Source of the DNA: Paenarthrobacter sp. Z7-10
GTDB lineage: Bacteria > Actinomycetota > Actinomycetes > Actinomycetales > Micrococcaceae
Assembly (NCBI RefSeq): GCF_026932795.1
Contig: NZ_JADPVH010000013.1
Coordinates: 1-64,000, forward strand
Reading direction: 5' to 3'
DNA: 64,000 nt
Program-made: the position numbers and the translations under genes
Part shown: in pieces, positions 1-64,000 of the stretch
Position numbering within the stretch: position 1 is the stretch's first letter
Layout: each line of letters starts with the position of its first letter
The notes under the pieces: model-generated
Seen by the model: the letters and a program-made list of their open reading frames with translations, nothing else
Database searches by the model: none
What the model was told of the DNA's origin: nothing

Positions 1-76
1 TATAACCACCATCGGTAATCAACGCAACAGCATCGCGCTTGTACTCCTCGGTAAAGCTCCTGCGGGTGGAACCCAT
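1..76 (-). CDS. IS3-family transposase OrfA, N-terminal fragment
   Basis: An ATG at 76 opens a minus-strand frame that runs off the window start. The 25 visible residues begin MGSTRRSFTEEYKRDAVALI and continue TDGGY. This is the usual opening of the small helix-turn-helix OrfA protein of IS3-family elements, which binds the ends and is joined to OrfB by programmed frameshifting. An AGGAG Shine-Dalgarno sequence sits about ten bases upstream, between the start codon and the IS end. Whether the full element is intact cannot be seen. Confidence 0.7.
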   Translation of the reverse strand, partial: MGSTRRSFTEEYKRDAVALITDGGY

Positions 77-144
77 AAAAGTAGTCTCCTACACTCGGGA
101 ACCCGGACAAACCCAACCGTGTCCACTAAACCGGGGACGCTCCA
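1..144 (-). mobile_element. IS3-family insertion sequence, one end only (continues past window start)
   Basis: On the minus strand the outer end reads TGGAGCGTCCCCGGTTTAGT followed by GGACAC. This resembles the terminal inverted repeats of many IS3-family elements, which carry a CCCCGGTTTAGTGGACA core. The first codons of a transposase follow inside the end. The tip is placed near 144, because HNH-like coding sequence resumes just after it. The rest of the element, the other end and any target duplication are outside the window. Family assignment rests on the end sequence and 25 residues, so the exact group is not settled. Confidence 0.7.
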
Positions 145-291
145 CTCGGAGCACGCTGCGGCTACGACCACCACCTCAAAGACGACCCCCACACCCGCTG
201 GACCACCACCCAACCAACCCCCGGCACCTTCACCCACACCTCACCCACCGGCCGCACCTACACCACCCACCCAGAACCCCCACCCTTCTGA
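145..291 (+). pseudogene. C-terminal remnant of a DUF222/13E12-type HNH endonuclease
   Basis: In plus frame 1 the segment reads LGARCGYDHHLKDD, then a Trp, then a Thr/Pro-rich stretch ending SPTGRTYTTHPEPPPF and a TGA at 289-291. This matches the C-terminal end of the actinobacterial 13E12-repeat (DUF222 plus HNH) endonucleases, where C-x-x-x-H-H-x-x-K is followed by W and SPTGRxY. An in-frame TAA at 127-129 lies within the IS end, so nothing upstream is connected. The simplest reading is that the IS inserted into, or recombined at, this gene and left only the last ~45 codons. These genes are common, variable and often broken in actinobacterial genomes. Confidence 0.6.
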
Positions 292-304
292 TATGTAGGT
301 TTTG

Positions 305-338
305 TTGTCAAGGGGCATCCGCGCGGCGGATGAGACAA
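305..338 (+). terminator. Hairpin downstream of the HNH remnant
   Basis: CATCCGC (316-322), loop GCG, GCGGATG (326-332) form a perfect 7-bp stem. It is flanked by TTGTC (305-309) and GACAA (334-338), which can close a larger stem. It begins about 14 bases after the HNH stop codon. There is no T-run, so it could be a weak terminator or just a structured element. Confidence 0.35.
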
Positions 339-654
339 AGATGATTGCTGATCAGGCTGATGGTCGGCGAGACTATCCAAGCCATTGACACTCAAAAGCG
401 GCTCAAGGGGCGCTTCCAACCTATTGGAACGGGTGTCGATTACTTCTTCTTCTGGATGAGTGTGAGGATCTGCCATGGCTTCCAGTCGGCGCCCAGCGGA
501 TATCGGGCCGATCTCAGAAGTGTTTCGATACGGTTTCAGTTCCGTCCCGAAGGCCCTGACCGCCCAGCCCGCGGTCGCTGTCATGCGAAGCTGAAGAGGC
601 CGCCGCGCGAGCGCGGGACATTCTTTATCGAAGGACACAGCCATCAGGAACACC
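339..654. other. Intergenic stretch without a recognisable gene
   Basis: The open frames here, such as 345-1115 plus and 258-665 minus, have no recognisable protein pattern and overlap the real lipoprotein gene at 655. The promoter of that gene presumably lies here; I see no confident -35/-10 pair. An AAGGAC about 18 bases before the GTG at 655 is too far away to be a clear Shine-Dalgarno site. Confidence 0.4.
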
Positions 655-1608
655 GTGAATGCCACTGTGCGCCGGTACAGCCACTGCCGGTGGGTGCCGT
701 CGCGCGCGTGGTTGCGCCCGGGCGCGATTGCTGTTTGCGCTGTCTTGCTGCTCTCCGGCTGCAGTCATTCCGGTCCCCCCACTCCCGCGGATGCCACCAT
801 GCCGCCCTCGAGCAGCACTACGCCCACGTCAGCCGTAACGAGCGCCCCGCTGGAGACCACGCAGAGCTCAGCGAAAATTCCGGTGTACTGGTTGGGCCAC
901 AGCAACAGCGACGTCTTCTTGTACCGCGAATTCCTGCCTGTCAACGGCAATGGAGATCCCATTCAGGCCGCCCTGATGGCCATGACGAGCCAGAAGCCTT
1001 TGGACGGCGACTACTTCACGCCCTGGAAGAAGCCCTCGAAGCTGGGCGCTTCCATCTCCGCCAAAAACGTTATAACGGTGGACATCTCCGCCGACGCCTT
1101 CAGCAACGATGTTGACGAGGGAATTGCCCGGCGGGCCATCCAGCAGTTGGTTTACACCGCCACGGCGGCTGCCGCTAACGCCGGACTTATCGACGACAAC
1201 TCCTCCATTCAGGTCGTCATCCTGGTGGACGGCCATACGGACTACGAAGCCTTTGGAAAGGTTCCTCTCAGTGGACCGCTGGTTCGTGAGGGCAGCTTCC
1301 TGGCTCCGGTCTGGGTGATTGATCCTCAGGAGGGGACGCGGCAGAACTCCCCGGTTAAGGTGGACGGCCGGGGCATCTCGGCCGACGGGCAACTGATGTG
1401 GCAGCTTCTCAAATCAGATGCCAAGGGCCACCAAAGCGTCTACCTTTCCGGCAGTACTGACATCAGTAGCGGAAGCGGCCAGTTGGGAGATTTCGGATTC
1501 ACAGTGAAGCCGGTGCCGGGATCATATGAGCTGAAGGTGTACGCCGCGGATCCGGCTCATCCCATGGCGAAATCCGGAGTGGAAACCAAAAAGCTGGAAG
1601 TCAAGTAA
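655..1608 (+). CDS. Lipoprotein with GerMN and Gmad2 (spore-germination-like immunoglobulin) domains
   Basis: A 317-residue secreted lipoprotein. It has a basic N-terminus, a hydrophobic stretch and a lipobox LLLSGC with the lipidated Cys at 36, followed by a Ser/Thr/Pro-rich linker to about residue 75. Residues ~75-180 look like a GerMN domain (VYWLG..., LYREFLPV, TPWKKPSKLG, VDISADAF). Residues ~215-305 look like Gmad2 (VWVIDPQEG, a Ser-rich sheet region, ELKVYAADPAH). In Bacillus GerM acts in sporulation; in non-sporulating actinobacteria such proteins are surface lipoproteins of unknown role. The start is a GTG. Its stop lies only two bases from the rsmE stop on the other strand, so the two transcripts must overlap. 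Function beyond a cell-surface lipoprotein is not known. Confidence 0.8.
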   Translation: MNATVRRYSHCRWVPSRAWLRPGAIAVCAVLLLSGCSHSGPPTPADATMPPSSSTTPTSAVTSAPLETTQSSAKIPVYWLGHSNSDVFLYREFLPVNGNGDPIQAALMAMTSQKPLDGDYFTPWKKPSKLGASISAKNVITVDISADAFSNDVDEGIARRAIQQLVYTATAAAANAGLIDDNSSIQVVILVDGHTDYEAFGKVPLSGPLVREGSFLAPVWVIDPQEGTRQNSPVKVDGRGISADGQLMWQLLKSDAKGHQSVYLSGSTDISSGSGQLGDFGFTVKPVPGSYELKVYAADPAHPMAKSGVETKKLEVK

Positions 1609-1610
1609 CG

Positions 1611-2438
1611 CTACCAGCGGCCCAGCTGTTCGCTCAGCAGGGCGACGGCGGCGGGACCGGCCGTGGAGGAGCGCAGCACATGTGGGCCGAGACGCACGGG
1701 CTTGGCTCCGGCGGTGCTAAACAACTTCATTTCACGGTCGCTGATTCCGCCCTCCGGCCCGACGATCATCAGCAGGTCGCAGCCACGCCCGCCAGAATCT
1801 GAACCGCCTGCCCTATCGGACCCATCTGCCGCGTCTGCGCCAGCACCGGATTGCGGCGCCGTGGCCCGCCAGGTTTCGATGACGGAGCGCAGAGGACTTT
1901 CTGCTTCCTCAGACAGCACCATGGCTAAAGGTGCCGAGGCGATCAGCCGTGCCAGCGCGGCCGAGTCGACGGCTTCCCCAACGGTAGGAATCCACGCCCG
2001 TCTGGCCTGCTTGGCCGCCGCCGTCACGGCGCCTCGCCACTTGGCCAACGATTTGGCGCTGCGTTCACCTTTCCAACGCACAATTGAGCGTTCGGCCTGC
2101 CAGGGGAGAACGGCGTCAACGCCCAGTTCGGTGGCCGTTTCGATGGCGAGCAGGTCCCGGTCCCCCTTGGCCAGAGCCTGCACCAGCACCAGTCGTTGGG
2201 CTGGCATCGGCTCGGTACAGATGCTGTCCACCCGCAGCTCCAGCTCCCCGGCGGCGGCGGCTGTCACAGTTCCTGACACCCGAAGCCCGCAGCCGTCAAC
2301 GATGTCCAGTTTTTCCCCGGCGGTGAGCCGCTTGACGGTGCTGGCGTGGCGGCCTTCCGCGCCAGTTAAGGTAAACCCAGCGCCCGGCGTCAGGGCTGCC
2401 AGTTCTGCGGCAGCGGCAAAGAATATGGGCCTGGTCAT
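1611..2438 (-). CDS. rsmE: 16S rRNA (uracil-1498-N3)-methyltransferase
   Basis: A 275-residue SPOUT-class methyltransferase using SAM to methylate U1498 of 16S rRNA. Family hallmarks are the N-terminal PUA-like part with GAEGRHASTVKRL, the central LVQALAKGDRDLLAIETATELG, and the knotted C-terminus with IVGPEGGISDREM and RLGPHVLRSSTAG, which forms the SAM site. Between residues ~194 and 219 there is a Gly/Ala/Asp/Ser-rich insertion (about positions 1782-1859) just before the knot, not part of the usual fold. It lies eight bases after dnaJ and is the last gene of hrcA-dnaJ-rsmE, a common actinobacterial order. Confidence 0.93.
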   Translation of the reverse strand: MTRPIFFAAAAELAALTPGAGFTLTGAEGRHASTVKRLTAGEKLDIVDGCGLRVSGTVTAAAAGELELRVDSICTEPMPAQRLVLVQALAKGDRDLLAIETATELGVDAVLPWQAERSIVRWKGERSAKSLAKWRGAVTAAAKQARRAWIPTVGEAVDSAALARLIASAPLAMVLSEEAESPLRSVIETWRATAPQSGAGADAADGSDRAGGSDSGGRGCDLLMIVGPEGGISDREMKLFSTAGAKPVRLGPHVLRSSTAGPAAVALLSEQLGRW

Positions 2439-2446
2439 GCGGATTC

Positions 2447-3577
2447 CTAGAGGTTCCCCAGCCTGTCCTTCAGCCTGGCGAACATTCCGCCGCTGCTGAC
2501 GAGCCTGCCCTCGCGGAACTGCTCTCCGCGCAGTTGGGCCAATTGGCGCAGCAGCTCCTCCTGGGCGGGATCCAGTTTTGCCGGGGTCTCCACGTGAAGG
2601 TGCACCTTTAGGTCTCCGCGGCCGTAACCGCGCAGGTGTGTCACCCCCAGAGCCCTGAGGTTGACCACCTCGCCGGATTGTGTGCCCGCCTTGACGCTGA
2701 TCGGCTGCTCGCCGTCGAACGTCTCCAGGGTCAGTTCGGTACCCAGAGCGGCGGCCGTCATGGGGACGCTGACCGTGGCGTGGAGATCATCTCCATCCCG
2801 CAGGAAGGCCGGATCGTTGTTGACCTTGATTTCCACGTAGAGATCGCCCGCGGGACCGCCCGCCGGTCCTGCCTCGCCCTGGCTGGCAAGCTGGATCCGG
2901 GTTCCAGTGCTGACGCCAGCGGGAACCTTGATGGTGATGGAACGGCGGCTGCGCACCCGACCCTCGCCCGAGCATTCCAGGCAGGGATCCGGAATTACGG
3001 TCCCCAGTCCCTGGCACGATCCGCACGTGGCCACGGTCATGACCTGGCCCAAAATGGAACGCACCGGACGCTGAATCTGCCCGCTGCCATGGCAAATGTC
3101 GCAGGTAGCCGGTGAGGTTCCCTCGCGGCAGCAGCTGCCCTTGCAGGTGGGACAGGTGACAGCGGTTTCGACCTCAATCTTCTTATTCACGCCGAAGACG
3201 GCCTCGCGCAGCTCGATCCGGACGTTGATCAGCGCGTCCTGCCCCCGGCGGGCGCGTGAGGCGGGGCCGGCCTGGCCACCGCCGCCGCCGCCGAAAAAGG
3301 TTTCAAAGATATCCTGGAAGGCGAAGCCGGAGCCGGCGTAGTTTCCGCCGAATCCGCTCTCGGTGCCGTTCTCATTGCCGGTGGTGTCGTAGACCCGGCG
3401 TTTCTGCGTATCCGAGAGAACCTCGTACGCATGCGTGACGTCTTTGAAGCGTTCCTGTGCGTCGTCGCCCTGATACACATCGGGGTGGTAGCGGCGGGCA
3501 AGCTTGCGGTACGCCTTCTTGATTTCCTCACCGGTAGCGTCGTGGGAAACACCCAGTACATCGTAGTGGTTGCTCAA
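2447..3577 (-). CDS. dnaJ: Chaperone protein DnaJ
   Basis: A 376-residue type I J-protein, co-chaperone that stimulates DnaK ATPase and binds unfolded clients. In order: J domain (residues ~3-68) with HPD at 31-33; a Gly/Phe-rich region (~72-110) including a GGGGGG run; a cysteine-rich zinc domain (~140-210); and the C-terminal substrate-binding domain. Three of the four zinc repeats are canonical (CDICHGSG, CGSCQGLG, CLECSGEG). The first is CPTCKGSCC, with Cys where the last Gly of CxxCxGxG is expected. Position between hrcA and rsmE fits the second actinobacterial DnaJ, under HrcA rather than in the dnaK-grpE cluster. The ATG at 3577 starts MSNHYDVLGV. Confidence 0.96.
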   Translation of the reverse strand: MSNHYDVLGVSHDATGEEIKKAYRKLARRYHPDVYQGDDAQERFKDVTHAYEVLSDTQKRRVYDTTGNENGTESGFGGNYAGSGFAFQDIFETFFGGGGGGQAGPASRARRGQDALINVRIELREAVFGVNKKIEVETAVTCPTCKGSCCREGTSPATCDICHGSGQIQRPVRSILGQVMTVATCGSCQGLGTVIPDPCLECSGEGRVRSRRSITIKVPAGVSTGTRIQLASQGEAGPAGGPAGDLYVEIKVNNDPAFLRDGDDLHATVSVPMTAAALGTELTLETFDGEQPISVKAGTQSGEVVNLRALGVTHLRGYGRGDLKVHLHVETPAKLDPAQEELLRQLAQLRGEQFREGRLVSSGGMFARLKDRLGNL

Positions 3578-3637
3578 AGTCTCTGACTCTTTCTTTTGTA
3601 CGGCATCTGTTACGAGCGGGGGCAGCGGACTGCCGGC

Positions 3638-4657
3638 TCAGCCTTGACTGGCCAAAATTCGGGAAAGATAGCGGGCCACCGCCCGAACGGCAGCCATCGT
3701 GGTCGGATAGTCCATCCGGGTCGGGCCCAAGATACCGATCTTTGCGGACGAGTCCTGTCCGTAGACGGTGGCGACCACGGACGCTTCGGCCAGAGCGTCG
3801 TACGGATTCTCCCGGCCGATGCTCACGGATACGCCGCGGGCGTCCTGCGCCATTTCGGAGAGCAGCCGGAGCATCACCACCTGTTCCTCCAGAGCATCCA
3901 GGACCGGGCCGATACTAAGCGGAAAATCCACGTTGGAGCGGGCCAGGTTCGCTGTCCCTGCCAGGACAATGCGTTCCTCCCGTGCCGTGGCCGCCAGCTG
4001 GGCCAGTGCGGAGGCAATCTTATGGGCGGCCGGGCGCAGCGTCTGCGGCACCAGGGCGGGCACGGTTTCCAACACCTGCGGCAGTGATCCAATCACTGAT
4101 CCCACGCAGCAGGCCAGGAACCGGCTGCGCAGCAGCGTCAGGGTGTCGTCGTCGAGCTGCTGGCCCACGTCGATCACGCGCTGTTCAACCTTACCGGTCG
4201 TCAAAATCAGCACAATCAGCACCTGGTGCGGCGTCAAAGACACGAATTCAACGTGCCGCACTGTGGCCGACTGCAGCTTGGGGTACTGTACGACGGCGAC
4301 TTGGTTGGTCAGCTGCGACAGCGTCCGTACTGTGCGGTCCAGGACGTCGTCAATGTCATTTGAGCCTTCCAGCAGGGAGGCGATGGCACGGCGTTCGGGT
4401 GCTGACAACGGCTTGACTGCCGAGATCTGGTCCACGAACAACCGATAGCCCTTGTCGGTGGGGATCCTGCCGGCGCTGGTATGCGGGGCGGTGATCAGAC
4501 CTTCCTCCTCCAGCACGGCCATGTCGTTGCGGATGGTGGCGCTGGAAACACCGAGATGGTGGCGGTCCACGAGCGCTTTGGAGCCCACCGGTTCACGCGA
4601 ATGGACGTAGTCTTCGACGATGGCACGCAGAACCTCGAGTTTGCGCGGTTCGCTCAT
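3638..4657 (-). CDS. hrcA: Heat-inducible transcription repressor HrcA
   Basis: A repressor of 339 residues from the ATG at 4657, which begins MSEPRKLEVLRAIVEDYV. The frame extends upstream to 4708, but this ATG has a strong GGGAGG Shine-Dalgarno site and gives the family length. The N-terminal winged helix (~5-75) contains PVGSKAL and VSSATIRNDMAVLEEEG. A GAF-like middle and an inserted dimerisation domain follow, with GPTRMDYP near the C-terminus. HrcA binds CIRCE and is released on heat shock, in other bacteria with GroEL as modulator. A near-perfect CIRCE is present 70 bases upstream, so it should repress its own operon with dnaJ and rsmE. Confidence 0.96.
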   Translation of the reverse strand: MSEPRKLEVLRAIVEDYVHSREPVGSKALVDRHHLGVSSATIRNDMAVLEEEGLITAPHTSAGRIPTDKGYRLFVDQISAVKPLSAPERRAIASLLEGSNDIDDVLDRTVRTLSQLTNQVAVVQYPKLQSATVRHVEFVSLTPHQVLIVLILTTGKVEQRVIDVGQQLDDDTLTLLRSRFLACCVGSVIGSLPQVLETVPALVPQTLRPAAHKIASALAQLAATAREERIVLAGTANLARSNVDFPLSIGPVLDALEEQVVMLRLLSEMAQDARGVSVSIGRENPYDALAEASVVATVYGQDSSAKIGILGPTRMDYPTTMAAVRAVARYLSRILASQG

Positions 4658-4726
4658 CAATACACCTCCCACGGTCCCAACAGTTCTCTGGCGCGCGGCC
4701 CGCCCCAAACGTCGCCGGTGCAGGCG

Positions 4727-4753
4727 TTAGCACTCTCCGTACCCAAGTGCTAA
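4727..4753 (-). promoter_or_regulatory. CIRCE operator for HrcA
   Basis: TTAGCACTC (4727-4735), nine bases, AAGTGCTAA (4745-4753) match the CIRCE consensus TTAGCACTC-N9-GAGTGCTAA in 17 of 18 arm positions; the single difference is A for G at 4745. On the minus strand a TAGACT (4753-4758) could serve as -10, placing the operator at the transcription start of hrcA. DUF3097 starts divergently 71 bases away and could also feel the repressor. Confidence 0.92.
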
Positions 4754-4824
4754 GTCTAATACCTTCGGCCGCTGACCTCCTGCAGCCTTGCTAGCATGGG
4801 ATCTTCCGTGCCCGAGGAGGCCAG

Positions 4825-5682
4825 ATGATGTATGACCAGTGGGGCCCGCAAGACCTTTCCGCCCCCGTAGCGTCCAGGCTGCCCGAAGTGCCGGCAGACC
4901 TGGGCCTGGTCCTGGAGGACGTCCAAAGCGGCTGGGTGGGCGCTGTGGTGCGGGTGGAAAAGTCCGGCGGCATGCACATCCTTGCGCTCGAAGACCGACG
5001 CGGCAGGACCAAATCCTTTCAACTGGGCTTCGGCTTCCTGCTGGACGGGCGCCCGGTGAAAATTGTGGCACCTGGCTCCACCAAACCCGGCAGCCCGGCT
5101 CCAACGCTGCGAACCGCCTCCGGCTCTGTGAAGGTGGCCGGCCAGCGGGCCCAGGTTGCACGCGCCAGCCGCATCTGGGTTGAAGGCAAGCACGACGCCG
5201 AACTGGTCGAGAAGGTCTGGGGGGATGACCTCCGGGTGGAGGGCATCGTCGTCGAACCGCTGCACGGCATCGACGACCTGGCCGCAGCCGTACGGGACTT
5301 TGCACCGGGGCCCGGCCGCCGGCTCGGTGTCCTGGTGGACCATCTGGTTCCCAACTCAAAGGAATCCAGGATCGCCGCAGACGTGTTGCGGCAGCCTGGC
5401 TCCCGCAATAATGTGCTGATTGTAGGGCATCCCTATGTGGACGTCTGGCAAGCCATACGGCCTGCCGTCCTGGGGATCCCGGCGTGGCCCAGCGTGCCGC
5501 GGAACATTGAGTGGAAGGTGGGCATCCTTACATCCTTCGGTTGGCCGCACACCACTGCCACCGATATTGCGATGGGCTGGAAAAGGCTCCTGGGCAAGGT
5601 CGGCAGCTACGCGGACCTTGAGCCGACACTGTTGGGACGGGTCGAGGAAGTAATTGACTTCCTCACTGTTCCCGTATCCTAG
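4825..5682 (+). CDS. DUF3097 family protein
   Basis: A conserved actinobacterial protein of 285 residues, unknown in function. The ATG-ATG start at 4825 follows GAGGAGG. The N-terminal half contains a small beta-rich segment (VGAVVRVEKSGGMHILALED, RTKSFQLGFGFLLDGRPV). The second half begins RIWVEGKHDAELVEKVWG and goes on to GVLVDHLVPNSKESRIA and IVGHPYVDVWQAI. The EGKHDAE plus LVDH pattern resembles a Toprim-like fold, suggesting a nucleic-acid-related role; this is inference. It sits divergently from hrcA, a neighbourhood often seen in Arthrobacter relatives. Confidence 0.82.
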   Translation: MMYDQWGPQDLSAPVASRLPEVPADLGLVLEDVQSGWVGAVVRVEKSGGMHILALEDRRGRTKSFQLGFGFLLDGRPVKIVAPGSTKPGSPAPTLRTASGSVKVAGQRAQVARASRIWVEGKHDAELVEKVWGDDLRVEGIVVEPLHGIDDLAAAVRDFAPGPGRRLGVLVDHLVPNSKESRIAADVLRQPGSRNNVLIVGHPYVDVWQAIRPAVLGIPAWPSVPRNIEWKVGILTSFGWPHTTATDIAMGWKRLLGKVGSYADLEPTLLGRVEEVIDFLTVPVS

Positions 5683-5752
5683 AAGGGGACCGCTAATGGC
5701 GGTTCTGTCATCGGAGAGAGCCGGTACCGGCGCAGCGTAGAGGACAGCAGCA

Positions 5753-6181
5753 GTGGTCAACAGTGCCCGCGGGAACGACGCGGATCGAGCCCAGGAACCC
5801 CGGGAGCCTGTGCAGTATCAGGGGGTCCCGGCAAATGCGCCGCCCCTGACCGCCAGCGAGGATCGGCAATGGGCATTCATGGCGCATTGTGGCGGCATCC
5901 TCGGATTCGTGCCCGCACTTGTCATCTACATCGTTTTCCGCGACCGCGGCCCGTTCACGGCCCAGGAATCCAAGGAAGCTCTCAACTTCACCCTGCCGCC
6001 AACCATCCTTGCGGCACTGGCCAACATTCTGGCCCTCGCGGTCCCCTCCGAAGGCAGCCTCTTTGCCATCCTCGCCGTGGCACTTTGGATCTTCCTGACC
6101 GTCTATTCGGTCGTCGCCGCCATCGCGGTCAACCGCGGCCGGCCGTACCGGTACCTGCTGAATCTGCGCCTGATCCGCTGA
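5753..6181 (+). CDS. DUF4870 family membrane protein
   Basis: A 142-residue membrane protein from a GTG start. After a polar N-terminal tail of about 35 residues, SEDRQWAFMAHCGGILGF begins the first of roughly three or four hydrophobic helices; the sequence ends YRYLLNLRLIR. DUF4870 (Tic20-like) proteins share the W-x-x-x-x-H-x-G start, the QESKEALNF motif before the second hydrophobic pair, and the short basic tail. Role unknown. It is 70 bases downstream of the DUF3097 gene and convergent with hemW. Confidence 0.85.
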   Translation: MVNSARGNDADRAQEPREPVQYQGVPANAPPLTASEDRQWAFMAHCGGILGFVPALVIYIVFRDRGPFTAQESKEALNFTLPPTILAALANILALAVPSEGSLFAILAVALWIFLTVYSVVAAIAVNRGRPYRYLLNLRLIR

Positions 6182-6204
6182 CCAGCGGGCGATCCGCCGC
6201 CGGC

Positions 6205-7434
6205 TCAGTCCGGCAAAAGGTCCCGAACCACCGTGTCGGCCAGCAGCCGTCCCCGCAGCGTCAGTATCAGCCGTCCGGCGAAGGCCTGAGCCGGTTCAAT
6301 AAGTTCCCCAGCTATCAGCTGTGCCACGGCGCGGCGTGGCGCCGGGCCCAGGGTGTCCAGCGCCAGGCCATCGGACAGCCGGGCGGCGAGCATAATGCGC
6401 TCAACGTCGCGGGTGGCCTCGTCCAATGTTTCCCGGCCGGCGGCCGGCGACTGCCCCTGGGACAATCTGTTGGCATAGGCCGTCGGGTGTTTGACGTTCC
6501 ACCAGCGCACGCCGCCTACGTGTGAATGAGCCCCCGGCCCGACTCCCCACCAATCGCTGCCCCGCCAATAGGCGAGATTGTGCCGGCAGGCATCCTCCGG
6601 ACTGCGGGCCCAGTTGCTGACTTCGTACCAGGACAATCCGGCGGCGGCGAAGAGTCCGTCGGCCAACGCATATTTGCTGGCGTGGTCGTCGTCGTCGATG
6701 GGTGGCACCTGACCGCGGCGGATCTGGGCGGCTAGTTTGGTGCCTTCTTCAACAATCAGAGCGTAGGCGGAAATATGGTCCGGCTCATACCCCAGAGCGG
6801 TTCTGACGGAGAGTTCCCAATCCGCTTCCGACTCCCCCGGCGTGCCGTAGATCAGGTCAACACTGACCTTCAGACCGGCCTCGCGTGCCCACTCAATCGC
6901 CTGCGGCACGCGGCTGGGCTCGTGTGTTCGGTCCAGCACCTTAAGGACGTGCGGCACTGCCGACTGCATCCCAAAGGAGACCCGGGTAAAGCCACCGTCT
7001 GCCAGCTCCCGCAAGGACGACCGGCTCACCGAATCCGGGTTCGCCTCGGTGGTCACCTCTGCGTCGTTCTTCAGACCCCAGACGCCGGCGGCGGACTGCA
7101 GCACTGTGACCAAGTCGGACGCCGGCAGCAGGGTAGGGGTGCCACCGCCAAAGAAGACGGTGTCCAGTTCGCGGGCGGGCAGCCCCGATTGCTCCAGCAC
7201 ACGGGCGGCAAAATTGACTTCCGTGGTGGCCGTTGCAGCATATGCATCCTGGGAGGCACCGCCGCCGAGCTCGGTGGCGGTGTAGGTGTTGAAGTCGCAG
7301 TAGCCGCAGCGCACTGCGCAGAAGGGGATGTGCACGTACAGGCCGAATCCGCGCCCGGCGGCGCCATGGCGCGCCTGCTTCGGCAGAACGCCGTCGGCCG
7401 GGGCAGGATCCCCCAGCGGCAGGACGCTAGGCAT
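6205..7434 (-). CDS. hemW: Radical SAM heme chaperone HemW (HemN-like)
   Basis: A 409-residue radical-SAM protein. The cluster motif CAVRCGYCDFNTYT is C-x3-C-x2-C followed by Phe, as in HemW rather than coproporphyrinogen dehydrogenase HemN, which has a further Cys. It also has FFGGGTPTLLP, the SFGMQS strand, and the HemW-typical HNLAYW motif in the C-terminal half. HemW inserts or carries heme and is not the dehydrogenase. It lies downstream of lepA, a very common pairing. The ATG at 7434 has only a weak ribosome site. Confidence 0.93.
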   Translation of the reverse strand: MPSVLPLGDPAPADGVLPKQARHGAAGRGFGLYVHIPFCAVRCGYCDFNTYTATELGGGASQDAYAATATTEVNFAARVLEQSGLPARELDTVFFGGGTPTLLPASDLVTVLQSAAGVWGLKNDAEVTTEANPDSVSRSSLRELADGGFTRVSFGMQSAVPHVLKVLDRTHEPSRVPQAIEWAREAGLKVSVDLIYGTPGESEADWELSVRTALGYEPDHISAYALIVEEGTKLAAQIRRGQVPPIDDDDHASKYALADGLFAAAGLSWYEVSNWARSPEDACRHNLAYWRGSDWWGVGPGAHSHVGGVRWWNVKHPTAYANRLSQGQSPAAGRETLDEATRDVERIMLAARLSDGLALDTLGPAPRRAVAQLIAGELIEPAQAFAGRLILTLRGRLLADTVVRDLLPD

Positions 7435-7485
7435 GCAGCGTCCGCCCGCCGGCCCGTTCCGCTGCCATGCACACTGGCAGGAAAC

Positions 7486-9330
7486 TCATTTCTTGGACTT
7501 GTCCTTGGAATCATCGGAGGACAGGGCAGCAATGAATGCCTCCTGCGGCACCTCCACGCGGCCCACCATCTTCATGCGCTTCTTGCCCTCCTTCTGCTTT
7601 TCGAGCAACTTGCGCTTCCGGGTGATGTCACCGCCGTAGCACTTGGCCAGCACATCCTTGCGGATGGCACGGATGCTCTCCCGGGCAATGATGCGCGCCC
7701 CGATAGCGGCCTGAATCGGCACCTCGAACTGCTGGCGGGGAATGAGTTCGCGCAGCTTGCCCGTCATCATCACCCCATACGCATACGCTTTATCCCGATG
7801 GGTAATCGCGCTGAAGGCGTCCACCTGTTCGCCCTGGAGCAGGATGTCCACCTTGACCAAATCAGCGACCTGATCGCCGTCGGCCTTCCAATCCAGCGAG
7901 CCATACCCGCGGGTCTTGGACTTGAGCAGGTCGAAGAAGTCGAAGACGATCTCGGCGAGCGGCAGACGATAGCGGATTTCCACCCGGTCCTCGGACAGGT
8001 AATCCATGCCACCCATCACGCCTCGGCGCTGCTGGCAAAGTTCCATGATGGCACCAACGAACTCATTGGGAGCCAGGATGGTGGCAGCCACCATGGGCTC
8101 ACGCACCTCAGCAATCTTGCCGCTGGGATACTCGCTGGGATTGGTGACCTCAATAACCTTCCGGTCCTCCAGGGTCACCTCGTACTCAACGTTGGGCGCG
8201 GTGGAGATCAGGTCCAGTTTGTACTCGCGTTCCAGCCGCTCCCGGGTAATCTCCAGGTGCAGCAGCCCGAGGAACCCGACCCGGAAGCCGAATCCCAGCG
8301 CGGCCGACGTTTCTGGTTCGTAGACCAGCGCGGCATCGTTGAGAGTGAACTTATCCAGCGCGTCCCGGAGCACCGGATAGTCGGCGCCGTCGAGCGGATA
8401 CAGACCGGAAAACACCATCGGTTTGGGATCTTCGTAACCGCCCAATGATTCGGTGGCGGGCTTGTTCAAGGTGGTGACAGTGTCGCCCACCTTCGACTGG
8501 CGGACGTCCTTGACACCGGTGATCAGGTACCCCACTTCGCCGACACCGAGACCCTTGCACGGTGTGGGCTCCGGCGAGCTGACACCGATCTCCAGAAGCT
8601 CATGCGTGGCGCGGGTGGACATCATCTGGATACGTTCACGCGGTTTGAGGTTTCCATCCACGACCCGCACATAGGTGACCACGCCGCGGTAGGTGTCATA
8701 AACGGAGTCGAAAATCATCGCGCGGGCCGGGGCGTCCGGATTCCCCACCGGCGCCGGCAGATCGCGGACAATCTTATCCAGCAGTGCTTCCACGCCGATC
8801 CCGGTCTTGCCCGACACCAGCAGCACATCCTCGGCCTTGCCGCCGATCAGGTTGGCCAACTCCAGGGCATACTTTTCCGGCTGGGCCGCCGGCAGGTCGA
8901 TCTTGTTCAGCACCGGGATGATGGTGAGGTTGTGCTCCATCGCCAAGTACAGGTTCGCCAGCGTCTGGGCTTCAATGCCCTGCGCCGCATCGACCAGTAG
9001 AATGGCGCCCTCGCAGGCGGCCAGCGACCGCGACACTTCGTAGGTGAAGTCGACGTGCCCGGGAGTGTCGATCATATTCAGGCAGTATGCGGTGCCATCC
9101 ACTTCCCAAGGCACGCGCACGGCTTGGGATTTGATCGTAATGCCGCGTTCGCGCTCAATGTCCATGCGGTCCAGGTACTGGGCCTTCATGTCCCGCTGCT
9201 GGACGGCTCCGGTCAACTGCAGCATCCGGTCCGCCAGGGTGGACTTCCCATGGTCGATATGGGCGATGATGCAGAAGTTCCGAATGATCGCCGGATCGGT
9301 CGCGGCGGGCACCGGGGCGGTGCGGGCCAT
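7486..9330 (-). CDS. lepA: Elongation factor 4 (LepA), back-translocating GTPase
   Basis: A ribosomal GTPase of 614 residues that acts on stalled or mistranslocated ribosomes. I place the start at the ATG at 9330 ([18 protein letters not shown]), which gives the family length; the frame stays open to 9417. GTPase motifs are visible: [10 protein letters not shown] (G1), DTPGHVDF (G3), NKIDLP (G4), preceded by [11 protein letters not shown] (switch I). The LepA-specific C-terminus ends in a Lys-rich stretch ([16 protein letters not shown]). hemW follows 51 bases later. rpsT is divergent. Confidence 0.96.
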
Positions 9331-9763
9331 GGGTGACACGCGCTTCCTTACTGTTGTACGAATGGTCGACGGCGGTCCAGCCCCCGCGCGCAAACACACC
9401 GCGCTGCCGAATCGCAAGCGTTAACAGTCTCCCACGCCGCGCGCCGCAGCGGCGCATTGAGCCGCGAGTCCACCGGACTGCCGCCTTCCCGCAGGCTTCG
9501 GTGGTCTGTACGGTGGTCTGTCCGGTGACCGCTGGTAGACCCGTTGCCCGGCGTTTGACTGATTCCAGTTCGGAGCGGGCGGTCCCGTGTTCTGACAGTG
9601 CGCAGGCCGCGATCTGCTACTCTTGGTAGCTGTGTGTCCGTGCAGGTCGGCGGGCACTACAGGTCAGCCGGACGTTCACCTTATTCGAGCATCCCCACGC
9701 CGCTGTCAATGGCTGGCCTACGCCCTCTACGACCGAAGTCCGCTTTAAAAAGAGAGTTCAAAC
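9331..9763. other. lepA-rpsT divergent intergenic region
   Basis: No gene is recognisable in these 433 bases. The region must hold promoters for both lepA and rpsT. A possible extended -10, TGCTACTCT at 9615-9623 (plus strand), has no well-placed -35. The long distance to rpsT (about 140 bases from that point) would leave a substantial 5' leader. I saw no clear hairpin that would mark a riboswitch. Confidence 0.4.
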
Positions 9764-10024
9764 GTGGCTAATATCAAGTCCCAGAAGAAGCGCATTCTCA
9801 CCAATGAGAAGGCGCGTCAGCGCAACAACTCCATGAAGTCCGAGTTGAAGACCGCCATCCGCGCCGTAAATACAGCCGTGGAGACTTCCGATAAGGAAGC
9901 TGCGACGGTGGCTATGGTTAGCGCCAGCCGCAAGCTGGACAAGGCCGTTGGCAAGGGAATCATCCACGCCAACAATGCGGCCAACCGTAAGTCGGCCATC
10001 TCCAAGAAGGTTAACGCCCTCTAG
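9764..10024 (+). CDS. rpsT: 30S ribosomal protein S20
   Basis: An 86-residue basic protein starting from GTG and beginning [20 protein letters not shown], the classic S20 opening. It is a three-helix bundle binding 16S rRNA helices 9 and 44. The sequence contains [15 protein letters not shown] and ends [16 protein letters not shown], typical of the family. An AGAGAG purine tract precedes the start. It is transcribed alone: divergent from lepA and followed by a strong hairpin before the convergent holA. Confidence 0.97.
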
Positions 10025-10080
10025 GAACGCCTGCTCCGCGTCCAGCGGGGTCACAAAGTATCACCGCAGCAAAGTATCAG

Positions 10081-10125
10081 ACCAACAGCGACCGACGCTT
10101 GGCGCCGGTCGCTGTTGGTGTGTTC
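10081..10125 (+). terminator. Perfect 14-bp hairpin between rpsT and holA
   Basis: ACCAACAGCGACCG (10081-10094) pairs perfectly with CGGTCGCTGTTGGT (10106-10119) around an 11-base loop. It lies 57 bases after the rpsT stop and 42 bases after the holA stop on the other strand, so it can end both transcripts. The downstream tracts are only weakly T-rich, as is common in high-G+C bacteria. Confidence 0.8.
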
Positions 10126-10161
10126 GGGCTCATTCGGCCTGGATAATCCATGCGGGCTGGA

Positions 10162-11205
10162 TCAGCGCCGTGACGTCGCTATGACTGTCACTGCCCGCTC
10201 CACTGCATAAATCGGATCCCTGGCGGCCCCTTTGACCTGGGCATCAGCCTCGGCCAGCACCTGGATGGCCCGCACCAGCGCCGCGGAATCCCAGCCCCGG
10301 ATGTCCCGCTTCGCCTGATCCACCTGCCAGCCCTGTAATCCGAGTTCCTTGGCAATTTGCGCGGAACTTCCACGCGCCGAATACACCTTGGCGAGCGTGC
10401 GTACCTTCATCGCCAGCGCTGCGACGAGGGGTACCGGATCAACCCCGGTTGCCAGGGCATGCCGGAGTGAGGACAGTGCCACCGGCCCATTTCCGGCCAG
10501 CGCCGCATCAGCCACTTTGAAGGCGGTTGCCTCCACCCGGCCGCCGTAATATTTGTCCACCAACTCATGCGTCACCGTGGCCGAACCCCCAGCGGCCGGA
10601 ACGTCGGCGATCAATTGACTGCATGCCGCCGCAAGCTCGGCCAAGCTGGCGCCCACGGCTGCAACCAAAGTCCGTACGGCCATTGGATCAATCCGCCGCC
10701 CGGCCTGCCGAAATTCCGCAGCTACAAAGTCGGCTTTGTCAGCATCCTTTTTCAACGGTTGGCACTCCACATAGGTTGATCCACCCGTCTTGAGCGCGTC
10801 GAGCAGTTTTTTCCCGCGGACTCCCCCGCCGTGGTGAAAGACGGCTACCACATCGGGGTCCGGTGCACGGACATAATCGAGTCCATCGACGAGGAAATCG
10901 TCACTCATGCTGGCCAGACCGGAGACTTCGATCAGTTTTGCCTCGCCGAAGAGCGAAGGACTGGCAGCCATTGCAAGCTGACCGGCCACATAATGAGAGG
11001 CGTCCAGCCGGGTGACTTCAAGGTCGGGGCTTTGCAGCCGCAAAGTTTTGCGAAGTCCTGCCAGCGCGCGTGCAGCGAGATACTCTTCCGTTCCCTGGAC
11101 CAGAACCAGGCTTGCGGGCTGGACGTCGCGCCAATTGGACGTTCGGACATTGGCATTGCCTGCCCCTGCTCCTGGGCGGGCATTAGAGGATGCAGCCGGG
11201 GTCAT
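10162..11205 (-). CDS. holA: DNA polymerase III subunit delta
   Basis: A clamp-loader subunit of 347 residues that opens the beta sliding clamp. Recognisable are the N-terminal LVLVQGTEEYLAARAL, the SLFGEAKLIEVSGL region and the C-terminal collar helices (LAALAMKVRTLAKVYSARGS, ELGLQGWQVDQAKRDIRGW). It starts with ATG (MTPAASS), followed by a polar tail of about 25 residues before the conserved part. The gene closes the comEA-comEC-holA run, the usual actinobacterial order. Confidence 0.93.
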   Translation of the reverse strand: MTPAASSNARPGAGAGNANVRTSNWRDVQPASLVLVQGTEEYLAARALAGLRKTLRLQSPDLEVTRLDASHYVAGQLAMAASPSLFGEAKLIEVSGLASMSDDFLVDGLDYVRAPDPDVVAVFHHGGGVRGKKLLDALKTGGSTYVECQPLKKDADKADFVAAEFRQAGRRIDPMAVRTLVAAVGASLAELAAACSQLIADVPAAGGSATVTHELVDKYYGGRVEATAFKVADAALAGNGPVALSSLRHALATGVDPVPLVAALAMKVRTLAKVYSARGSSAQIAKELGLQGWQVDQAKRDIRGWDSAALVRAIQVLAEADAQVKGAARDPIYAVERAVTVIATSRR

Positions 11206-11341
11206 CGGCTGGTCAATTCAGTAATTCGGATCACGCACCTAGCGTCCCACGTGGCGCCGACATTCCCAAGCGCGTTGGTGCTCCCCAGCAGCCCTCAGAG
11301 GACCAACATTGTCTCGCCAAGGGTGCCAATCGACCGTGGGT

Positions 11342-13384
11342 TCAGATCAGGCCGGTTTGACTCAGGACCCACACTGTCACCCCTGTGACAGCTGCCGCGC
11401 CTGCGGCGACGGCTGGCAGACCCACTGCAGCCTGCCAGCGCGCCGGAAGGCGTCCCCGGGCGGCAGCCGCCATTGTGGCAACGCGCCCGAGGTTGAGAAG
11501 AGTCCACAGCGTTGCCACGGTGAGGACGCACAGAAATGACATCAGGGCAACACCCACTGCGCCGGCTGGCCAGGGAATCGCCGCGCCGGGCAAGCCGGAG
11601 AAGAACCTGGCAGCTAATGCCACCCATTCGGCTCCCAGACCGGCTGTGGCCACGAACGCCGGCGCGGCCCATGGTATTAACAGCAGTGTCGGCAGGCCCA
11701 GAGTGCCGGCGGCGGTCACCAAGGCCACGACCGGTGCTGCGGCGATATTTGCCGGTAGTGAATAAACGGTCAACTGCGGCTGGAGCAGCACGATGACCGG
11801 GGCACAGAAGAGTTGGGCCGATAAAGGCACCGCCACCGCCTGGGCAATCCACTGCGGCAGGCAGGTGCTCAACCATCGTGCGCACGGTTTTCCGAGCAGT
11901 ACCAAACCCAGCATGGCCAGGACGGAGAGAATGAAGGCGAAGCTGCCTGATAGCCAGGGATCTACGGTCAAGAGCACCACGATGGTGACGGCCAGTAAGG
12001 CGGGGATGCGTCTCGGCCTTCCCGAGAGCAGGGCGAACAACCCAATCAGCCCCATCAAGGCTGCCCTGAGCACGCTTGGGTCCGGTCCCACCAACGCCAC
12101 GAAGCCCGTCAGCCCCGCTGCGGCTCCGGCCGCGGCCAGCCAGCGCGGCATCCGAAGACTTCGGGTCGCGAACAGCAAGCCAGCCAGTATCAGAGTGCAA
12201 TTTGCGCCGCTGACCGCGGTCAAGTGCGTTAGGCCCACCCGTTTCATGGCAGTGTCCAGATCTGACGTAATCGAGGTTCGGTCCCCCACCGTCATCCCAG
12301 GCAACAGCCCGGCTGCGTCCGGCCACAGCCATGCGCAGGCCAGCCGCCAGCGTGATCTGAGCTCGGCAGTCCATTGCGCCCAGCCAAAATCTACGGGCAG
12401 AATTCGCGGGGCGCCGCCGGCGAGGAACAGCGCTGCAGCGTCCTGTCCCGCACGTCCCGGAACAAGTCTGCCCGCGGTGGCGACCCTGTTGCCGGTCTTC
12501 ACTTTGGCCCAGTCGTAACGACCGAGCAGGACAACGGGGGTATTGGCACCAAACCTTTGGCCCTTGGCTGTGGCCTCGGTCACCACAGCGTTTAGAGAGA
12601 GACGGGCACCGTTGCCGAAAGCCGGAGGCCCGGTAGCGGCCGCCCGCGGCTCGCCTGTGACCGTCAGCGTGGCGGTCACCGTGCCAGATTCGGCAATGAC
12701 CGCTCCGATGGGGCCCTTGGTCCGGCTATCGCCCTTAAACCCCGCGGCCAGCAGCACTCCACCGATGCAAAGAAGCGTCAGAGCCAGCGCCGACCAGGCC
12801 GAGTGACGCGCGGTTTTTCGATATCTTCGTCCTTCGGCTGGAACTGCGGGGACTCCGGGGGCCGAGGAGGTTGCGGCCGGGACTTCGGGGGTGGGAGCTG
12901 CGGCGATCGAGTGCGTAGATGCGTGCGCCGTGCTGGCGGCGAGGCCGAGCACGCTTCCGACTGCAATTATTGCCATACCGGCGCTCAAAGCAGGCCCGGT
13001 TCCTACCCGGATCCCTATCCACGCAGCCGCCCAGCCGCCGATGGCCGCCGGTACAAGGCGCACGTCAAGCCGGGCTCTGCGCGCATCCCATGCGACGGCC
13101 TGGGGCCGGATCCGGCGGCGGGTTCTGGCGGCTACCTGCTCGACCACGCGGCTCCAAGATTGGCCAGCCAATGCGGCGAGGATCTCTGCTGTGGGGAGCA
13201 TCGGGCGAGTGACGTCAGTTGCCTGGCCGCTTTCAGCAGTGTCCCGGCGATCGGAACGGGCCCTGGTGCGGTTCGCGCGGCCCCGAGCTTGATGGTTGGA
13301 TTGTGGACCGGCCGTACCGCCGCCGGCGGGACGGACAGCACAGGTGGCCGCTTCGGTATACCTAAGTCGATCCCGGCTCGTCAT
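11342..13384 (-). CDS. comEC: ComEC/Rec2-type DNA channel protein, without a metallo-beta-lactamase domain
   Basis: A 680-residue polytopic membrane protein. It contains the ComEC competence domain: a beta-rich region after the first helices (VTATLTVTGEP, RVATAGRLVPGRAG) and the conserved core MKRVGLTHLTAVSGANCTLI, followed by repeated membrane helices (GPDPSVLRAALMG, DPWLSGSFAFILSVLAMLGL). It conducts single-stranded DNA in natural transformation. The protein ends soon after the last helices at WVLSQTGLI, and no HxHxDH motif is present or encoded before holA. The ATG directly abuts the comEA stop (TAGATG). The first ~61 residues are Arg-rich and may be untranslated; the ATG at 13201 (MLPTAEILAAL) is an alternative start. 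Confidence 0.87.
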   Translation of the reverse strand: MTSRDRLRYTEAATCAVRPAGGGTAGPQSNHQARGRANRTRARSDRRDTAESGQATDVTRPMLPTAEILAALAGQSWSRVVEQVAARTRRRIRPQAVAWDARRARLDVRLVPAAIGGWAAAWIGIRVGTGPALSAGMAIIAVGSVLGLAASTAHASTHSIAAAPTPEVPAATSSAPGVPAVPAEGRRYRKTARHSAWSALALTLLCIGGVLLAAGFKGDSRTKGPIGAVIAESGTVTATLTVTGEPRAAATGPPAFGNGARLSLNAVVTEATAKGQRFGANTPVVLLGRYDWAKVKTGNRVATAGRLVPGRAGQDAAALFLAGGAPRILPVDFGWAQWTAELRSRWRLACAWLWPDAAGLLPGMTVGDRTSITSDLDTAMKRVGLTHLTAVSGANCTLILAGLLFATRSLRMPRWLAAAGAAAGLTGFVALVGPDPSVLRAALMGLIGLFALLSGRPRRIPALLAVTIVVLLTVDPWLSGSFAFILSVLAMLGLVLLGKPCARWLSTCLPQWIAQAVAVPLSAQLFCAPVIVLLQPQLTVYSLPANIAAAPVVALVTAAGTLGLPTLLLIPWAAPAFVATAGLGAEWVALAARFFSGLPGAAIPWPAGAVGVALMSFLCVLTVATLWTLLNLGRVATMAAAARGRLPARWQAAVGLPAVAAGAAAVTGVTVWVLSQTGLI

Positions 13385-14614
13385 CTAAATCGTTACCAAG
13401 GGCAGAAGCGACTCGAGCATTTTCGGTCCAACCCCGTCGACGGAGTCGAGCTCCTGCGCCGAACTGAACCTTCCATGGTCCAGTCGCCATTGGACAATCC
13501 GCTGCGCAAGGACCGGTCCCACCCTGGGCAGGGTCTGGAGTTCCTCCGCGGTGGAAGTGTTCAGGTTGATTTTTGCTCCAGCCGTTCCGGGCACCGGGAG
13601 AATTTTGGCGGCTGATCCACCACCGGAGCCCGGCTGTTGGGTCGCTGCCTGCGGTCCACTGCCTGGCGCGGCGGCTGCTGGTATCAGCTGAGCTGCGACC
13701 TGGTCCCGGGTGGGAACGATGACCTGTTCGCCATCCTGAAGCGGGGCGGCCAGGTTCACCGCTTCCAAAGCGGCCTCCGGCAGGCTCCCACCGGCTCTGT
13801 CGATAGCCTGATAGAGCCGGCTGCCAGCAGGCAGACTGAAGATTCCCGGTCGCTTGACGGCGCCGGCGATATATACCACGAACGTCCCCGCCGTCGTGGA
13901 GGGCGCCGGAGACTCCGCGGGTTTCGTGGCTGCGGGGCTGGGGACGGAATTCGTTTCGAGCGGCGGCACGGTCACCTTCGGTGACACCACCGCAGCCACG
14001 CTCTGCACGGGGAATCGTTGGCTGGCGGCCTGTAGCCACAGCACTGCCACAGCGCTGAGCAGCATGGCCAAGGCTACGATGACAGCACCGGAGGCCACCC
14101 GCCAGCGGATTGTGCGCCGTTTCGGAGGGTCGTCGCCAGCTCCTGGGCTTCGGTCCCGACCGCTGTCGTCCTCTACTGCCGTGCCACCTGGCGGGGCGCT
14201 GACTTGTGCCGGTGCCGTGCCGCCGGCCGGCGTCACGGCACCCGCAGTGGCGCCGGTTTGGGCGATGTACCGTGACGGTGTTAAGCCATCTGCCGGGGCG
14301 GTGGCGCTTGTATTGTCACCTGTCTCGACGGTGTCCGGTGTCTCGGCTGTGTCCGCTGTTGCCCTGTTGTGCTCGGCGGCGTCTTCGCCGTGCACAACGG
14401 CGCTTCCGGAGGTGGCGCCCGGACCTACGGTTGCCGGCCTCCCGTTCTGAAGGGCAGGAAGAAGCCCTACCGTCGGGGAGCGGGACAGACCGGTCCCGGC
14501 ATGCCGGCCCGGTGGGCGGACTCCGGTCCGGCCAGGTGGCTGCAGCAGTTCAGCGAGGCGGGACGGATGCCCGTCCACCCCCGGTGCCCCCCGCTGCCTG
14601 CTCTCCCTAGCCAT
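13385..14614 (-). CDS. comEA: ComEA family DNA-binding protein (SLBB plus helix-hairpin-helix)
   Basis: The protein has 409 residues from the ATG at 14614 (MARESRQRGAPG); the frame is open to 14755. A long Gly/Pro/Thr-rich cytoplasmic part precedes a basic segment and one membrane helix (VASGAVIVALAMLLSAVAVLWL). An SLBB-type domain (FVVYIAGAVKRPGIFSLPAG) and a C-terminal helix-hairpin-helix pair follow (INLNTSTAEELQTLPRVGP, VDGVGPKMLESLLP). ComEA binds incoming double-stranded DNA outside the membrane for delivery to ComEC, encoded directly downstream. The cytoplasmic extension is longer and more repetitive than usual. Confidence 0.9.
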   Translation of the reverse strand: MARESRQRGAPGVDGHPSRLAELLQPPGRTGVRPPGRHAGTGLSRSPTVGLLPALQNGRPATVGPGATSGSAVVHGEDAAEHNRATADTAETPDTVETGDNTSATAPADGLTPSRYIAQTGATAGAVTPAGGTAPAQVSAPPGGTAVEDDSGRDRSPGAGDDPPKRRTIRWRVASGAVIVALAMLLSAVAVLWLQAASQRFPVQSVAAVVSPKVTVPPLETNSVPSPAATKPAESPAPSTTAGTFVVYIAGAVKRPGIFSLPAGSRLYQAIDRAGGSLPEAALEAVNLAAPLQDGEQVIVPTRDQVAAQLIPAAAAPGSGPQAATQQPGSGGGSAAKILPVPGTAGAKINLNTSTAEELQTLPRVGPVLAQRIVQWRLDHGRFSSAQELDSVDGVGPKMLESLLPLVTI

Positions 14615-14724
14615 GATTTCCACCGTAGGGAGCCAGATGGACACCCGGCAGCGCGGCGTACGGCTATGTGAGGCCGGGCCGGGAATCCGGGGGCTGTGCA
14701 GGAGAACTGTGCGTTCCGCGCCGG

Positions 14725-14760
14725 CGCTTCCAACGCACGCCGCCGCCGCTTCCAACGCAC
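14725..14760. repeat. Tandem duplication upstream of comEA (22-bp period)
   Basis: CGCTTCCAACGCAC occurs at 14725-14738 and again at 14747-14760, separated by GCCGCCGC-type sequence, giving a 22-base period. It lies between degV and comEA, and is one of several short tandem duplications in this window. Confidence 0.7.
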
Positions 14761-14788
14761 CCCGCCGCCGCCGCTGCTGCGAAGGATC

Positions 14789-15859
14789 TCAGCCGCGCTG
14801 CGCCGGATCCTCACCAACGATGACTGCCAGGACACCCAGCCCGGCGTGGGCTGCAAGCACGGCCGGCAAGGGTGTGATCAGCACCTCTGGCGCCTTCGCT
14901 GCGGCTCCTGCAGCGGACACCGCGGGAATTCCCGCAGCCGGGCCAACGGGATCGCCGGCAATTACTCCGCCAGCGGCCTCCGCGCCAGCCGCCGCTGCGG
15001 CTTGTTCGAGGCCGGAAACGAGCCGCGCGCATAAGGCCTCAGCCGCAGGCTCATTGCCGAAATGGTGCACAGCGAGCTTCGCCGCACCGACCGGGCGCCC
15101 GGCGATGTCCTGACGAACCAGCTCCTCCAGCCGGGCGATCGCCCGAACCTCGGTGCGAATCCGTTCGAGCGGAACCACCTGGCCATCACGAACGGACAGG
15201 ATCGGTTTAATCGAAAACACAGTTCCCAGCCAGGAAGCCGCCGTCCCAATACGTCCGCCGCGGCGCAGCTGGTCAAGGCTCGGAACGTAAAAGTAGATCC
15301 TGGCGGCATCCGTCTGCTGCCGAACGGCCGCGGCTACCTCCCTCAGATCGGATCCGGCCGCGGCGGCCAGCAACGCGGCCTGGACGCCAAAGCCTTGGGC
15401 CATCCCCACGGTCCTGGTGTCGATGACCTCGACCGGGAAATCGACAGTGGCCGCGGCCAGCTGCGCGGATTCGACGGTTCCGGACAGCGCGCCGGAGAGG
15501 TGGATGGAAACCGCCCCCGCGAAGCCGTCCGCCTTGGCAGCGCGGTAGGCCCTTTCGAACTGGCCCGGCGAGGGCCGGGATGTGCGGACGGGCTGACCCG
15601 CCGCGAGTGCCAAGCCAATGGACGCCGCAACGTCATCGGCTCCTTCACCGAAAATGTCCGGCCCCACCATCACCGGCATCGGCACGATAGCCAACCGGCC
15701 GTCGTCGGGCAGGTCAAGCCCCCACGCCGGCGGCAGCGCCGCAGCCGAGTCCGTGATTACAGCGACCGACGGCAGGTGTTCGACGGCGGCTGCTTCCGGC
15801 CGGAGCTTAGCCAGCCGTTCGCGCAGCCAGCTGACGGCGGCAGCTTCGCGTTCAGCCAT
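14789..15859 (-). CDS. DegV family fatty-acid-binding protein
   Basis: A 356-residue two-domain DegV protein. DegV/FakB proteins hold a fatty acid for phosphorylation by a FakA-type kinase; whether this one does so is unknown. Visible signatures are VAVITDSAAALPPAW (lipid-head site), RTSRPSPGQFERAY, the AVSIHLSGALSGTVESA strand, DTRTVGMAQGF and LRRGGRIGTAASWLG. The family usually runs about 280-300 residues. The excess is a long N-terminal helix (~1-28) and an Ala/Gly/Pro-rich insertion at residues ~286-325 (about 14885-15004), just before the closing LITPLPAVLAAHAGLGVLAVIV. It precedes comEA in the run. Confidence 0.88.
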   Translation of the reverse strand: MAEREAAAVSWLRERLAKLRPEAAAVEHLPSVAVITDSAAALPPAWGLDLPDDGRLAIVPMPVMVGPDIFGEGADDVAASIGLALAAGQPVRTSRPSPGQFERAYRAAKADGFAGAVSIHLSGALSGTVESAQLAAATVDFPVEVIDTRTVGMAQGFGVQAALLAAAAGSDLREVAAAVRQQTDAARIYFYVPSLDQLRRGGRIGTAASWLGTVFSIKPILSVRDGQVVPLERIRTEVRAIARLEELVRQDIAGRPVGAAKLAVHHFGNEPAAEALCARLVSGLEQAAAAAGAEAAGGVIAGDPVGPAAGIPAVSAAGAAAKAPEVLITPLPAVLAAHAGLGVLAVIVGEDPAQRG

Positions 15860-15905
15860 GTGCGCGCTCCTTATGCCGAAAGCCGGTCATGCCGAAAAGC
15901 TGGAA

Positions 15906-18431
<2,526 letters not shown>

Positions 18432-18484
18432 TGGTCCTGCCTTTTCACTTTTCATTGTCATCTTTCCCATCGAATTCTTCCCGG

Positions 18485-18517
18485 ACACACAAAAGCCCCT
18501 CGACAAGGCAAGGGGCT
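18485..18517 (-). terminator. Attenuator hairpin in the leuS leader
   Basis: On the minus strand AGCCCCT (18511-18517 complement) and AGGGGCT (18494-18500 complement) form a perfect 7-bp stem around a 10-base loop, followed directly by TTTTGTGTGT. This is a compact intrinsic terminator located 49 bases after the stop of the leader peptide and before every leuS start codon. Its position suggests transcription attenuation of leuS. I did not identify a unique competing antiterminator. Confidence 0.75.
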
Positions 18518-18565
18518 AACCGCGCGGCAACGATTCCATCAAACAGGACCCGCAGTGCCGAGCGG

Positions 18566-18592
18566 CTATCCAAGAAGGAGAAGGAAGTACAT
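18566..18592 (-). CDS. Putative leucine leader peptide of leuS
   Basis: An eight-codon frame, MYFLLLLG then TAG, with four consecutive Leu codons (CTT CTC CTT CTT), upstream of a leucyl-tRNA synthetase gene and an intrinsic terminator. Stalling at the Leu codons when charged tRNA-Leu is scarce would favour read-through into leuS, as in classic amino-acid attenuators. No Shine-Dalgarno sequence is visible. A TAAAGT -10 ends six bases before the A of ATG, which would allow a leaderless start. The motif is seen directly; the regulatory role is inferred. Confidence 0.7.
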   Translation of the reverse strand: MYFLLLLG

Positions 18593-18598
18593 AGCAAC

Positions 18599-18604
18599 AC
18601 TTTA
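18599..18604 (-). promoter_or_regulatory. Candidate -10 element for leuS leader transcript
   Basis: TAAAGT on the minus strand (TAnnnT type) lies six bases upstream of the leader-peptide ATG at 18592, so transcription could begin at the start codon itself. No convincing -35 hexamer is found 16-18 bases further up, which keeps confidence low. Confidence 0.4.
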
Positions 18605-18887
18605 GCGCATGGGACGCACACGACGGCGGTGCGCCGTCCGAACGTGGGCCGGGCCTGGTTACGCCGCTGAAGCAGCGTCCCGATCCGGAACCCGGGCTCG
18701 ACGCCGAGATGCGTCGGCTTTCGAGCGCGACGTGAACGAGGGTGCCGTAGTCGTCTTCCATCTCCAGGACGCCGCCGCGGAGGATTCACATGCGGAACAT
18801 CGACGAATTTCCCAAAGAATGAGACGATCCGGGAACTGAGCACATTAGTAGATGAATAGATCGTTCGGACGCCTCGATGGGGATGGT
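18605..18887. other. Divergent region between the leuS leader and the sigma-factor gene
   Basis: No gene is recognisable in either strand. The short frames here (for instance 18516-18761 minus) have no family pattern. The region carries the upstream part of the leuS promoter and the promoter of the sigma gene. A GGGAACT near 18832 resembles an ECF -35 box, but no CGTT-like -10 is found at the right spacing. Confidence 0.4.
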
Positions 18888-19481
18888 ATGGAATCAAATG
18901 CTGACGCGGAGATTTCATCCGACAGCGCGGCTGATGGATGTCTGCTTAGACGAATCGGCAAGGGTGACAAACCGGCGTTCGGGATGGTCTACGAGAAGTA
19001 CGTCCGTGCGGTGGCATGGACTGCGAGGAGCATGCTGGGTTCCATTGATCTCGCTGAAGATGTCACGCAGACAACGTTTCTGGTTTTGTGGCAGGAATCA
19101 AAGCGCATCACTCTGGTTGGTGAGTCCCTGCTGCCGTGGCTGCTGGGTACATGCAGGATGCAGTGCCGCAATCTCCGCGTAAAGGAGCGACGACGAACAC
19201 ATCAACAGCTGGACAACGATGCCGATATCTCCGCTGCGGGGTTCTCCACAGAAGATTTGGTTATTCAACAGGCGACAGTCATGGGACTGGAGTCCCACAT
19301 TGAAAGCCTCAAAGACATCGACCGGCAAATTTACCGGCTATGCCTTCGGCAGGAACTCAGCTACGAGGCCGCGGCCAACTCTCTGGGCATCAGCCACGCG
19401 GCAGTCCGCAATCGCCTTTCCAGACTCAAGAAGAACCTGCGTCAATTCCTGTCGGCCCAGGAATCAAAGGAGACCTCATGA
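18888..19481 (+). CDS. ECF-type RNA polymerase sigma factor
   Basis: The protein has 197 residues from the ATG at 18888 (MESNADAEISSDS), preceded by GGGGATGGT; an ATG at 18852 would add 12 residues. Region 2 spans roughly FGMVYEKYVRAVAWTARSMLGSIDLAEDVTQTTFLVLW; region 4 is IYRLCLRQELSYEAAANSLGISHAAVRNRLSRLKKNLRQ. Only these two sigma regions are present, so it belongs to the ECF group. Its TGA overlaps the ATG of the membrane-protein gene (ATGA), implying translational coupling. The AAC/AAA-richer codons differ somewhat from the flanking housekeeping genes, so it may have been acquired. Signal and target promoters are unknown. Confidence 0.88.
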   Translation: MESNADAEISSDSAADGCLLRRIGKGDKPAFGMVYEKYVRAVAWTARSMLGSIDLAEDVTQTTFLVLWQESKRITLVGESLLPWLLGTCRMQCRNLRVKERRRTHQQLDNDADISAAGFSTEDLVIQQATVMGLESHIESLKDIDRQIYRLCLRQELSYEAAANSLGISHAAVRNRLSRLKKNLRQFLSAQESKETS

Positions 19482-20038
19482 GCACCAATCGACCGGCGGT
19501 CTGGCCAACGGAAACAGACATCGACCGGATGCGCGCCGCAACACTCGATCGCGTGAGTCAGCACCAGCAGCGAATCCGTCGACATCGCATTGCCGGAACC
19601 ACCGCCGTCGCAGTGATGGTGATCGGTTCCGCCTCCGCCGCCATCTATATCCCGACCACGCAGCGCCCCGCAGACTCGTCGACCTACTGCTACTCCGAGC
19701 AATCCCTGGATTCCGCATCCATCCAGGCAACGAATCCTGATGGCTCTGCGAACCAGGACAGAACCGGACGCAAGGCTATGACGTGGTGCGGCCTGAATTG
19801 GGCCACGGGAGAACTGCCGGCCGTGAAAGGAAGCCATTCGGCAGCTAGTCAGCATTCCGAGCTTTCGGTCCCCCCACTGGGTGTCTGTGTCCGGCCCGAC
19901 AACGTCCTGGGTGTTTTCCCCCTCACCACGACAAGCGGCCAGCTTCTGACAAATGCTCAACTGTGCCGGGACCTCAACCTTCGCCGTGCCAACTCGAATG
20001 AAACGGGCGACGGTGTTCCCCGAAAGGACGGTAAGTAA
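19478..20038 (+). CDS. Sigma-coupled single-pass membrane protein, unknown
   Basis: The protein has 186 residues. The ATG at 19478 overlaps the sigma gene stop by four bases. There is a short basic cytoplasmic segment (~1-38, MSTNRPAVWPTETDIDRMRA then QRIRRHR), one membrane helix (~39-57, IAGTTAVAVMVIGSASAAIY) and an outer part of about 125 residues with four cysteines (71, 104, 137, 163), possibly two disulfides. Gene position is that of an anti-sigma factor, but I see no HxxxCxxC zinc motif and the inner segment is short for a sigma-binding domain. It could be a minimal or divergent anti-sigma factor, or a sensor. I do not recognise the family. Confidence 0.7.
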   Translation: MSTNRPAVWPTETDIDRMRAATLDRVSQHQQRIRRHRIAGTTAVAVMVIGSASAAIYIPTTQRPADSSTYCYSEQSLDSASIQATNPDGSANQDRTGRKAMTWCGLNWATGELPAVKGSHSAASQHSELSVPPLGVCVRPDNVLGVFPLTTTSGQLLTNAQLCRDLNLRRANSNETGDGVPRKDGK

Positions 20039-20040
20039 AC

Positions 20041-20631
20041 GTGAACGCTCGGTCAACGCGGAGCCGGATGGCTTACAAGGCAGCTACGGCCGTGATTGCT
20101 GTCGCAGCGGCAGCCGGTATTGCAGGCTGCGCGAGTGTCCCTGCTGTCCCGCCGCCTTCAGCAGCCCCGGCCATGATTACCGGAGCTGGCATCGGCGTCA
20201 GCTGGGCGACTGGATACTACAACCTGCACGATCTCAAGGCTCATAGTACGATCGCCGTGCAGGGAAGATTCACACGCCTAGTCGGGCAGAACTCCCTTAA
20301 AACAATTCCCCTCACGGATTTCGAATTTACTGTTGATCAGGTTCTGCATGACCCGGGAAACCTTGTGAACACGGGCGCCAAGCTCACGGTTCGCCAAACC
20401 GGCGGCACGGTGAACGGCGTAGTGCAACAAACTTCGGACGACCCACTTTTTCAGATCTCCGAGAGGAATGTGCTGTTCCTGAAACAGGCCTCTCCAGGGC
20501 TCTTCTACGTCATTGGCGGTCCGACCGGCCGTTTCGAGATCACGAACGGAACCGTTGCTGCCTTCGCCTCCAACGGCGCGTCATTCACCGGCTCCCCTGC
20601 CGACTTTGCCGCCGCCGTGAAAAACTCGTAA
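20041..20631 (+). CDS. Putative lipoprotein of the sigma-factor cassette
   Basis: The 196-residue product starts at a GTG two bases after the previous stop, with AAAGGACGG upstream inside that gene. A basic N-terminus, hydrophobic stretch and lipobox AGIAGC give a lipid-anchored Cys at residue 30. The mature part is beta-rich (STIAVQGRFTRLVG, EFTVDQVLHDPGN, GAKLTVRQTGGTV, ERNVLFLK, YVIGGPTGRFEI) and looks like a small one-domain binding protein. Such domains are found in secreted proteins of unknown role. The tight spacing suggests co-transcription with the sigma and membrane-protein genes. No specific function can be given. Confidence 0.72.
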   Translation: MNARSTRSRMAYKAATAVIAVAAAAGIAGCASVPAVPPPSAAPAMITGAGIGVSWATGYYNLHDLKAHSTIAVQGRFTRLVGQNSLKTIPLTDFEFTVDQVLHDPGNLVNTGAKLTVRQTGGTVNGVVQQTSDDPLFQISERNVLFLKQASPGLFYVIGGPTGRFEITNGTVAAFASNGASFTGSPADFAAAVKNS

Positions 20632-20707
20632 GCCCTCGCCACCCGCAACCACTCAAATCCTTGGCGGCCTGGCTTCGGAGAGTCCTTTCCCGATCTAGAC
20701 TCCTGGC

Positions 20708-21235
20708 ATGGGCAATCACCTCCAAAGCGTCTTCCTCAACGGCACAGTTGGTTCCGGCAAGAGCGCCACTGCCGAAGCCCTGCACCAATTGCTCATTGAC
20801 GACGGCATAAGTAACGCCGTCATCGATCTGGATGAATTGCGGCGCAGCTGGCCAGTTCCCGCTGCAGACCGGTTCAACCATGAACTCGAGCTCCGCAATC
20901 TTCAGGCTGTTGCTAAAAACTACCGCGAGGTTGGGGTGCGGCGATTCATTTTGGCCGGTGTCCTTGAAGAACCCGCCGAGGTGGGCCGCTACGTGGCGGC
21001 ACTGAGTGGCGGGGAACTGACAGTGGTCCGGCTGGATCCGCCCATCACGACTATTCAGGACCGGCTCCGGAACCGGCACGAGGCCGGAAGCGCGGAATTA
21101 TCCTGGCACCTGCACCGCAGCGTGGAGCTCAACCGGATCCTGGACGCAGCACGCCTTGATACTTACGTGGTGCCGGTCGGCGAGGGAGGCCCGCAGGACG
21201 TGGCCTTTTCGGTTCGCGCACTGCTGGGCTGGTAG
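20708..21235 (+). CDS. P-loop NTPase, small-molecule-kinase-like
   Basis: The protein has 175 residues. The N-terminus has a Walker A motif GTVGSGKS (residues 12-19) after a beta strand (SVFLN), then a LID/Asp segment (VIDLDELRRSWP) and RLDPPITTIQDRL. The fold suggests an adenylate-kinase-like or adenylylsulfate-kinase-like small phosphotransferase; the substrate cannot be read from the sequence. It is 76 bases after the lipoprotein gene and convergent with glpK, with 12 bases between their stops. Whether it belongs to the sigma cassette is uncertain. Confidence 0.75.
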   Translation: MGNHLQSVFLNGTVGSGKSATAEALHQLLIDDGISNAVIDLDELRRSWPVPAADRFNHELELRNLQAVAKNYREVGVRRFILAGVLEEPAEVGRYVAALSGGELTVVRLDPPITTIQDRLRNRHEAGSAELSWHLHRSVELNRILDAARLDTYVVPVGEGGPQDVAFSVRALLGW

Positions 21236-21247
21236 AGGACTGAGCCG

Positions 21248-22762
21248 CTACTTGACGTCCTCGTCCACCCAGTCCATCGACTTGGTCACCGCCTTCTTCC
21301 ACAGCCGGAGCTGCCGGTCCCGCTCCTCGGCGTCCATCCGTGGTTCCCAGCGCTTGTCCTCGGTCCAATTGCCGGCCAACTGGTCCAAGTCCGACCAGAA
21401 CTCCACAGCCAAGCCGGCGGCGTAAGCCGCGCCCAGCGCCGTGGTTTCAATCACTCGGGGACGGATCACAGGGACGCCCAGGATGTCGGCCTGGAACTGC
21501 ATCAGCGCATCGTTGGCGACCATGCCGCCGTCGACCTTGAGCTCGGTCAGCGGCACGCCAGTGTCTGCGTTCACCGCTTCCAGCACGTCGCAAGTCTGGA
21601 AGGCCGTTGCCTCCAGCGCCGCCCGGGCAATATGGCCCTTCGTGACATAGCGGGTCAGACCCACCAAGGCCCCGCGGGCATCGGGGCGCCAGTGCGGGGC
21701 GAAGAGACCGGAGAAGGCCGGAACGAAGTACGCGCCGCCGTTGTCCGGCACGGATGCCGCCAGGGTTTCCACCTCCGGCGCCGAATTGATCATGCCCAGA
21801 TTGTCGCGCAGCCATTGGATCAGCGAACCGGTGACAGCAATTGAGCCTTCCAGGGCGTAATGCGCTGGTGCCTCACCCAGCTTGTAGCCCACGGTGGTGA
21901 GCAGGCCGTTGGCGGAGCGGACAATCTCTTTCCCGGTATTGACGATCAGGAAGCAGCCGGTGCCATAGGTGTTCTTCGCCTCGCCGGTGCCAAACGCCGC
22001 CTGGCCGAAGGTGGCCGCCTGCTGATCGCCGAGGATTCCCGCGACCGGAACCTCGCGCAGCAGCTGGGAGGTGTGCACCGTCCCGTAGACCTCCGAGGAG
22101 GATTTGATCTCGGGCATCATGGAGCGCGGCACGGTGAAGGCCGCGAGGATGTCTTCATTCCAGGTCAAAGTTCTAAGGTCCATGAACAGGGTGCGTGAGG
22201 CGTTGGTGACATCGGTGATGTGCACTCCGCCGTCGGTGCCACCGGTCAGATTCCAGGTGATCCAGCTGTCCGTGGTGCCGAAGAGCAGGTCCCCCGCCTC
22301 GGCCCGCTCCCGGACGCCGTCCACATTGTCCAGGATCCACTTGAGCTTGGTGCCGGAGAAGTAGGTGGCCAGCGGCAAGCCCACCTTGTCCTTAAACCTG
22401 TCGACACCGCCCGATGCCGCCAGCTCGTCGACGATGGACTGGGTCCGGGTGTCCTGCCAAACGATGGCGTTACAGACCGGTCGGCCGGTTTTCCGGTCCC
22501 AGACTACGGTCGTCTCGCGCTGGTTGGTCAGGCCGACGGCGGCAATATCGTGCCGGGTCAGGTTCGCCTTGGACAGGGCAGTGGCCACCACCTCGCGCAC
22601 GTTGTCCCAGAGTTCGACGGCGTCGTGCTCCACCCAGCCGGCTCGCGGGAGGATCTGCCGGTGCTCCTTCTGGCCGGAGGACACGATGTCCCCGCCGTGG
22701 TCGAAGATGATGGCACGGTTGCTGGTGGTTCCCTGGTCAATGGCGATGATGAACTGCGACAT
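21248..22762 (-). CDS. glpK: Glycerol kinase
   Basis: A 504-residue FGGY-family kinase, the usual length, making sn-glycerol-3-phosphate from glycerol and ATP. Visible signatures are [15 protein letters not shown] at the N-terminus, [48 protein letters not shown] and [18 protein letters not shown] with the ATP-domain closing [16 protein letters not shown]. No glpF or glpD is adjacent, so it is not in a complete glp operon here. The upstream region to 23018 carries a GC-rich 30-bp tandem repeat. Confidence 0.96.
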
Positions 22763-22840
22763 AGGTGGACCTTTCCGCTGGGCGTGGCACGTAGGCCTAT
22801 GCTATCCGGCGCAAGGTCCGGTCCTCCGGCGAGGCGGCCC

Positions 22841-22919
22841 GGCGTATGGCGGGCCGGGCGGGCGCAGTCTGGCGTATGGCGGGCCGGGCGGGCGCAGTCT
22901 GGCGTATGGCGGGCCGGGC
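22841..22919. repeat. 30-bp tandem repeat upstream of glpK (2.6 copies)
   Basis: The unit GGCGTATGGCGGGCCGGGCG followed by GGCGCAGTCT occurs at 22841-22870 and 22871-22900 without a mismatch, then partially at 22901-22919. It lies between glpK and the divergent hydrolase gene, within or near the glpK leader. Identical copies suggest a recent duplication. Confidence 0.9.
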
Positions 22920-23018
22920 ATCTGACGAGGTGGAATGCAGGGAAAGTGGGGGCATTTTCGGTAGAGTCGTAATCATCCGGCGGGCGGTGGGACACAACAG
23001 GCAAGGACACATACTTCG

Positions 23019-24032
23019 GTGAGCGATATCGCAGTTCAGCTGGGCACGCGGACCAGCCGGCACACGCTGATGCTTCGCGGGACCGAAGTTCATTACTGGG
23101 ACTATGCGCCCGTGGAACCTGCCGGCTCAGGCAAAGCCACCGACACCGACACCGGCCCGGCTGTCGGAATCGCCGCTGACCTGGCTGCCGGAATCGGCGC
23201 TGACACCTCCCCTACCGTCTGCACCCCCACCGCCACGGCCACGGCCACTACCATCCTCGTGGTTCACGGCTTCCGCGGGGACCATCATGGTCTCGAGCGA
23301 CTGGTGGAGGCGCTGCCGCAGTTTCGCTTCATCATGCCGGACCTGCCCGGATTCGGTAGCTCCGCCGCTGTGGCCGCGGGCGAACATGACGTGGAGCAGT
23401 ACAGCCGCTTTGTGGACGAACTGCTGGCGGCCCTGGAACTGGGCCCGGAGACGGTGCTGCTGGGGCATTCATTCGGCTCGATCGTGGCCAGCCATTTCAC
23501 CGCCGGACACCTCGGGCGTGTCAGCAGCCTGATCCTGATCAATCCCATTGCGGCTCCGGCCCTTGCGGGGCCCAATGCGGTGCTTTCAAAATTGGCGGCA
23601 TTCTATTATCTGTCCGCCGCGAAGCTTCCCGCGGCAATGGGGAACGCGCTGCTGCGCAACGCCCTCATTGTCCGCCTGATGAGCATCACGATGGCCAAGA
23701 CCAAGGACAAGGCGCTGCTGGAATTCATTCATGGCCAGCACTCGGCCTACTTCAGCATTTTTGCCAACCGGGACATGCTCCTGCAGGCCTTCCGCGCCTC
23801 GATTAGCGGCAACGTCCGCCAGTTTGCGTTCCGTTTGGGGCTGCCCGTCCTGCTGGTGGCCGGGGCAGAGGACGAGATTGCCCCGCTCCCCGATCAGCAC
23901 AGGCTGATGGAAGTTCTTCCGGACGCCGAACTGAGTGTGATACCCCGAGTGGGCCATCTGATCCATTACGAGACTCCGAAGCCTGCCGCCGCTGCCATCA
24001 GCGATTTCCTGAAGAGGCATCCCCATTCCTGA
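23019..24032 (+). CDS. Alpha/beta hydrolase
   Basis: The protein has 337 residues from a GTG start. The oxyanion segment is VVHGFRGDHHG (82-91), the nucleophile elbow GHSFGS has Ser151, the acid is in LVAGAEDEIAPLPDQ and the catalytic His in RVGHLIHYETP. A lid-like helical region lies between. Substrate cannot be given. Residues ~32-78 are an Ala/Thr/Asp-rich low-complexity insertion (about 23112-23252) separating the first strand from the oxyanion loop. The glycosyltransferase gene follows after 13 bases, so the two probably share a transcript. It is divergent from glpK. Confidence 0.88.
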   Translation: MSDIAVQLGTRTSRHTLMLRGTEVHYWDYAPVEPAGSGKATDTDTGPAVGIAADLAAGIGADTSPTVCTPTATATATTILVVHGFRGDHHGLERLVEALPQFRFIMPDLPGFGSSAAVAAGEHDVEQYSRFVDELLAALELGPETVLLGHSFGSIVASHFTAGHLGRVSSLILINPIAAPALAGPNAVLSKLAAFYYLSAAKLPAAMGNALLRNALIVRLMSITMAKTKDKALLEFIHGQHSAYFSIFANRDMLLQAFRASISGNVRQFAFRLGLPVLLVAGAEDEIAPLPDQHRLMEVLPDAELSVIPRVGHLIHYETPKPAAAAISDFLKRHPHS

Positions 24033-24045
24033 AACAGCAGCTCCG

Positions 24046-25131
24046 GTGAAGATTGTCATCGACGCCCGGTTCACCCGCATCGATCACCACGACGGCATCA
24101 GCCGTTACGGCGCAAGCCTTATTGCCGCCGTCGCCCGGCTGTCGGAGGTGACAATGCTCATCAGTGACAAGCGCCAGTTGGCGCTGCTGCCTGACGTGCC
24201 GTACCAGCTGATCCGCAGCCCGCTGTCCCCGCTGGAGCTGTTTGTTGCCCGATCCGTCAATACGCTTGCACCGGACGTGGTGTTCTGCCCGATGCAGACC
24301 ATGGGAAGTTGGGGCCGCAAATATGCCCTGGTGCTAACGCTGCATGACCTCATCTACTACGAGCACCCGGCCCCGCCGGGGTTCCTTCCGGCGCCGGTGC
24401 GGCTGCTGTGGCGGCTGTACCACAAGGCATACTGGCCGCAGCGGGTCCTGCTCAACCGGGCGGACATGGTCGCCACGATCAGCCGGACCACCGAATCGCT
24501 GATTGCCAAATACCGGCTGACCAGGCGGCCGGTACGCATCATCGGCAACGCACCGCAGGGAGACCGTGTGCCGCGCAGCCCGGATTCCGTTCCGGATAAG
24601 ACACTGATCTACATGGGCTCGTTCATGCCCTATAAGAACGTTGAAACCATGATCCGGGGCATGGAGGCGCTACCCGGCTTCACGCTGCATCTGCTCAGCC
24701 GGGTGACCCCGCACCGGCGCGCGGAACTGGAGGCAGTAATTCCGGCAGGAGCCTCGGTGGTGTTTCACAATGGGGTTTCCGACCAGGAGTATGACGACTT
24801 ACTGCTGAAGGCAACGGCGTTGGTGACGCTGTCCCGTGCCGAGGGCTACGGCCTGCCGCTGGTGGAGGCGATGGCCTTGGGCACTCCGGTAATCGCCAGT
24901 GACACGCCGATTTTCCGGGAGGTGGGCGGGAGCGCCGTGAGCTATGTCCCGGCCGGGTCAGCCGCGGAGTTTGCAGCAGCCGTCCGGGCTTTGGAGGATC
25001 CGCTAGTTTGGGCGGACTGCTCCAGGGCGTCCGTGCGGCAGGCGGAAACCTTCAACTGGGATCGCTCGGCGCGGGAACTGATTTCGATCGCCACAGAACT
25101 GGCAGACCGAGGTGCCAATTCGGCAGCATAA
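24046..25131 (+). CDS. Glycosyltransferase, GT4 family
   Basis: The protein has 361 residues from a GTG start (MKIVIDARFTRIDHHDGISRY). The GT-B fold is visible: the N-terminal Rossmann domain with LTLHDLIYYEHPAPP and the C-terminal donor-binding domain with MGSFMPYKNVETMI and SRAEGYGLPLVEAMALGTPV followed by IASDTPIFREV. The E-x7-E retaining motif is in EGYGLPLVE. Sugar donor and acceptor are not readable. It is downstream of and probably translated with the hydrolase; both may act on a cell-envelope glycan or lipid, which is inference. Confidence 0.9.
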   Translation: MKIVIDARFTRIDHHDGISRYGASLIAAVARLSEVTMLISDKRQLALLPDVPYQLIRSPLSPLELFVARSVNTLAPDVVFCPMQTMGSWGRKYALVLTLHDLIYYEHPAPPGFLPAPVRLLWRLYHKAYWPQRVLLNRADMVATISRTTESLIAKYRLTRRPVRIIGNAPQGDRVPRSPDSVPDKTLIYMGSFMPYKNVETMIRGMEALPGFTLHLLSRVTPHRRAELEAVIPAGASVVFHNGVSDQEYDDLLLKATALVTLSRAEGYGLPLVEAMALGTPVIASDTPIFREVGGSAVSYVPAGSAAEFAAAVRALEDPLVWADCSRASVRQAETFNWDRSARELISIATELADRGANSAA

Positions 25132-25144
25132 CCTCGTGGCCAGG

Positions 25145-27325
25145 TCAGATCACATCGAGTCCGTCGCAACGGACCTGGACCGGTGAGCCGGTTCGCTTGG
25201 CCGCATTGCTGGCCTTCAACGCCCGCAGCTTGGAGACAATGTCGGCTGCCATGGCGAAGGGGATGAAAATCAGGCTCCGGTAGTCGGTGTCCTCCACTGG
25301 CAGCGGATGTCCTGTCGGCGCCGACCCAGCAGAAAGTGCCGCCGGGCCCACCACTCGGACTTCCGGCGGCAAGGACATCCGGGTGATGAAGGATTCAATG
25401 TCGGATTGACCGCCGGTCAGTGAGGCTATCCGCACGGCCGGAGGGAGGCCTAGCTCCTGCCGCAGGGACAGTTCGCGCTCGGCAAAGCCGCCCGGATCCC
25501 AGCGCACCAGGGCGCCCACGGTTTGTTGGTCCTCGGCTGTTACCACCACTGTTCCGCCTTGAGCGGCGGGGCGGACCAGCGCCGCCGCATTGAACCAAAG
25601 CCTCAGCGTCTCCTCCGAGGCGCGCAGGGACTCGCGGCGAAGCAGCGCGTCACCATCCAGCAGCAGGGCGGCGGCATAGCCGGTCGGGGCAACCGGTTCC
25701 GCTCCAATCGTGGCCACCACCAAAGCCGGTCCGTCGCCCACCACGGCTTTGACATGGTCTCCGGCGGAGGACACCACTTGAACACCGGGAAATGCTTTGC
25801 CCAATTCCTCGGCAGTGCGGGCGGCCCCAACCACCACACGTCGCAGCGCCCGCGAACCGCATTGCGCGCAACTGAAGTCCAGCTCCGCTGTGCCGCACCA
25901 GCGGCACTGCAGGATCGGAGTCGAGCCGGAGTGGCCGGCTGGCTCCATCAGCGGTCCCTGGCAATGTCGGCAGCGCGCGATTTCCCGGCACCGCTGGCAG
26001 GCCAGGCTTGGCGCATACCCAGACCTGGCCACCTGAACCAGCACCGGACCACGGGCGAGTGCTTCCTTGGCACTCTGCCAAGCGCGCTGGGGCAGCCTAG
26101 CCAGCCCGGCCAGCGGATCACGCTCCTGTTCATAGCTGTCCGCGGTGCTGATCACCCGGGCGGCCACTGTCCGCGCCAGGGCCCGTTCCGGGACGATCGG
26201 CTCCGCCCATCGGGTGTTCAGCAACCGCTGGCCTTCCGTGCTGCGGGCATGCCCAGCGAGCAGCATCGCGGCGTGGTGCTGCTCCGCGCGCAGCAACAGA
26301 ACATCGCGGCTGTGCTGGTACGGCGCGCGGCGTTCCACATGGAGGTCGTCGCCGTCGTCCCAGCAGCAGAACAGGCCGGGATTGGCAACCGGAGCGAAGG
26401 CTGCCGACCGGGTTCCCAGCACCACGCGGACTTCACCGCTGAGCACGCGCAGGAAGTTCCGGTACCTCGGCGTCGGGCCGTCCTCCGCCGTGAGCCGGAC
26501 AAAACTGTCGGCCGGCAGGAGCGCTGCAACTGCTTCCTCGAGCAGCAGCAGGTCGCGCTGATCGGGCACCACGGCGACCGCGCCCCGACCCGATTGGTGG
26601 CAATGTGCAATAGCCTGGGCCAGTTGGTGGTGCCAGGCGTGGCTGCCGTAGCCGCTCAGTGCGCTCAACACTGCACGCGGCGAGCCGCCGGCGGCAAGGT
26701 GGCTCAGAAACGCGTCCCCATTCCGGTATCCGTGCAGCAGGCTCGGAGCCGTGCCCCTTTCGGCGGAGGACGCGGGAACGGACGCCGGAGAAGGGCCCGG
26801 CGCGGAGGATGCGGGAAGGGACGATGCGGAGGACGCGGGAATGGACGGTGGAACTGATTGGAGCGCGGCCGTCCGAAGCAGATGGTCCTTGTCCAGTTTG
26901 GCCACACGGGGTGGTATTGCCACCCGCAGCACATCGCTGACGCTGCCGGCATAGCGGGCCGCCACCGCTTCGGCGAGCCGCAGCACAGCGGGCGTGAGCA
27001 CCGGAACTGCGCTGAGGACCTTGCCAATCGGACTGAGATTGCTGGTCTCTGACGCGGCCGTCCGCTCGGTCAGGTAACCGTTGAGCTCCTGACCGGAAAA
27101 GCGCACCTTGACCCGCACCCCCGGTTGGGCATCGTCGGCCAGCTCGGCCGGAACGCTGTAGTCGAAAACCCTGTCCAAATGTGGGAGCGAGGATTCGATC
27201 AGAACTTTCGCCACCGGCAGTTCCGCGGCGAGGACGATGCCGCTGGAGGGTTCCGGGCGCCGCTGCGGGCTCACAAAACCCTGCAGTAAGGACAACTGAA
27301 CCCCGGAAGCATTATCCGCCGTCAT
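25145..27325 (-). CDS. priA: Primosomal protein N' PriA, without helicase motifs
   Basis: The protein has 726 residues from the ATG at 27325 (MTADNASGVQLSLL), which has GGAGGG upstream; the frame is open to 27352. The N-terminal DNA-binding part (VLIESSLPHLDRVFDYSVP, GVRVKVRFSGQELNGYL) and the eight-Cys zinc-binding insert (CQRCREIARCRHC, CRWCGTAELDFSCAQCG) are conserved. Where other PriA have a Walker A GSGKT and a DEEH box, this one has SHAWHHQLAQ and CCWDDGDDLHV, so it should lack ATPase. Actinobacterial PriA are known to lack detectable helicase motifs. A Ser/Pro/Ala-rich segment (~155-194) is inserted between the two parts. Convergent with the glycosyltransferase gene, it ends the pyr-metK run. 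Confidence 0.9.
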   Translation of the reverse strand: MTADNASGVQLSLLQGFVSPQRRPEPSSGIVLAAELPVAKVLIESSLPHLDRVFDYSVPAELADDAQPGVRVKVRFSGQELNGYLTERTAASETSNLSPIGKVLSAVPVLTPAVLRLAEAVAARYAGSVSDVLRVAIPPRVAKLDKDHLLRTAALQSVPPSIPASSASSLPASSAPGPSPASVPASSAERGTAPSLLHGYRNGDAFLSHLAAGGSPRAVLSALSGYGSHAWHHQLAQAIAHCHQSGRGAVAVVPDQRDLLLLEEAVAALLPADSFVRLTAEDGPTPRYRNFLRVLSGEVRVVLGTRSAAFAPVANPGLFCCWDDGDDLHVERRAPYQHSRDVLLLRAEQHHAAMLLAGHARSTEGQRLLNTRWAEPIVPERALARTVAARVISTADSYEQERDPLAGLARLPQRAWQSAKEALARGPVLVQVARSGYAPSLACQRCREIARCRHCQGPLMEPAGHSGSTPILQCRWCGTAELDFSCAQCGSRALRRVVVGAARTAEELGKAFPGVQVVSSAGDHVKAVVGDGPALVVATIGAEPVAPTGYAAALLLDGDALLRRESLRASEETLRLWFNAAALVRPAAQGGTVVVTAEDQQTVGALVRWDPGGFAERELSLRQELGLPPAVRIASLTGGQSDIESFITRMSLPPEVRVVGPAALSAGSAPTGHPLPVEDTDYRSLIFIPFAMAADIVSKLRALKASNAAKRTGSPVQVRCDGLDVI

Positions 27326-27360
27326 CTTGTCCTCCCTCCCGCCGTGTTCCATCCGTCAGC

Positions 27361-27412
27361 GCCGTCGAGCTGACCCTGCAACCGCCGCCGTCGAGCTGAC
27401 CCTGCAACCGCC
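27361..27412. repeat. 26-bp perfect tandem duplication between metK and priA
   Basis: GCCGTCGAGCTGACCCTGCA followed by ACCGCC occurs at 27361-27386 and again, identical, at 27387-27412, with a third partial copy (GCCGTCGA) at about 27418. It lies in the untranslated gap of 189 bases upstream of priA. Confidence 0.9.
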
Positions 27413-27514
27413 ATGCCGCCGTCGAACCAACCGCCATGCACAGCACACCACGGGGCACTGACATTATTGATCGGCACCGCGTGGCACTGCGCAGTCGGCA
27501 CCTGACGGCGCGGC

Positions 27515-28714
27515 TCAGGCGTTGAAGAACGACTTTAGTGCGTCAACCCGGTCCAGGTTTTCCCAGCTGAAGTCCGGGTCGTCGCGGCCGAAGTGGCCAT
27601 GGGCCGCCGTCTTGGCGTAGATCGGACGCTTCAGCGCCAAGTCATGGATAATCGCCTGCGGGCGCAGGTCAAAGATGTCCTCGATGGCTGCCTCGATACT
27701 GGCCGGGTCCACCGTCTCAGTGCCAAAGGTCTCAACGTAGATCCCCACCGGCCGGGCCACCCCGATGGCGTAGGCGATCTGGATTTCGGCCCGGCTGGCC
27801 AGGCCGGCGGCCACCACGTTCTTGGCCACCCAGCGCATGGCGTAGGCGCCGGAGCGGTCCACCTTAGAGGGATCCTTGCCGGAGAACGCCCCACCACCGT
27901 GCCGCGCCATGCCGCCATACGTGTCGACAATAATTTTGCGCCCAGTCAGCCCGGCATCGCCCACTGGGCCGCCCACCACGAAGGAACCGGCCGGATTGAT
28001 AATGTTCCGGGCCTTGGAGGTATCCAGGTCGGAGCCTGCCAGCACCGGCTCAATGACGTGCCGGGCCAAATCCGCACGCAGCTGATCCAGCGGTATACCT
28101 TCGGCATGCTGGCTGGAAATCACCACTGTCTCAACGGAAACCGGCCTGTCCCCTTCATAGCCCACGGTGACCTGCGTCTTGCCGTCCGGGCGCAGATAGC
28201 TCAGCAGGCCGGACTTGCGGACCCGGGTGAGCCGTTCGGAGAGCCTGTGCGCCAGGAAGATCGGCGTCGGCATATAGGAGGCCGTCTCATTGCTGGCGTA
28301 ACCAAACATGATGCCCTGGTCGCCGGCGCCCTGCTGATCATAATCGTCCGTTGAGCCGTTGACGCCCTGCTGGTGAAAGACGCCGGCGAAGATGTCGGGA
28401 GACTGCTGCCCGATGGACACCGACACGCCGCAGCGGGCGCCGTCGAATCCGTTGGCGGAGGAGTCGTAGCCGATGTTGAGAATGGTTTCGCGCACGATCT
28501 GCGGAATTTCGACGTAAGCGTCAGTGGTAACTTCACCGGCGACATGGACCAGGCCGGTGGTGGCCATTGTTTCGACCGCAACGCGGGAATTGGGATCCTT
28601 GGACAACAGCGCATCCAGGATCGAGTCGCTGATCTGATCGCAGATCTTGTCCGGGTGGCCTTCGGTAACCGATTCGGAGGTAAACAGGCGCAAAGGCAAT
28701 TTGGCGTTAGTCAC
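27515..28714 (-). CDS. metK: S-adenosylmethionine synthetase
   Basis: The enzyme has 399 residues and makes SAM from methionine and ATP. Signatures are [21 protein letters not shown] (N-terminus), [26 protein letters not shown] and [16 protein letters not shown]. It starts with ATG and lies between coaBC and priA, a conserved order in actinobacteria. No SAM-riboswitch-like leader is visible in the 56 bases before coaBC. Confidence 0.97.
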
Positions 28715-28770
28715 TAACCCACTCTACTTCGTTGGTCCCGGCCCGCCGATTCGGGGAATTTGGGGGCGGC

Positions 28771-30054
28771 TCAGTCCAGCGGCCGGGCTGGGCCCCTGTG
28801 GGCGTTTGCCCGGTTACTTGCCGCATCGGAGGGCCAGGTGCCGGTCCGCCGCGCGTCTATTTCGCGCACGACGGCGGCAGCCACCTCCGCTTTCGAGCCG
28901 GACACCTCGAGTGGTGCCTTGCCACCCCGATCCAGGATGACCACTTCGTTCCGGTCCTGGCCAAACACCCGGTCCACGCCCACCTGATTGACCACCAGCA
29001 GGTCGCATCCCTTCCGTGTCAGCTTGGCCAGGGCGTAATCGAGCACGTTGCCGTGGTCGTCCCCGGTTTCCGCCGCGAAGCCGATGATCAGCTGTCGACG
29101 CTGTCGTGCGTTGCGTTCATGAACGAGTTCGGCCAGAATGTCGGGATTTCGGACCAGGGTGATGACTGGGTCCGCCACGTCGTCGCGCTTTTTGATCTTG
29201 CTGTCGGAAGACCGGTCCGGGCGGAAATCCGCCACGGCCGCGGCCATGATGACTACGTCCGAGTCCGCCGCGGCGTCCAGCGTGGCGGCGCGCAGCTCCA
29301 ATGCCGTTTCCACGGAGACCAGCTCCACCCCCGCCGGCGTCGGAACCTCCAGGTGAGCGCAGATCAACCGAACGCGCGCTCCGGCCGCCAGCGCGGCCGC
29401 GGCGAGGGCAACGCCCTGCTTACCGGAGGAGCGGTTGCCCAGAAAACGGACCGGGTCCAGCGGCTCCCGGGTTCCGCCCGCCGTGATGGTGACGGTGCGG
29501 CCGGCAAGGGACGCGGCGCCGGACGGATTCGTCCCGGTGAGAGCCAGCGCCGCGGCAAAGATCTCCGCCGGTTCCGGCAGCCGTCCGGGTCCGGAGTCCT
29601 TGCCCGTCAGCCGGCCCCCAGCGGGTTCAAGCACTGTGCCGCCGCGGGCCCGCAACGTGGCCACGTTTGCCCTGGTTGCGGCGTGCTGCCACATTTCCGT
29701 ATGCATGGCCGGGACGAAGAGCACGGGTCCGCGGGCCATCAGCAGCGTGGTGCTGAGCAGGTCGTTGGCCTGGCCGGTCGCTGCTTTGGCCAGCAAGTCC
29801 GCCGTGGCGGGCGCCACCACCATGAGGTCGGCCTCGTGACCGAGCCGGACGTGGTTGACGTTTTGGACGTCGTCAAAGACGTTGTTCGTCACCGGATGGC
29901 CGGAAAGTGCCTCCCAGGTGGCGACCCCGACAAAGCGCGTTGATGCTTCGGTGGGAATCACAGTGACGCTGTGCCCGGCCTCAGTGAACAGACGCAGCAG
30001 TGAGGCCACCTTGTAGGCGGCGATGCCACCGCCAACGCCCAGCACAATCCTCAC
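28771..30054 (-). CDS. coaBC: Bifunctional phosphopantothenoylcysteine decarboxylase/phosphopantothenate-cysteine ligase
   Basis: The enzyme has 427 residues. The N-terminal CoaC flavoprotein half (1-175) begins MRIVLGVGGGIAAYKVASLL with the catalytic His68 in NVNHVRLGHEADLMVV and PAMHTEMW (115-122) in the substrate clamp. The CoaB ligase half starts at TVTITAGGTREPLDPVRFLGN with SSGKQGVALA. It makes 4'-phosphopantetheine from phosphopantothenate with Cys and CTP in CoA synthesis. Position after rpoZ and before metK is the standard actinobacterial order. Confidence 0.95.
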   Translation of the reverse strand: MRIVLGVGGGIAAYKVASLLRLFTEAGHSVTVIPTEASTRFVGVATWEALSGHPVTNNVFDDVQNVNHVRLGHEADLMVVAPATADLLAKAATGQANDLLSTTLLMARGPVLFVPAMHTEMWQHAATRANVATLRARGGTVLEPAGGRLTGKDSGPGRLPEPAEIFAAALALTGTNPSGAASLAGRTVTITAGGTREPLDPVRFLGNRSSGKQGVALAAAALAAGARVRLICAHLEVPTPAGVELVSVETALELRAATLDAAADSDVVIMAAAVADFRPDRSSDSKIKKRDDVADPVITLVRNPDILAELVHERNARQRRQLIIGFAAETGDDHGNVLDYALAKLTRKGCDLLVVNQVGVDRVFGQDRNEVVILDRGGKAPLEVSGSKAEVAAAVVREIDARRTGTWPSDAASNRANAHRGPARPLD

Positions 30055-30082
30055 GTGGAAAACTCCCCAACCGGCGGTGCGG

Positions 30083-30343
30083 CTACTCGGCGACCTCTAT
30101 CGGGGTGGAAACCAGAAGTCCCTCGTCGATTTCGCGCAGTGCAATGGAGAGCGACTTCTCGTTGAGCTTGGTCTCAACCAGGGGGCCGACGTACTCGAAC
30201 AGGCCCTCGTGCAGCTGGGCGTAGTAGGCGTTGATCTGGCGGGCACGCTTGGCTCCGAAGATCACGAGGCCGTACTTAGAATCCGCCGCCTCGAGCAGCG
30301 AATCGATCGGCGGGTTGATAATGCCTTCAAGCTTGGTAGCCAC
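30083..30343 (-). CDS. rpoZ: DNA-directed RNA polymerase subunit omega
   Basis: The subunit has 86 residues from the GTG at 30343 ([19 protein letters not shown]), chosen because GGAG lies six bases before it; the frame is open to 30379. Conserved residues [17 protein letters not shown] and the acidic tail are seen. It assists assembly of RNA polymerase by holding beta'. It lies between gmk and coaBC. Confidence 0.94.
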
Positions 30344-30379
30344 AAATTCTCCAAAAATCCGGTGGGGATGGACGCACAC

Positions 30380-30967
30380 TCAGCGTGGATTGGGCGTCAG
30401 TCCCATTAACGAAACGAGCTCATCTGCCGCCCGTTGAACGTCATCATTAATGATGGTGGAATCGAACTCGGGTTCGGCAGCAAGTTCCAGTTTAGCCGTT
30501 TCCAGCCGGCGCTGCTGTTCATCGGGTGTTTCCGTGCCGCGGCCCACAAGCCGGCGGACCATTTCTTCCCAGCTGGGCGGGGCCAGAAAGACGAAGTTGG
30601 CCTCCGGCACCGCTGCTTTGACCTGGCGTGCGCCCTGCAGATCTATCTCCAGCAGCACGGCACGCCCCTCTTGGATGGCCTCGCTCACCGTGCTGCGCAG
30701 CGTGCCGTACCGGTTGCGTCCATGCACCACCGCCCATTCGAGGAAGTCCCCGGCGGCAGCGCGCCGCTCGAACTCGTCGGCGGAAATGAAAAAGTAGTGC
30801 ACGCCGTCCACCTCGCCGGGACGCGGCGCCCGGGTGGTGGCCGAAACAGAGAGCCAGACCTGCGGATAGTTATCCCTAATGAACGTGGAAACGGTGCCCT
30901 TGCCGACGGCAGTGGGACCGGCCAGCACGGTCAGACCGTGGGCCGCTGGAGCGCCGGCATCGGCCAT
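30380..30967 (-). CDS. gmk: Guanylate kinase
   Basis: A 195-residue kinase converting GMP to GDP. The P-loop is [10 protein letters not shown] near the N-terminus, followed by the GMP-binding [21 protein letters not shown] and [15 protein letters not shown]. The ATG overlaps the stop of mihF by one base (TGATG). The order mihF-gmk-rpoZ is characteristic of actinobacteria. Confidence 0.96.
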
Positions 30968-31284
30968 CAGGATTGCCCCAGCATTTCAACGAGCGCCCGG
31001 CGCTGATGGATTCCCAGCCCACGGAGCCGCCGCGTCGGCGCGATGCCGACGGTGCTCATGATGGCCGCGGCGCGCACCCTGCCTACGCCCGGCAGGGCCT
31101 CCAACAATTCGGTGACCTTTAAGCGGCCGATCGCGGCGTCGCCGTCGCCAGCCAGAAGTACGTCGGCCACAGTGGTTTTCCCCGTTTTCAGTTGGCTTTT
31201 GATTTCCGCCCTGGTACCGCGTGCGGCGGCAGCCTTCAGCAGGGCCGCCGTTCTTTCCTGCGCTGTCAAAGGCCGCAAATTCAC
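30967..31284 (-). CDS. mihF: Actinobacterial integration host factor mIHF
   Basis: A 105-residue nucleoid protein. The GTG at 31284 is chosen because AGGGA lies nearby and because it gives [19 protein letters not shown], the family start; the frame is open to 31473. A long basic N-terminal helix region ([16 protein letters not shown]) is followed by the helix-hairpin part [18 protein letters not shown] and ending [10 protein letters not shown]. mIHF bends DNA, aids lambda-type integrases and shapes the nucleoid. It belongs to a family unrelated to the IHF of proteobacteria. Confidence 0.94.
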
Positions 31285-31408
31285 GTGGAACTCCCTGAAA
31301 GCAATAGGCGGGCGCGATGGCGCGTTGAAACGGACGTTCCTTGAACTTATCGGTTCCAGGGCGGCAAAATCAATCCGCCCGTCCGCGGCACCTGCGGTAC
31401 CGCTGTGT

Positions 31409-32167
31409 TCACGGCACCAACGGTCCGGACAGGATGGTCCGGGCGGCCGCAGTATCACCTTGCAGCAGGGCATGGCCCTGCCATTCCACCCTCCCCCACA
31501 GCGCCAGGTACAGGGTCCGGGCGTCCGCCGTTACTGTCGCTGCCGGAGTGCCCTCCCCCAGGATCCACGAATTCTTCGCAGCACGGCCGGCTGGCGCGGC
31601 TGCGAACGCAACTGCTGCTGCGGGTACTGGCATCAGGCCACGCTTGACTTGGCGGGGCACGAATACGGAGAACACCTCGTCCACGCCGTCCACGGCAAGT
31701 TCGGATGGGAGCAATGCCTCCGGCAGTACGCGAGGGTCTGCGGTGGCAACAGGGGCAGTGTCCGAGCCCGCCGAGGCGAGTGCATGCATCACGTCCCAGA
31801 GGTGCACGGTATGTTCATGAGCCTGGCGGCGCAGCCAAAAAGTGGCGGTCCGCGGCGGACCCATCGTCCAGCACGCCGCATTCGGATCCACGGACTCCAT
31901 CCCAGCCAGGAAGTCGGCCGTCCCGGCCAGGAACCATGGCACCGGATTTCCTGCCGGCCAGGGCTGGCTCGCTTCCGGTTTCCCGCCGGCCAGAATGCCT
32001 GCGGTCCAGCGTTCGATCGAACCAAGATGGCCGAAGACATCCGCCACCGTCCAGCCGGGACAGCCACGGACGGGCGTCTCCAACTGCGCCGGCGTGGATT
32101 GCTCCGCGATCCGGCGCAGTTCCACCATGCTGCGGGACAGTGCCGCGAGATAGTCGAGGCGTTCCAT
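31409..32167 (-). CDS. Maleylpyruvate isomerase (MDMPI) family protein
   Basis: The protein has 252 residues. It begins MERLDYLAALSRSMVELRR and has the DinB-like metal site pattern: RGCPGWTVADVFGHLGSIERW with His, and HEHTVHLWDV downstream. The C-terminal half is a sterol-carrier-like domain ending VEWQGHALLQGDT. Such proteins are thiol-dependent enzymes in mycothiol-using actinobacteria, but most members have no known reaction. It lies two bases downstream of pyrF and 124 bases before mihF. Confidence 0.86.
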   Translation of the reverse strand: MERLDYLAALSRSMVELRRIAEQSTPAQLETPVRGCPGWTVADVFGHLGSIERWTAGILAGGKPEASQPWPAGNPVPWFLAGTADFLAGMESVDPNAACWTMGPPRTATFWLRRQAHEHTVHLWDVMHALASAGSDTAPVATADPRVLPEALLPSELAVDGVDEVFSVFVPRQVKRGLMPVPAAAVAFAAAPAGRAAKNSWILGEGTPAATVTADARTLYLALWGRVEWQGHALLQGDTAAARTILSGPLVP

Positions 32168-32169
32168 GA

Positions 32170-33021
32170 TCAGCTCCGGAGTTCCTCAATGGTCTGAACT
32201 ACGGCGGTGCGCAGGGCTGCGGCGTCCGGGCCAGCGGCCAGAATGCCCCGGCTTGAGGTCGCCAGCACCTGCCGATAGGCGGCGCCGAAGGTCCTGCGGA
32301 TGTCCGCCGCGGTGGCCCCCTGCGCGCCGAGCCCCGGCGCCAGGATCGGGCCATGGAGGGCCTCCAAGTCAATGTCCAGCTCGGCTAGGGCGGTGCCGAC
32401 GGTGGCTCCCACCACCAGGCCAACCGGTCCCATCGGCACGGCGCTGCGGAGATTCTCCTGCGCCGCGGACATCACGATCCGCCTGGCAACAGAGTCCTTA
32501 CCGCCGGCGTGCTGGACGGACGCGCCCTCCGGGTTGGACGTTAGCGCCAGCACAAAAACACCGCGGCCACTCGAAGCCGCCAGCTCCAGCGCCGGGCGCA
32601 GCGACTCGAACCCCAGATACGGGCTCAGCGTGACGGCGTCGGCCGCCAGCGCCGAGCCGTCGCGCAGCCAGGCGTCCGCGTAGGCGGCCATAGTGGAGCC
32701 GATGTCACCGCGTTTGGCATCGGCGATGGTCAGTACGCCAGCGCCCGCGGCGTCGGCGAGGAGCTCCTCCAGCACCGCTATTCCGGCGGAGCCGTGCCGT
32801 TCATACAGTGCCACCTGCGGCTTGAGCGCGGCGGCCAGCGGGCCCACCGTCTGCAGCACTGCCTGGGAAAAATACCGCAGCCCCGCTGTGTCGTCGGCGA
32901 GTCCCCAGTTCCGCAGCAGCTGCGGGTGCGGATCGATCCCCACGCACAGCGGCCCCTTGGCCGCCATGGCCTCGGACAGTCGGGTGCCGAAGGCCACCCG
33001 TTCGGGTTTCGCCTCAGGCAT
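32170..33021 (-). CDS. pyrF: Orotidine-5'-phosphate decarboxylase
   Basis: The enzyme has 283 residues from the ATG at 33021 ([17 protein letters not shown]), chosen because it overlaps the carB stop by eight bases; the frame is open to 33099. It belongs to the longer PyrF type found in actinobacteria, with [13 protein letters not shown] and the catalytic [19 protein letters not shown]. It performs the last step to UMP. The order carA-carB-pyrF is part of the pyr operon. Confidence 0.95.
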
Positions 33022-36000
33022 GGGACGATTTCGATGCGGTCGATTCCTGCCCAGGGCGGCCGGAGCGTTCCCGGTCGGGACCGCGCAGTGCCAGGGCATG
33101 TTCCTGCAGGCTGGTCACGCTCCACTCGAAGGAGCGCATGGCCTCGATCGCCTGCACGGCAACATTGAACTCCGCCACAGTGGTGATGCAGGGCCGGCCG
33201 TTGGACACAGCCGCCGCCCGGATCTCATAGCCGTCCCCGCGGGCCTCGCCGCCGGAGGGAGTGTTGAAGATCATGTCGATCTCGCCATTGTTGATCAGGT
33301 CGGTAATGGTTCCTTCGCCCTCAGCCGAGGTGCCCTCGCCCACCTTGCGCACCGTGGTGGCGTGGATGCCATTGCGGCGCAGCACGTCCGCCGTCCCGCC
33401 GGTAGACAGGATATCGAAGCCGAAATCCGCCAGCCGCTTGACCGCCATGATGATGGAGCGCTTGTCCCGGTTGGCCACCGAGACGAAGACCTTGCCGGAG
33501 GTGGGCAAGGCGTTATTGGCCGCGGCCTGGCTCTTGGCAAAGGCTGTGTCGAAGTGTTTATCGATGCCCATCACCTCGCCGGTGGAACGCATTTCCGGAC
33601 CCAGCAGGGAATCCACCACGGTGCCGTCCGGAGTCCGGAACCGGTTGAACGGCAGCACGGCTTCCTTCACCGCGACCGGAGCGTGCGGCGGCAGGCTGCC
33701 GCCGTCGCCGGTGGCCGGCAGGATGTGGTGGACGCTGCGCAGCTCGCTGATTGAGACGCCCATGCCGATCAGTGCCGCGGCCTTGGCCATCTGCACCCCG
33801 GTGGCCTTGGAGACGAACGGCACCGTTCGGGAGGCGCGCGGATTGGCCTCCAGCACGTACAGCACGTCGGTGGCCAGCGCGAACTGGATGTTGATCAGGC
33901 CACGAACACCCACGCCGGCGGCAATGGCCAATGTCGCGGTCCGGACCCGGTCCAGCACGTTCTGCCCCAGCGTGATCGGTGGCAGCACACAGGCGGAATC
34001 GCCGGAGTGGATCCCGGCTTCCTCGATGTGCTCCATGATTCCACCCAGATACATCTCGGTGCCGTCGTAGAGCGCGTCGACGTCGATTTCGATGGCGTCC
34101 TCCAGGAACCTGTCGATCAGCACCGGATGGTCCGCGGTGATTTCGGTGGCATTGGAGATGTAGCGGGCCAGATGTGCCTCGTCATAGACGATCTCCCTGC
34201 CGCGCCCGCCCAGCACGTAGGAGGGGCGGACCAGGACCGGGTAACCAATCTCGTCGGCGATGGTCTTGGAGTCCTCAAAGGAAACCGCTGTGCCGTTCTT
34301 CGGTGCGATCAGTCCGGCCTTATCCAGCACCCGGGAGAACATGCCGCGGTGCTCCGCGAGGTCGATGGCCGCCGGGGAGGTGCCCAGGATCGGCACACCG
34401 GCGTCCGAAAGAGCCTGCGCCAGCTTCAGTGGAGTCTGGCCGCCCAGCTGGACGAAGACGCCCAGCACGCCGCCGGTGCGTTCCTCGGCCGCAATCACTT
34501 CGAGCACGTCCTCAAGCGTCAGTGGCTCGAAGTAGAGCCTGGTGGACACGTCGTAATCGGTTGACACCGTTTCCGGGTTGCAGTTGACCATCACCGTCTC
34601 GTAGCCGGCCTTGCGCAGCGCCATCGAGGCATGCACGCAGGAGTAATCGAACTCGATGCCCTGGCCAATCCGGTTCGGCCCTGATCCCAGGATGATCACT
34701 GAGGGCTGCTCGTGCGGACCCACTTCGTCCTCCTCATCGTAGGAGGAATAGTGGTAGGGCGTGTAGGCGGCAAATTCGGCGGCGCAGGTATCGACGGTTT
34801 TGTACACCGGGCGAATGCCCAGCGCCTGCCGGACGCCGCGGACCACGGATTCCTGGTTGTGCGTCAAAATGCCGATCTGCTCATCGGAAAAACCGTGCCG
34901 CTTGGCCCGGCGCAGCATATCCGGCGTCAACGCGGTGGCGCGGCGGATTTCCCCTGCCACCTCATTGAGCAGTTCCAGCTGGTCCAGGAACCACGGATCA
35001 ATGGCCGTGGCGGCATGGAGCTGCTCCACGGTGGCCCCGCCCAGCAGAGCGCGGTGAACCTGTGAGAGCCGCTGAGTCGTGGGACGCTTGGCCGCCTCGA
35101 TCAGCGCCGGCACGTCGGCGCCGTCGACCGGGCTGAAGTCCAGGCTGGCACCCTTTTGCTCCAATGAGCGCAGCGCCTTCTGCAGCGCCTCGGTGAAGTT
35201 GCGGCCCATTGCCATCGCCTCGCCGACCGATTTCATCGTCGTCGTCAGGGTGGGATCGGCTGCCGGGAACTTCTCGAAGGCAAAGCGCGGGACCTTGACG
35301 ACGACGTAGTCCAGGGTCGGCTCGAACGACGCCGGTGTCTTGCGCGTGATGTCGTTCGGGATCTCGTCGAGCGTGTAGCCGAGCGAAAGCTTGGTCGCGA
35401 TTTTGGCGATCGCGAAGCCGGTGGCCTTGGACGCCAGCGCCGAGGAGCGGGAGACGCGGGGGTTCATTTCGATCACGACGACGCGTCCGGTGCCCGGCTC
35501 TATCGCGAACTGGATGTTGCAGCCGCCGGTGTCCACGCCCACCTCGCGGATGACGGCGATGGAGATGTCGCGCAGGCGCTGGTATTCGCGGTCGGTCAGC
35601 GTGAGCGCGGGCGCCACGGTGATGGAGTCACCGGTGTGCACGCCGACCGGATCGACGTTCTCGATGGAACACACGACGACGACGTTGTCGTTTTTGTCCC
35701 GCATCATCTCCAGCTCGTATTCCTTCCAGCCCAGGATGCTCTCCTCGAGCAGGACCTCGGTGGTCGGGCTGTACTGCAGGCCCTGGCCGACAATCCGGCG
35801 CAGGTCGGCCTCGTCGTAGGCCAGCCCGGAACCTAAACCGCCCATCGTGTAGGAGGGCCGGACCACCATCGGATAGCCCAGGTCTTCGGCGGCCACCAGC
35901 GCCTCCGCGATGGTGTGGATGATGTGGCTGCGCGCGGATTCGGCACCGCAGCGTGCCACCACGCCCTTGAATTTCTCCCGGTCCTCGCCCAGTTCAATTG

Positions 36001-36364
36001 CGGCGATGTTGGCGCCGATCAGCTCCACGTTGTACTTGGCCAGCACGCCGTTCTTGTCGAGCGCAATCGCGGTGTTCAGCGCGGTCTGGCCGCCCAAGGT
36101 GGGCAGGATCGCATCCGGGCGCTCCTTGGCGATGATCATCTCCACCACCTCGGGGGTAATGGGCTCCACGTAGGTGGCGTCGGCGAACTCCGGGTCCGTC
36201 ATGATGGTGGCCGGATTCGAGTTCACCAGGATGACCCGCAGGCCCTCCTCTTTGAGCACACGCAGCGCCTGGGTTCCGGAGTAGTCGAATTCCGCTGCCT
36301 GGCCGATCACGATGGGGCCGGAGCCGATCACCAGGACGCTTTTGAGGTCTTCTCTCTTGGGCAT
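33014..36364 (-). CDS. carB: Carbamoyl-phosphate synthase large chain
   Basis: The large subunit has 1116 residues, the normal length. It has two homologous ATP-grasp halves ([20 protein letters not shown] start; second half from [17 protein letters not shown]), each with preATP-grasp [26 protein letters not shown] and GGxSGLAY-like loops ([24 protein letters not shown]). The C-terminal MGS-like allosteric domain begins about [14 protein letters not shown] and holds [13 protein letters not shown]. It makes carbamoyl phosphate for pyrimidines and arginine. The ATG overlaps the carA stop by one base (TAATG). Confidence 0.97.
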
Positions 36365-37689
36365 TAGTTCTTATCCTGATTCTGCTGTGTTGAATCCTGC
36401 TGTGCTGAATCCTGCTGTGTTGAATCCTGCTGTGTTGAATCCTGCTGGGAAGTTTCTTCGGTTTCCGGGGCCGGGATGAGTGCATGGTCCACGTCCGCGC
36501 CGCTGACCGGGGTTCCATCGGCGCTGGCCTGCATCAGGTCGATGAAGCGGTCAAAAAGGTAAGCCGAATCGTGGGGCCCGGCGGCGGCCTCCGGATGGTA
36601 CTGGACGGAGAAGGCGGGGATGTCCAGGCAGCTCAAGCCCTCGACGACGTCGTCGTTGAGACTGACATGGCTGACTTCCACGCGGCCGAATCGTTCCTGT
36701 GGGGCCGTCGTGGCGGACCCGCGCGGAGCGTCGACGGCGAAGCCGTGGTTCTGCGAGGTGATCTCCACCTTGCCGGTCCGCAGATCCAGCACCGGCTGGT
36801 TGATCCCGCGGTGGCCATAACGCAGCTTGTAGGTTCCAAAGCCCAGCGCCCGGCCCAGGATCTGGTTGCCGAAGCAGATGCCAAAGAACGGAATTTTCGC
36901 ATCCAGCACTTCGCGCAGCAGCGAGACCTGCGCATCCGCCGTCGCCGGATCTCCGGGTCCGTTGGACATAAAAACCCCGTCCACCCCGAGAGCCTGGATG
37001 TCAGCCAGGGTGGCCGTCGCGGGGAGCACGTGCACCCGCACCCCGCGCTCAGCAAACCGGTGCGGCGTCATGGATTTGATGCCCAGATCCAGTGCGGCGA
37101 TGCTGAAGCGCGGCTCCCCGGCCCAGCCATGGGCGGCCGGTTCGACGACGTATGCTTCCTTCACGCTGACCTCCTCGGCCAGCCGGGCTCCCGCCATGGG
37201 GGCGCTGGCCAGGACCTGCTCCAGCAGTTCTGCGTGCGGCGCGGCCGCCGCGTCTCCGGAGAAGATGCCCGCCCGCATGGCGCCGCGTTCGCGCAGATGC
37301 CGGGTGATGGCGCGGGTGTCCACGCCCTGGATCCCGACGATGCCCTGCGTGAGCAGTTCCTCATCTAGGCTGCGTTCCGAGCGCCAGTTGGACGGCCGGC
37401 GGGCGGCGTCGCGGACGATGTAGCCTGCCACCCAAATCCGGCGGGATTCCGCATCCTCGTCATTCGCGCCGGTGTTGCCGATGTGCGGAGCGGTCTGCAC
37501 CACCAGTTGGCGGGCGTAGGACGGATCCGTGATGGTCTCCTGGTAGCCGGTCATTCCGGTCGCAAAAACCGCCTCACCAAGAGCCGTCCCGGCTGCGCCG
37601 TAACCGGTCCCCCGGAAAGTCCGTCCGTCCTCCAGAATCAGTACTGCCGCGCCTTGGACCGGTGCTGGCTGCATGCGTTGTTCAGTCAT
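36364..37689 (-). CDS. carA: Carbamoyl-phosphate synthase small chain (glutaminase subunit)
   Basis: The subunit has 441 residues from the ATG at 37689 ([15 protein letters not shown]); the frame is open to 37755. The N-terminal domain contains [15 protein letters not shown] and the C-terminal glutaminase triad is in [15 protein letters not shown] (Cys) and [12 protein letters not shown] (His, Glu). It releases ammonia for CarB. Beyond the conserved end (FDRFIDLMQ) there is a polar tail of about 40 residues, closed by a five-residue QQDST repeat arising from a 15-bp DNA repeat. The tail is probably dispensable and is not typical for CarA. Confidence 0.96.
36377..36450. repeat. 15-bp tandem repeat in the 3' end of carA
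   Basis: TGAATCCTGCTGTGT-type units repeat at 36391-36405, 36406-36420, 36421-36435 and 36436-36450, plus a shorter variant at 36377-36390. On the coding strand they give (Q)QDST repeats in the CarA tail. The period is a multiple of three, so changes in copy number keep the frame. Confidence 0.9.
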
Positions 37690-38230
37690 TGCGTTCTTTC
37701 TCTCCAGTGGGGATCTGCGGGAAGGTGGTGCGGGTGCCGGGCTCCTGCGGCACAAGAGCGGTCAGGGCGGCCAGCAGGGGCTTCTTGTCGGCAGCCGCGC
37801 GGGTCCGGAAGCCGGTGTCCACGGGCTGGTCTCCGAGGCGCCAGGACAGCACCACCAGTCCCTGAGCCTCCACGAACTTGCCGGCCATTCCGGCCTCCAG
37901 CCGGACGTCGTCGAGCCTGTCCGCCGCCACGAAAACGTCCGGCGCACCGGATCGTGCCAGCAGCACGCCCTCGCTGTGGACATGCACCACGGCGTTGGTG
38001 CGGATGCCCAGCGAATGCACGGCGAGCCGATCCAACCAGTCCCCTTCCGTCGTCGTCGCCACGTACTGGCCCTCGACGCTCAAGGAAGGGACGGACAGCT
38101 CGGCCGGGACCGCCGGCAGCGGTGCCGTTCCGGCTTGCCGGCGCAGCCGATTGCGCCAGCCCAGGCCAATCAGGGCAAAAATGGCCAGCAGGATGAACAC
38201 GGTCAAAATGGTGGGCAGGACCTTTTCCAT
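37682..38230 (-). CDS. PH-like membrane protein of the pyr operon
   Basis: The protein has 182 residues. The ATG at 38230 overlaps the pyrC stop (TGATG) and its TGA overlaps the start of carA by eight bases, so it is translationally coupled on both sides. One N-terminal membrane helix (~5-24, [20 protein letters not shown]) is followed by RNRLRR and a soluble domain (~45-165) with [18 protein letters not shown] and [16 protein letters not shown], as in PH-like proteins found between pyrC and carA in actinobacteria. Its role is unknown; it may be a structural or regulatory factor. Confidence 0.82.
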
Positions 38231-39660
38231 CACTGCCCCCCGTACTGGCCGCCGGCAGCACCGGCCGTTCCGGCAGCACCAGCCGTTCCGACGCTGCCAA
38301 AGCGGGCCGGAGCGACGCCCGGATCGCGGTAGGGCGAGTGCAGCTCGCCGTCGAGCACGGTGGGGTGGCCGCGGAAGAACGTGGCGACGACGGCGCCGGG
38401 AAGTTCGCGACCGCGGAACGGCGAGTTCCGTCCCTTGCTGGCCATCGTTTCCGGCTGGACCGTCCACCGGGCCGCTGGATCGACCAGCACCAGGTTGGCC
38501 GGCTGGCCCGCCTGCAGCGGCCGGCCCTGGTCCGGCAGTTGGCCAATCCGCGCGGGGGCATGCGAAGTCACCCGGGCGAAGTCCGCCCACCCGATCATCC
38601 CGGTCTCGATCATGGTGTGCTGCACCACGGACAGGGCGGTTTCGAGCCCGGTCATGCCCATCGCCGCCTGGGCCCATTCACAGTCCTTGGCCTCGCTGGG
38701 GTGCGGCGCATGGTCCGTCGCGACGACATCGATGGTGCCGTCGGCCAGGGCCTCCCGCAGCGCCCGCACGTCCTCGTCGGAGCGCAGCGGCGGGTTGACC
38801 TTGTAGACCGGATCGTAGCTTCGGACCAGGTCCTCGGTCAGCCAAAGATGGTGCGGGGTGACTTCGGCCGTCACATTCACACCGCGTGCCTTGGCCCAGC
38901 GGAGAATGTCCACCGAACCGGCCGTGGAAACATGGCAGACATGCAGCCGGGAGCCCACATGCTGGGCCAGCAGCACGTCCCGGGCGATAATGCTCTCCTC
39001 GGCCACTGCCGGCCATCCGGCCAAGCCCAGCACCGCGGAAACCTTGCCCTCATTCATCTGCGCGCCCTCGGTGAGCCTGGGTTCCTGCGCATGCTGGGCG
39101 ATTACGCCGTCGAACGCCTTGATGTACTCCAGCGCCCGGCGCATCAGGACGGGGTCGCTGACACAGATCCCGTCGTCGGAAAACATCCGTACACGTGCCC
39201 GGGAATCCGCCATCGCGCCCAGTTCCGCCAGCCGCTCCCCGGCCAGTCCCACTGTCACGGCTCCAACCGGGCGCACGTCCACCCAGCCGGCCTCGCGGCC
39301 CAGCGAGAAGACCTGCTCCACCACACCGGCCGTATCCGCCACGGGCGAGCTGTTCGCCATCGCATGCACCGCGGTGAAACCGCCCAGCGCGGCAGCGCGG
39401 GTCCCAGTCTCCACCGTCTCGGCGTCCTCTCGGCCGGGCTCGCGAAGGTGCGTGTGCAGATCCACCATCCCCGGCAACGCCAGCAGGCCGTCGGCATCGA
39501 CTACGGTGGCACCCGCGGAGTCCAGCCCGGTGCCTACCGCCGCAATGCGGCCGCCTTGCAGCAGCAGGTCGGTGCGCTCGGCGCCGAGCACGGCGGCGCC
39601 CCGGATCAGGTAGGAGCCGCCGGCGGCCCGGGTTCCGGTGGTCTGGAATTCGATGGTCAC
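38230..39660 (-). CDS. pyrC: Dihydroorotase
   Basis: The enzyme has 476 residues and cyclises carbamoyl aspartate. The metal-binding [13 protein letters not shown] sits near residue 70; others are [36 protein letters not shown] and VVATDHAPH. The C-terminus has a short Gly/Ala-rich stretch (GTAGAAGTAGAAGG) with a short repeat. Its ATG overlaps the pyrB stop by four bases (ATGA) and its stop overlaps the next gene. This is a class I (long) dihydroorotase. Confidence 0.96.
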
Positions 39661-40688
39661 AGTGCGGTCTCCGGTATCTCGACAGGTATCTTCACGGCGC
39701 GAACACCGTGGGTGGGAGCGGTTCTCCGGAGATCTCCGGAGAGCAGCAGGTAAAGGGTGGCCATCCGCACAGAGACACCGTTGCGGACCTGGGCGAGCAC
39801 CGTGGACCGCGGGGAATCGGCGGCCGCTGAGGAGATTTCCAGGCCCCGATTCATCGGACCCGGGTGCAGAATGATGGTGTCCTTGAGCCCCAGCGCGTCC
39901 AAGGCAGCGAGCCGGCCGTCGTCGAACCCCCAGCGCCGCGAGTATTCGCGGGTGGAGGGAAAGAAGGAGTCGTTCATCCGTTCTGCCTGCACGCGCAGCA
40001 TCATGATGGCGTCCACCCCGGATGCCAGGACGGCGTCCAAGTCATAACTGACCTCGCAGGGCCAATGTTCGACGCCGACAGGCAGCAAAGTGGGCGGCGC
40101 CACCAGAGTGACGTGCGCGCCAAGGGTTTTCAGCAGCCAGACATTGGACCGTGCCACCCTGGAGTGCAGCACGTCCCCGGCGATGGCGACCCGCATTCCA
40201 GCCAGGTCCGCGGCCGTGGAGTCCGAGCCCGCCAGCCGGGACCAGTGCCGGCGCATGGTGAAGGCATCCAGCAGAGCCTGGGTGGGGTGCTCGTGGGTGC
40301 CGTCACCGGCGTTGATCACCGCTGCGTCGATCCAGCCCGAGCGTGCCAGCCGTTCCGGCGCGCCGGATGCCCAGTGCCGGATTACCACGGCGTCGGCACT
40401 CATCGCCTCCAGCGTCTGCGCCGTGTCCTTGAGCGACTCGCCCTTGGAGACGGAAGACCCCTTGGCGGAAAAGTTGATCACATCGGCCGAGAGCCGTTTG
40501 GCGGCTGCCTCGAAGGAAATCCGGGTGCGCGTCGAGTCCTCGAAGAAGAGGTTGACTACGGTGCGGCCGCGCAGCGCCGGAAGCTTTTTCACTTCGCGCT
40601 CGCCGACGGCGGCCATTTCCTCGGCCGTATCGAGGATCCGGACCGCATCTTCCCGGCTCAGGTCCTGCGTGGAAAGTAGATGCCTCAT
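39657..40688 (-). CDS. pyrB: Aspartate carbamoyltransferase catalytic chain
   Basis: The enzyme has 343 residues. The carbamoyl-phosphate loop is [20 protein letters not shown], with [18 protein letters not shown], and [10 protein letters not shown] binds the other substrate side. [13 protein letters not shown] is in the C-terminal domain. No pyrI regulatory chain is encoded nearby. It is coupled to pyrR by an ATGA overlap and to pyrC by another. Confidence 0.97.
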
Positions 40689-41254
40689 TGCGCGGCCTCA
40701 ATCAGGACTTCATCGGCGCCGTCGGTCTCGCTGAGACGGACCCGGACCTTTTCGAACGACGACGTCGGCAGGTTTTTGCCGACGTGGTCGGCACGGATCG
40801 GCAGTTCACGGTGACCGCGGTCCACCAGCACGGCCAGTCGGACCGCCCGGGGACGGCCAAGGTCGACCAATGCGTCCAGGGCCGCGCGGATCGTGCGCCC
40901 GGAATAGAGCACATCATCGACCAGCACCACGACTTTGTCGTCGATGCCGGTGACGGGAAGCTGAGTGCGTTCCGGAGCACGGGTTGGCTGCCTTGCCAGA
41001 TCGTCGCGAAACATCGTCACGTCCAGCTGGCCGACGATGGCGTGAGCGGTGACGGAGGGATCGGTGGCGGCCAATTTTCCAGCCAGCCGCTGTGCCAACG
41101 GGTAACCCCGGCGCGGAATACCGAGCAGAACCAGGTCCTGGGAACCCTTGTTGGCCTCGAGGATCTCATGGGCTATACGAGTGAGTGCGCGGTCGATGTC
41201 CGCTGCGGTCAAAACAGTCCGCGCGGAGCCTGCAGCTGTTGCTTCAGAGCTCAT
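40685..41254 (-). CDS. pyrR: Pyrimidine operon regulator PyrR / uracil phosphoribosyltransferase
   Basis: The protein has 189 residues from the ATG at 41254 ([15 protein letters not shown]), which has GGAGGCGAG nearby; the frame is open to 41281. The PRPP-binding loop is [19 protein letters not shown], and [12 protein letters not shown] and [16 protein letters not shown] are family hallmarks. PyrR binds pyr mRNA when UMP/UTP is high. A binding-loop sequence lies 21 bases before the start, so it should control its own operon. In Mycobacterium smegmatis PyrR acts by translational repression, the likely mode here. Confidence 0.96.
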
Positions 41255-41268
41255 GTCTCGCCTCCCCC

Positions 41269-41290
41269 TTCCCCGCCTCACAGGACGGAA
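41269..41290 (-). promoter_or_regulatory. PyrR-binding loop in the pyr operon leader
   Basis: On the minus strand 41275-41286 reads GTCCTGTGAGGC, matching the RUCCNGNGAGGY core of PyrR-binding loops in all positions. Flanking TTCC and GGAA (the ends of 41269-41290) can pair to make a lower stem, with CC/GG above it. It lies just before the ribosome site of pyrR, so PyrR bound here could block initiation. Confidence 0.8.
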
Positions 41291-41369
41291 TTAAAAGGAT
41301 CATTGCAAGCCCAAACTATCACAGGGCCGGCCGCCACCTTGCCCCAGCCGCAGGTCCGGCGGCGAGCCG

Positions 41370-41633
41370 TTACCTGCGGCGGCCCTTGGTGATCAGGCCC
41401 CAGATGAGCAGGAGGACTATGGAGCCACCGATGGCGAGCAGCCAGGTCTGCAGTGAAAAGAAATTCTCCAGGTGCGCGCCGAATACCAAGCCTCCAAGCC
41501 AGCCGCCCAAGAACGCACCAATGACTCCCACAATCAGGGTGGAGATAATCCCCCCACCCTGGCGGCCGGGAAGTATCAGTTTGGCAATGGCTCCAGCAAT
41601 GAGTCCAAGTATCAGAAAAGCAAAAAATCCCAC
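41370..41633 (-). CDS. GlsB/YeaQ/YmgE family (transglycosylase-associated) membrane protein
   Basis: An 87-residue protein with three membrane helices, from a GTG start preceded by AAGGAG. Glycine-rich helix 1 (FFAFLILGLIAGAIAKLILP), GGGIISTLIVGVIGAFLGGW and a third helix ending ILLIWGLITKGRRR are typical of this small stress-related family of unknown function. Its leader runs into the region with the MarR palindromes, so it may be under the same control as the divergent genes. Confidence 0.85.
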   Translation of the reverse strand: MGFFAFLILGLIAGAIAKLILPGRQGGGIISTLIVGVIGAFLGGWLGGLVFGAHLENFFSLQTWLLAIGGSIVLLLIWGLITKGRRR

Positions 41634-41771
41634 TGTGTTCTCCTTCGTAGGGCTTCCAATGCGGAAGGCCCGCTAACGTAGCGACGGAAGCTGATCCGCC
41701 GGATTGCCACACTAAATCTGGCAACTCCTTTGCTGGTGTCATTCCCAACCTAAGGTTGCCGGTTTTCTCCA

Positions 41772-41810
41772 TTGTAAGCATACTTACAAAGATAGTAAGC
41801 ATGGTTACTA
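41772..41810. promoter_or_regulatory. Twin palindromic operators, probably for the MarR regulator
   Basis: Two 18-bp palindromes lie in tandem: TTGTAAG-CATA-CTTACAA (41772-41789) and TAGTAAG-CATG-GTTACTA (41793-41810), sharing the core GTAAGCATnnTTAC. Their centres are 21 bp apart, two DNA turns. A possible promoter for the plus-strand gene, TTACAA (41784-41789), 16 bases, TACTAT (41806-41811), overlaps both. The MarR gene two genes downstream is the natural candidate to bind. Binding is inferred. Confidence 0.72.
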
Positions 41811-41862
41811 TAGGAGGGACTACGTTTCATCACCGGCTAACGGACGTGTACAGGGAGGAAAG

Positions 41863-42561
41863 ATGGCAGAGAACCCACTGATGCGGGCCGCAACGAACAC
41901 CTCGCCCCGGCCCGGCACTCAACCAGCCAACACTGGTGCAACAACAGTGCTCGCCAAGGCGGCGGGGGCGAATGTCGCCCTTGCGGCAGCGGAGTCTGCG
42001 GGCCACGTTGGGGCAACAGTAAAGGATGGTGCCTCGGAGGTGGCCTCAAAAATAGGGTCTCAGGGCAGGGACCTGTTGGCACAGCTGGGCACCGAGCTGA
42101 CGGATCGGGCTGACGGTCAGCAGCAGCGGCTCGCTGCGGGATTCCGCTCGGCCGCCGAAGAATTGCAGTCCATGGCGGATTCGTCGGATCATCGTGGAAT
42201 GGCCAGTGATCTGGTTCGCCAAGGTGCCGATAGATCCGCCTCCGTTGCCTCCTGGCTCGAGGCACGCGATTCGACGGCTTCCCTTGCGGAGGTCCGCGGT
42301 TTTGCCCGTCACCGGCCGGCAGCGTTTCTGGCTCTTGCCGCCGGCATCGGAATCCTGGCAGGCCGCCTGACCAAGGGATTGAGCGGGGGGACCTCCAGCA
42401 GCGGGACACGAAACGGCAGGGTATCTGCTCCGGTTAAACCGGTTTCAGCGACCCTAGAACCCATGCCGGTTCAGCCCTACGGCACCCGTGACGTGTACAC
42501 GGAACCAACCGTTGCCCCGGGAGAGCCGCCAGCCTCAACAACCACATTGCCAGGATCTTAG
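41863..42561 (+). CDS. Putative single-pass membrane protein, unknown
   Basis: The protein has 232 residues, with GGGAGGAAAG before the ATG. An Ala-rich helical region (~30-145, with repeated AAESAGHVGATVKDGASEVASKI-like heptads) precedes one hydrophobic segment (~151-167, RPAAFLALAAGIGILAG) and RLTKGL. The tail is Gly/Ser/Pro-rich and polar. This pattern resembles DUF883/YqjD-like, membrane-anchored stress proteins but is not a firm match. It lies immediately downstream of the twin operators and 38 bases before the MarR gene. Confidence 0.7.
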   Translation: MAENPLMRAATNTSPRPGTQPANTGATTVLAKAAGANVALAAAESAGHVGATVKDGASEVASKIGSQGRDLLAQLGTELTDRADGQQQRLAAGFRSAAEELQSMADSSDHRGMASDLVRQGADRSASVASWLEARDSTASLAEVRGFARHRPAAFLALAAGIGILAGRLTKGLSGGTSSSGTRNGRVSAPVKPVSATLEPMPVQPYGTRDVYTEPTVAPGEPPASTTTLPGS

Positions 42562-42599
42562 GACCACTTTGGGCGCGCACACTGCAGACAACGTCCAAA

Positions 42600-43133
42600 A
42601 TGCCTAGGCCCCGAACAATGTCGGACAGTCGTGCGCCCGTTGGGTCAGGCGACCAGCTGCCGCAGGCTGCACCGGATCTCGATTCGTGGCCCACCACACG
42701 GCTGTTGAGCACGGCCGGTCGGCTGGCGGAGCACGTCGACAACAAAATCCTTGCGACCCAAAAACTGACCATGTCCTCATTCACTGCCCTGCTCTGCCTC
42801 AGCGCGGCCGGTCCACTGTCCCAGGCGGCCCTCGCTGACAGTCTTAGAATCCGGCCGCAAACTGTTGGGAAGCTTCTGCAAGGCTTGGAAAAGGACGGGC
42901 TAATCACCCGGGACCGGGGAGTTCCCGATCGCCGCAGCACCAAAGTCGCCCTCACTGACCACGGTAGCGAGGTGCTGCAGCGCGCCCGCGAAGCCATAAA
43001 CGTATTGTCCCTGGAGGATCCCGACCGGTCAGCGGAACTGCGTTTACGGCTCGAGGATCTGATTGACGGCATCTGCGCGATGGACACCGATCTGCCCGGT
43101 GGATCGAGGAAGCACAGCTCGGAAGACGCTTGA
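42600..43133 (+). CDS. MarR family transcriptional regulator
   Basis: The protein has 177 residues; an ATG at 42618 is an alternative start and neither has a good ribosome site. The winged helix is at about 65-135: MSSFTALLCLSAAGPLSQAALADSLRIRPQTVGKLLQGLEK and the wing DRGVPDRRSTKVALTDHGSEVL. Family members are dimers releasing DNA on binding a phenolic or oxidising ligand; the ligand is unknown. It is encoded with the membrane protein of 41863 and should bind the twin operators. Confidence 0.85.
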   Translation: MPRPRTMSDSRAPVGSGDQLPQAAPDLDSWPTTRLLSTAGRLAEHVDNKILATQKLTMSSFTALLCLSAAGPLSQAALADSLRIRPQTVGKLLQGLEKDGLITRDRGVPDRRSTKVALTDHGSEVLQRAREAINVLSLEDPDRSAELRLRLEDLIDGICAMDTDLPGGSRKHSSEDA

Positions 43134-43222
43134 CGGCCTCACCGTCTTCGTTATCCGCCTGTCCCCATAACCCCGTGAGCGGATCCACACCGGGGCACCC
43201 TCGGTGAAGCTATGGTTTAGGC

Positions 43223-44515
43223 ATGAGCGAGTCCGGTGCCAGGCGGGATGCCTCCGAATCAACGGGACAAGTACCGGCCCGTCCCAACTATACGCAGGCA
43301 TCCGAGGCACCCCCGGTCTCCCCGCGCACCTTTGAGCCAGCGGTTCTAGCGCCACTAACGCCAGTAAGTTGGAACCGGCCCCCGGCCCGGTCGGGCAGCG
43401 TCCGGTTCCGGGTCATCAACATCGTCCTGTCCTGCGTGCTGGTGCTGATCACGGCCGGTACCCTTGCGTTTTTTGCCGGCACGCTGGGCCCTGGCGTCTT
43501 TCTGATCTGCGGAGCCTTGGCACTTGTCCCGCTGGGCATTTGCCTGCTCACGCTGTTTCGCATCGACCGCTGGGAGCCGGAGCCCAAAACCGCTGTCCTC
43601 TTCGCCTTCTGTTGGGGTGCCGGCATGTCCGTCGCGGCGGCCCTGGTGCTAGGCGGTTGGGTGAAGCCCGTCCTGATGGCCAACACATTCATCGGCGATC
43701 CGGATACGGTCAGTTCGATCCTGCAGGCTCCGCTGGTGGAGGAGCTGTGCAAAGGAACGGGTGTCCTGCTGATCTTTCTGCTGCGCCGGCGTACGTTTGA
43801 CGGTCCCCTGGACGGCGTGATTTATGGCGGCATGGTTGGAGCGGGCTTCGCCTTCACCGAGAACATCCTTTACTTCGGCTCCGCGATGGCACAGACACAT
43901 GAAGTGGGACGCGAGCTGTTCGCCACTTTTTTGGTGCGGGGACTGATGTCCCCCTTCGCACACGTAATGTTTACGGCCACCATGGGCGCCATCCTCGGCT
44001 ACGCCGCGCGCCGGGGCAGCACGGCACTGGCTCTGCTTTCCTGGCTGGCCGGCCTGATTCCGGCGATGGGCCTGCATGCACTCTGGAACAGCAGTTCGCT
44101 GATCAGCAGCAACTTCTTTGCCGCCTACGCGTTGCTGCAGGTTCCGGTCTTCTTGCTCTTCGCCACTGGCGTGCTGCTGCTGGGGATATCGGAGACGCGA
44201 CTGACCCGCCGGCGGCTGGCTGACTACGTGGGGCCCGGCTGGTTCGTGGCGGAGGAGGCACTGATGCTGGGGACGGCGGGCGGACGACGGCGGGCCCTGG
44301 CTTGGGCGGGCTCGTTCGGCGCGAAGAAGGCCATGAGGGATTTCATTGCGCTGGCAACCAGACTGGCGTTCACTCGCCAGCGCATCCTTTTTCGCCCGCA
44401 GTCGCTGCAGCTGCAGCAGGATGAACTTGCCCTGCTGCATCAGCTGGCCGCGGCCCGCGCGGGGCTACAGCGCAGCGCGGCGCTGCGGAGGAACTCCGCA
44501 ACGCCGCGCTCCTAA
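43223..44515 (+). CDS. PrsW family intramembrane metalloprotease
   Basis: The protein has 430 residues, polytopic, after a polar N-terminus of about 50 residues. The PrsW signature is visible: APLVEELCKGTGVLLIFLL, GGMVGAGFAFTENILYFG and SPFAHVMFTATMGAILGY, with a final GLIPAMGLHALWN, giving Glu/Glu and His residues in membrane helices. PrsW of Bacillus cleaves the anti-sigma factor RsiW, but many PrsW homologues have other or unknown targets. The C-terminal ~100 residues are a Leu/Arg/Ala-rich cytoplasmic tail. Its stop is 10 bases from the nusB stop. Confidence 0.86.
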   Translation: MSESGARRDASESTGQVPARPNYTQASEAPPVSPRTFEPAVLAPLTPVSWNRPPARSGSVRFRVINIVLSCVLVLITAGTLAFFAGTLGPGVFLICGALALVPLGICLLTLFRIDRWEPEPKTAVLFAFCWGAGMSVAAALVLGGWVKPVLMANTFIGDPDTVSSILQAPLVEELCKGTGVLLIFLLRRRTFDGPLDGVIYGGMVGAGFAFTENILYFGSAMAQTHEVGRELFATFLVRGLMSPFAHVMFTATMGAILGYAARRGSTALALLSWLAGLIPAMGLHALWNSSSLISSNFFAAYALLQVPVFLLFATGVLLLGISETRLTRRRLADYVGPGWFVAEEALMLGTAGGRRRALAWAGSFGAKKAMRDFIALATRLAFTRQRILFRPQSLQLQQDELALLHQLAAARAGLQRSAALRRNSATPRS

Positions 44516-44525
44516 AGCAGAGGTT

Positions 44526-44963
44526 CTAGGCCAGCAGGGTTGGTTTAAGCTGCTGCAGCCGTCCGAGCAGGCCATTGATGAACTGCGGTGACTCATCGGT
44601 GGACAGGGTCTTGGCCAGCTCGACGGCCTCACTGACCGCAACGCCGTCCGGAACGTCGTCGTTGTACAGCAGTTCCCAGCTGCCGATCCGCAGGATAATC
44701 CGATCCACCGAGGGCATCCGATCCAGCGTCCAGCCCTGGGAGTAGGTCTGCAGGAACTCATCGATCGTTTCCTGGAGTTCGCAGACCCCTTCGACAATAT
44801 CGACGGTGTAGCTGTTGATGATCTGGTCGGTGCTCTCGCGCCGCTGCTGGATGGCTCCGGCAGCGGAAACCGCACGCTGTTCCGATTCGAAAAGGATGTC
44901 CAAGGCCCGACGGCGTGCCTTACTTCTGGCCGAATTGGGCTTCGGGAAATCTTTTGCAGCCAC
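44526..44963 (-). CDS. nusB: Transcription antitermination protein NusB
   Basis: The protein has 145 residues, all helical. It has the Arg-rich helix SARSKARRRALDILFESEQR near the N-terminus and the DRIILRIGSWELLY and VAVSEAVELAKTLS segments typical of NusB. It binds boxA RNA with S10 to keep RNA polymerase on rRNA operons. Its start overlaps the efp stop by one base, as usual in actinobacteria. Confidence 0.95.
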   Translation of the reverse strand: MAAKDFPKPNSARSKARRRALDILFESEQRAVSAAGAIQQRRESTDQIINSYTVDIVEGVCELQETIDEFLQTYSQGWTLDRMPSVDRIILRIGSWELLYNDDVPDGVAVSEAVELAKTLSTDESPQFINGLLGRLQQLKPTLLA

Positions 44964-45526
44964 TAGTCGTTGACACGTCCCAGGTAGCTGCCGTCGCGGG
45001 TGTCCACCTTGACCTTGGTGTTGTTCTCGATGAACAACGGAACCTGAATTTCGTAGCCGGTCTCCAGCGTGGCGGGTTTGGTTCCTGCGGAGGACCTGTC
45101 GCCCTGCAGGCCCGGCTCGGTGTAGGTGATCTGCAGCGTCACTGAGGGCGGCAGTTCGATGTACAGCGGTGCACCTTCATGAATGGCAATGTTGACCATC
45201 TGGTTTTCCAGCATGAAATTCGTGGCGTCTCCGACGGTCTCTCCCATAACGGTGATCTGGTCGTAGTCCTGGGTGTCCATGAAGACGAAGTCCGCACCAT
45301 CCTGGTACAGGTACTGATAGTCGCGGCGGTCCACCGTAGCCGTCTCGATCTTGAGGCCGGCATTGAACGTCTTGTCGACCACCTTGCCGGACATGACGTT
45401 GCGCATCTTGGTGCGCACAAAGGCTCCGCCCTTGCCCGGTTTGACGTGCTGGAACTCAATGACGTTCCAAAGCTGCCCCTCCAGCTTCAGGACCGTGCCG
45501 TTCTTAATATCGTTAGTGGTTGCCAC
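44963..45526 (-). CDS. efp: Elongation factor P
   Basis: The protein has 187 residues. The N-terminal KOW domain has the modification loop [14 protein letters not shown] with Lys32 at the tip; the two OB-like domains follow with [20 protein letters not shown] and a C-terminal [18 protein letters not shown] relieves stalling at Pro-Pro. No modification enzyme gene is seen in this window. It is downstream of aroB with a gap of about 125 bases, enough for its own promoter. Confidence 0.96.
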
Positions 45527-45650
45527 TGCGTCTCTCTCTGTTGCCGGCTATTGTCCCGCTGACCCTCCGCGCTGCCTTTCCGGGCCGTGCGGAAACCATG
45601 CGGGAAGTGTTATCAAAAATCCATTGACTATTCTACCTGAAGCCCTCAGA

Positions 45651-47415
<1,765 letters not shown>

Positions 47416-47419
<4 letters not shown>

Positions 47420-48615
47420 CGGCCCAGCGAGTCCAGCGCCTGCGGAATGTTCGCCAGGTAGGACTGAAGGTTGCGGGCGGTTTCCGAAATAGAGTCCCCG
47501 CCGAATTTTTCCGTGACAGCCTCGGCAAGCACCAGCGCGACCATCGCCTCCGCGACTACGCCGGCGGCCGGGACGGCGCAGACATCGGAGCGCTGATGAT
47601 GGGCCTTGGCCGGCTCTCCGGTTGCCACGTCCACGGTCCTCAGGGCCCGCGGAACGGTGGCTATGGGCTTCATGGCTGCCCGCACGCGCAGTAGATCACC
47701 GATGCTCATGCCGCCCTCAATCCCACCGGCGCGGTTACTGGTGCGGCCGATGACGCCGGCATCGTCCTTGACAATTTCATCGTGCGCCTGCGAGCCGCGC
47801 CGGGCGGCGGTGCTGAAGCCGTCCCCTACCTCCACGCCCTTGATGGCTTGGATGCCCATCAGGGCTCCCGCCAGCCTGGCATCGAGGCGACGGTCCCAAT
47901 GCACGTAGCTGCCCAGCCCAGGCGGCAAACCGTAGGCCAGGACCTCCACGACGCCACCCAGGGTTTCACCCTCCTTGTGGGCCGCGTCCACTTCGGCCAC
48001 CATGGCCTGCGAGGTGGCCGAATCAAAGCAGCGCAGCGGGTCCGCATCCAGCGCCGGGACATCAGCCGGGCCGGGCAGCGTGCTGGCTTCCGGAACGGCC
48101 ACCCCGGCAATGGCCACGGTGTGGCTTACCAACTCAATGCCGAGGGCACGCAGCAGTGCGGCGGCGACAGTGCCCAGGGCCACCCGGGTGGCCGTTTCCC
48201 GGGCGCTGGCGCGCTCCAGCACCGGGCGTGCTTCATCGAAACCATACTTCTGCATGCCAGTGAAATCTGCGTGCCCGGGTCGGGGCCGGGTCAGCGGTGC
48301 GTTACGTCCGGACTCCGCCAGGACGGCCGGGTCCACCGGATCCGCGGACATGATCTGCTCCCATTTGGGCCACTCGGTATTGCCGATCTGGATCGCCACG
48401 GGGCCGCCCTGGGTCTTTCCATGCCGGACGCCGCCGAGGATACTGACCTGGTCCTGCTCAAATTTCATCCGGGCGCCGCGGCCGTATCCCAAGCGGCGGC
48501 GGGCCAGCGCATCGGCGATCATCGAACTGGTCAGTTCGATCCCGGCCGGAACGCCTTCGATTATTCCCACTAAAGCCGGCCCATGGGACTCTCCGGCGGT
48601 CAGCCAACGCAACAT
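47416..48615 (-). CDS. aroC: Chorismate synthase
   Basis: The enzyme has 399 residues from the ATG at 48615 ([16 protein letters not shown]); another ATG three codons upstream at 48624 is possible. The FMN-binding motifs [31 protein letters not shown]-like [17 protein letters not shown] and [14 protein letters not shown] are seen; the loop [21 protein letters not shown] follows and the end is [17 protein letters not shown]. It makes chorismate from EPSP. Coupled to aroK. Confidence 0.95.
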
Positions 48616-48647
48616 AGCTTCCATCCTGCCATGCCCAGTGGCCGCGG

Positions 48648-49565
48648 CTAGCGTTGAGGCAGGCCGACCGCGTCACACATGACGTTGATCACTGCCGGGG
48701 AGAGCTCATAACGATCTGCGGTGAACAGGCGCACCTGTTCCACCGCCTGATACAACAGCATTTCCAATCCGGACACGGTGGTCCCGCCAGTCGATTCCCA
48801 GCCGGCGGCCAACGCACTGGGCCACGGATCGTAGGCCACATCCAGCAACAGCCGCGGCGAGTCCCGGTCCGCTCGAGCGGCGGCCGGAGCAGTGTTGAGT
48901 TCGCGCGCCAGTTCATCGGCCGCGTGCGGCGGGAGCGTTGAGATGACAAGGTCGTATCCGGCCAAGGCTCCTGCCGCCTCGGACCAGGGGCGGAACCGAT
49001 GCGGCAGGCCGACGGTGGTCGCCGCCTTTGCTGTCGGACTCGCCCGGGCCCCGCTGCGGACGAAAATGTCCACCGCTGCGGCGCCCAGTTCCGCCGCGGC
49101 GGCCACGGCGGCAACGGCCGTTCCGCCGCCCCCCAGCAGCGCAACGGCAGGACGTTGCCGCACGCCGGCGTATTGCAGCGCCCTGACCAGGCCGACGACG
49201 TCGGAATTGTGCCCGGTCAGCCGGGGCTGACCCGGGTCGGAATAGTCGAAGGTGACGGTGTTAACCACTCCCAGCCGTGCAGCTTCGCCCTTTAGCCGGT
49301 CCAGCAGCGGCACCATGGCGGACTTCAGCGGCATCGTCACGGACAATCCCAGCCAGTCCTGGTCCAACCGGAGGGCCTCGACGAACCGGGGCAGTTCGGC
49401 CTCCTGGATATCGGCGGCATAGTAGCCAATATCCAGTCCCAGTTGGCGGTAGGCCGCCGCATGCAAAGCGGGGGATCTGGAATGGGATATTGGATGACCA
49501 AGGACGGCCGCGAGCCGCCGCGGCCTGTTCCCAGCCTTCGGGATCCAGTCAGAGGGCAGGTTCAC
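48648..49565 (-). CDS. aroE: Shikimate dehydrogenase
   Basis: The protein has 305 residues, somewhat long. The N-terminal substrate domain has [18 protein letters not shown] with [11 protein letters not shown]; the NADP-binding glycine loop is [15 protein letters not shown] and the C-terminal [17 protein letters not shown] is typical. It reduces dehydroshikimate. The ATG is one base from the mltG stop, so the two are likely co-translated. aroC lies 32 bases downstream. Confidence 0.93.
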
Positions 49566-50762
49566 CTATTTGCACTTGCCGGTGTTGGCCTTGCACCACG
49601 CCTGGTACTTCTGGACGTTTTTCAGGTGTTGGGCATAGGTCTTGGCGTACAGCGTTTCCCCGGTGTCCAAGTTCACTGTCACCCAGAAGTAGTAAGGGTT
49701 CGCCTTGGGATGGGCCGCCGCCTGGATGGCCTTTTCCTTCGGCGAGCCGATCGGGCCCACCGGCAAACCCGGATGAGCGAACGTGTTGTAGGGGTTGGAC
49801 GCGTCTTTTTTCTGCGCGGCCGTCAGGTTGTAGGTTTTGATTCCCAGACCATAGGCCACTGTTGCGTCGGATTCGAGCCTGCCGCCGGTTTCCTTGTTCG
49901 GATGGTTGAGCCGATTGTCGATTGCTCCGGAAATCAAGGCGTAATTCGCCTCGTTCCCCTCGGCTTCGATGATGCTGGCGATGGTCAGCACCCGATATTG
50001 CTCCGCCGGCGCGGTGACCCCCGTCTGAACAAGCTGGTCCTTGGTGGTCTTCACCAGCTGGGCCAGAATTTCGCGTGCGGTCATGTCCACCGGAAAGCGG
50101 TACTCCCCCGGGGCCAGGTAACCTTCCAGGTTCTTCGCGGCTGCCGGGAGCCCGAAGGACCGCGGGTCCTTGGCCAGCGCGGCAAACTGCTTTTCCGCTA
50201 TCCCGGTGGATTTCGCCAGCAGGGCAAGCACCTCGGGTTCGCGCAGATTTTGCGCAATGGCGGCATAATGGACCTTTTTGTCCGGGCTCACCAGGATGGA
50301 TACCGCATCGGAGGCCTTCATCTGCAGTTTCATCTCGAACATGCCCGGCTGAAGTGCGGTGTCGCCATTGACCGCAGCGAGAGCACTGAGGAAGGCACCG
50401 TCGCTGGCCACGATGTCCGCCTTAACCAGCCCGACAGCGACTGTCCTGCCGCTCGAACCGGGGTCAACGGTGAAATTGACCGAGCCGTGGCCGGGGCCGG
50501 CATAGTCCTTGGCGGCCTGCGGTGTAAGTAAGGGCCGGATGAATTGGAAGGCCAGTACCACAACCACCACGAAAAAGGCTGTCACCAGCGTCAGCACCAC
50601 AGCCCGGCGGCGGCGGCGAACCCGGGAGGAGGACTTTCGCATCCGCCGGCGGTGGGGGGAGTCCTGGTCGGCGAAGATGGGGTGTTCACCCTCGCCGGGG
50701 TCGGGTTCCTCGGCCGCGAAGTCCTGGTCCGGGGAGGGATGGTCGGGGAAAATCGAGCTCAC
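49566..50762 (-). CDS. mltG: Endolytic murein transglycosylase MltG
   Basis: The protein has 398 residues. An acidic and basic N-terminal cytoplasmic part (to about 55) with RRRRMRKSSSRVRRRRR-like basic run precedes a single membrane helix (AVVLTLVTAFFVVVVVLAFQF). The YceG domain follows; the catalytic Glu lies in LTIASIIEAEGNEANYALISGAI. MltG cuts nascent glycan strands and sets their length. Encoded four bases into ruvX end (ATGA overlap) and directly before aroE. Confidence 0.92.
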   Translation of the reverse strand: MSSIFPDHPSPDQDFAAEEPDPGEGEHPIFADQDSPHRRRMRKSSSRVRRRRRAVVLTLVTAFFVVVVVLAFQFIRPLLTPQAAKDYAGPGHGSVNFTVDPGSSGRTVAVGLVKADIVASDGAFLSALAAVNGDTALQPGMFEMKLQMKASDAVSILVSPDKKVHYAAIAQNLREPEVLALLAKSTGIAEKQFAALAKDPRSFGLPAAAKNLEGYLAPGEYRFPVDMTAREILAQLVKTTKDQLVQTGVTAPAEQYRVLTIASIIEAEGNEANYALISGAIDNRLNHPNKETGGRLESDATVAYGLGIKTYNLTAAQKKDASNPYNTFAHPGLPVGPIGSPKEKAIQAAAHPKANPYYFWVTVNLDTGETLYAKTYAQHLKNVQKYQAWCKANTGKCK

Positions 50763-51334
50763 AGGGATGGTCCCCGTTCATCGTTAACGGCTTTGATGAC
50801 GTCTTCCTTATCTGTTGACTGCCGTTCAACGTGCCCCGTCGCGTCAGGCATCCGGACCAGAGAACCCGCGGGTCTGCTGCGGGATTTCTCCATATCGAGG
50901 GCGTGCTGCAAAATTCCTGCGGCCGCCACCTGATCAACTATTTTACGGTGGTCCCGGCTTCCCACGCCAGCGGAGTGCAGCTGCTGGTGGGCGGTCACGC
51001 TGCTCAGCCGCTCGTCCACCAAGCGCACCGGGACCGCCAGCTCGGCAGCGGAGAGGGCCTGTACCAGCAGCTCTGCATAGGACCGTGCCATCTGCGCGGA
51101 GGCTGTTTCGGTACCCTTGAGGGTCCGCGGTAATCCGACGTAGACCGCGACGGCACCTCGTTCCCGGACTTCGCGCAGGAGCACCCGGATGTCGGAATTT
51201 TTTTTGGCATCCCGGCTGAGGGTCCGGACCGGAGTGGCGAGGATTCCGTCCGGGTCGCAGCATGCCACGCCGACGCGGACGGTGCCAACGTCCACGCCGA
51301 GTTTGACACCGCGCTGGAGCGCTCCTTCCGTCAT
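50759..51334 (-). CDS. ruvX: Putative pre-16S rRNA nuclease / Holliday junction resolvase-like YqgF
   Basis: The protein has 191 residues from the ATG at 51334 (MTEGALQRGVKLGVDVGT); the frame is open to 51370 but would overlap alaS. The RNase H-like fold is recognised from GVDVGTVRVGVACCD, PRTLKGTETASAQMARSYAE and VDERLSSVTAHQQL. The C-terminus after KIVDQVAAAGILQHALD is longer and polar. YqgF processes the 5' end of 16S rRNA. Order alaS-ruvX-mltG-aroE is standard. Confidence 0.93.
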   Translation of the reverse strand: MTEGALQRGVKLGVDVGTVRVGVACCDPDGILATPVRTLSRDAKKNSDIRVLLREVRERGAVAVYVGLPRTLKGTETASAQMARSYAELLVQALSAAELAVPVRLVDERLSSVTAHQQLHSAGVGSRDHRKIVDQVAAAGILQHALDMEKSRSRPAGSLVRMPDATGHVERQSTDKEDVIKAVNDERGPSL

Positions 51335-51344
51335 GGCTGGGGTT

Positions 51345-54026
51345 CTAGCCGCGCTGGGCGATGGCGTCAACGATTGCGGTCAGCGCAGCCGGAATCTTGC
51401 CCGCGTCCGAACCGCCGCCCTGGGCCACGTCATCTTTACCGCCTCCGCCTCCGCCGAGAATTCCGGCGGCCAGCTTGACCAGGGCCCCGGCGCGCACACC
51501 CGCCGCGCGCGCGGCCTCGTTGGTTGCCACCAGGACCATCGGCCGTCCGTTCGCCGTGCCCGTCACCGCGACGGTGGACGCCGCACCGCCCAACCGGCTG
51601 CGCAGGTCCATCGCCAGCGACCGCAGGTCCTCGGCAGCATTGATCGGCCCGGCGTCGTGGGCTATCACCCTGACGCCGGCATAATCGCGGGCCGTGGCCA
51701 GCAGGTTGCCGGCTGTGGCGGCCAGTTGCTCCTTGCGCAGCCGGTCCAGCTCCTTCTCCGCGGTGCGCAGCTTCGCCAACGTGGCTGCCACCCGCTCCTG
51801 CAGCTGGTTGGAGGGTACTTTGAGCAGATCGGTCAACTCGGTCACCAGGGCGCGTTCGGCGGCCAAATGGCGAAAGGCGTCCATGCCCACAAAGGCTTCC
51901 ACCCGGCGGTTGCCAGAGCCGACAGACTGTTCTCCAAGCAGCGTGAGGCTGCCGATCAGCGAGGTGTTCGCTACGTGGGTACCGCCGCACAGCTCCCGTG
52001 ACCAGGCACCGTCTATCTCCACCACGCGCACTTCATTGCCGTAGTTTTCACCGAACAGTGCCATCGCGCCAAGGGCTTTCGCGTCAGCGAGGCCCATCAC
52101 CTTGGTGTCCACGCGGTAGTTGTTCCGGATGGCGATGTTGGAAACTTCTTCGATTTCCGACCGGGTCGCGGTGCTCAGTCCTTCACCCCAGGCGAAGTCA
52201 AACCGCAGGTAACCGGCCTTGTTGAATGAACCGCGCTGCAGGGCTTCCGGACCAAGAATCTGGTGCAGGGCAGCGTGCACTATGTGCGTTCCGGTATGCG
52301 CCTGCTCGGCGGCGTGCCGGCGCTCCCGGTCCACCGAGGCTTTGACCAGCGCATCGGCGCCCAGTTCCCCCTCACGCACTATCGCCTTGTGCACGCTCAG
52401 ACCCTTGACCGGGCGCTGGACGTCCAGGACTTCCAGCACAAATCCGTCGCCGGTGATAAGCCCGGTGTCCGCGGCCTGGCCGCCGGCCTCTGCGTAGAAG
52501 GGCGTCTCGGCCAGCACCAGCTCGACTTCACTGCCGGCGGCGGCCCGCTCAACCCGCTGACCGCCGGAAAGAATTCCGCGGACCCGGGATTGGCCATCCA
52601 GGTCGTCATAGCCGGTAAATACGGTGGCGCCTTGGCTGAGGAGTTCGTGGAAAACGCCCAGGTCCGCATGCCCGGTTTTCTTTTCGCGCGCGTCGGCCTG
52701 TGCCCGCTGGCGCTGTTCAAGCATCAACGCACGAAACGCTGTTTCGTCCACGGCCAGGCCTGCCTCATCGGCCATTTCAAGCGTCAGGTCGATCGGAAAA
52801 CCGTAGGTGTCGTGCAGGGCGAAGGCGTCGGCTCCGGAGAGCGGACGGCCGGCGGCCTTGGACTCGACGACGGCGTCCTCCAAGCGCGCTGTTCCGCTGG
52901 CAATGGTGCGCAGGAAGGCCTTTTCCTCCGCATAGGCGATGCGGCTGATCCGCTCGAAATCGGTCTCCACCTGCGGGTACGCGCCCTTCATGGCGTCCCG
53001 CGAGGCGGGCAGCAGCTCTGGCAGGCAGGGCCGCTCCACGCCCAGCAGACGCATGGCCCGCACTGCCCGGCGGATCAGCCGGCGCAGCACATAGCCGCGG
53101 CCCTCATTAGTCGGTGAAACGCCATCAGCGATCAGCATCAGGGCCGAGCGGATATGGTCGGCCACCACCCGCATCCGCACGTCGTCCGTGTGGTGCGGGT
53201 CATCGGCGGTCTCCGCGCTGGTGTATTCCTTGCCGGAGAGCCGGGCGGCCACGTCCAGCACCGGGCGTACCTGGTCGGTTTCGTAGAAGTTCTCCACGCC
53301 CTGCAGGATCAGCGCCAGGCGTTCCAGCCCCAGGCCGGTATCAATGTTCTTTTTGGGCAGTTCGCCCAGGATCTCGAAATTGTCCTTGCCGATGCCCTCG
53401 CCGCGCTGGTACTGCATGAAGACCAAATTCCAGATCTCAATGAACCGCGTGTCGTCGACCGCCGGGCCGCCGTCCTTGCCGTAGGCCGGCCCCCGGTCAT
53501 AATAGATCTCCGAGCACGGCCCGGCGGGGCCGGGCTGGCCGGTGGACCAGTAGTTGTCCTTCATGCCCATCCGCTGGATCCGCTCCTGCGGCAGCTTGGC
53601 GATGTCGCGCCAAAGCCGGGCCGCGTCGTCGTCGTCCTGAGAGACGGTGACCCAGAGACGTTCCTTCGGCAGGCCATAGCCGCCGTCCTGCACACTGCTG
53701 GTCAGCAGTTCCCAGGCAAAGCCGATCGCTTCAGCCTTGAAATAGTCGCCAAAGGAGAAGTTGCCGCACATCTGGAAGAACGTCCCGTGCCGCGCCGTCT
53801 TGCCCACTTCTTCGATATCCCCGGTACGGATGCATTTCTGCACACTCGTGGCGCGGAGGTACGGTGCCTCCTCGCGGGCGGTGAGGTAGGGGATGAAGGG
53901 CACCATGCCGGCGACGGTGAAGAGCAGCGAAGGGTCGGAGGAAACCAGCGAAGCCGAGGGAACGGTGGTATGGCCCTTGCTGGTGAAGAACTCGACCCAG
54001 CGTTGTGCAATCTCGTGCGACTTCAT
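51345..54026 (-). CDS. alaS: Alanine-tRNA ligase
   Basis: The enzyme has 893 residues, normal length. The class II core begins MKSHEIAQRWVEFFTSKGHT with PSASLVSSDPSLLFT and FFQMCGNFSFGDYFK; the editing domain has HTGTHIVHAALHQ and CGGTHVANTSL as metal ligands. The C-terminal Ala/Gly-rich part includes GILGGGGGGKDD. Upstream in minus orientation lies a degenerate 16-bp repeat array before the next gene. Confidence 0.96.
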   Translation of the reverse strand: MKSHEIAQRWVEFFTSKGHTTVPSASLVSSDPSLLFTVAGMVPFIPYLTAREEAPYLRATSVQKCIRTGDIEEVGKTARHGTFFQMCGNFSFGDYFKAEAIGFAWELLTSSVQDGGYGLPKERLWVTVSQDDDDAARLWRDIAKLPQERIQRMGMKDNYWSTGQPGPAGPCSEIYYDRGPAYGKDGGPAVDDTRFIEIWNLVFMQYQRGEGIGKDNFEILGELPKKNIDTGLGLERLALILQGVENFYETDQVRPVLDVAARLSGKEYTSAETADDPHHTDDVRMRVVADHIRSALMLIADGVSPTNEGRGYVLRRLIRRAVRAMRLLGVERPCLPELLPASRDAMKGAYPQVETDFERISRIAYAEEKAFLRTIASGTARLEDAVVESKAAGRPLSGADAFALHDTYGFPIDLTLEMADEAGLAVDETAFRALMLEQRQRAQADAREKKTGHADLGVFHELLSQGATVFTGYDDLDGQSRVRGILSGGQRVERAAAGSEVELVLAETPFYAEAGGQAADTGLITGDGFVLEVLDVQRPVKGLSVHKAIVREGELGADALVKASVDRERRHAAEQAHTGTHIVHAALHQILGPEALQRGSFNKAGYLRFDFAWGEGLSTATRSEIEEVSNIAIRNNYRVDTKVMGLADAKALGAMALFGENYGNEVRVVEIDGAWSRELCGGTHVANTSLIGSLTLLGEQSVGSGNRRVEAFVGMDAFRHLAAERALVTELTDLLKVPSNQLQERVAATLAKLRTAEKELDRLRKEQLAATAGNLLATARDYAGVRVIAHDAGPINAAEDLRSLAMDLRSRLGGAASTVAVTGTANGRPMVLVATNEAARAAGVRAGALVKLAAGILGGGGGGKDDVAQGGGSDAGKIPAALTAIVDAIAQRG

Positions 54027-54073
54027 TTTGGAACTGGACCCTTCGTCTGCGAACTCTTGAATTAGCGGCTGCG

Positions 54074-54199
54074 GGATTTAGCGCTGGCCGGATTTAGCGG
54101 CGGACAGATCTGGCGCCGCCGGATTTGGCGCTGGCCGGATCTGGCGGCGGCCGGATTCAGCGCCAGCGGGATTTAGCGGAGCCGGATCTAGCGCCCGCC
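54074..54199. repeat. Degenerate 15/16-bp tandem repeat array (8 units)
   Basis: Eight units of the type GGATTTAGCGCTGGCC follow each other: 54074-54089, 54090-54105, 54106-54120, 54121-54136, 54137-54152, 54153-54168, 54169-54183, 54184-54199. GGAT, GCG and GCC positions are the most conserved. The stop codon of the small membrane protein gene is in the last unit. There are no spacers, so it is not CRISPR. It separates alaS from the next minus-strand gene. Confidence 0.85.
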
Positions 54200-54442
54200 G
54201 GCGCGGAGGGTGTCGCTGCCGGCGGCTCCGCCGGCGTCCACACCTAGGGCCGCCCGGAGGTCATGTTCGCGCTCGTCCATGCCGTCGCGGACCGCGTCGG
54301 CGAAGCTGTGGATACTGTCGCTGAGCCGGCCAACCGCACGGTTGAGGCCCTCCGGGCCCAGGGCGGCCCGCGCGCGCGACACCTTACGGACGGCGATGGC
54401 ACCGACGGCAATGCCAATGCCTAACCAGAAAATCTTCTTCAT
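54188..54442 (-). CDS. Small membrane-anchored protein, unknown
   Basis: The protein has 84 residues. It starts MKKIFWLGIGIAVGAIAVRK, one short membrane helix, followed by a helical polar part (ALGPEGLNRAVGRLSDSIHS, FADAVRDGMDEREHDLRAAL). It is a conserved companion of the DUF948 gene in the rpsD-alaS interval of Arthrobacter relatives. No function is known. The stop is embedded in the last unit of the tandem repeat. Confidence 0.7.
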   Translation of the reverse strand: MKKIFWLGIGIAVGAIAVRKVSRARAALGPEGLNRAVGRLSDSIHSFADAVRDGMDEREHDLRAALGVDAGGAAGSDTLRAGGR

Positions 54443-54487
54443 GCGCTTGAAACTCCTTTAGTGCGGCCGGATATGCTGCGGCTGGAC

Positions 54488-54865
54488 CTAGCGGCTGCGT
54501 GAATGGCGGGACCTGGTGCTGCGGCGGCCGGTGAACGCGGAGCGAACGCCGTAGGAAAAGGCCGCGACCCTGATCAGCGGGGAACCGACGGTTGCCGCGA
54601 CCAGAGAGGAGAGGGCCGAAATGTTCGCCGTGGCGTCGGAGACATTGTTGGAAATGCCGTCGACCTTCTTCAGCTGCTGATTGGTCGTAGAGACCGTGGC
54701 GGTGACCTCGTCGATCAGGGGCGTGGTGCCCTCGCCGATCGACGCGATGGTGCGGCGCAGTTCATCAAAGACCGCTCCGAGCTTCATCACGGGTACCGCC
54801 AGGATGGCTACCAGAACGGCGAATACGCCCGCCGCAATCAGGCCTGCAATATCTCCACCGGACAT
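54488..54865 (-). CDS. DUF948 domain-containing membrane protein
   Basis: The protein has 125 residues from the ATG at 54865 (MSGGDIAGLIAAGVFAVLVA); the frame is open to 54982. One membrane helix (~6-28, then VPVMKLGAVFDELRRTIAS) is followed by a coiled-coil region (TTNQQLKKVDGISNNVSDAT) and a basic end (RRSTRSRHSRSR). DUF948 proteins are stress-related in Bacillus relatives; here the function is unknown. It is 45 bases upstream of the small membrane protein gene. Confidence 0.8.
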   Translation of the reverse strand: MSGGDIAGLIAAGVFAVLVAILAVPVMKLGAVFDELRRTIASIGEGTTPLIDEVTATVSTTNQQLKKVDGISNNVSDATANISALSSLVAATVGSPLIRVAAFSYGVRSAFTGRRSTRSRHSRSR

Positions 54866-54956
54866 AGGGGGCCGCCTCTTTTCTCTTGGCTTGGTCTCTT
54901 GACACTCACGAATGACACTAACGAATTCTTCTACTGCTCCTTGATGTACCTTACCT

Positions 54957-54994
54957 ACAAAGCAGCCCGCGGCGCTTGCCACGGGCTGCTTTGT
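54957..54994 (-). terminator. Perfect 13-bp hairpin downstream of rpsD
   Basis: ACAAAGCAGCCCG (54957-54969) pairs with CGGGCTGCTTTGT (54982-54994) across a 12-base loop. It is 53 bases after the rpsD stop and ends with TTTGT on the minus strand, consistent with an intrinsic terminator of the rpsD transcript. It also isolates the DUF948 gene. Confidence 0.85.
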
Positions 54995-55047
54995 ATTCGT
55001 CTTCGGTAGCCGCGGACAATGCCGCGGCCACTGACGCGCTAAGGGAT

Positions 55048-55674
55048 CTAGCGGGCGTAGAACTCGACGACGAGCTGCTCTTCGCAGGTCACGGGGACCT
55101 CGGAGCGCTTCGGACGGCGGACCAGGCGCGCCTGGAGGCCTTCCAGCTTGACATCAAGGTAGGCGGGAACGGCGGGCAGCACGTCGCGGTGTGCACCTGC
55201 AGCAGCAACCTGCAGCGGGACCATGGTCTCGCTGCGCGGGTGCACATGCACCAGCTGGCCTTCGGCAACACGGAACGACGGACGGTCCACGCGGGCGCCA
55301 TCCACCATGATGTGGCGGTGCACTACCAGTTGGCGGGCTTGGGCGATCGTACGGGCAAAACCCGAACGCAGCACCAGGGCATCCAGACGCATTTCCAGCA
55401 GCTCAACCAGGTTTTCACCGGTCAGGCCCTTGGTGCGGCGGGCTTCCTCGAAGACACGGGTCATCTGTGCTTCGCGGATGCCGTACTGGGCGCGCAGACG
55501 CTGCTTTTCGCGCAAACGCACCGCGTAGTCGCTGTCCTGCTTCTTGCGGGCACGACCATGCTCGCCCGGGCCGTACGGACGGCGCTCGAGGTATTTGGCG
55601 GCCTTGGGAGTCAGAGCAATGCCAAGCGCCCGTGAGAGGCGTCCCTGGCGGCGGGCACGTGTGTTGTTAGCCAC
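55048..55674 (-). CDS. rpsD: 30S ribosomal protein S4
   Basis: The protein has 208 residues from the GTG at 55674 (MANNTRARRQGRLSRALGI); the frame is open to 55746. It has AKYLERRPYGPGEHGRARKK at the N-terminus, and the S4 RNA-binding domain has RLDALVLRSGFARTIAQARQ and VVHRHIMVDGARV. S4 nucleates 30S assembly. It is monocistronic here, as in many actinobacteria outside the alpha operon. AAGGACAAC precedes the start. Confidence 0.96.
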   Translation of the reverse strand: MANNTRARRQGRLSRALGIALTPKAAKYLERRPYGPGEHGRARKKQDSDYAVRLREKQRLRAQYGIREAQMTRVFEEARRTKGLTGENLVELLEMRLDALVLRSGFARTIAQARQLVVHRHIMVDGARVDRPSFRVAEGQLVHVHPRSETMVPLQVAAAGAHRDVLPAVPAYLDVKLEGLQARLVRRPKRSEVPVTCEEQLVVEFYAR

Positions 55675-55963
55675 GTTGTCCTTCCAATATTCATGCGGTA
55701 AAGCTCGCTGACACCGAAACCGGCACTTCCGCTCCGCTAACGACACGCATGCCGGTACTGAACAGAATGAGGTGCTGGAAATGGATCAATGCTTAGGTTA
55801 TGTTCCTGGCCTCCATCATGGAGAGTTAGGGCTACCGCCGCCCGTCGCTGCAACCGCTGGGCATACCTGTTTCACAAATACTCCAGGATGCGAACATCGC
55901 CGGGGTCAGGAAAGGCAACAGGTATGGAGCCAAGGCTTGCCAGTGCACCCAACAGCTTAGCAG

Positions 55964-57553
55964 TTATTTGGGCTTGATTCCGCGGATTATGCCCCGCAGC
56001 CGCTCCAGTCGGCCGCCAATCTCCCGCTCGAGGCCATAAGAGGTTGGCTGGTAATAGTCCCGTCCCACCAAGTCATCGGGCGGATACTGCTGCTTCGCCA
56101 CCGAATGTGGCTGATCATGGGAGTACACGTAACCCTTGCCATGGCCGAGCTGGGCGGATCCCGGATAGTGCGCGTCCCGCAGATGCGTGGGGATGCCGGT
56201 TCCGCGGCCAGCGCGCACATCGGCAATGGCGGAATTAATCCCGAGATAGGCAGCATTGGACTTCGGTGCGGTGGCCAAATGGACTACCGCTTCGGCCAGC
56301 ACGATCCGAGCCTCAGGCATTCCGATCAGCGCAACCGCCTGGGCTGCCGCCACGGCAGTCTGCAAAGCGGTGGGGTCCGCCATACCCACATCTTCCGAGG
56401 CCGAAATAATAATCCGCCGGGCCACAAAGCGCGGGTCCTCCCCGGCCTCCAGCATCCGGGCCAGATAGTGCAGCGACGCATCCACGTCGGAGCCGCGAAT
56501 CGACTTGATGAAAGCGCTGATCACATCGTAATGCTGGTCCCCGGCCCGGTCGTAGCGCACGGCCGCTGCGTCCACCGCCCGCTCGGCGTGGTCAAGCTCC
56601 ACCGTCACCGGGGCGGATCCGGAAGGTTCCGTTCGTGCGGCGGAACCGGCACTTCCTGCACCCGCGACCGGGTCCGTTTCTCCACCGGCTGTGCCGCCCG
56701 TGACCGGGCCGGATTCTCCATCGGCTGTGCCGCCCATGACCGGGTCCGTTTCTCCATCGCCACCAACTCCCGTGCCGTTGGCCTGCGCACCGGCGTTGAC
56801 ACTCTCCGCGTAGGCCACGCCGGCGGCGGCTTCAAGAGTGGTCAGTGCCCGACGCGCGTCGCCGGCGGCCAGCCGAATCAGGTGATCCAGCGCCTCCTCG
56901 CTCAGCTGCACCTTTCCCGCCAGGCCACGAGGATCCTGCACCGCCCGCAGGATCAGTCCTTTGATGTCGTCGCTGGTCAAAGGCTGAAGGGTCAGGAGCA
57001 GAGATCGGGAAAGCAGCGGCGACACCACCGAGAATGCCGGGTTCTCCGTGGTTGCGGCGATCAGGACCACCCAGCGGTTCTCCACTCCCGGCAGCAACGC
57101 ATCCTGTTGAGCCTTGTTGAAGCGGTGGATTTCATCCAAGAAGAGCACAGTGGTGGTCCGGTGAAGATCCCGGGCCGCCAAGGCATCCTCCATCACCTTG
57201 CGAACGTCCTTGACGCCGGCGGTGATTGCGGACAGTTCCACAAATTTTCGTCCTGGACCGCGTGCGATCACGTGGGCCAGGGTGGTTTTGCCGGTGCCTG
57301 GTGGTCCCCACAGAATGACCGAACTCGGTCCTGCCGGCCCCGCATGCCCTGCACCGGCGGCGAGCAGCCGCAGCGGTGAGCCGGAACCCAGCAGATGCTG
57401 CTGGCCCACCACCTCGTCCACACCGCGTGGCCGCATCCGCACAGCCAGCGGGCTGCGGGGCCGGGACCGAAGTCCCCCGCCGGAATCCGTATAGTCCTCG
57501 TCGTCGCCGTCGTCCACCCCTGCGCCGGCACTGGGGCCAAAAAGATCACTCAC
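55964..57553 (-). CDS. rarA: Replication-associated recombination protein A (RarA/MgsA)
   Basis: An AAA+ ATPase of 529 residues acting at stalled forks. The Walker A is [14 protein letters not shown] (near residue 82), Walker [19 protein letters not shown], followed by the sensor 1 [18 protein letters not shown]. The C-terminal tetramerisation part begins [21 protein letters not shown]. Inside the family there is an insertion at ~252-314 (about 56612-56800) rich in Gly/Thr, with tandem repeats of a [16 protein letters not shown] type, between the AAA lid and the YDRAGD region. This insertion is not part of the usual RarA. rarA is divergent from the VLRF1 gene. Confidence 0.93.
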
Positions 57554-57699
57554 CCGCTAAGGCTATCGGTCGGGACGGACCAGCAGACCCGACGGCCGCC
57601 CGAAGGATCGGCTGAGCCGGAACCCCACGGAGCTGTGAAACGGATGCCGGTACACGGGGCATCCGACGGCTGAGTGCCGCCGGTGGAAGTATGGTTGAG

Positions 57700-57735
57700 T
57701 CCGCCAGCCCGAAACACTCCGCCAGCCCGAAACAC
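57700..57735. repeat. 18-bp perfect tandem duplication upstream of the VLRF1 gene
   Basis: TCCGCCAGCCCGAAACAC occurs at 57700-57717 and again at 57718-57735. It lies in the divergent region between rarA and the VLRF1 gene. It would code for SASPKH-type repeats if the frame began at 57691, which supports a start downstream at 57781. Confidence 0.9.
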
Positions 57736-57780
57736 TTCTTGAGAAATTGGTTGCATGTTCAACGAATCGACGGAACCGCA

Positions 57781-58512
57781 GTGACGGCCGTTTTCCGAAC
57801 GGCGTATGTGTCTTCCGAACGGATGGACGGCTGGGTCGAACGGTTCAGTGCCAGTCATGGACAGTTGGGATTGGCGGAGACCGACGACGGCGTTCTGCTG
57901 ACGGCTGCCGACGGTGCCACCGCGTTGCTGCAGTCGGCATGGCCGGCGGACGGAAGACCTGGCCAGGGTGCCGGTCCTCTTGAACGACTCATCTCACTGG
58001 CGGCACAAAGCCGCACGATCGCGGTCGTGCTGCTGCGGCGCGGCGGGTACTCCGTGGGGCTGTGCCGGAGCGGCCGATTGCTGGAATCCAAGAGCGGGAC
58101 CAGGTACGTCCAGTCACGCACGGCCGCCGGTGGCTGGTCCCAACAACGCTTTGCCCGGCGCAGAGCCAACCAAGCCGATGCCCTCGTGGAGGTCGTGGCC
58201 GCCCATGCACTCAGACTCTTTGCGGGCTCGGTGACGCAGCCGGCGGAGTATCCGGTGATGGGCGGCGACAAAGCCCGGGACTATCCGGGGGTGAGCGGCG
58301 GCATGGCCCCTGAATATCTGGTGCTCGGCGGAGACAAAGCCCTCTGCCACGCGCTGCTGGCCGAGCCCGCAGCGTCGTCGTGGGCAGGCCTGCCTCAGCT
58401 GGCGTTCCGCGATGTGCCGGATCCACGGCTGGCCGTACTCCAACAGGTGGCCAAGGACCTGTCCGCGGTCCGGATCCAGGTCACCGATCCCGCGCCCCAG
58501 CAACTTCCTTGA
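57781..58512 (+). CDS. acVLRF1 family peptidyl-tRNA hydrolase (Vms1-like release factor 1)
   Basis: The protein has 243 residues from the GTG at 57781 (MTAVFRTAYVSSERM); the frame is open to 57691 but the extra codons come from an 18-bp duplication. The C-terminal half has the release-factor-like core with KSGTRYVQSRTAAGGWSQQRFARRR, where the GGWSQQR loop would carry the catalytic Gln, followed by QADALVEVVAAHALRLF. Related eukaryotic Vms1/ANKZF1 cleave peptidyl-tRNA on stalled 60S subunits; the actinobacterial proteins probably have a similar rescue role, not shown here. It is divergent from rarA. Confidence 0.8.
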   Translation: MTAVFRTAYVSSERMDGWVERFSASHGQLGLAETDDGVLLTAADGATALLQSAWPADGRPGQGAGPLERLISLAAQSRTIAVVLLRRGGYSVGLCRSGRLLESKSGTRYVQSRTAAGGWSQQRFARRRANQADALVEVVAAHALRLFAGSVTQPAEYPVMGGDKARDYPGVSGGMAPEYLVLGGDKALCHALLAEPAASSWAGLPQLAFRDVPDPRLAVLQQVAKDLSAVRIQVTDPAPQQLP

Positions 58513-58533
58513 GTGTTCCTTGAGTGCTCGGCT

Positions 58534-58995
58534 CTAGCGGGCCACAATCAGCGCCTGCGGCGCGGCCTGTTTCATCCGGGTTTGCAGCCACTTCAGCTGG
58601 ACAGCCGTCTGCTGGTCACAGCTGCTGACAACCTCCAGCAGTTCATCGTCCCGCAACCCCTGGCCGGCCTGCTTGACCAGGGTCCAGGTGACGTCCACCA
58701 GGCTGGCCAGGAGGTAGAGATCGTGCAGATCCCGGAGCAGCCCCACCGGCCCGCTGCGCGTGGAGGAGATGCCCTCGGCATGCATTCTTTCGGGCTCGGC
58801 GCCCGACTCATCTTCGCCATACCGGTCCACGATCGGTTTTAACGCTTGCTCATGATCGTCGCACTGTTTGGCCAGCGTCTGGCACAGGAAGTGCACGTCC
58901 GGCTCGGCGCCATGGCCCTCGGCCACGGTACGGAATGACGCGGCGAGCGTCTGCTCTGCTTTGTGCAGCAGCCCTAAGTAGATGGACAGATTCAT
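58534..58995 (-). CDS. Helical-bundle protein linked to the molybdoenzyme, unknown
   Basis: The protein has 153 residues, mostly alpha-helical (MNLSIYLGLLHKAEQTLAAS, HFLCQTLAKQCDDHEQALKP, DLHDLYLLASLVDVTWTLVK). The pattern of His/Glu/Asp in helices resembles ferritin-like or haemerythrin-like bundles, but no full metal motif is seen. The ATG overlaps the stop of the oxidoreductase gene by four bases (ATGA), so both are co-translated. It could be a chaperone, an electron-transfer subunit or a stress protein. Confidence 0.65.
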   Translation of the reverse strand: MNLSIYLGLLHKAEQTLAASFRTVAEGHGAEPDVHFLCQTLAKQCDDHEQALKPIVDRYGEDESGAEPERMHAEGISSTRSGPVGLLRDLHDLYLLASLVDVTWTLVKQAGQGLRDDELLEVVSSCDQQTAVQLKWLQTRMKQAAPQALIVAR

Positions 58996-61772
58996 GGCCG
59001 GTCCTTTCCAGCGGAGCCACCATCGTTATCGTGCCCACCTGTGACGTCCTTGATGGCATTCCTTACGACCCGCTCGACACCCTTCAATGCGCTTTTAAGA
59101 GTTTCCTGAAGGGAGTCCTCCCCCTCGCCGGATCCGGTGCTATGACCGGAGCCTGAGTCGCCTGTCGCATGGGCGGCCCGTGGGTGCCCAGGATCGGGCT
59201 GAATGGCATCCGGGAACTGCGGCGGTGAGCTGGGCTCCAGAAATTCCTCGGCTTCGGCGTCCGGGCCACCGGTGGTCGGCGGAACAGCAGCACCTGCAGA
59301 AACACCGGCATCCGTCGAATCGTGGCCACTTACCGGGTGCCCGGCATCCGCCAAACGCGTGGCATCCGCGGAATCTTGGCCGCTTCCAAAACGGGAGGCC
59401 TCCGCTGGACGCGAGGCCGTCGTCGTCGGCGCGGGAGCGGGGCCTTGGCCATCCGCGATCTTTACCACCTGCACCGCCGCGTTCTTGAAGACCGGCTGCT
59501 TTGACACCGGATCCCACTCGGTGATGGTGAGCTCATTGGCGGCGGTCGGATGGCCATCCGGGGTGCCGCCGGCATCCCAATAGCCGTAATGGAAGGGCGC
59601 GAAGACGGTTCCCGGGCGAATGTCCCCCACCCGCGCCGGAACCTCGATCAGTCCACGACGGGATGTCACCCGCACCAGGTCCCCTTCGCGAACTGCCAGC
59701 TCCGTGGCGTCCTGGACGGAAAGCTCCACCCACGCCTTCGGCGCTGCCTTGTGAAGTTGCCGTGAGCGGGCCGTCTTGGTGCGGGTGTGGAACTGATAGG
59801 CCGTGCGCCCGGTGGTGTAGCGCAGCGGATATTCCTCGTCGGGTTCCTCATGCGGAGGCGAATAGCTGGCGGTTTTGAAAAGGGCGCGCCCGTTGGGAGC
59901 CATGGCCCGGTACGCCTGCGGACCCACGGTGGCTCCGGTGAGCAGGTCGTGGCCGTATGTTTCGCAGTAGTCGGGATCGGTCGGGAAGATCCCATCCTCA
60001 TAGAATCGGACCACGCCGTCGGGGTGCTCGTCGTTGCAGGGCCATGGAATGCCGCTGCCGCCGCGCAGCCTTTCGTAGCTGATGCCGGAGTAATCGCAGG
60101 GCCGCCCGCGGGAGCAGTTCTTCCAGGCTTCGAACCCGTCCTCGGGGCCCTGCCAGTCCAGCAGCGGGGCTCCGTCGAGGGTGCTGAAGCCCATCCGCCG
60201 CGAATAATCCAGGAAAATGTCCAGGTCGGTGCGGGCTTCACCCGGTGGCTCCACGGCCTTGTCGGAGAGGTGGACGGTGCGGTTCACGTTGGTGAACGTC
60301 CCGGTCTTTTCGCCCCAGCCGGCAGCGGGAAGCACGACGTCGGCTGCCTGTGCCGTTTCGGTCAGGTACAGATCCTGTACGACGACGAACACCTCCTCTT
60401 TGGCGAGGATCTTGCGGATCCTCGGAAGGTCGGGCATGGACACGGCCGGGTTCGTGGCGGAAATCCAGAGGAATTCCACCGAGCCCTGCTCGGCGTAGCG
60501 GAAGATCTGCATGGCATGCGTCGGCGGCGCCCAATGCGGAATGGTCTCCGGGCTGATGTTCCACAGCGCGGCCAACTCCTGCACGTGCTCGGGGTTCTCC
60601 CAGTTGCGGAAGCCCGGCAGATCGCCGTCGGCCCCGCATTCGCGGTTGTTCTGCGCCGTGGGCTGGCCGTTCATTTGCAGGATGCCGCAGCCGGGACGGC
60701 CCAGCAGGCCCCTTAGCAGGTGCATATTATTGACCTGACAGGACGACGCTGTGGCCTGCGAGGACTGATAAAAACCCTGCAGGACCGTGGACAGCACGGC
60801 CTCGCTGGTACCGAAAATCCGGGCTGCCTCCCGCACGTCCTCTGCATCGACGCCGCACGTCTGCGCGACGGCCTCGGCGGTCCACGGTTCCACCGTCGAG
60901 CGCAGCTCCTCGATCCCCATTGTGTGCTGGCCGATGTAAGCCTCATCGATCCAGCCGTTGTGCAGCAGTTCGCGCACCAAGCCATGCATCAGCGCCAGAT
61001 TGGTGCCCGGCCGCAGCGCCAGATGCACATCCGCCAGCCTCGCCACTTCGGTCTCCCGCGGGTCGACGCAGACCAGCTTTGGCCGGTCCGGCCCCGCCAG
61101 CCGGTCCAGCACCCGGGACCAGAGCACCGTCTGAGTCTCGGCCATGTTGTGGCCGTACAAGAACATCGCGTCGCAGTTGTCAATGTCCGTATACGAACTT
61201 GGCTGGCCGTCGGAACCGAAGGACTCCTTCATGGCCGCGGCGGCGGTGGCCGTGCACAAACGCGTATTGCCGTCCATATGCGGGGTTCCGATGCCGGCCT
61301 TGCCGATCATCGCCAGAGCGTAATATTCCTCGATGAACAGCTGCCCGCTGGTGTAAAAGCCATGGCTGAGCGGGCCGCGCTCCTTGAGCAATGCCTTGCT
61401 TTTGGACACAATCCGTTCCATGGCCGTATTCCAGCTGCATGGAACCAGCTGTCCGTTTTCCCGGATCATGGGCGAGGTCAGCCGGTCCGGATGAGACACC
61501 CCCTGCCAGCTTGCAAAGAGTCCCTTCGGACCCATCCGTCCGTGGTTGACCAGATCCCCGGCTCTGCCGCGGATGCCGACCATGGCGCCGTCCTTGACCG
61601 CAATGTCGCAGGCACAGCCGTTGCTGCAGAGGACGCAGGCGGACTGCACCCAGCGGTCCACGTCCTTCTCCTGGACGCCGTCGGCAAGTTTCTGATCCAC
61701 CCGGACCGGCCACAATGCGCCGCGGGCAAATGGTGTTCTGGTTCCCCAGATCTCGGAAATACGGTCCACCAT
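58992..61772 (-). CDS. Molybdopterin oxidoreductase, nitrate reductase/formate dehydrogenase-like
   Basis: The protein has 926 residues. An N-terminal motif C46-x2-C49-x3-C53 (CVLCSNGCACDI) would bind a 4Fe-4S cluster, but the fourth cysteine of the family is replaced by Gly81 in NHGRMGPKG. Cys173 in NTRLCTATAAAAMK aligns with the Mo ligand of NapA-type enzymes. Further signatures are LYGHNMAETQTVLW, CVDPRETEVARLADVHLALR and the C-terminal molybdopterin-binding part with TGRTAYQFHTRTKT. Residues 777-926 are a disordered, low-complexity tail with one amphipathic helix (LQETLKSALKGVERVVRNAI). AGGAGG precedes the ATG. No TAT signal is seen, so it is cytoplasmic. The substrate is not known. Confidence 0.85.
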   Translation of the reverse strand: MVDRISEIWGTRTPFARGALWPVRVDQKLADGVQEKDVDRWVQSACVLCSNGCACDIAVKDGAMVGIRGRAGDLVNHGRMGPKGLFASWQGVSHPDRLTSPMIRENGQLVPCSWNTAMERIVSKSKALLKERGPLSHGFYTSGQLFIEEYYALAMIGKAGIGTPHMDGNTRLCTATAAAAMKESFGSDGQPSSYTDIDNCDAMFLYGHNMAETQTVLWSRVLDRLAGPDRPKLVCVDPRETEVARLADVHLALRPGTNLALMHGLVRELLHNGWIDEAYIGQHTMGIEELRSTVEPWTAEAVAQTCGVDAEDVREAARIFGTSEAVLSTVLQGFYQSSQATASSCQVNNMHLLRGLLGRPGCGILQMNGQPTAQNNRECGADGDLPGFRNWENPEHVQELAALWNISPETIPHWAPPTHAMQIFRYAEQGSVEFLWISATNPAVSMPDLPRIRKILAKEEVFVVVQDLYLTETAQAADVVLPAAGWGEKTGTFTNVNRTVHLSDKAVEPPGEARTDLDIFLDYSRRMGFSTLDGAPLLDWQGPEDGFEAWKNCSRGRPCDYSGISYERLRGGSGIPWPCNDEHPDGVVRFYEDGIFPTDPDYCETYGHDLLTGATVGPQAYRAMAPNGRALFKTASYSPPHEEPDEEYPLRYTTGRTAYQFHTRTKTARSRQLHKAAPKAWVELSVQDATELAVREGDLVRVTSRRGLIEVPARVGDIRPGTVFAPFHYGYWDAGGTPDGHPTAANELTITEWDPVSKQPVFKNAAVQVVKIADGQGPAPAPTTTASRPAEASRFGSGQDSADATRLADAGHPVSGHDSTDAGVSAGAAVPPTTGGPDAEAEEFLEPSSPPQFPDAIQPDPGHPRAAHATGDSGSGHSTGSGEGEDSLQETLKSALKGVERVVRNAIKDVTGGHDNDGGSAGKDRP

Positions 61773-62109
61773 GGAACGCCTCCTGGCACGTTGACTGGAA
61801 CACTGGCTGGAACACTAACGGGAACACTGGCTGGCCGTGAACCGGCGGATACCCGAACTGGAGCCGCCGTGACCTGCGAGCACTGACGCCGCTGGGGCCA
61901 GCCCTGCTGCGTTGACCTCAGGCTAATACGGCTCTCGCATATTTGAAAGGACACATCAGAAGGATAATTTCCCCCGCCGGCCCGGAATCCCTTGAATGCC
62001 GGGCGGGGCAGCCGTAGGGTCATAAGCAGGCTTAGCGTAGGCTGCAGCAGGTCAGGTGCCCTCCAAACCACCATTTGGTGCCGCACCTCAATAATCCCGG
62101 AGGAACCCA
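61773..62109. other. Divergent region between the molybdoenzyme and catalase genes
   Basis: The 337 bases hold no gene that I recognise. A 12-bp tandem repeat is near its left end. The catalase ribosome site GGAGGAACCCA is at its right end. I see no confident operator or promoter, though TAATAC near 61924 could be part of one. Confidence 0.4.
61797..61832. repeat. 12-bp tandem repeat upstream of the molybdoenzyme gene (3 units)
   Basis: GGAACACTGGCT, GGAACACTAACG and GGAACACTGGCT follow one another at 61797-61808, 61809-61820 and 61821-61832, starting 25 bases upstream of the ATG. Confidence 0.8.
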
Positions 62110-64000
62110 ATGAGCGAGGAAAACAGCATCCGAATTCCCGGCGCCCCGGTTGGCGAGCCGCCCAGCTTGAAGGAACCAACAACACCGCGGGAGCCTTTGC
62201 CCCCCAAACCGGATCAGCAGGGCCCGGAGGCGGTCTCCCCCACCGGAACTCCGACCGGGGCACCGGTTTCCGCGCGGGCACAGTCCGGCCCCTACCTGAC
62301 CACCGCGCAGGGCGTGCGGATCTCCGATACGGACCATTCGCTGAAGGTCGGATCGCGCGGACCGGTTCTGCTGCAGGATCACCACCTGCGGGAGAAAATC
62401 ACGCACTTCGACCATGAGCGCATTCCCGAGCGAGTGGTCCACGCCCGTGGTGCCGGAGCTCACGGTACGTTCCGCTCCTACGGCACAGCCGCCAAAATCA
62501 CCCGCGCGGGGTTCTTGGCCGCGGACGTGGAGACGCCTGTCTTTGTGCGGTTCTCCACTGTGCTGGGATCGCGCGGCTCGGCGGACACTGTACGGGACAC
62601 CCGTGGTTTTGCCACCAAGTTTTACACCGATGAGGGAACCTTCGACCTGGTTGGCAATAACATTCCTGTCTTCTTCATCCAAGACGGCCTCAAATTCCCC
62701 GACGTGGTCCATGCGGCCAAGCCGCATCCGGATCGCGAAATCCCACAGGCACAAAGCGCACACGACACTTTTTGGGATTTTGTCTCGCTGCACACCGAGG
62801 CCCAGGCACACACGATGTGGAACATGTCCGACCGCGGACTGCCGCGCTCCTTCCGAACCATGGAGGGCTTCGGCATTCACACCTTCCGGATGGTCGATGC
62901 CACCGGAAACACCACCTTGGTGAAATTCCACTGGAAGCCCAAGCAGGGCGTGCACTCGTTGGTGTGGGAGGAAGCTCAAATCATCGCCGGCATGGACCCG
63001 GATTTCCATCGCCGTGATCTGGCCGATTCCATCGAGGCAGGCGCGTTCCCCCAATGGGAGTTCGGCGTACAGACCTTCCCGGACACCGAAGACCAGATGT
63101 TTCAGGGAATTGACCTGCTGGACCCGACCAAATTCGTTCCGGAGGAGCTTGCCCCGGTCCAACCCATAGGGCTAATGACGCTCAACGCCAATCCGACCAA
63201 CTTCTTCGCCGAAACGGAACAGGTGGCCTTCCATCCGGGCCACCTGGTGCCTGGCATCGACGTGACGAACGACCCTCTGCTGCAGGTGCGGCTTTTTTCC
63301 TACCTGGACACGCAGATTTCCCGGTTGGGGGGCCCGAACTTCGCCCAGATTCCGATCAATCGGCCGCAGGCACCAGTCAACGATATGCTGCGTGACGGGA
63401 TGCACCAGAATGCCGTGCACGCCGGCGTCGCCCCGTACCGCCCGAACTCGCTGGACGGCGGTTGCCCGTTCCAGGCCGGGGCGGATCTGGGAGCCTTCGT
63501 GGACGTTCCCGAGGCCATGGCAGCGGCGATCAAGGAACGTCGTGCGCCCGCTTCCTTTGACGATCACTTCAGTCAGGCACGGCTCTTTTACCGCAGCCTG
63601 ACGGCCGTGGAGCAGGGGCACATAATCCAGGCGTATACGTTCGAACTGGGCAAATGTGCCGTGCCCGTGGTCCGCGAGCGGGAGTTGATGGCGCTGGCCA
63701 ACATCGACGCGCAACTGTGCGCCGCCGTTGCCCGGGGACTTGGGATGCCGGCCCCGCAGCCCAGCGAGGGGCTGACGGACACCGACCCCAGTCCGGCGCT
63801 GTCCCAGTTGGGCAAGACCTGGCCCTCCGCCGGACACGTTATAGGCATCCTCGCCGACGGCGGCAGCGACTTGGACGCGATCCGCACAGTGCAGGCTGCC
63901 ATCGCCGACGGTGGCATGGTCCCGCTGATCATCGCGCCTTCCGGAGGTCAATTAGGCGAAGGCGGCGACGGGGGATTGGCCGTCCAGCGCACCTTTCTGA
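62110..64000 (+). CDS. katE: Large-subunit (clade 2) catalase, 3' end outside window
   Basis: 630 codons are visible before the window end. After a Pro-rich N-terminal extension (~1-60), the heme-catalase core has the catalytic His111 in ERVVHARGAGAHGTF, Asn in DLVGNNIPVFFIQD and the heme Tyr in RLFSYLDTQISRLGG. After about residue 560 (GKTWPSAGHVIGILADGGSD) the start of the C-terminal flavodoxin-like domain of HPII-type enzymes is present, then the sequence is cut. GGAGG precedes the ATG at 62110. It decomposes hydrogen peroxide. It is divergent from the molybdoenzyme. Confidence 0.94.
   Translation, partial: MSEENSIRIPGAPVGEPPSLKEPTTPREPLPPKPDQQGPEAVSPTGTPTGAPVSARAQSGPYLTTAQGVRISDTDHSLKVGSRGPVLLQDHHLREKITHFDHERIPERVVHARGAGAHGTFRSYGTAAKITRAGFLAADVETPVFVRFSTVLGSRGSADTVRDTRGFATKFYTDEGTFDLVGNNIPVFFIQDGLKFPDVVHAAKPHPDREIPQAQSAHDTFWDFVSLHTEAQAHTMWNMSDRGLPRSFRTMEGFGIHTFRMVDATGNTTLVKFHWKPKQGVHSLVWEEAQIIAGMDPDFHRRDLADSIEAGAFPQWEFGVQTFPDTEDQMFQGIDLLDPTKFVPEELAPVQPIGLMTLNANPTNFFAETEQVAFHPGHLVPGIDVTNDPLLQVRLFSYLDTQISRLGGPNFAQIPINRPQAPVNDMLRDGMHQNAVHAGVAPYRPNSLDGGCPFQAGADLGAFVDVPEAMAAAIKERRAPASFDDHFSQARLFYRSLTAVEQGHIIQAYTFELGKCAVPVVRERELMALANIDAQLCAAVARGLGMPAPQPSEGLTDTDPSPALSQLGKTWPSAGHVIGILADGGSDLDAIRTVQAAIADGGMVPLIIAPSGGQLGEGGDGGLAVQRTFL

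Follow-up and report, generated by a model that had tools for sequence, protein, structure and literature searches.

A probable attenuator of leuS in Paenarthrobacter with a conserved spacing between its last leucine codon and a leader hairpin

In Paenarthrobacter sp. Z7-10, the leucyl-tRNA synthetase gene leuS is preceded by an eight-codon reading frame with four consecutive Leu codons, a hairpin that we call P1, and an intrinsic terminator. An attenuator-type leader before leuS is well supported by sequence comparison, and we consider it very likely that the region acts as a ribosome-mediated transcription attenuator allowing read-through when charged Leu-tRNA is short. Features expected of an attenuator are present: a run of cognate codons, presumably translated, precedes a gene for the same amino acid; a terminator separates leader and gene; and, when folding is modelled with an mRNA channel of 11 nt, the RNA structure switches with ribosome position. 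We infer the leucine response, its polarity and the coupling step. The comparison thus backs the leader-peptide attenuation architecture that a sequence-only reading of the same DNA had proposed.

Layout and conservation of the leuS leader

The stretch analysed here (the window) comprises 64,000 nt, and all parts of the leader lie on its minus strand. As the sequence-only reading had described, a -10 box, TAAAGT (18599-18604), stands six bases ahead of an ATG at 18592 that opens the frame MYFLLLLG upstream of leuS (18566-18592, including the TAG stop codon at 18568-18566); both elements were read directly from the minus strand. The four Leu codons at 18572-18583 are indeed not identical, being CTT CTC CTT CTT with the last at 18574-18572. 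The intrinsic terminator, AGCCCCTTG-CCTTGT-CGAGGGGCT (18494-18517), is supported by covariation and folding, and the remainder of its T-rich tail, TTTGTGTGT (18485-18493), by direct reading and alignment. A hairpin with a T-rich tail had been correctly noticed there; its stem has nine pairs including one G-U, not seven, and it begins 48 nt past the leader stop codon, not the 49 bases given earlier. The gene that follows is leuS, as had been said (15906-18431; TIGR00396, E 9.9e-286). We propose GTG 18431 as its start (MSVQSQ..., kept in relatives); in-frame ATGs lie upstream of it at 18455, 18461 and 18470.

Folding of the 108-nt leader transcript gives -44.6 kcal/mol, which is 3.9 sd lower than for dinucleotide shuffles. 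The 64-kb window holds a single ATG-N6-four CTN codons pattern, where 0.01 would be expected by chance, and a single CTNCTNCTN-NNN-TAGCCG, where the expectation is 0.00. An Rfam scan of the whole window returned no family at gathering score, and a T-box or other known riboswitch was rejected for want of a match. Two further features of the window may be mentioned: a divergent gene for an ECF-type sigma factor (TIGR02937; 18852-19481, plus strand) adjoins the leader, and ARAGORN called a 95-nt tRNA-Ala (CGC) within a long ORF (13397-13491, minus strand), which is probably a false positive.

A TANNNT box a few nucleotides before the start codon is the usual layout of leaderless actinobacterial genes. 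Regions upstream of leuS were taken from 100 genomes belonging to the family and from 80 named records of actinobacteria, and 171 of them could be anchored on the LeuS N-terminus. A TANNNT box, a short Leu-containing ORF and a terminator followed one another in 88 of the 171, a count of related sequences and hence not of independent loci. In 87 of these 88 the box lay 6-7 nt before the start codon; because this search had demanded a distance of 5-9 nt, the spacing test was redone without the preset. TANNNT then stood 6-7 nt before the start in 55 of the 58 leuS regions that contain an LLL mini-ORF; of all ATG/GTG codons in those regions only 5.1% have such a box, and shuffled sequence gave none. 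The leader transcript is therefore strongly implied to be leaderless, with the A of the ATG, or a base adjacent to it, as its first nucleotide. A leaderless transcript had been suggested from the window alone, and the spacing in the LLL loci supports it, as does a leaderless Streptomyces counterpart described in PMC8079986; the absence of a Shine-Dalgarno site also stands, as none can fit between the -10 box and the leader ATG. At the leuS leader, a sigma-70 -35/-10 scan called no promoter, because there is no good -35; the putative -10 assignment rests on conservation.

LLL leaders are present in Micrococcaceae, Nocardioides, Streptosporangiales and others. Among the four same-genus genomes, one retains both hairpins and a Leu run (MNFSLLLS), so that the check on close relatives set out beforehand has a mixed outcome, confined to these nearest species. 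The other three are reduced (L007, L010, L012): their leader is MAYFLG, P1 is missing and the terminator overlaps the stop codon, a state that fits the loss, relative to the window, of the segment separating two TAGCC repeats. Several lineages have one Leu codon only, which weighs against the attenuator reading, and decayed runs such as MAYFLG, MNSQHNLA and MPIRLP usually retain one. Glutamicibacter-like leaders (MNSQHNLA, MYSQRDLA; L048, L134, L135, L136, L138) combine a single CTA Leu codon and a shifted P1 with an almost invariant terminator, CCCCCGAGT, and may represent a decayed or altered sensor.

Hairpin P1 and the last leucine codon

The most conserved position of the leader is its last Leu codon: 66 of the 88 loci have CTT there and 17 have CTA (together 83/88). 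These codons make up only 6.9% and 1.7% (8.6% in sum) of the Leu codons in window genes, as counted in 24 window ORFs, and the Leu codons ahead of the last one show no CTT/CTA bias. In a class-level sample the last Leu codon was CTT in 30 of 32. The pattern spans families, with relatedness inflating the counts.

The sequence-only reading had overlooked P1, in which 18568-18562 pairs with 18523-18517. According to folding and covariation, its 5′ arm, TAGCCGC (18562-18568), covers the leader stop codon, and its 3′ arm, GCGGTTA (18517-18523), abuts the terminator; the final A of the latter is common to the outermost A-U pair of the terminator. In a 41-sequence alignment, in which P1 and terminator show strong covariation, 89% of pair cells are standard, 11 of 17 pairs are altered on both sides, and none of 500 shuffles reached as high a covariation score. 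Averaged over 55 non-redundant loci, the P1 stem has 7.6 bp; exchanging arms between species lowers this to 5.5, and shuffling the region to 2.8. Actinomadura carries the variant CCACG:CGTGG. In leaders such as MHVQLLLPEPR and MRAVRLLLSEPR, the AGCCGC of P1 encodes Pro-Arg instead of forming stop-codon sequence, at an unchanged distance from the Leu codons, and the conserved feature is thus the distance, not the stop codon.

This distance is narrowly distributed. When 0-14 nt were allowed, the last Leu codon lay 5 nt from P1 in 59 of 85 loci and 4-5 nt in 66, whereas its distance to the stop codon ranged from 0 to 18 nt and to the terminator from 18 to 61 nt. In 67 of the 85, the gap between P1 and the terminator is 0-1 nt. 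With the Leu codon in the A site, the 5-nt spacing sets P1 11 nt from the first P-site base, which is the length of the bacterial mRNA channel (PMC7282821). Hairpins at 11-12 nt inhibit A-site tRNA binding, as reported for the dnaX and HIV hairpins, not P1, on E. coli ribosomes (PMC7282821). We masked the ribosome with a 15-nt footprint and subsequently with the 11-nt channel given in that work. Under the channel mask, P1 survived a ribosome holding either the first or the last Leu codon in its A site but not one holding the stop codon there, a pattern shown by 84 of 85 loci, so that P1 reports ribosome position; with the 15-nt footprint, a stall at the last codon would open P1.

Coupling of the ribosome to the terminator

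The proposed attenuator would operate as follows. Transcription would start on the leader's own ATG, in which case a 70S ribosome would load on the 5′ end and read the eight codons. With ample charged Leu-tRNA, it would reach the stop codon, open P1 and leave, whereupon the terminator would fold and most transcripts would end before leuS. When charged Leu-tRNA is scarce, the ribosome would wait on the Leu codons, chiefly on the last, rarely used CTT, and P1 would stay folded directly ahead of it with the base of the terminator adjacent. This stalled state would lead to read-through into leuS, the polarity and this last step being the parts that we infer. Our preferred view of this step, possible though short of probable, is that P1 sets the stalled ribosome beside the terminator, whose folding the ribosome then hampers through its nearness and not through a competing antiterminator. 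One published result counts against an attenuator reading: in S. coelicolor ilvB, mutation of the candidate regulatory codons had no effect, according to PMC1262725.

In a classical attenuator, by comparison, a ribosome stall would let a mutually exclusive antiterminator pair with part of the terminator. Such structures have been proposed for related elements, namely Streptomyces leuS (PMC1262725), the Corynebacterium ilvB-II motif (PMC10272879) and M. tuberculosis ilvB1 (PMC13236596); moreover, P1 takes up the position assigned in the classical models to the antiterminator, and in the window one base belongs both to its 3′ arm and to the terminator. The folding data argue against this. In masked folds of four ribosome states, the terminator had a median probability of 0.98 in every state, and its probability was about 0.9 or higher at nearly all of 88 + 43 loci whether or not P1 was formed. 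As long as the terminator 3′ arm has not been made, pairing of the 5′ arm amounts to only 20-39% whatever the ribosome state; at most 2 nt, and mostly none, are common to P1 and the terminator; and covariation over all anchored columns revealed no link between the leader and the terminator arms. Masked folds, 5′-arm sequestration and covariation thus yielded no mutually exclusive structure of the trp type, in agreement with the sequence-only reading, which could not define an antiterminator, and we regard the classical mechanism as rather unlikely. Since the terminator is stable in all ribosome states, folding does not link the stalled ribosome to read-through in these models, which exclude kinetic and steric effects. 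In the three P1-less same-genus species, the terminator 5′ arm begins 4 nt past the single CTT, in the usual place of P1, and in the folding model a stalled ribosome halves or abolishes the terminator. Direct occlusion of the terminator by the ribosome applies to these three species only and was rejected as a general rule. The arrangement suggests that the important element is the base of a hairpin located at the ribosome front, to which P1 would deliver the terminator.

Folding alone leaves the polarity unfixed, and leuS might instead rise with charged tRNA under a growth-rate control in which slow translation permits both hairpins and termination, and fast translation brings read-through. 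We consider this improbable, as the same geometry precedes cimA and ilvB, biosynthetic genes whose expression would be expected to increase under starvation, and the M. tuberculosis ilvB1 attenuator reads through under branched-chain amino acid limitation (PMC13236596). It is more improbable still that translation plays no regulatory part and that a short frame present by chance happens to precede a terminator that constitutively ends a small RNA or an upstream transcript. Such a terminator could by itself lower leuS expression, and the Leu run has been lost in three same-genus species, but the spacing to the start codon, the identity of the last codon and the codon-P1 spacing would then be inexplicable.

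Related leaders and known systems

A covariance model, R1, was built from the 41-sequence alignment, which contains no Streptomyces record. In the window's own genome it has one strong match, at leuS (E 1.4e-14), and one weak match, at ilvB (E 0.03). R1 has matches in 152 of the 297 genomes sampled from the class, in 70 of 115 genera, and 17 of 198 genomes in a sparser phylum sample. Nine of ten divergent downstream proteins could be scored, and all nine are leuS by TIGR00396. The model also recovers MRAVRLLLSEPR leaders, identical to S. lividans leuL2, before TIGR00396 leuS (L219, E 9.1e-13; L249, E 1.0e-10), in genomes that are presumably Streptomyces; a single sequence-structure model therefore covers the window-type and leuL2-type leuS leaders.

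In other genomes, second R1 matches precede the citramalate synthase gene cimA (TIGR00977 in the six tested). Their leaders carry Ile codons, as in MRSTRIIIS and MTFCLIIT, the last of which is ATT in 11 of 11 (L235-L239, L241, L243, L244, L246, L247, L254). Among 30 Micrococcaceae ilvB loci, CTT, ATT or GTT lies exactly 5 nt before P1 in 13 of the 24 with a called P1, the remaining loci showing no fit or being miscalled by a crude search. In the window's genome, the ilvB element (G000:C48:43912-44067, minus strand; L205) has the leader MQLVSVVLLTRRVIG, with its last CTT 5 nt ahead of a P1 (GCGCGTG:CACGCGC) that abuts the terminator. A literature search that covered few subscription papers found neither a cimA leader described in actinobacteria nor an Arthrobacter leuS leader. 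With considerable reserve, we raise the idea of an attenuator subclass of actinomycete leuS, cimA and ilvB that lacks an exclusive antiterminator. Its last codon (Leu CTT/CTA, Ile ATT or Val GTT) would lie 5 nt before P1, both the closest spacing at which P1 survives a stall and the one at which hairpins slow A-site tRNA binding, and P1 would place the terminator beside the ribosome, which would hinder its folding.

Our findings extend a Streptomyces leader type to roughly half the class genomes sampled, supply a covariance model where Rfam has none, and replace the search for an antiterminator with a concrete geometry in which one codon and one spacer are named. If functional, this geometry would account for the sensing of tRNA charging by a leaderless frame of only eight codons, and leuS, cimA and ilvB would then share one design.

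The closest known system is leuL2 of S. lividans TK24 (MRAVRLLLSEPR followed by a stop), upstream of leuS and leaderless by RNA-seq, as the window's leader is strongly implied to be; like the window, it has a short LLL leader, a hairpin, a U stretch and leuS downstream (PMC8079986). In the window, TAG directly follows LLLLG, whereas in Streptomyces the frame continues as LLLSEPR, with the P1 5′ arm coding Pro-Arg; the available part of PMC8079986 does not mention P1 or its geometry for leuL2. The candidate attenuators described for leuS in S. coelicolor and S. avermitilis (Seliverstov 2005, PMC1262725) share the Leu leader peptide, two hairpins and leuS; compared by their description in the text, they were presented as classical with an antiterminator, which our folding does not support. 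The LEU element, as described there, is a leuA pseudoknot with a base stem between the Leu codons and the Shine-Dalgarno site, and has no terminator (PMC1262725). The Corynebacterium ilvB-II motif (PMC10272879) and the M. tuberculosis ilvB1 attenuator (PMC13236596), both with experimental support for attenuation, share a branched-chain amino acid leader, a P1-like hairpin and a terminator; they differ in the mutually exclusive antiterminator proposed for them and in the gene, and the ilvB-II frame covers most of P1. The mycobacterial poly-Cys attenuators (Canestrari 2020, as cited in PMC13236596) have a short leaderless ORF in which the cognate codon is repeated, a layout that the window leader probably shares, but, from that citation, act on translation and without an intrinsic terminator. 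The frameshift-stimulating hairpin of dnaX resembles P1 in lying 5 nt past the A-site codon and 11 nt from the P site, where it slows A-site tRNA binding (PMC7282821); the likeness is one of spacing only and implies no frameshift or slippery site at leuS. Hence, this kind of leuS leader is already known in Streptomyces, and the geometry shared without an antiterminator, namely a last Leu codon mostly CTT or CTA with P1 usually 5 nt after it and abutting the terminator, may be new.
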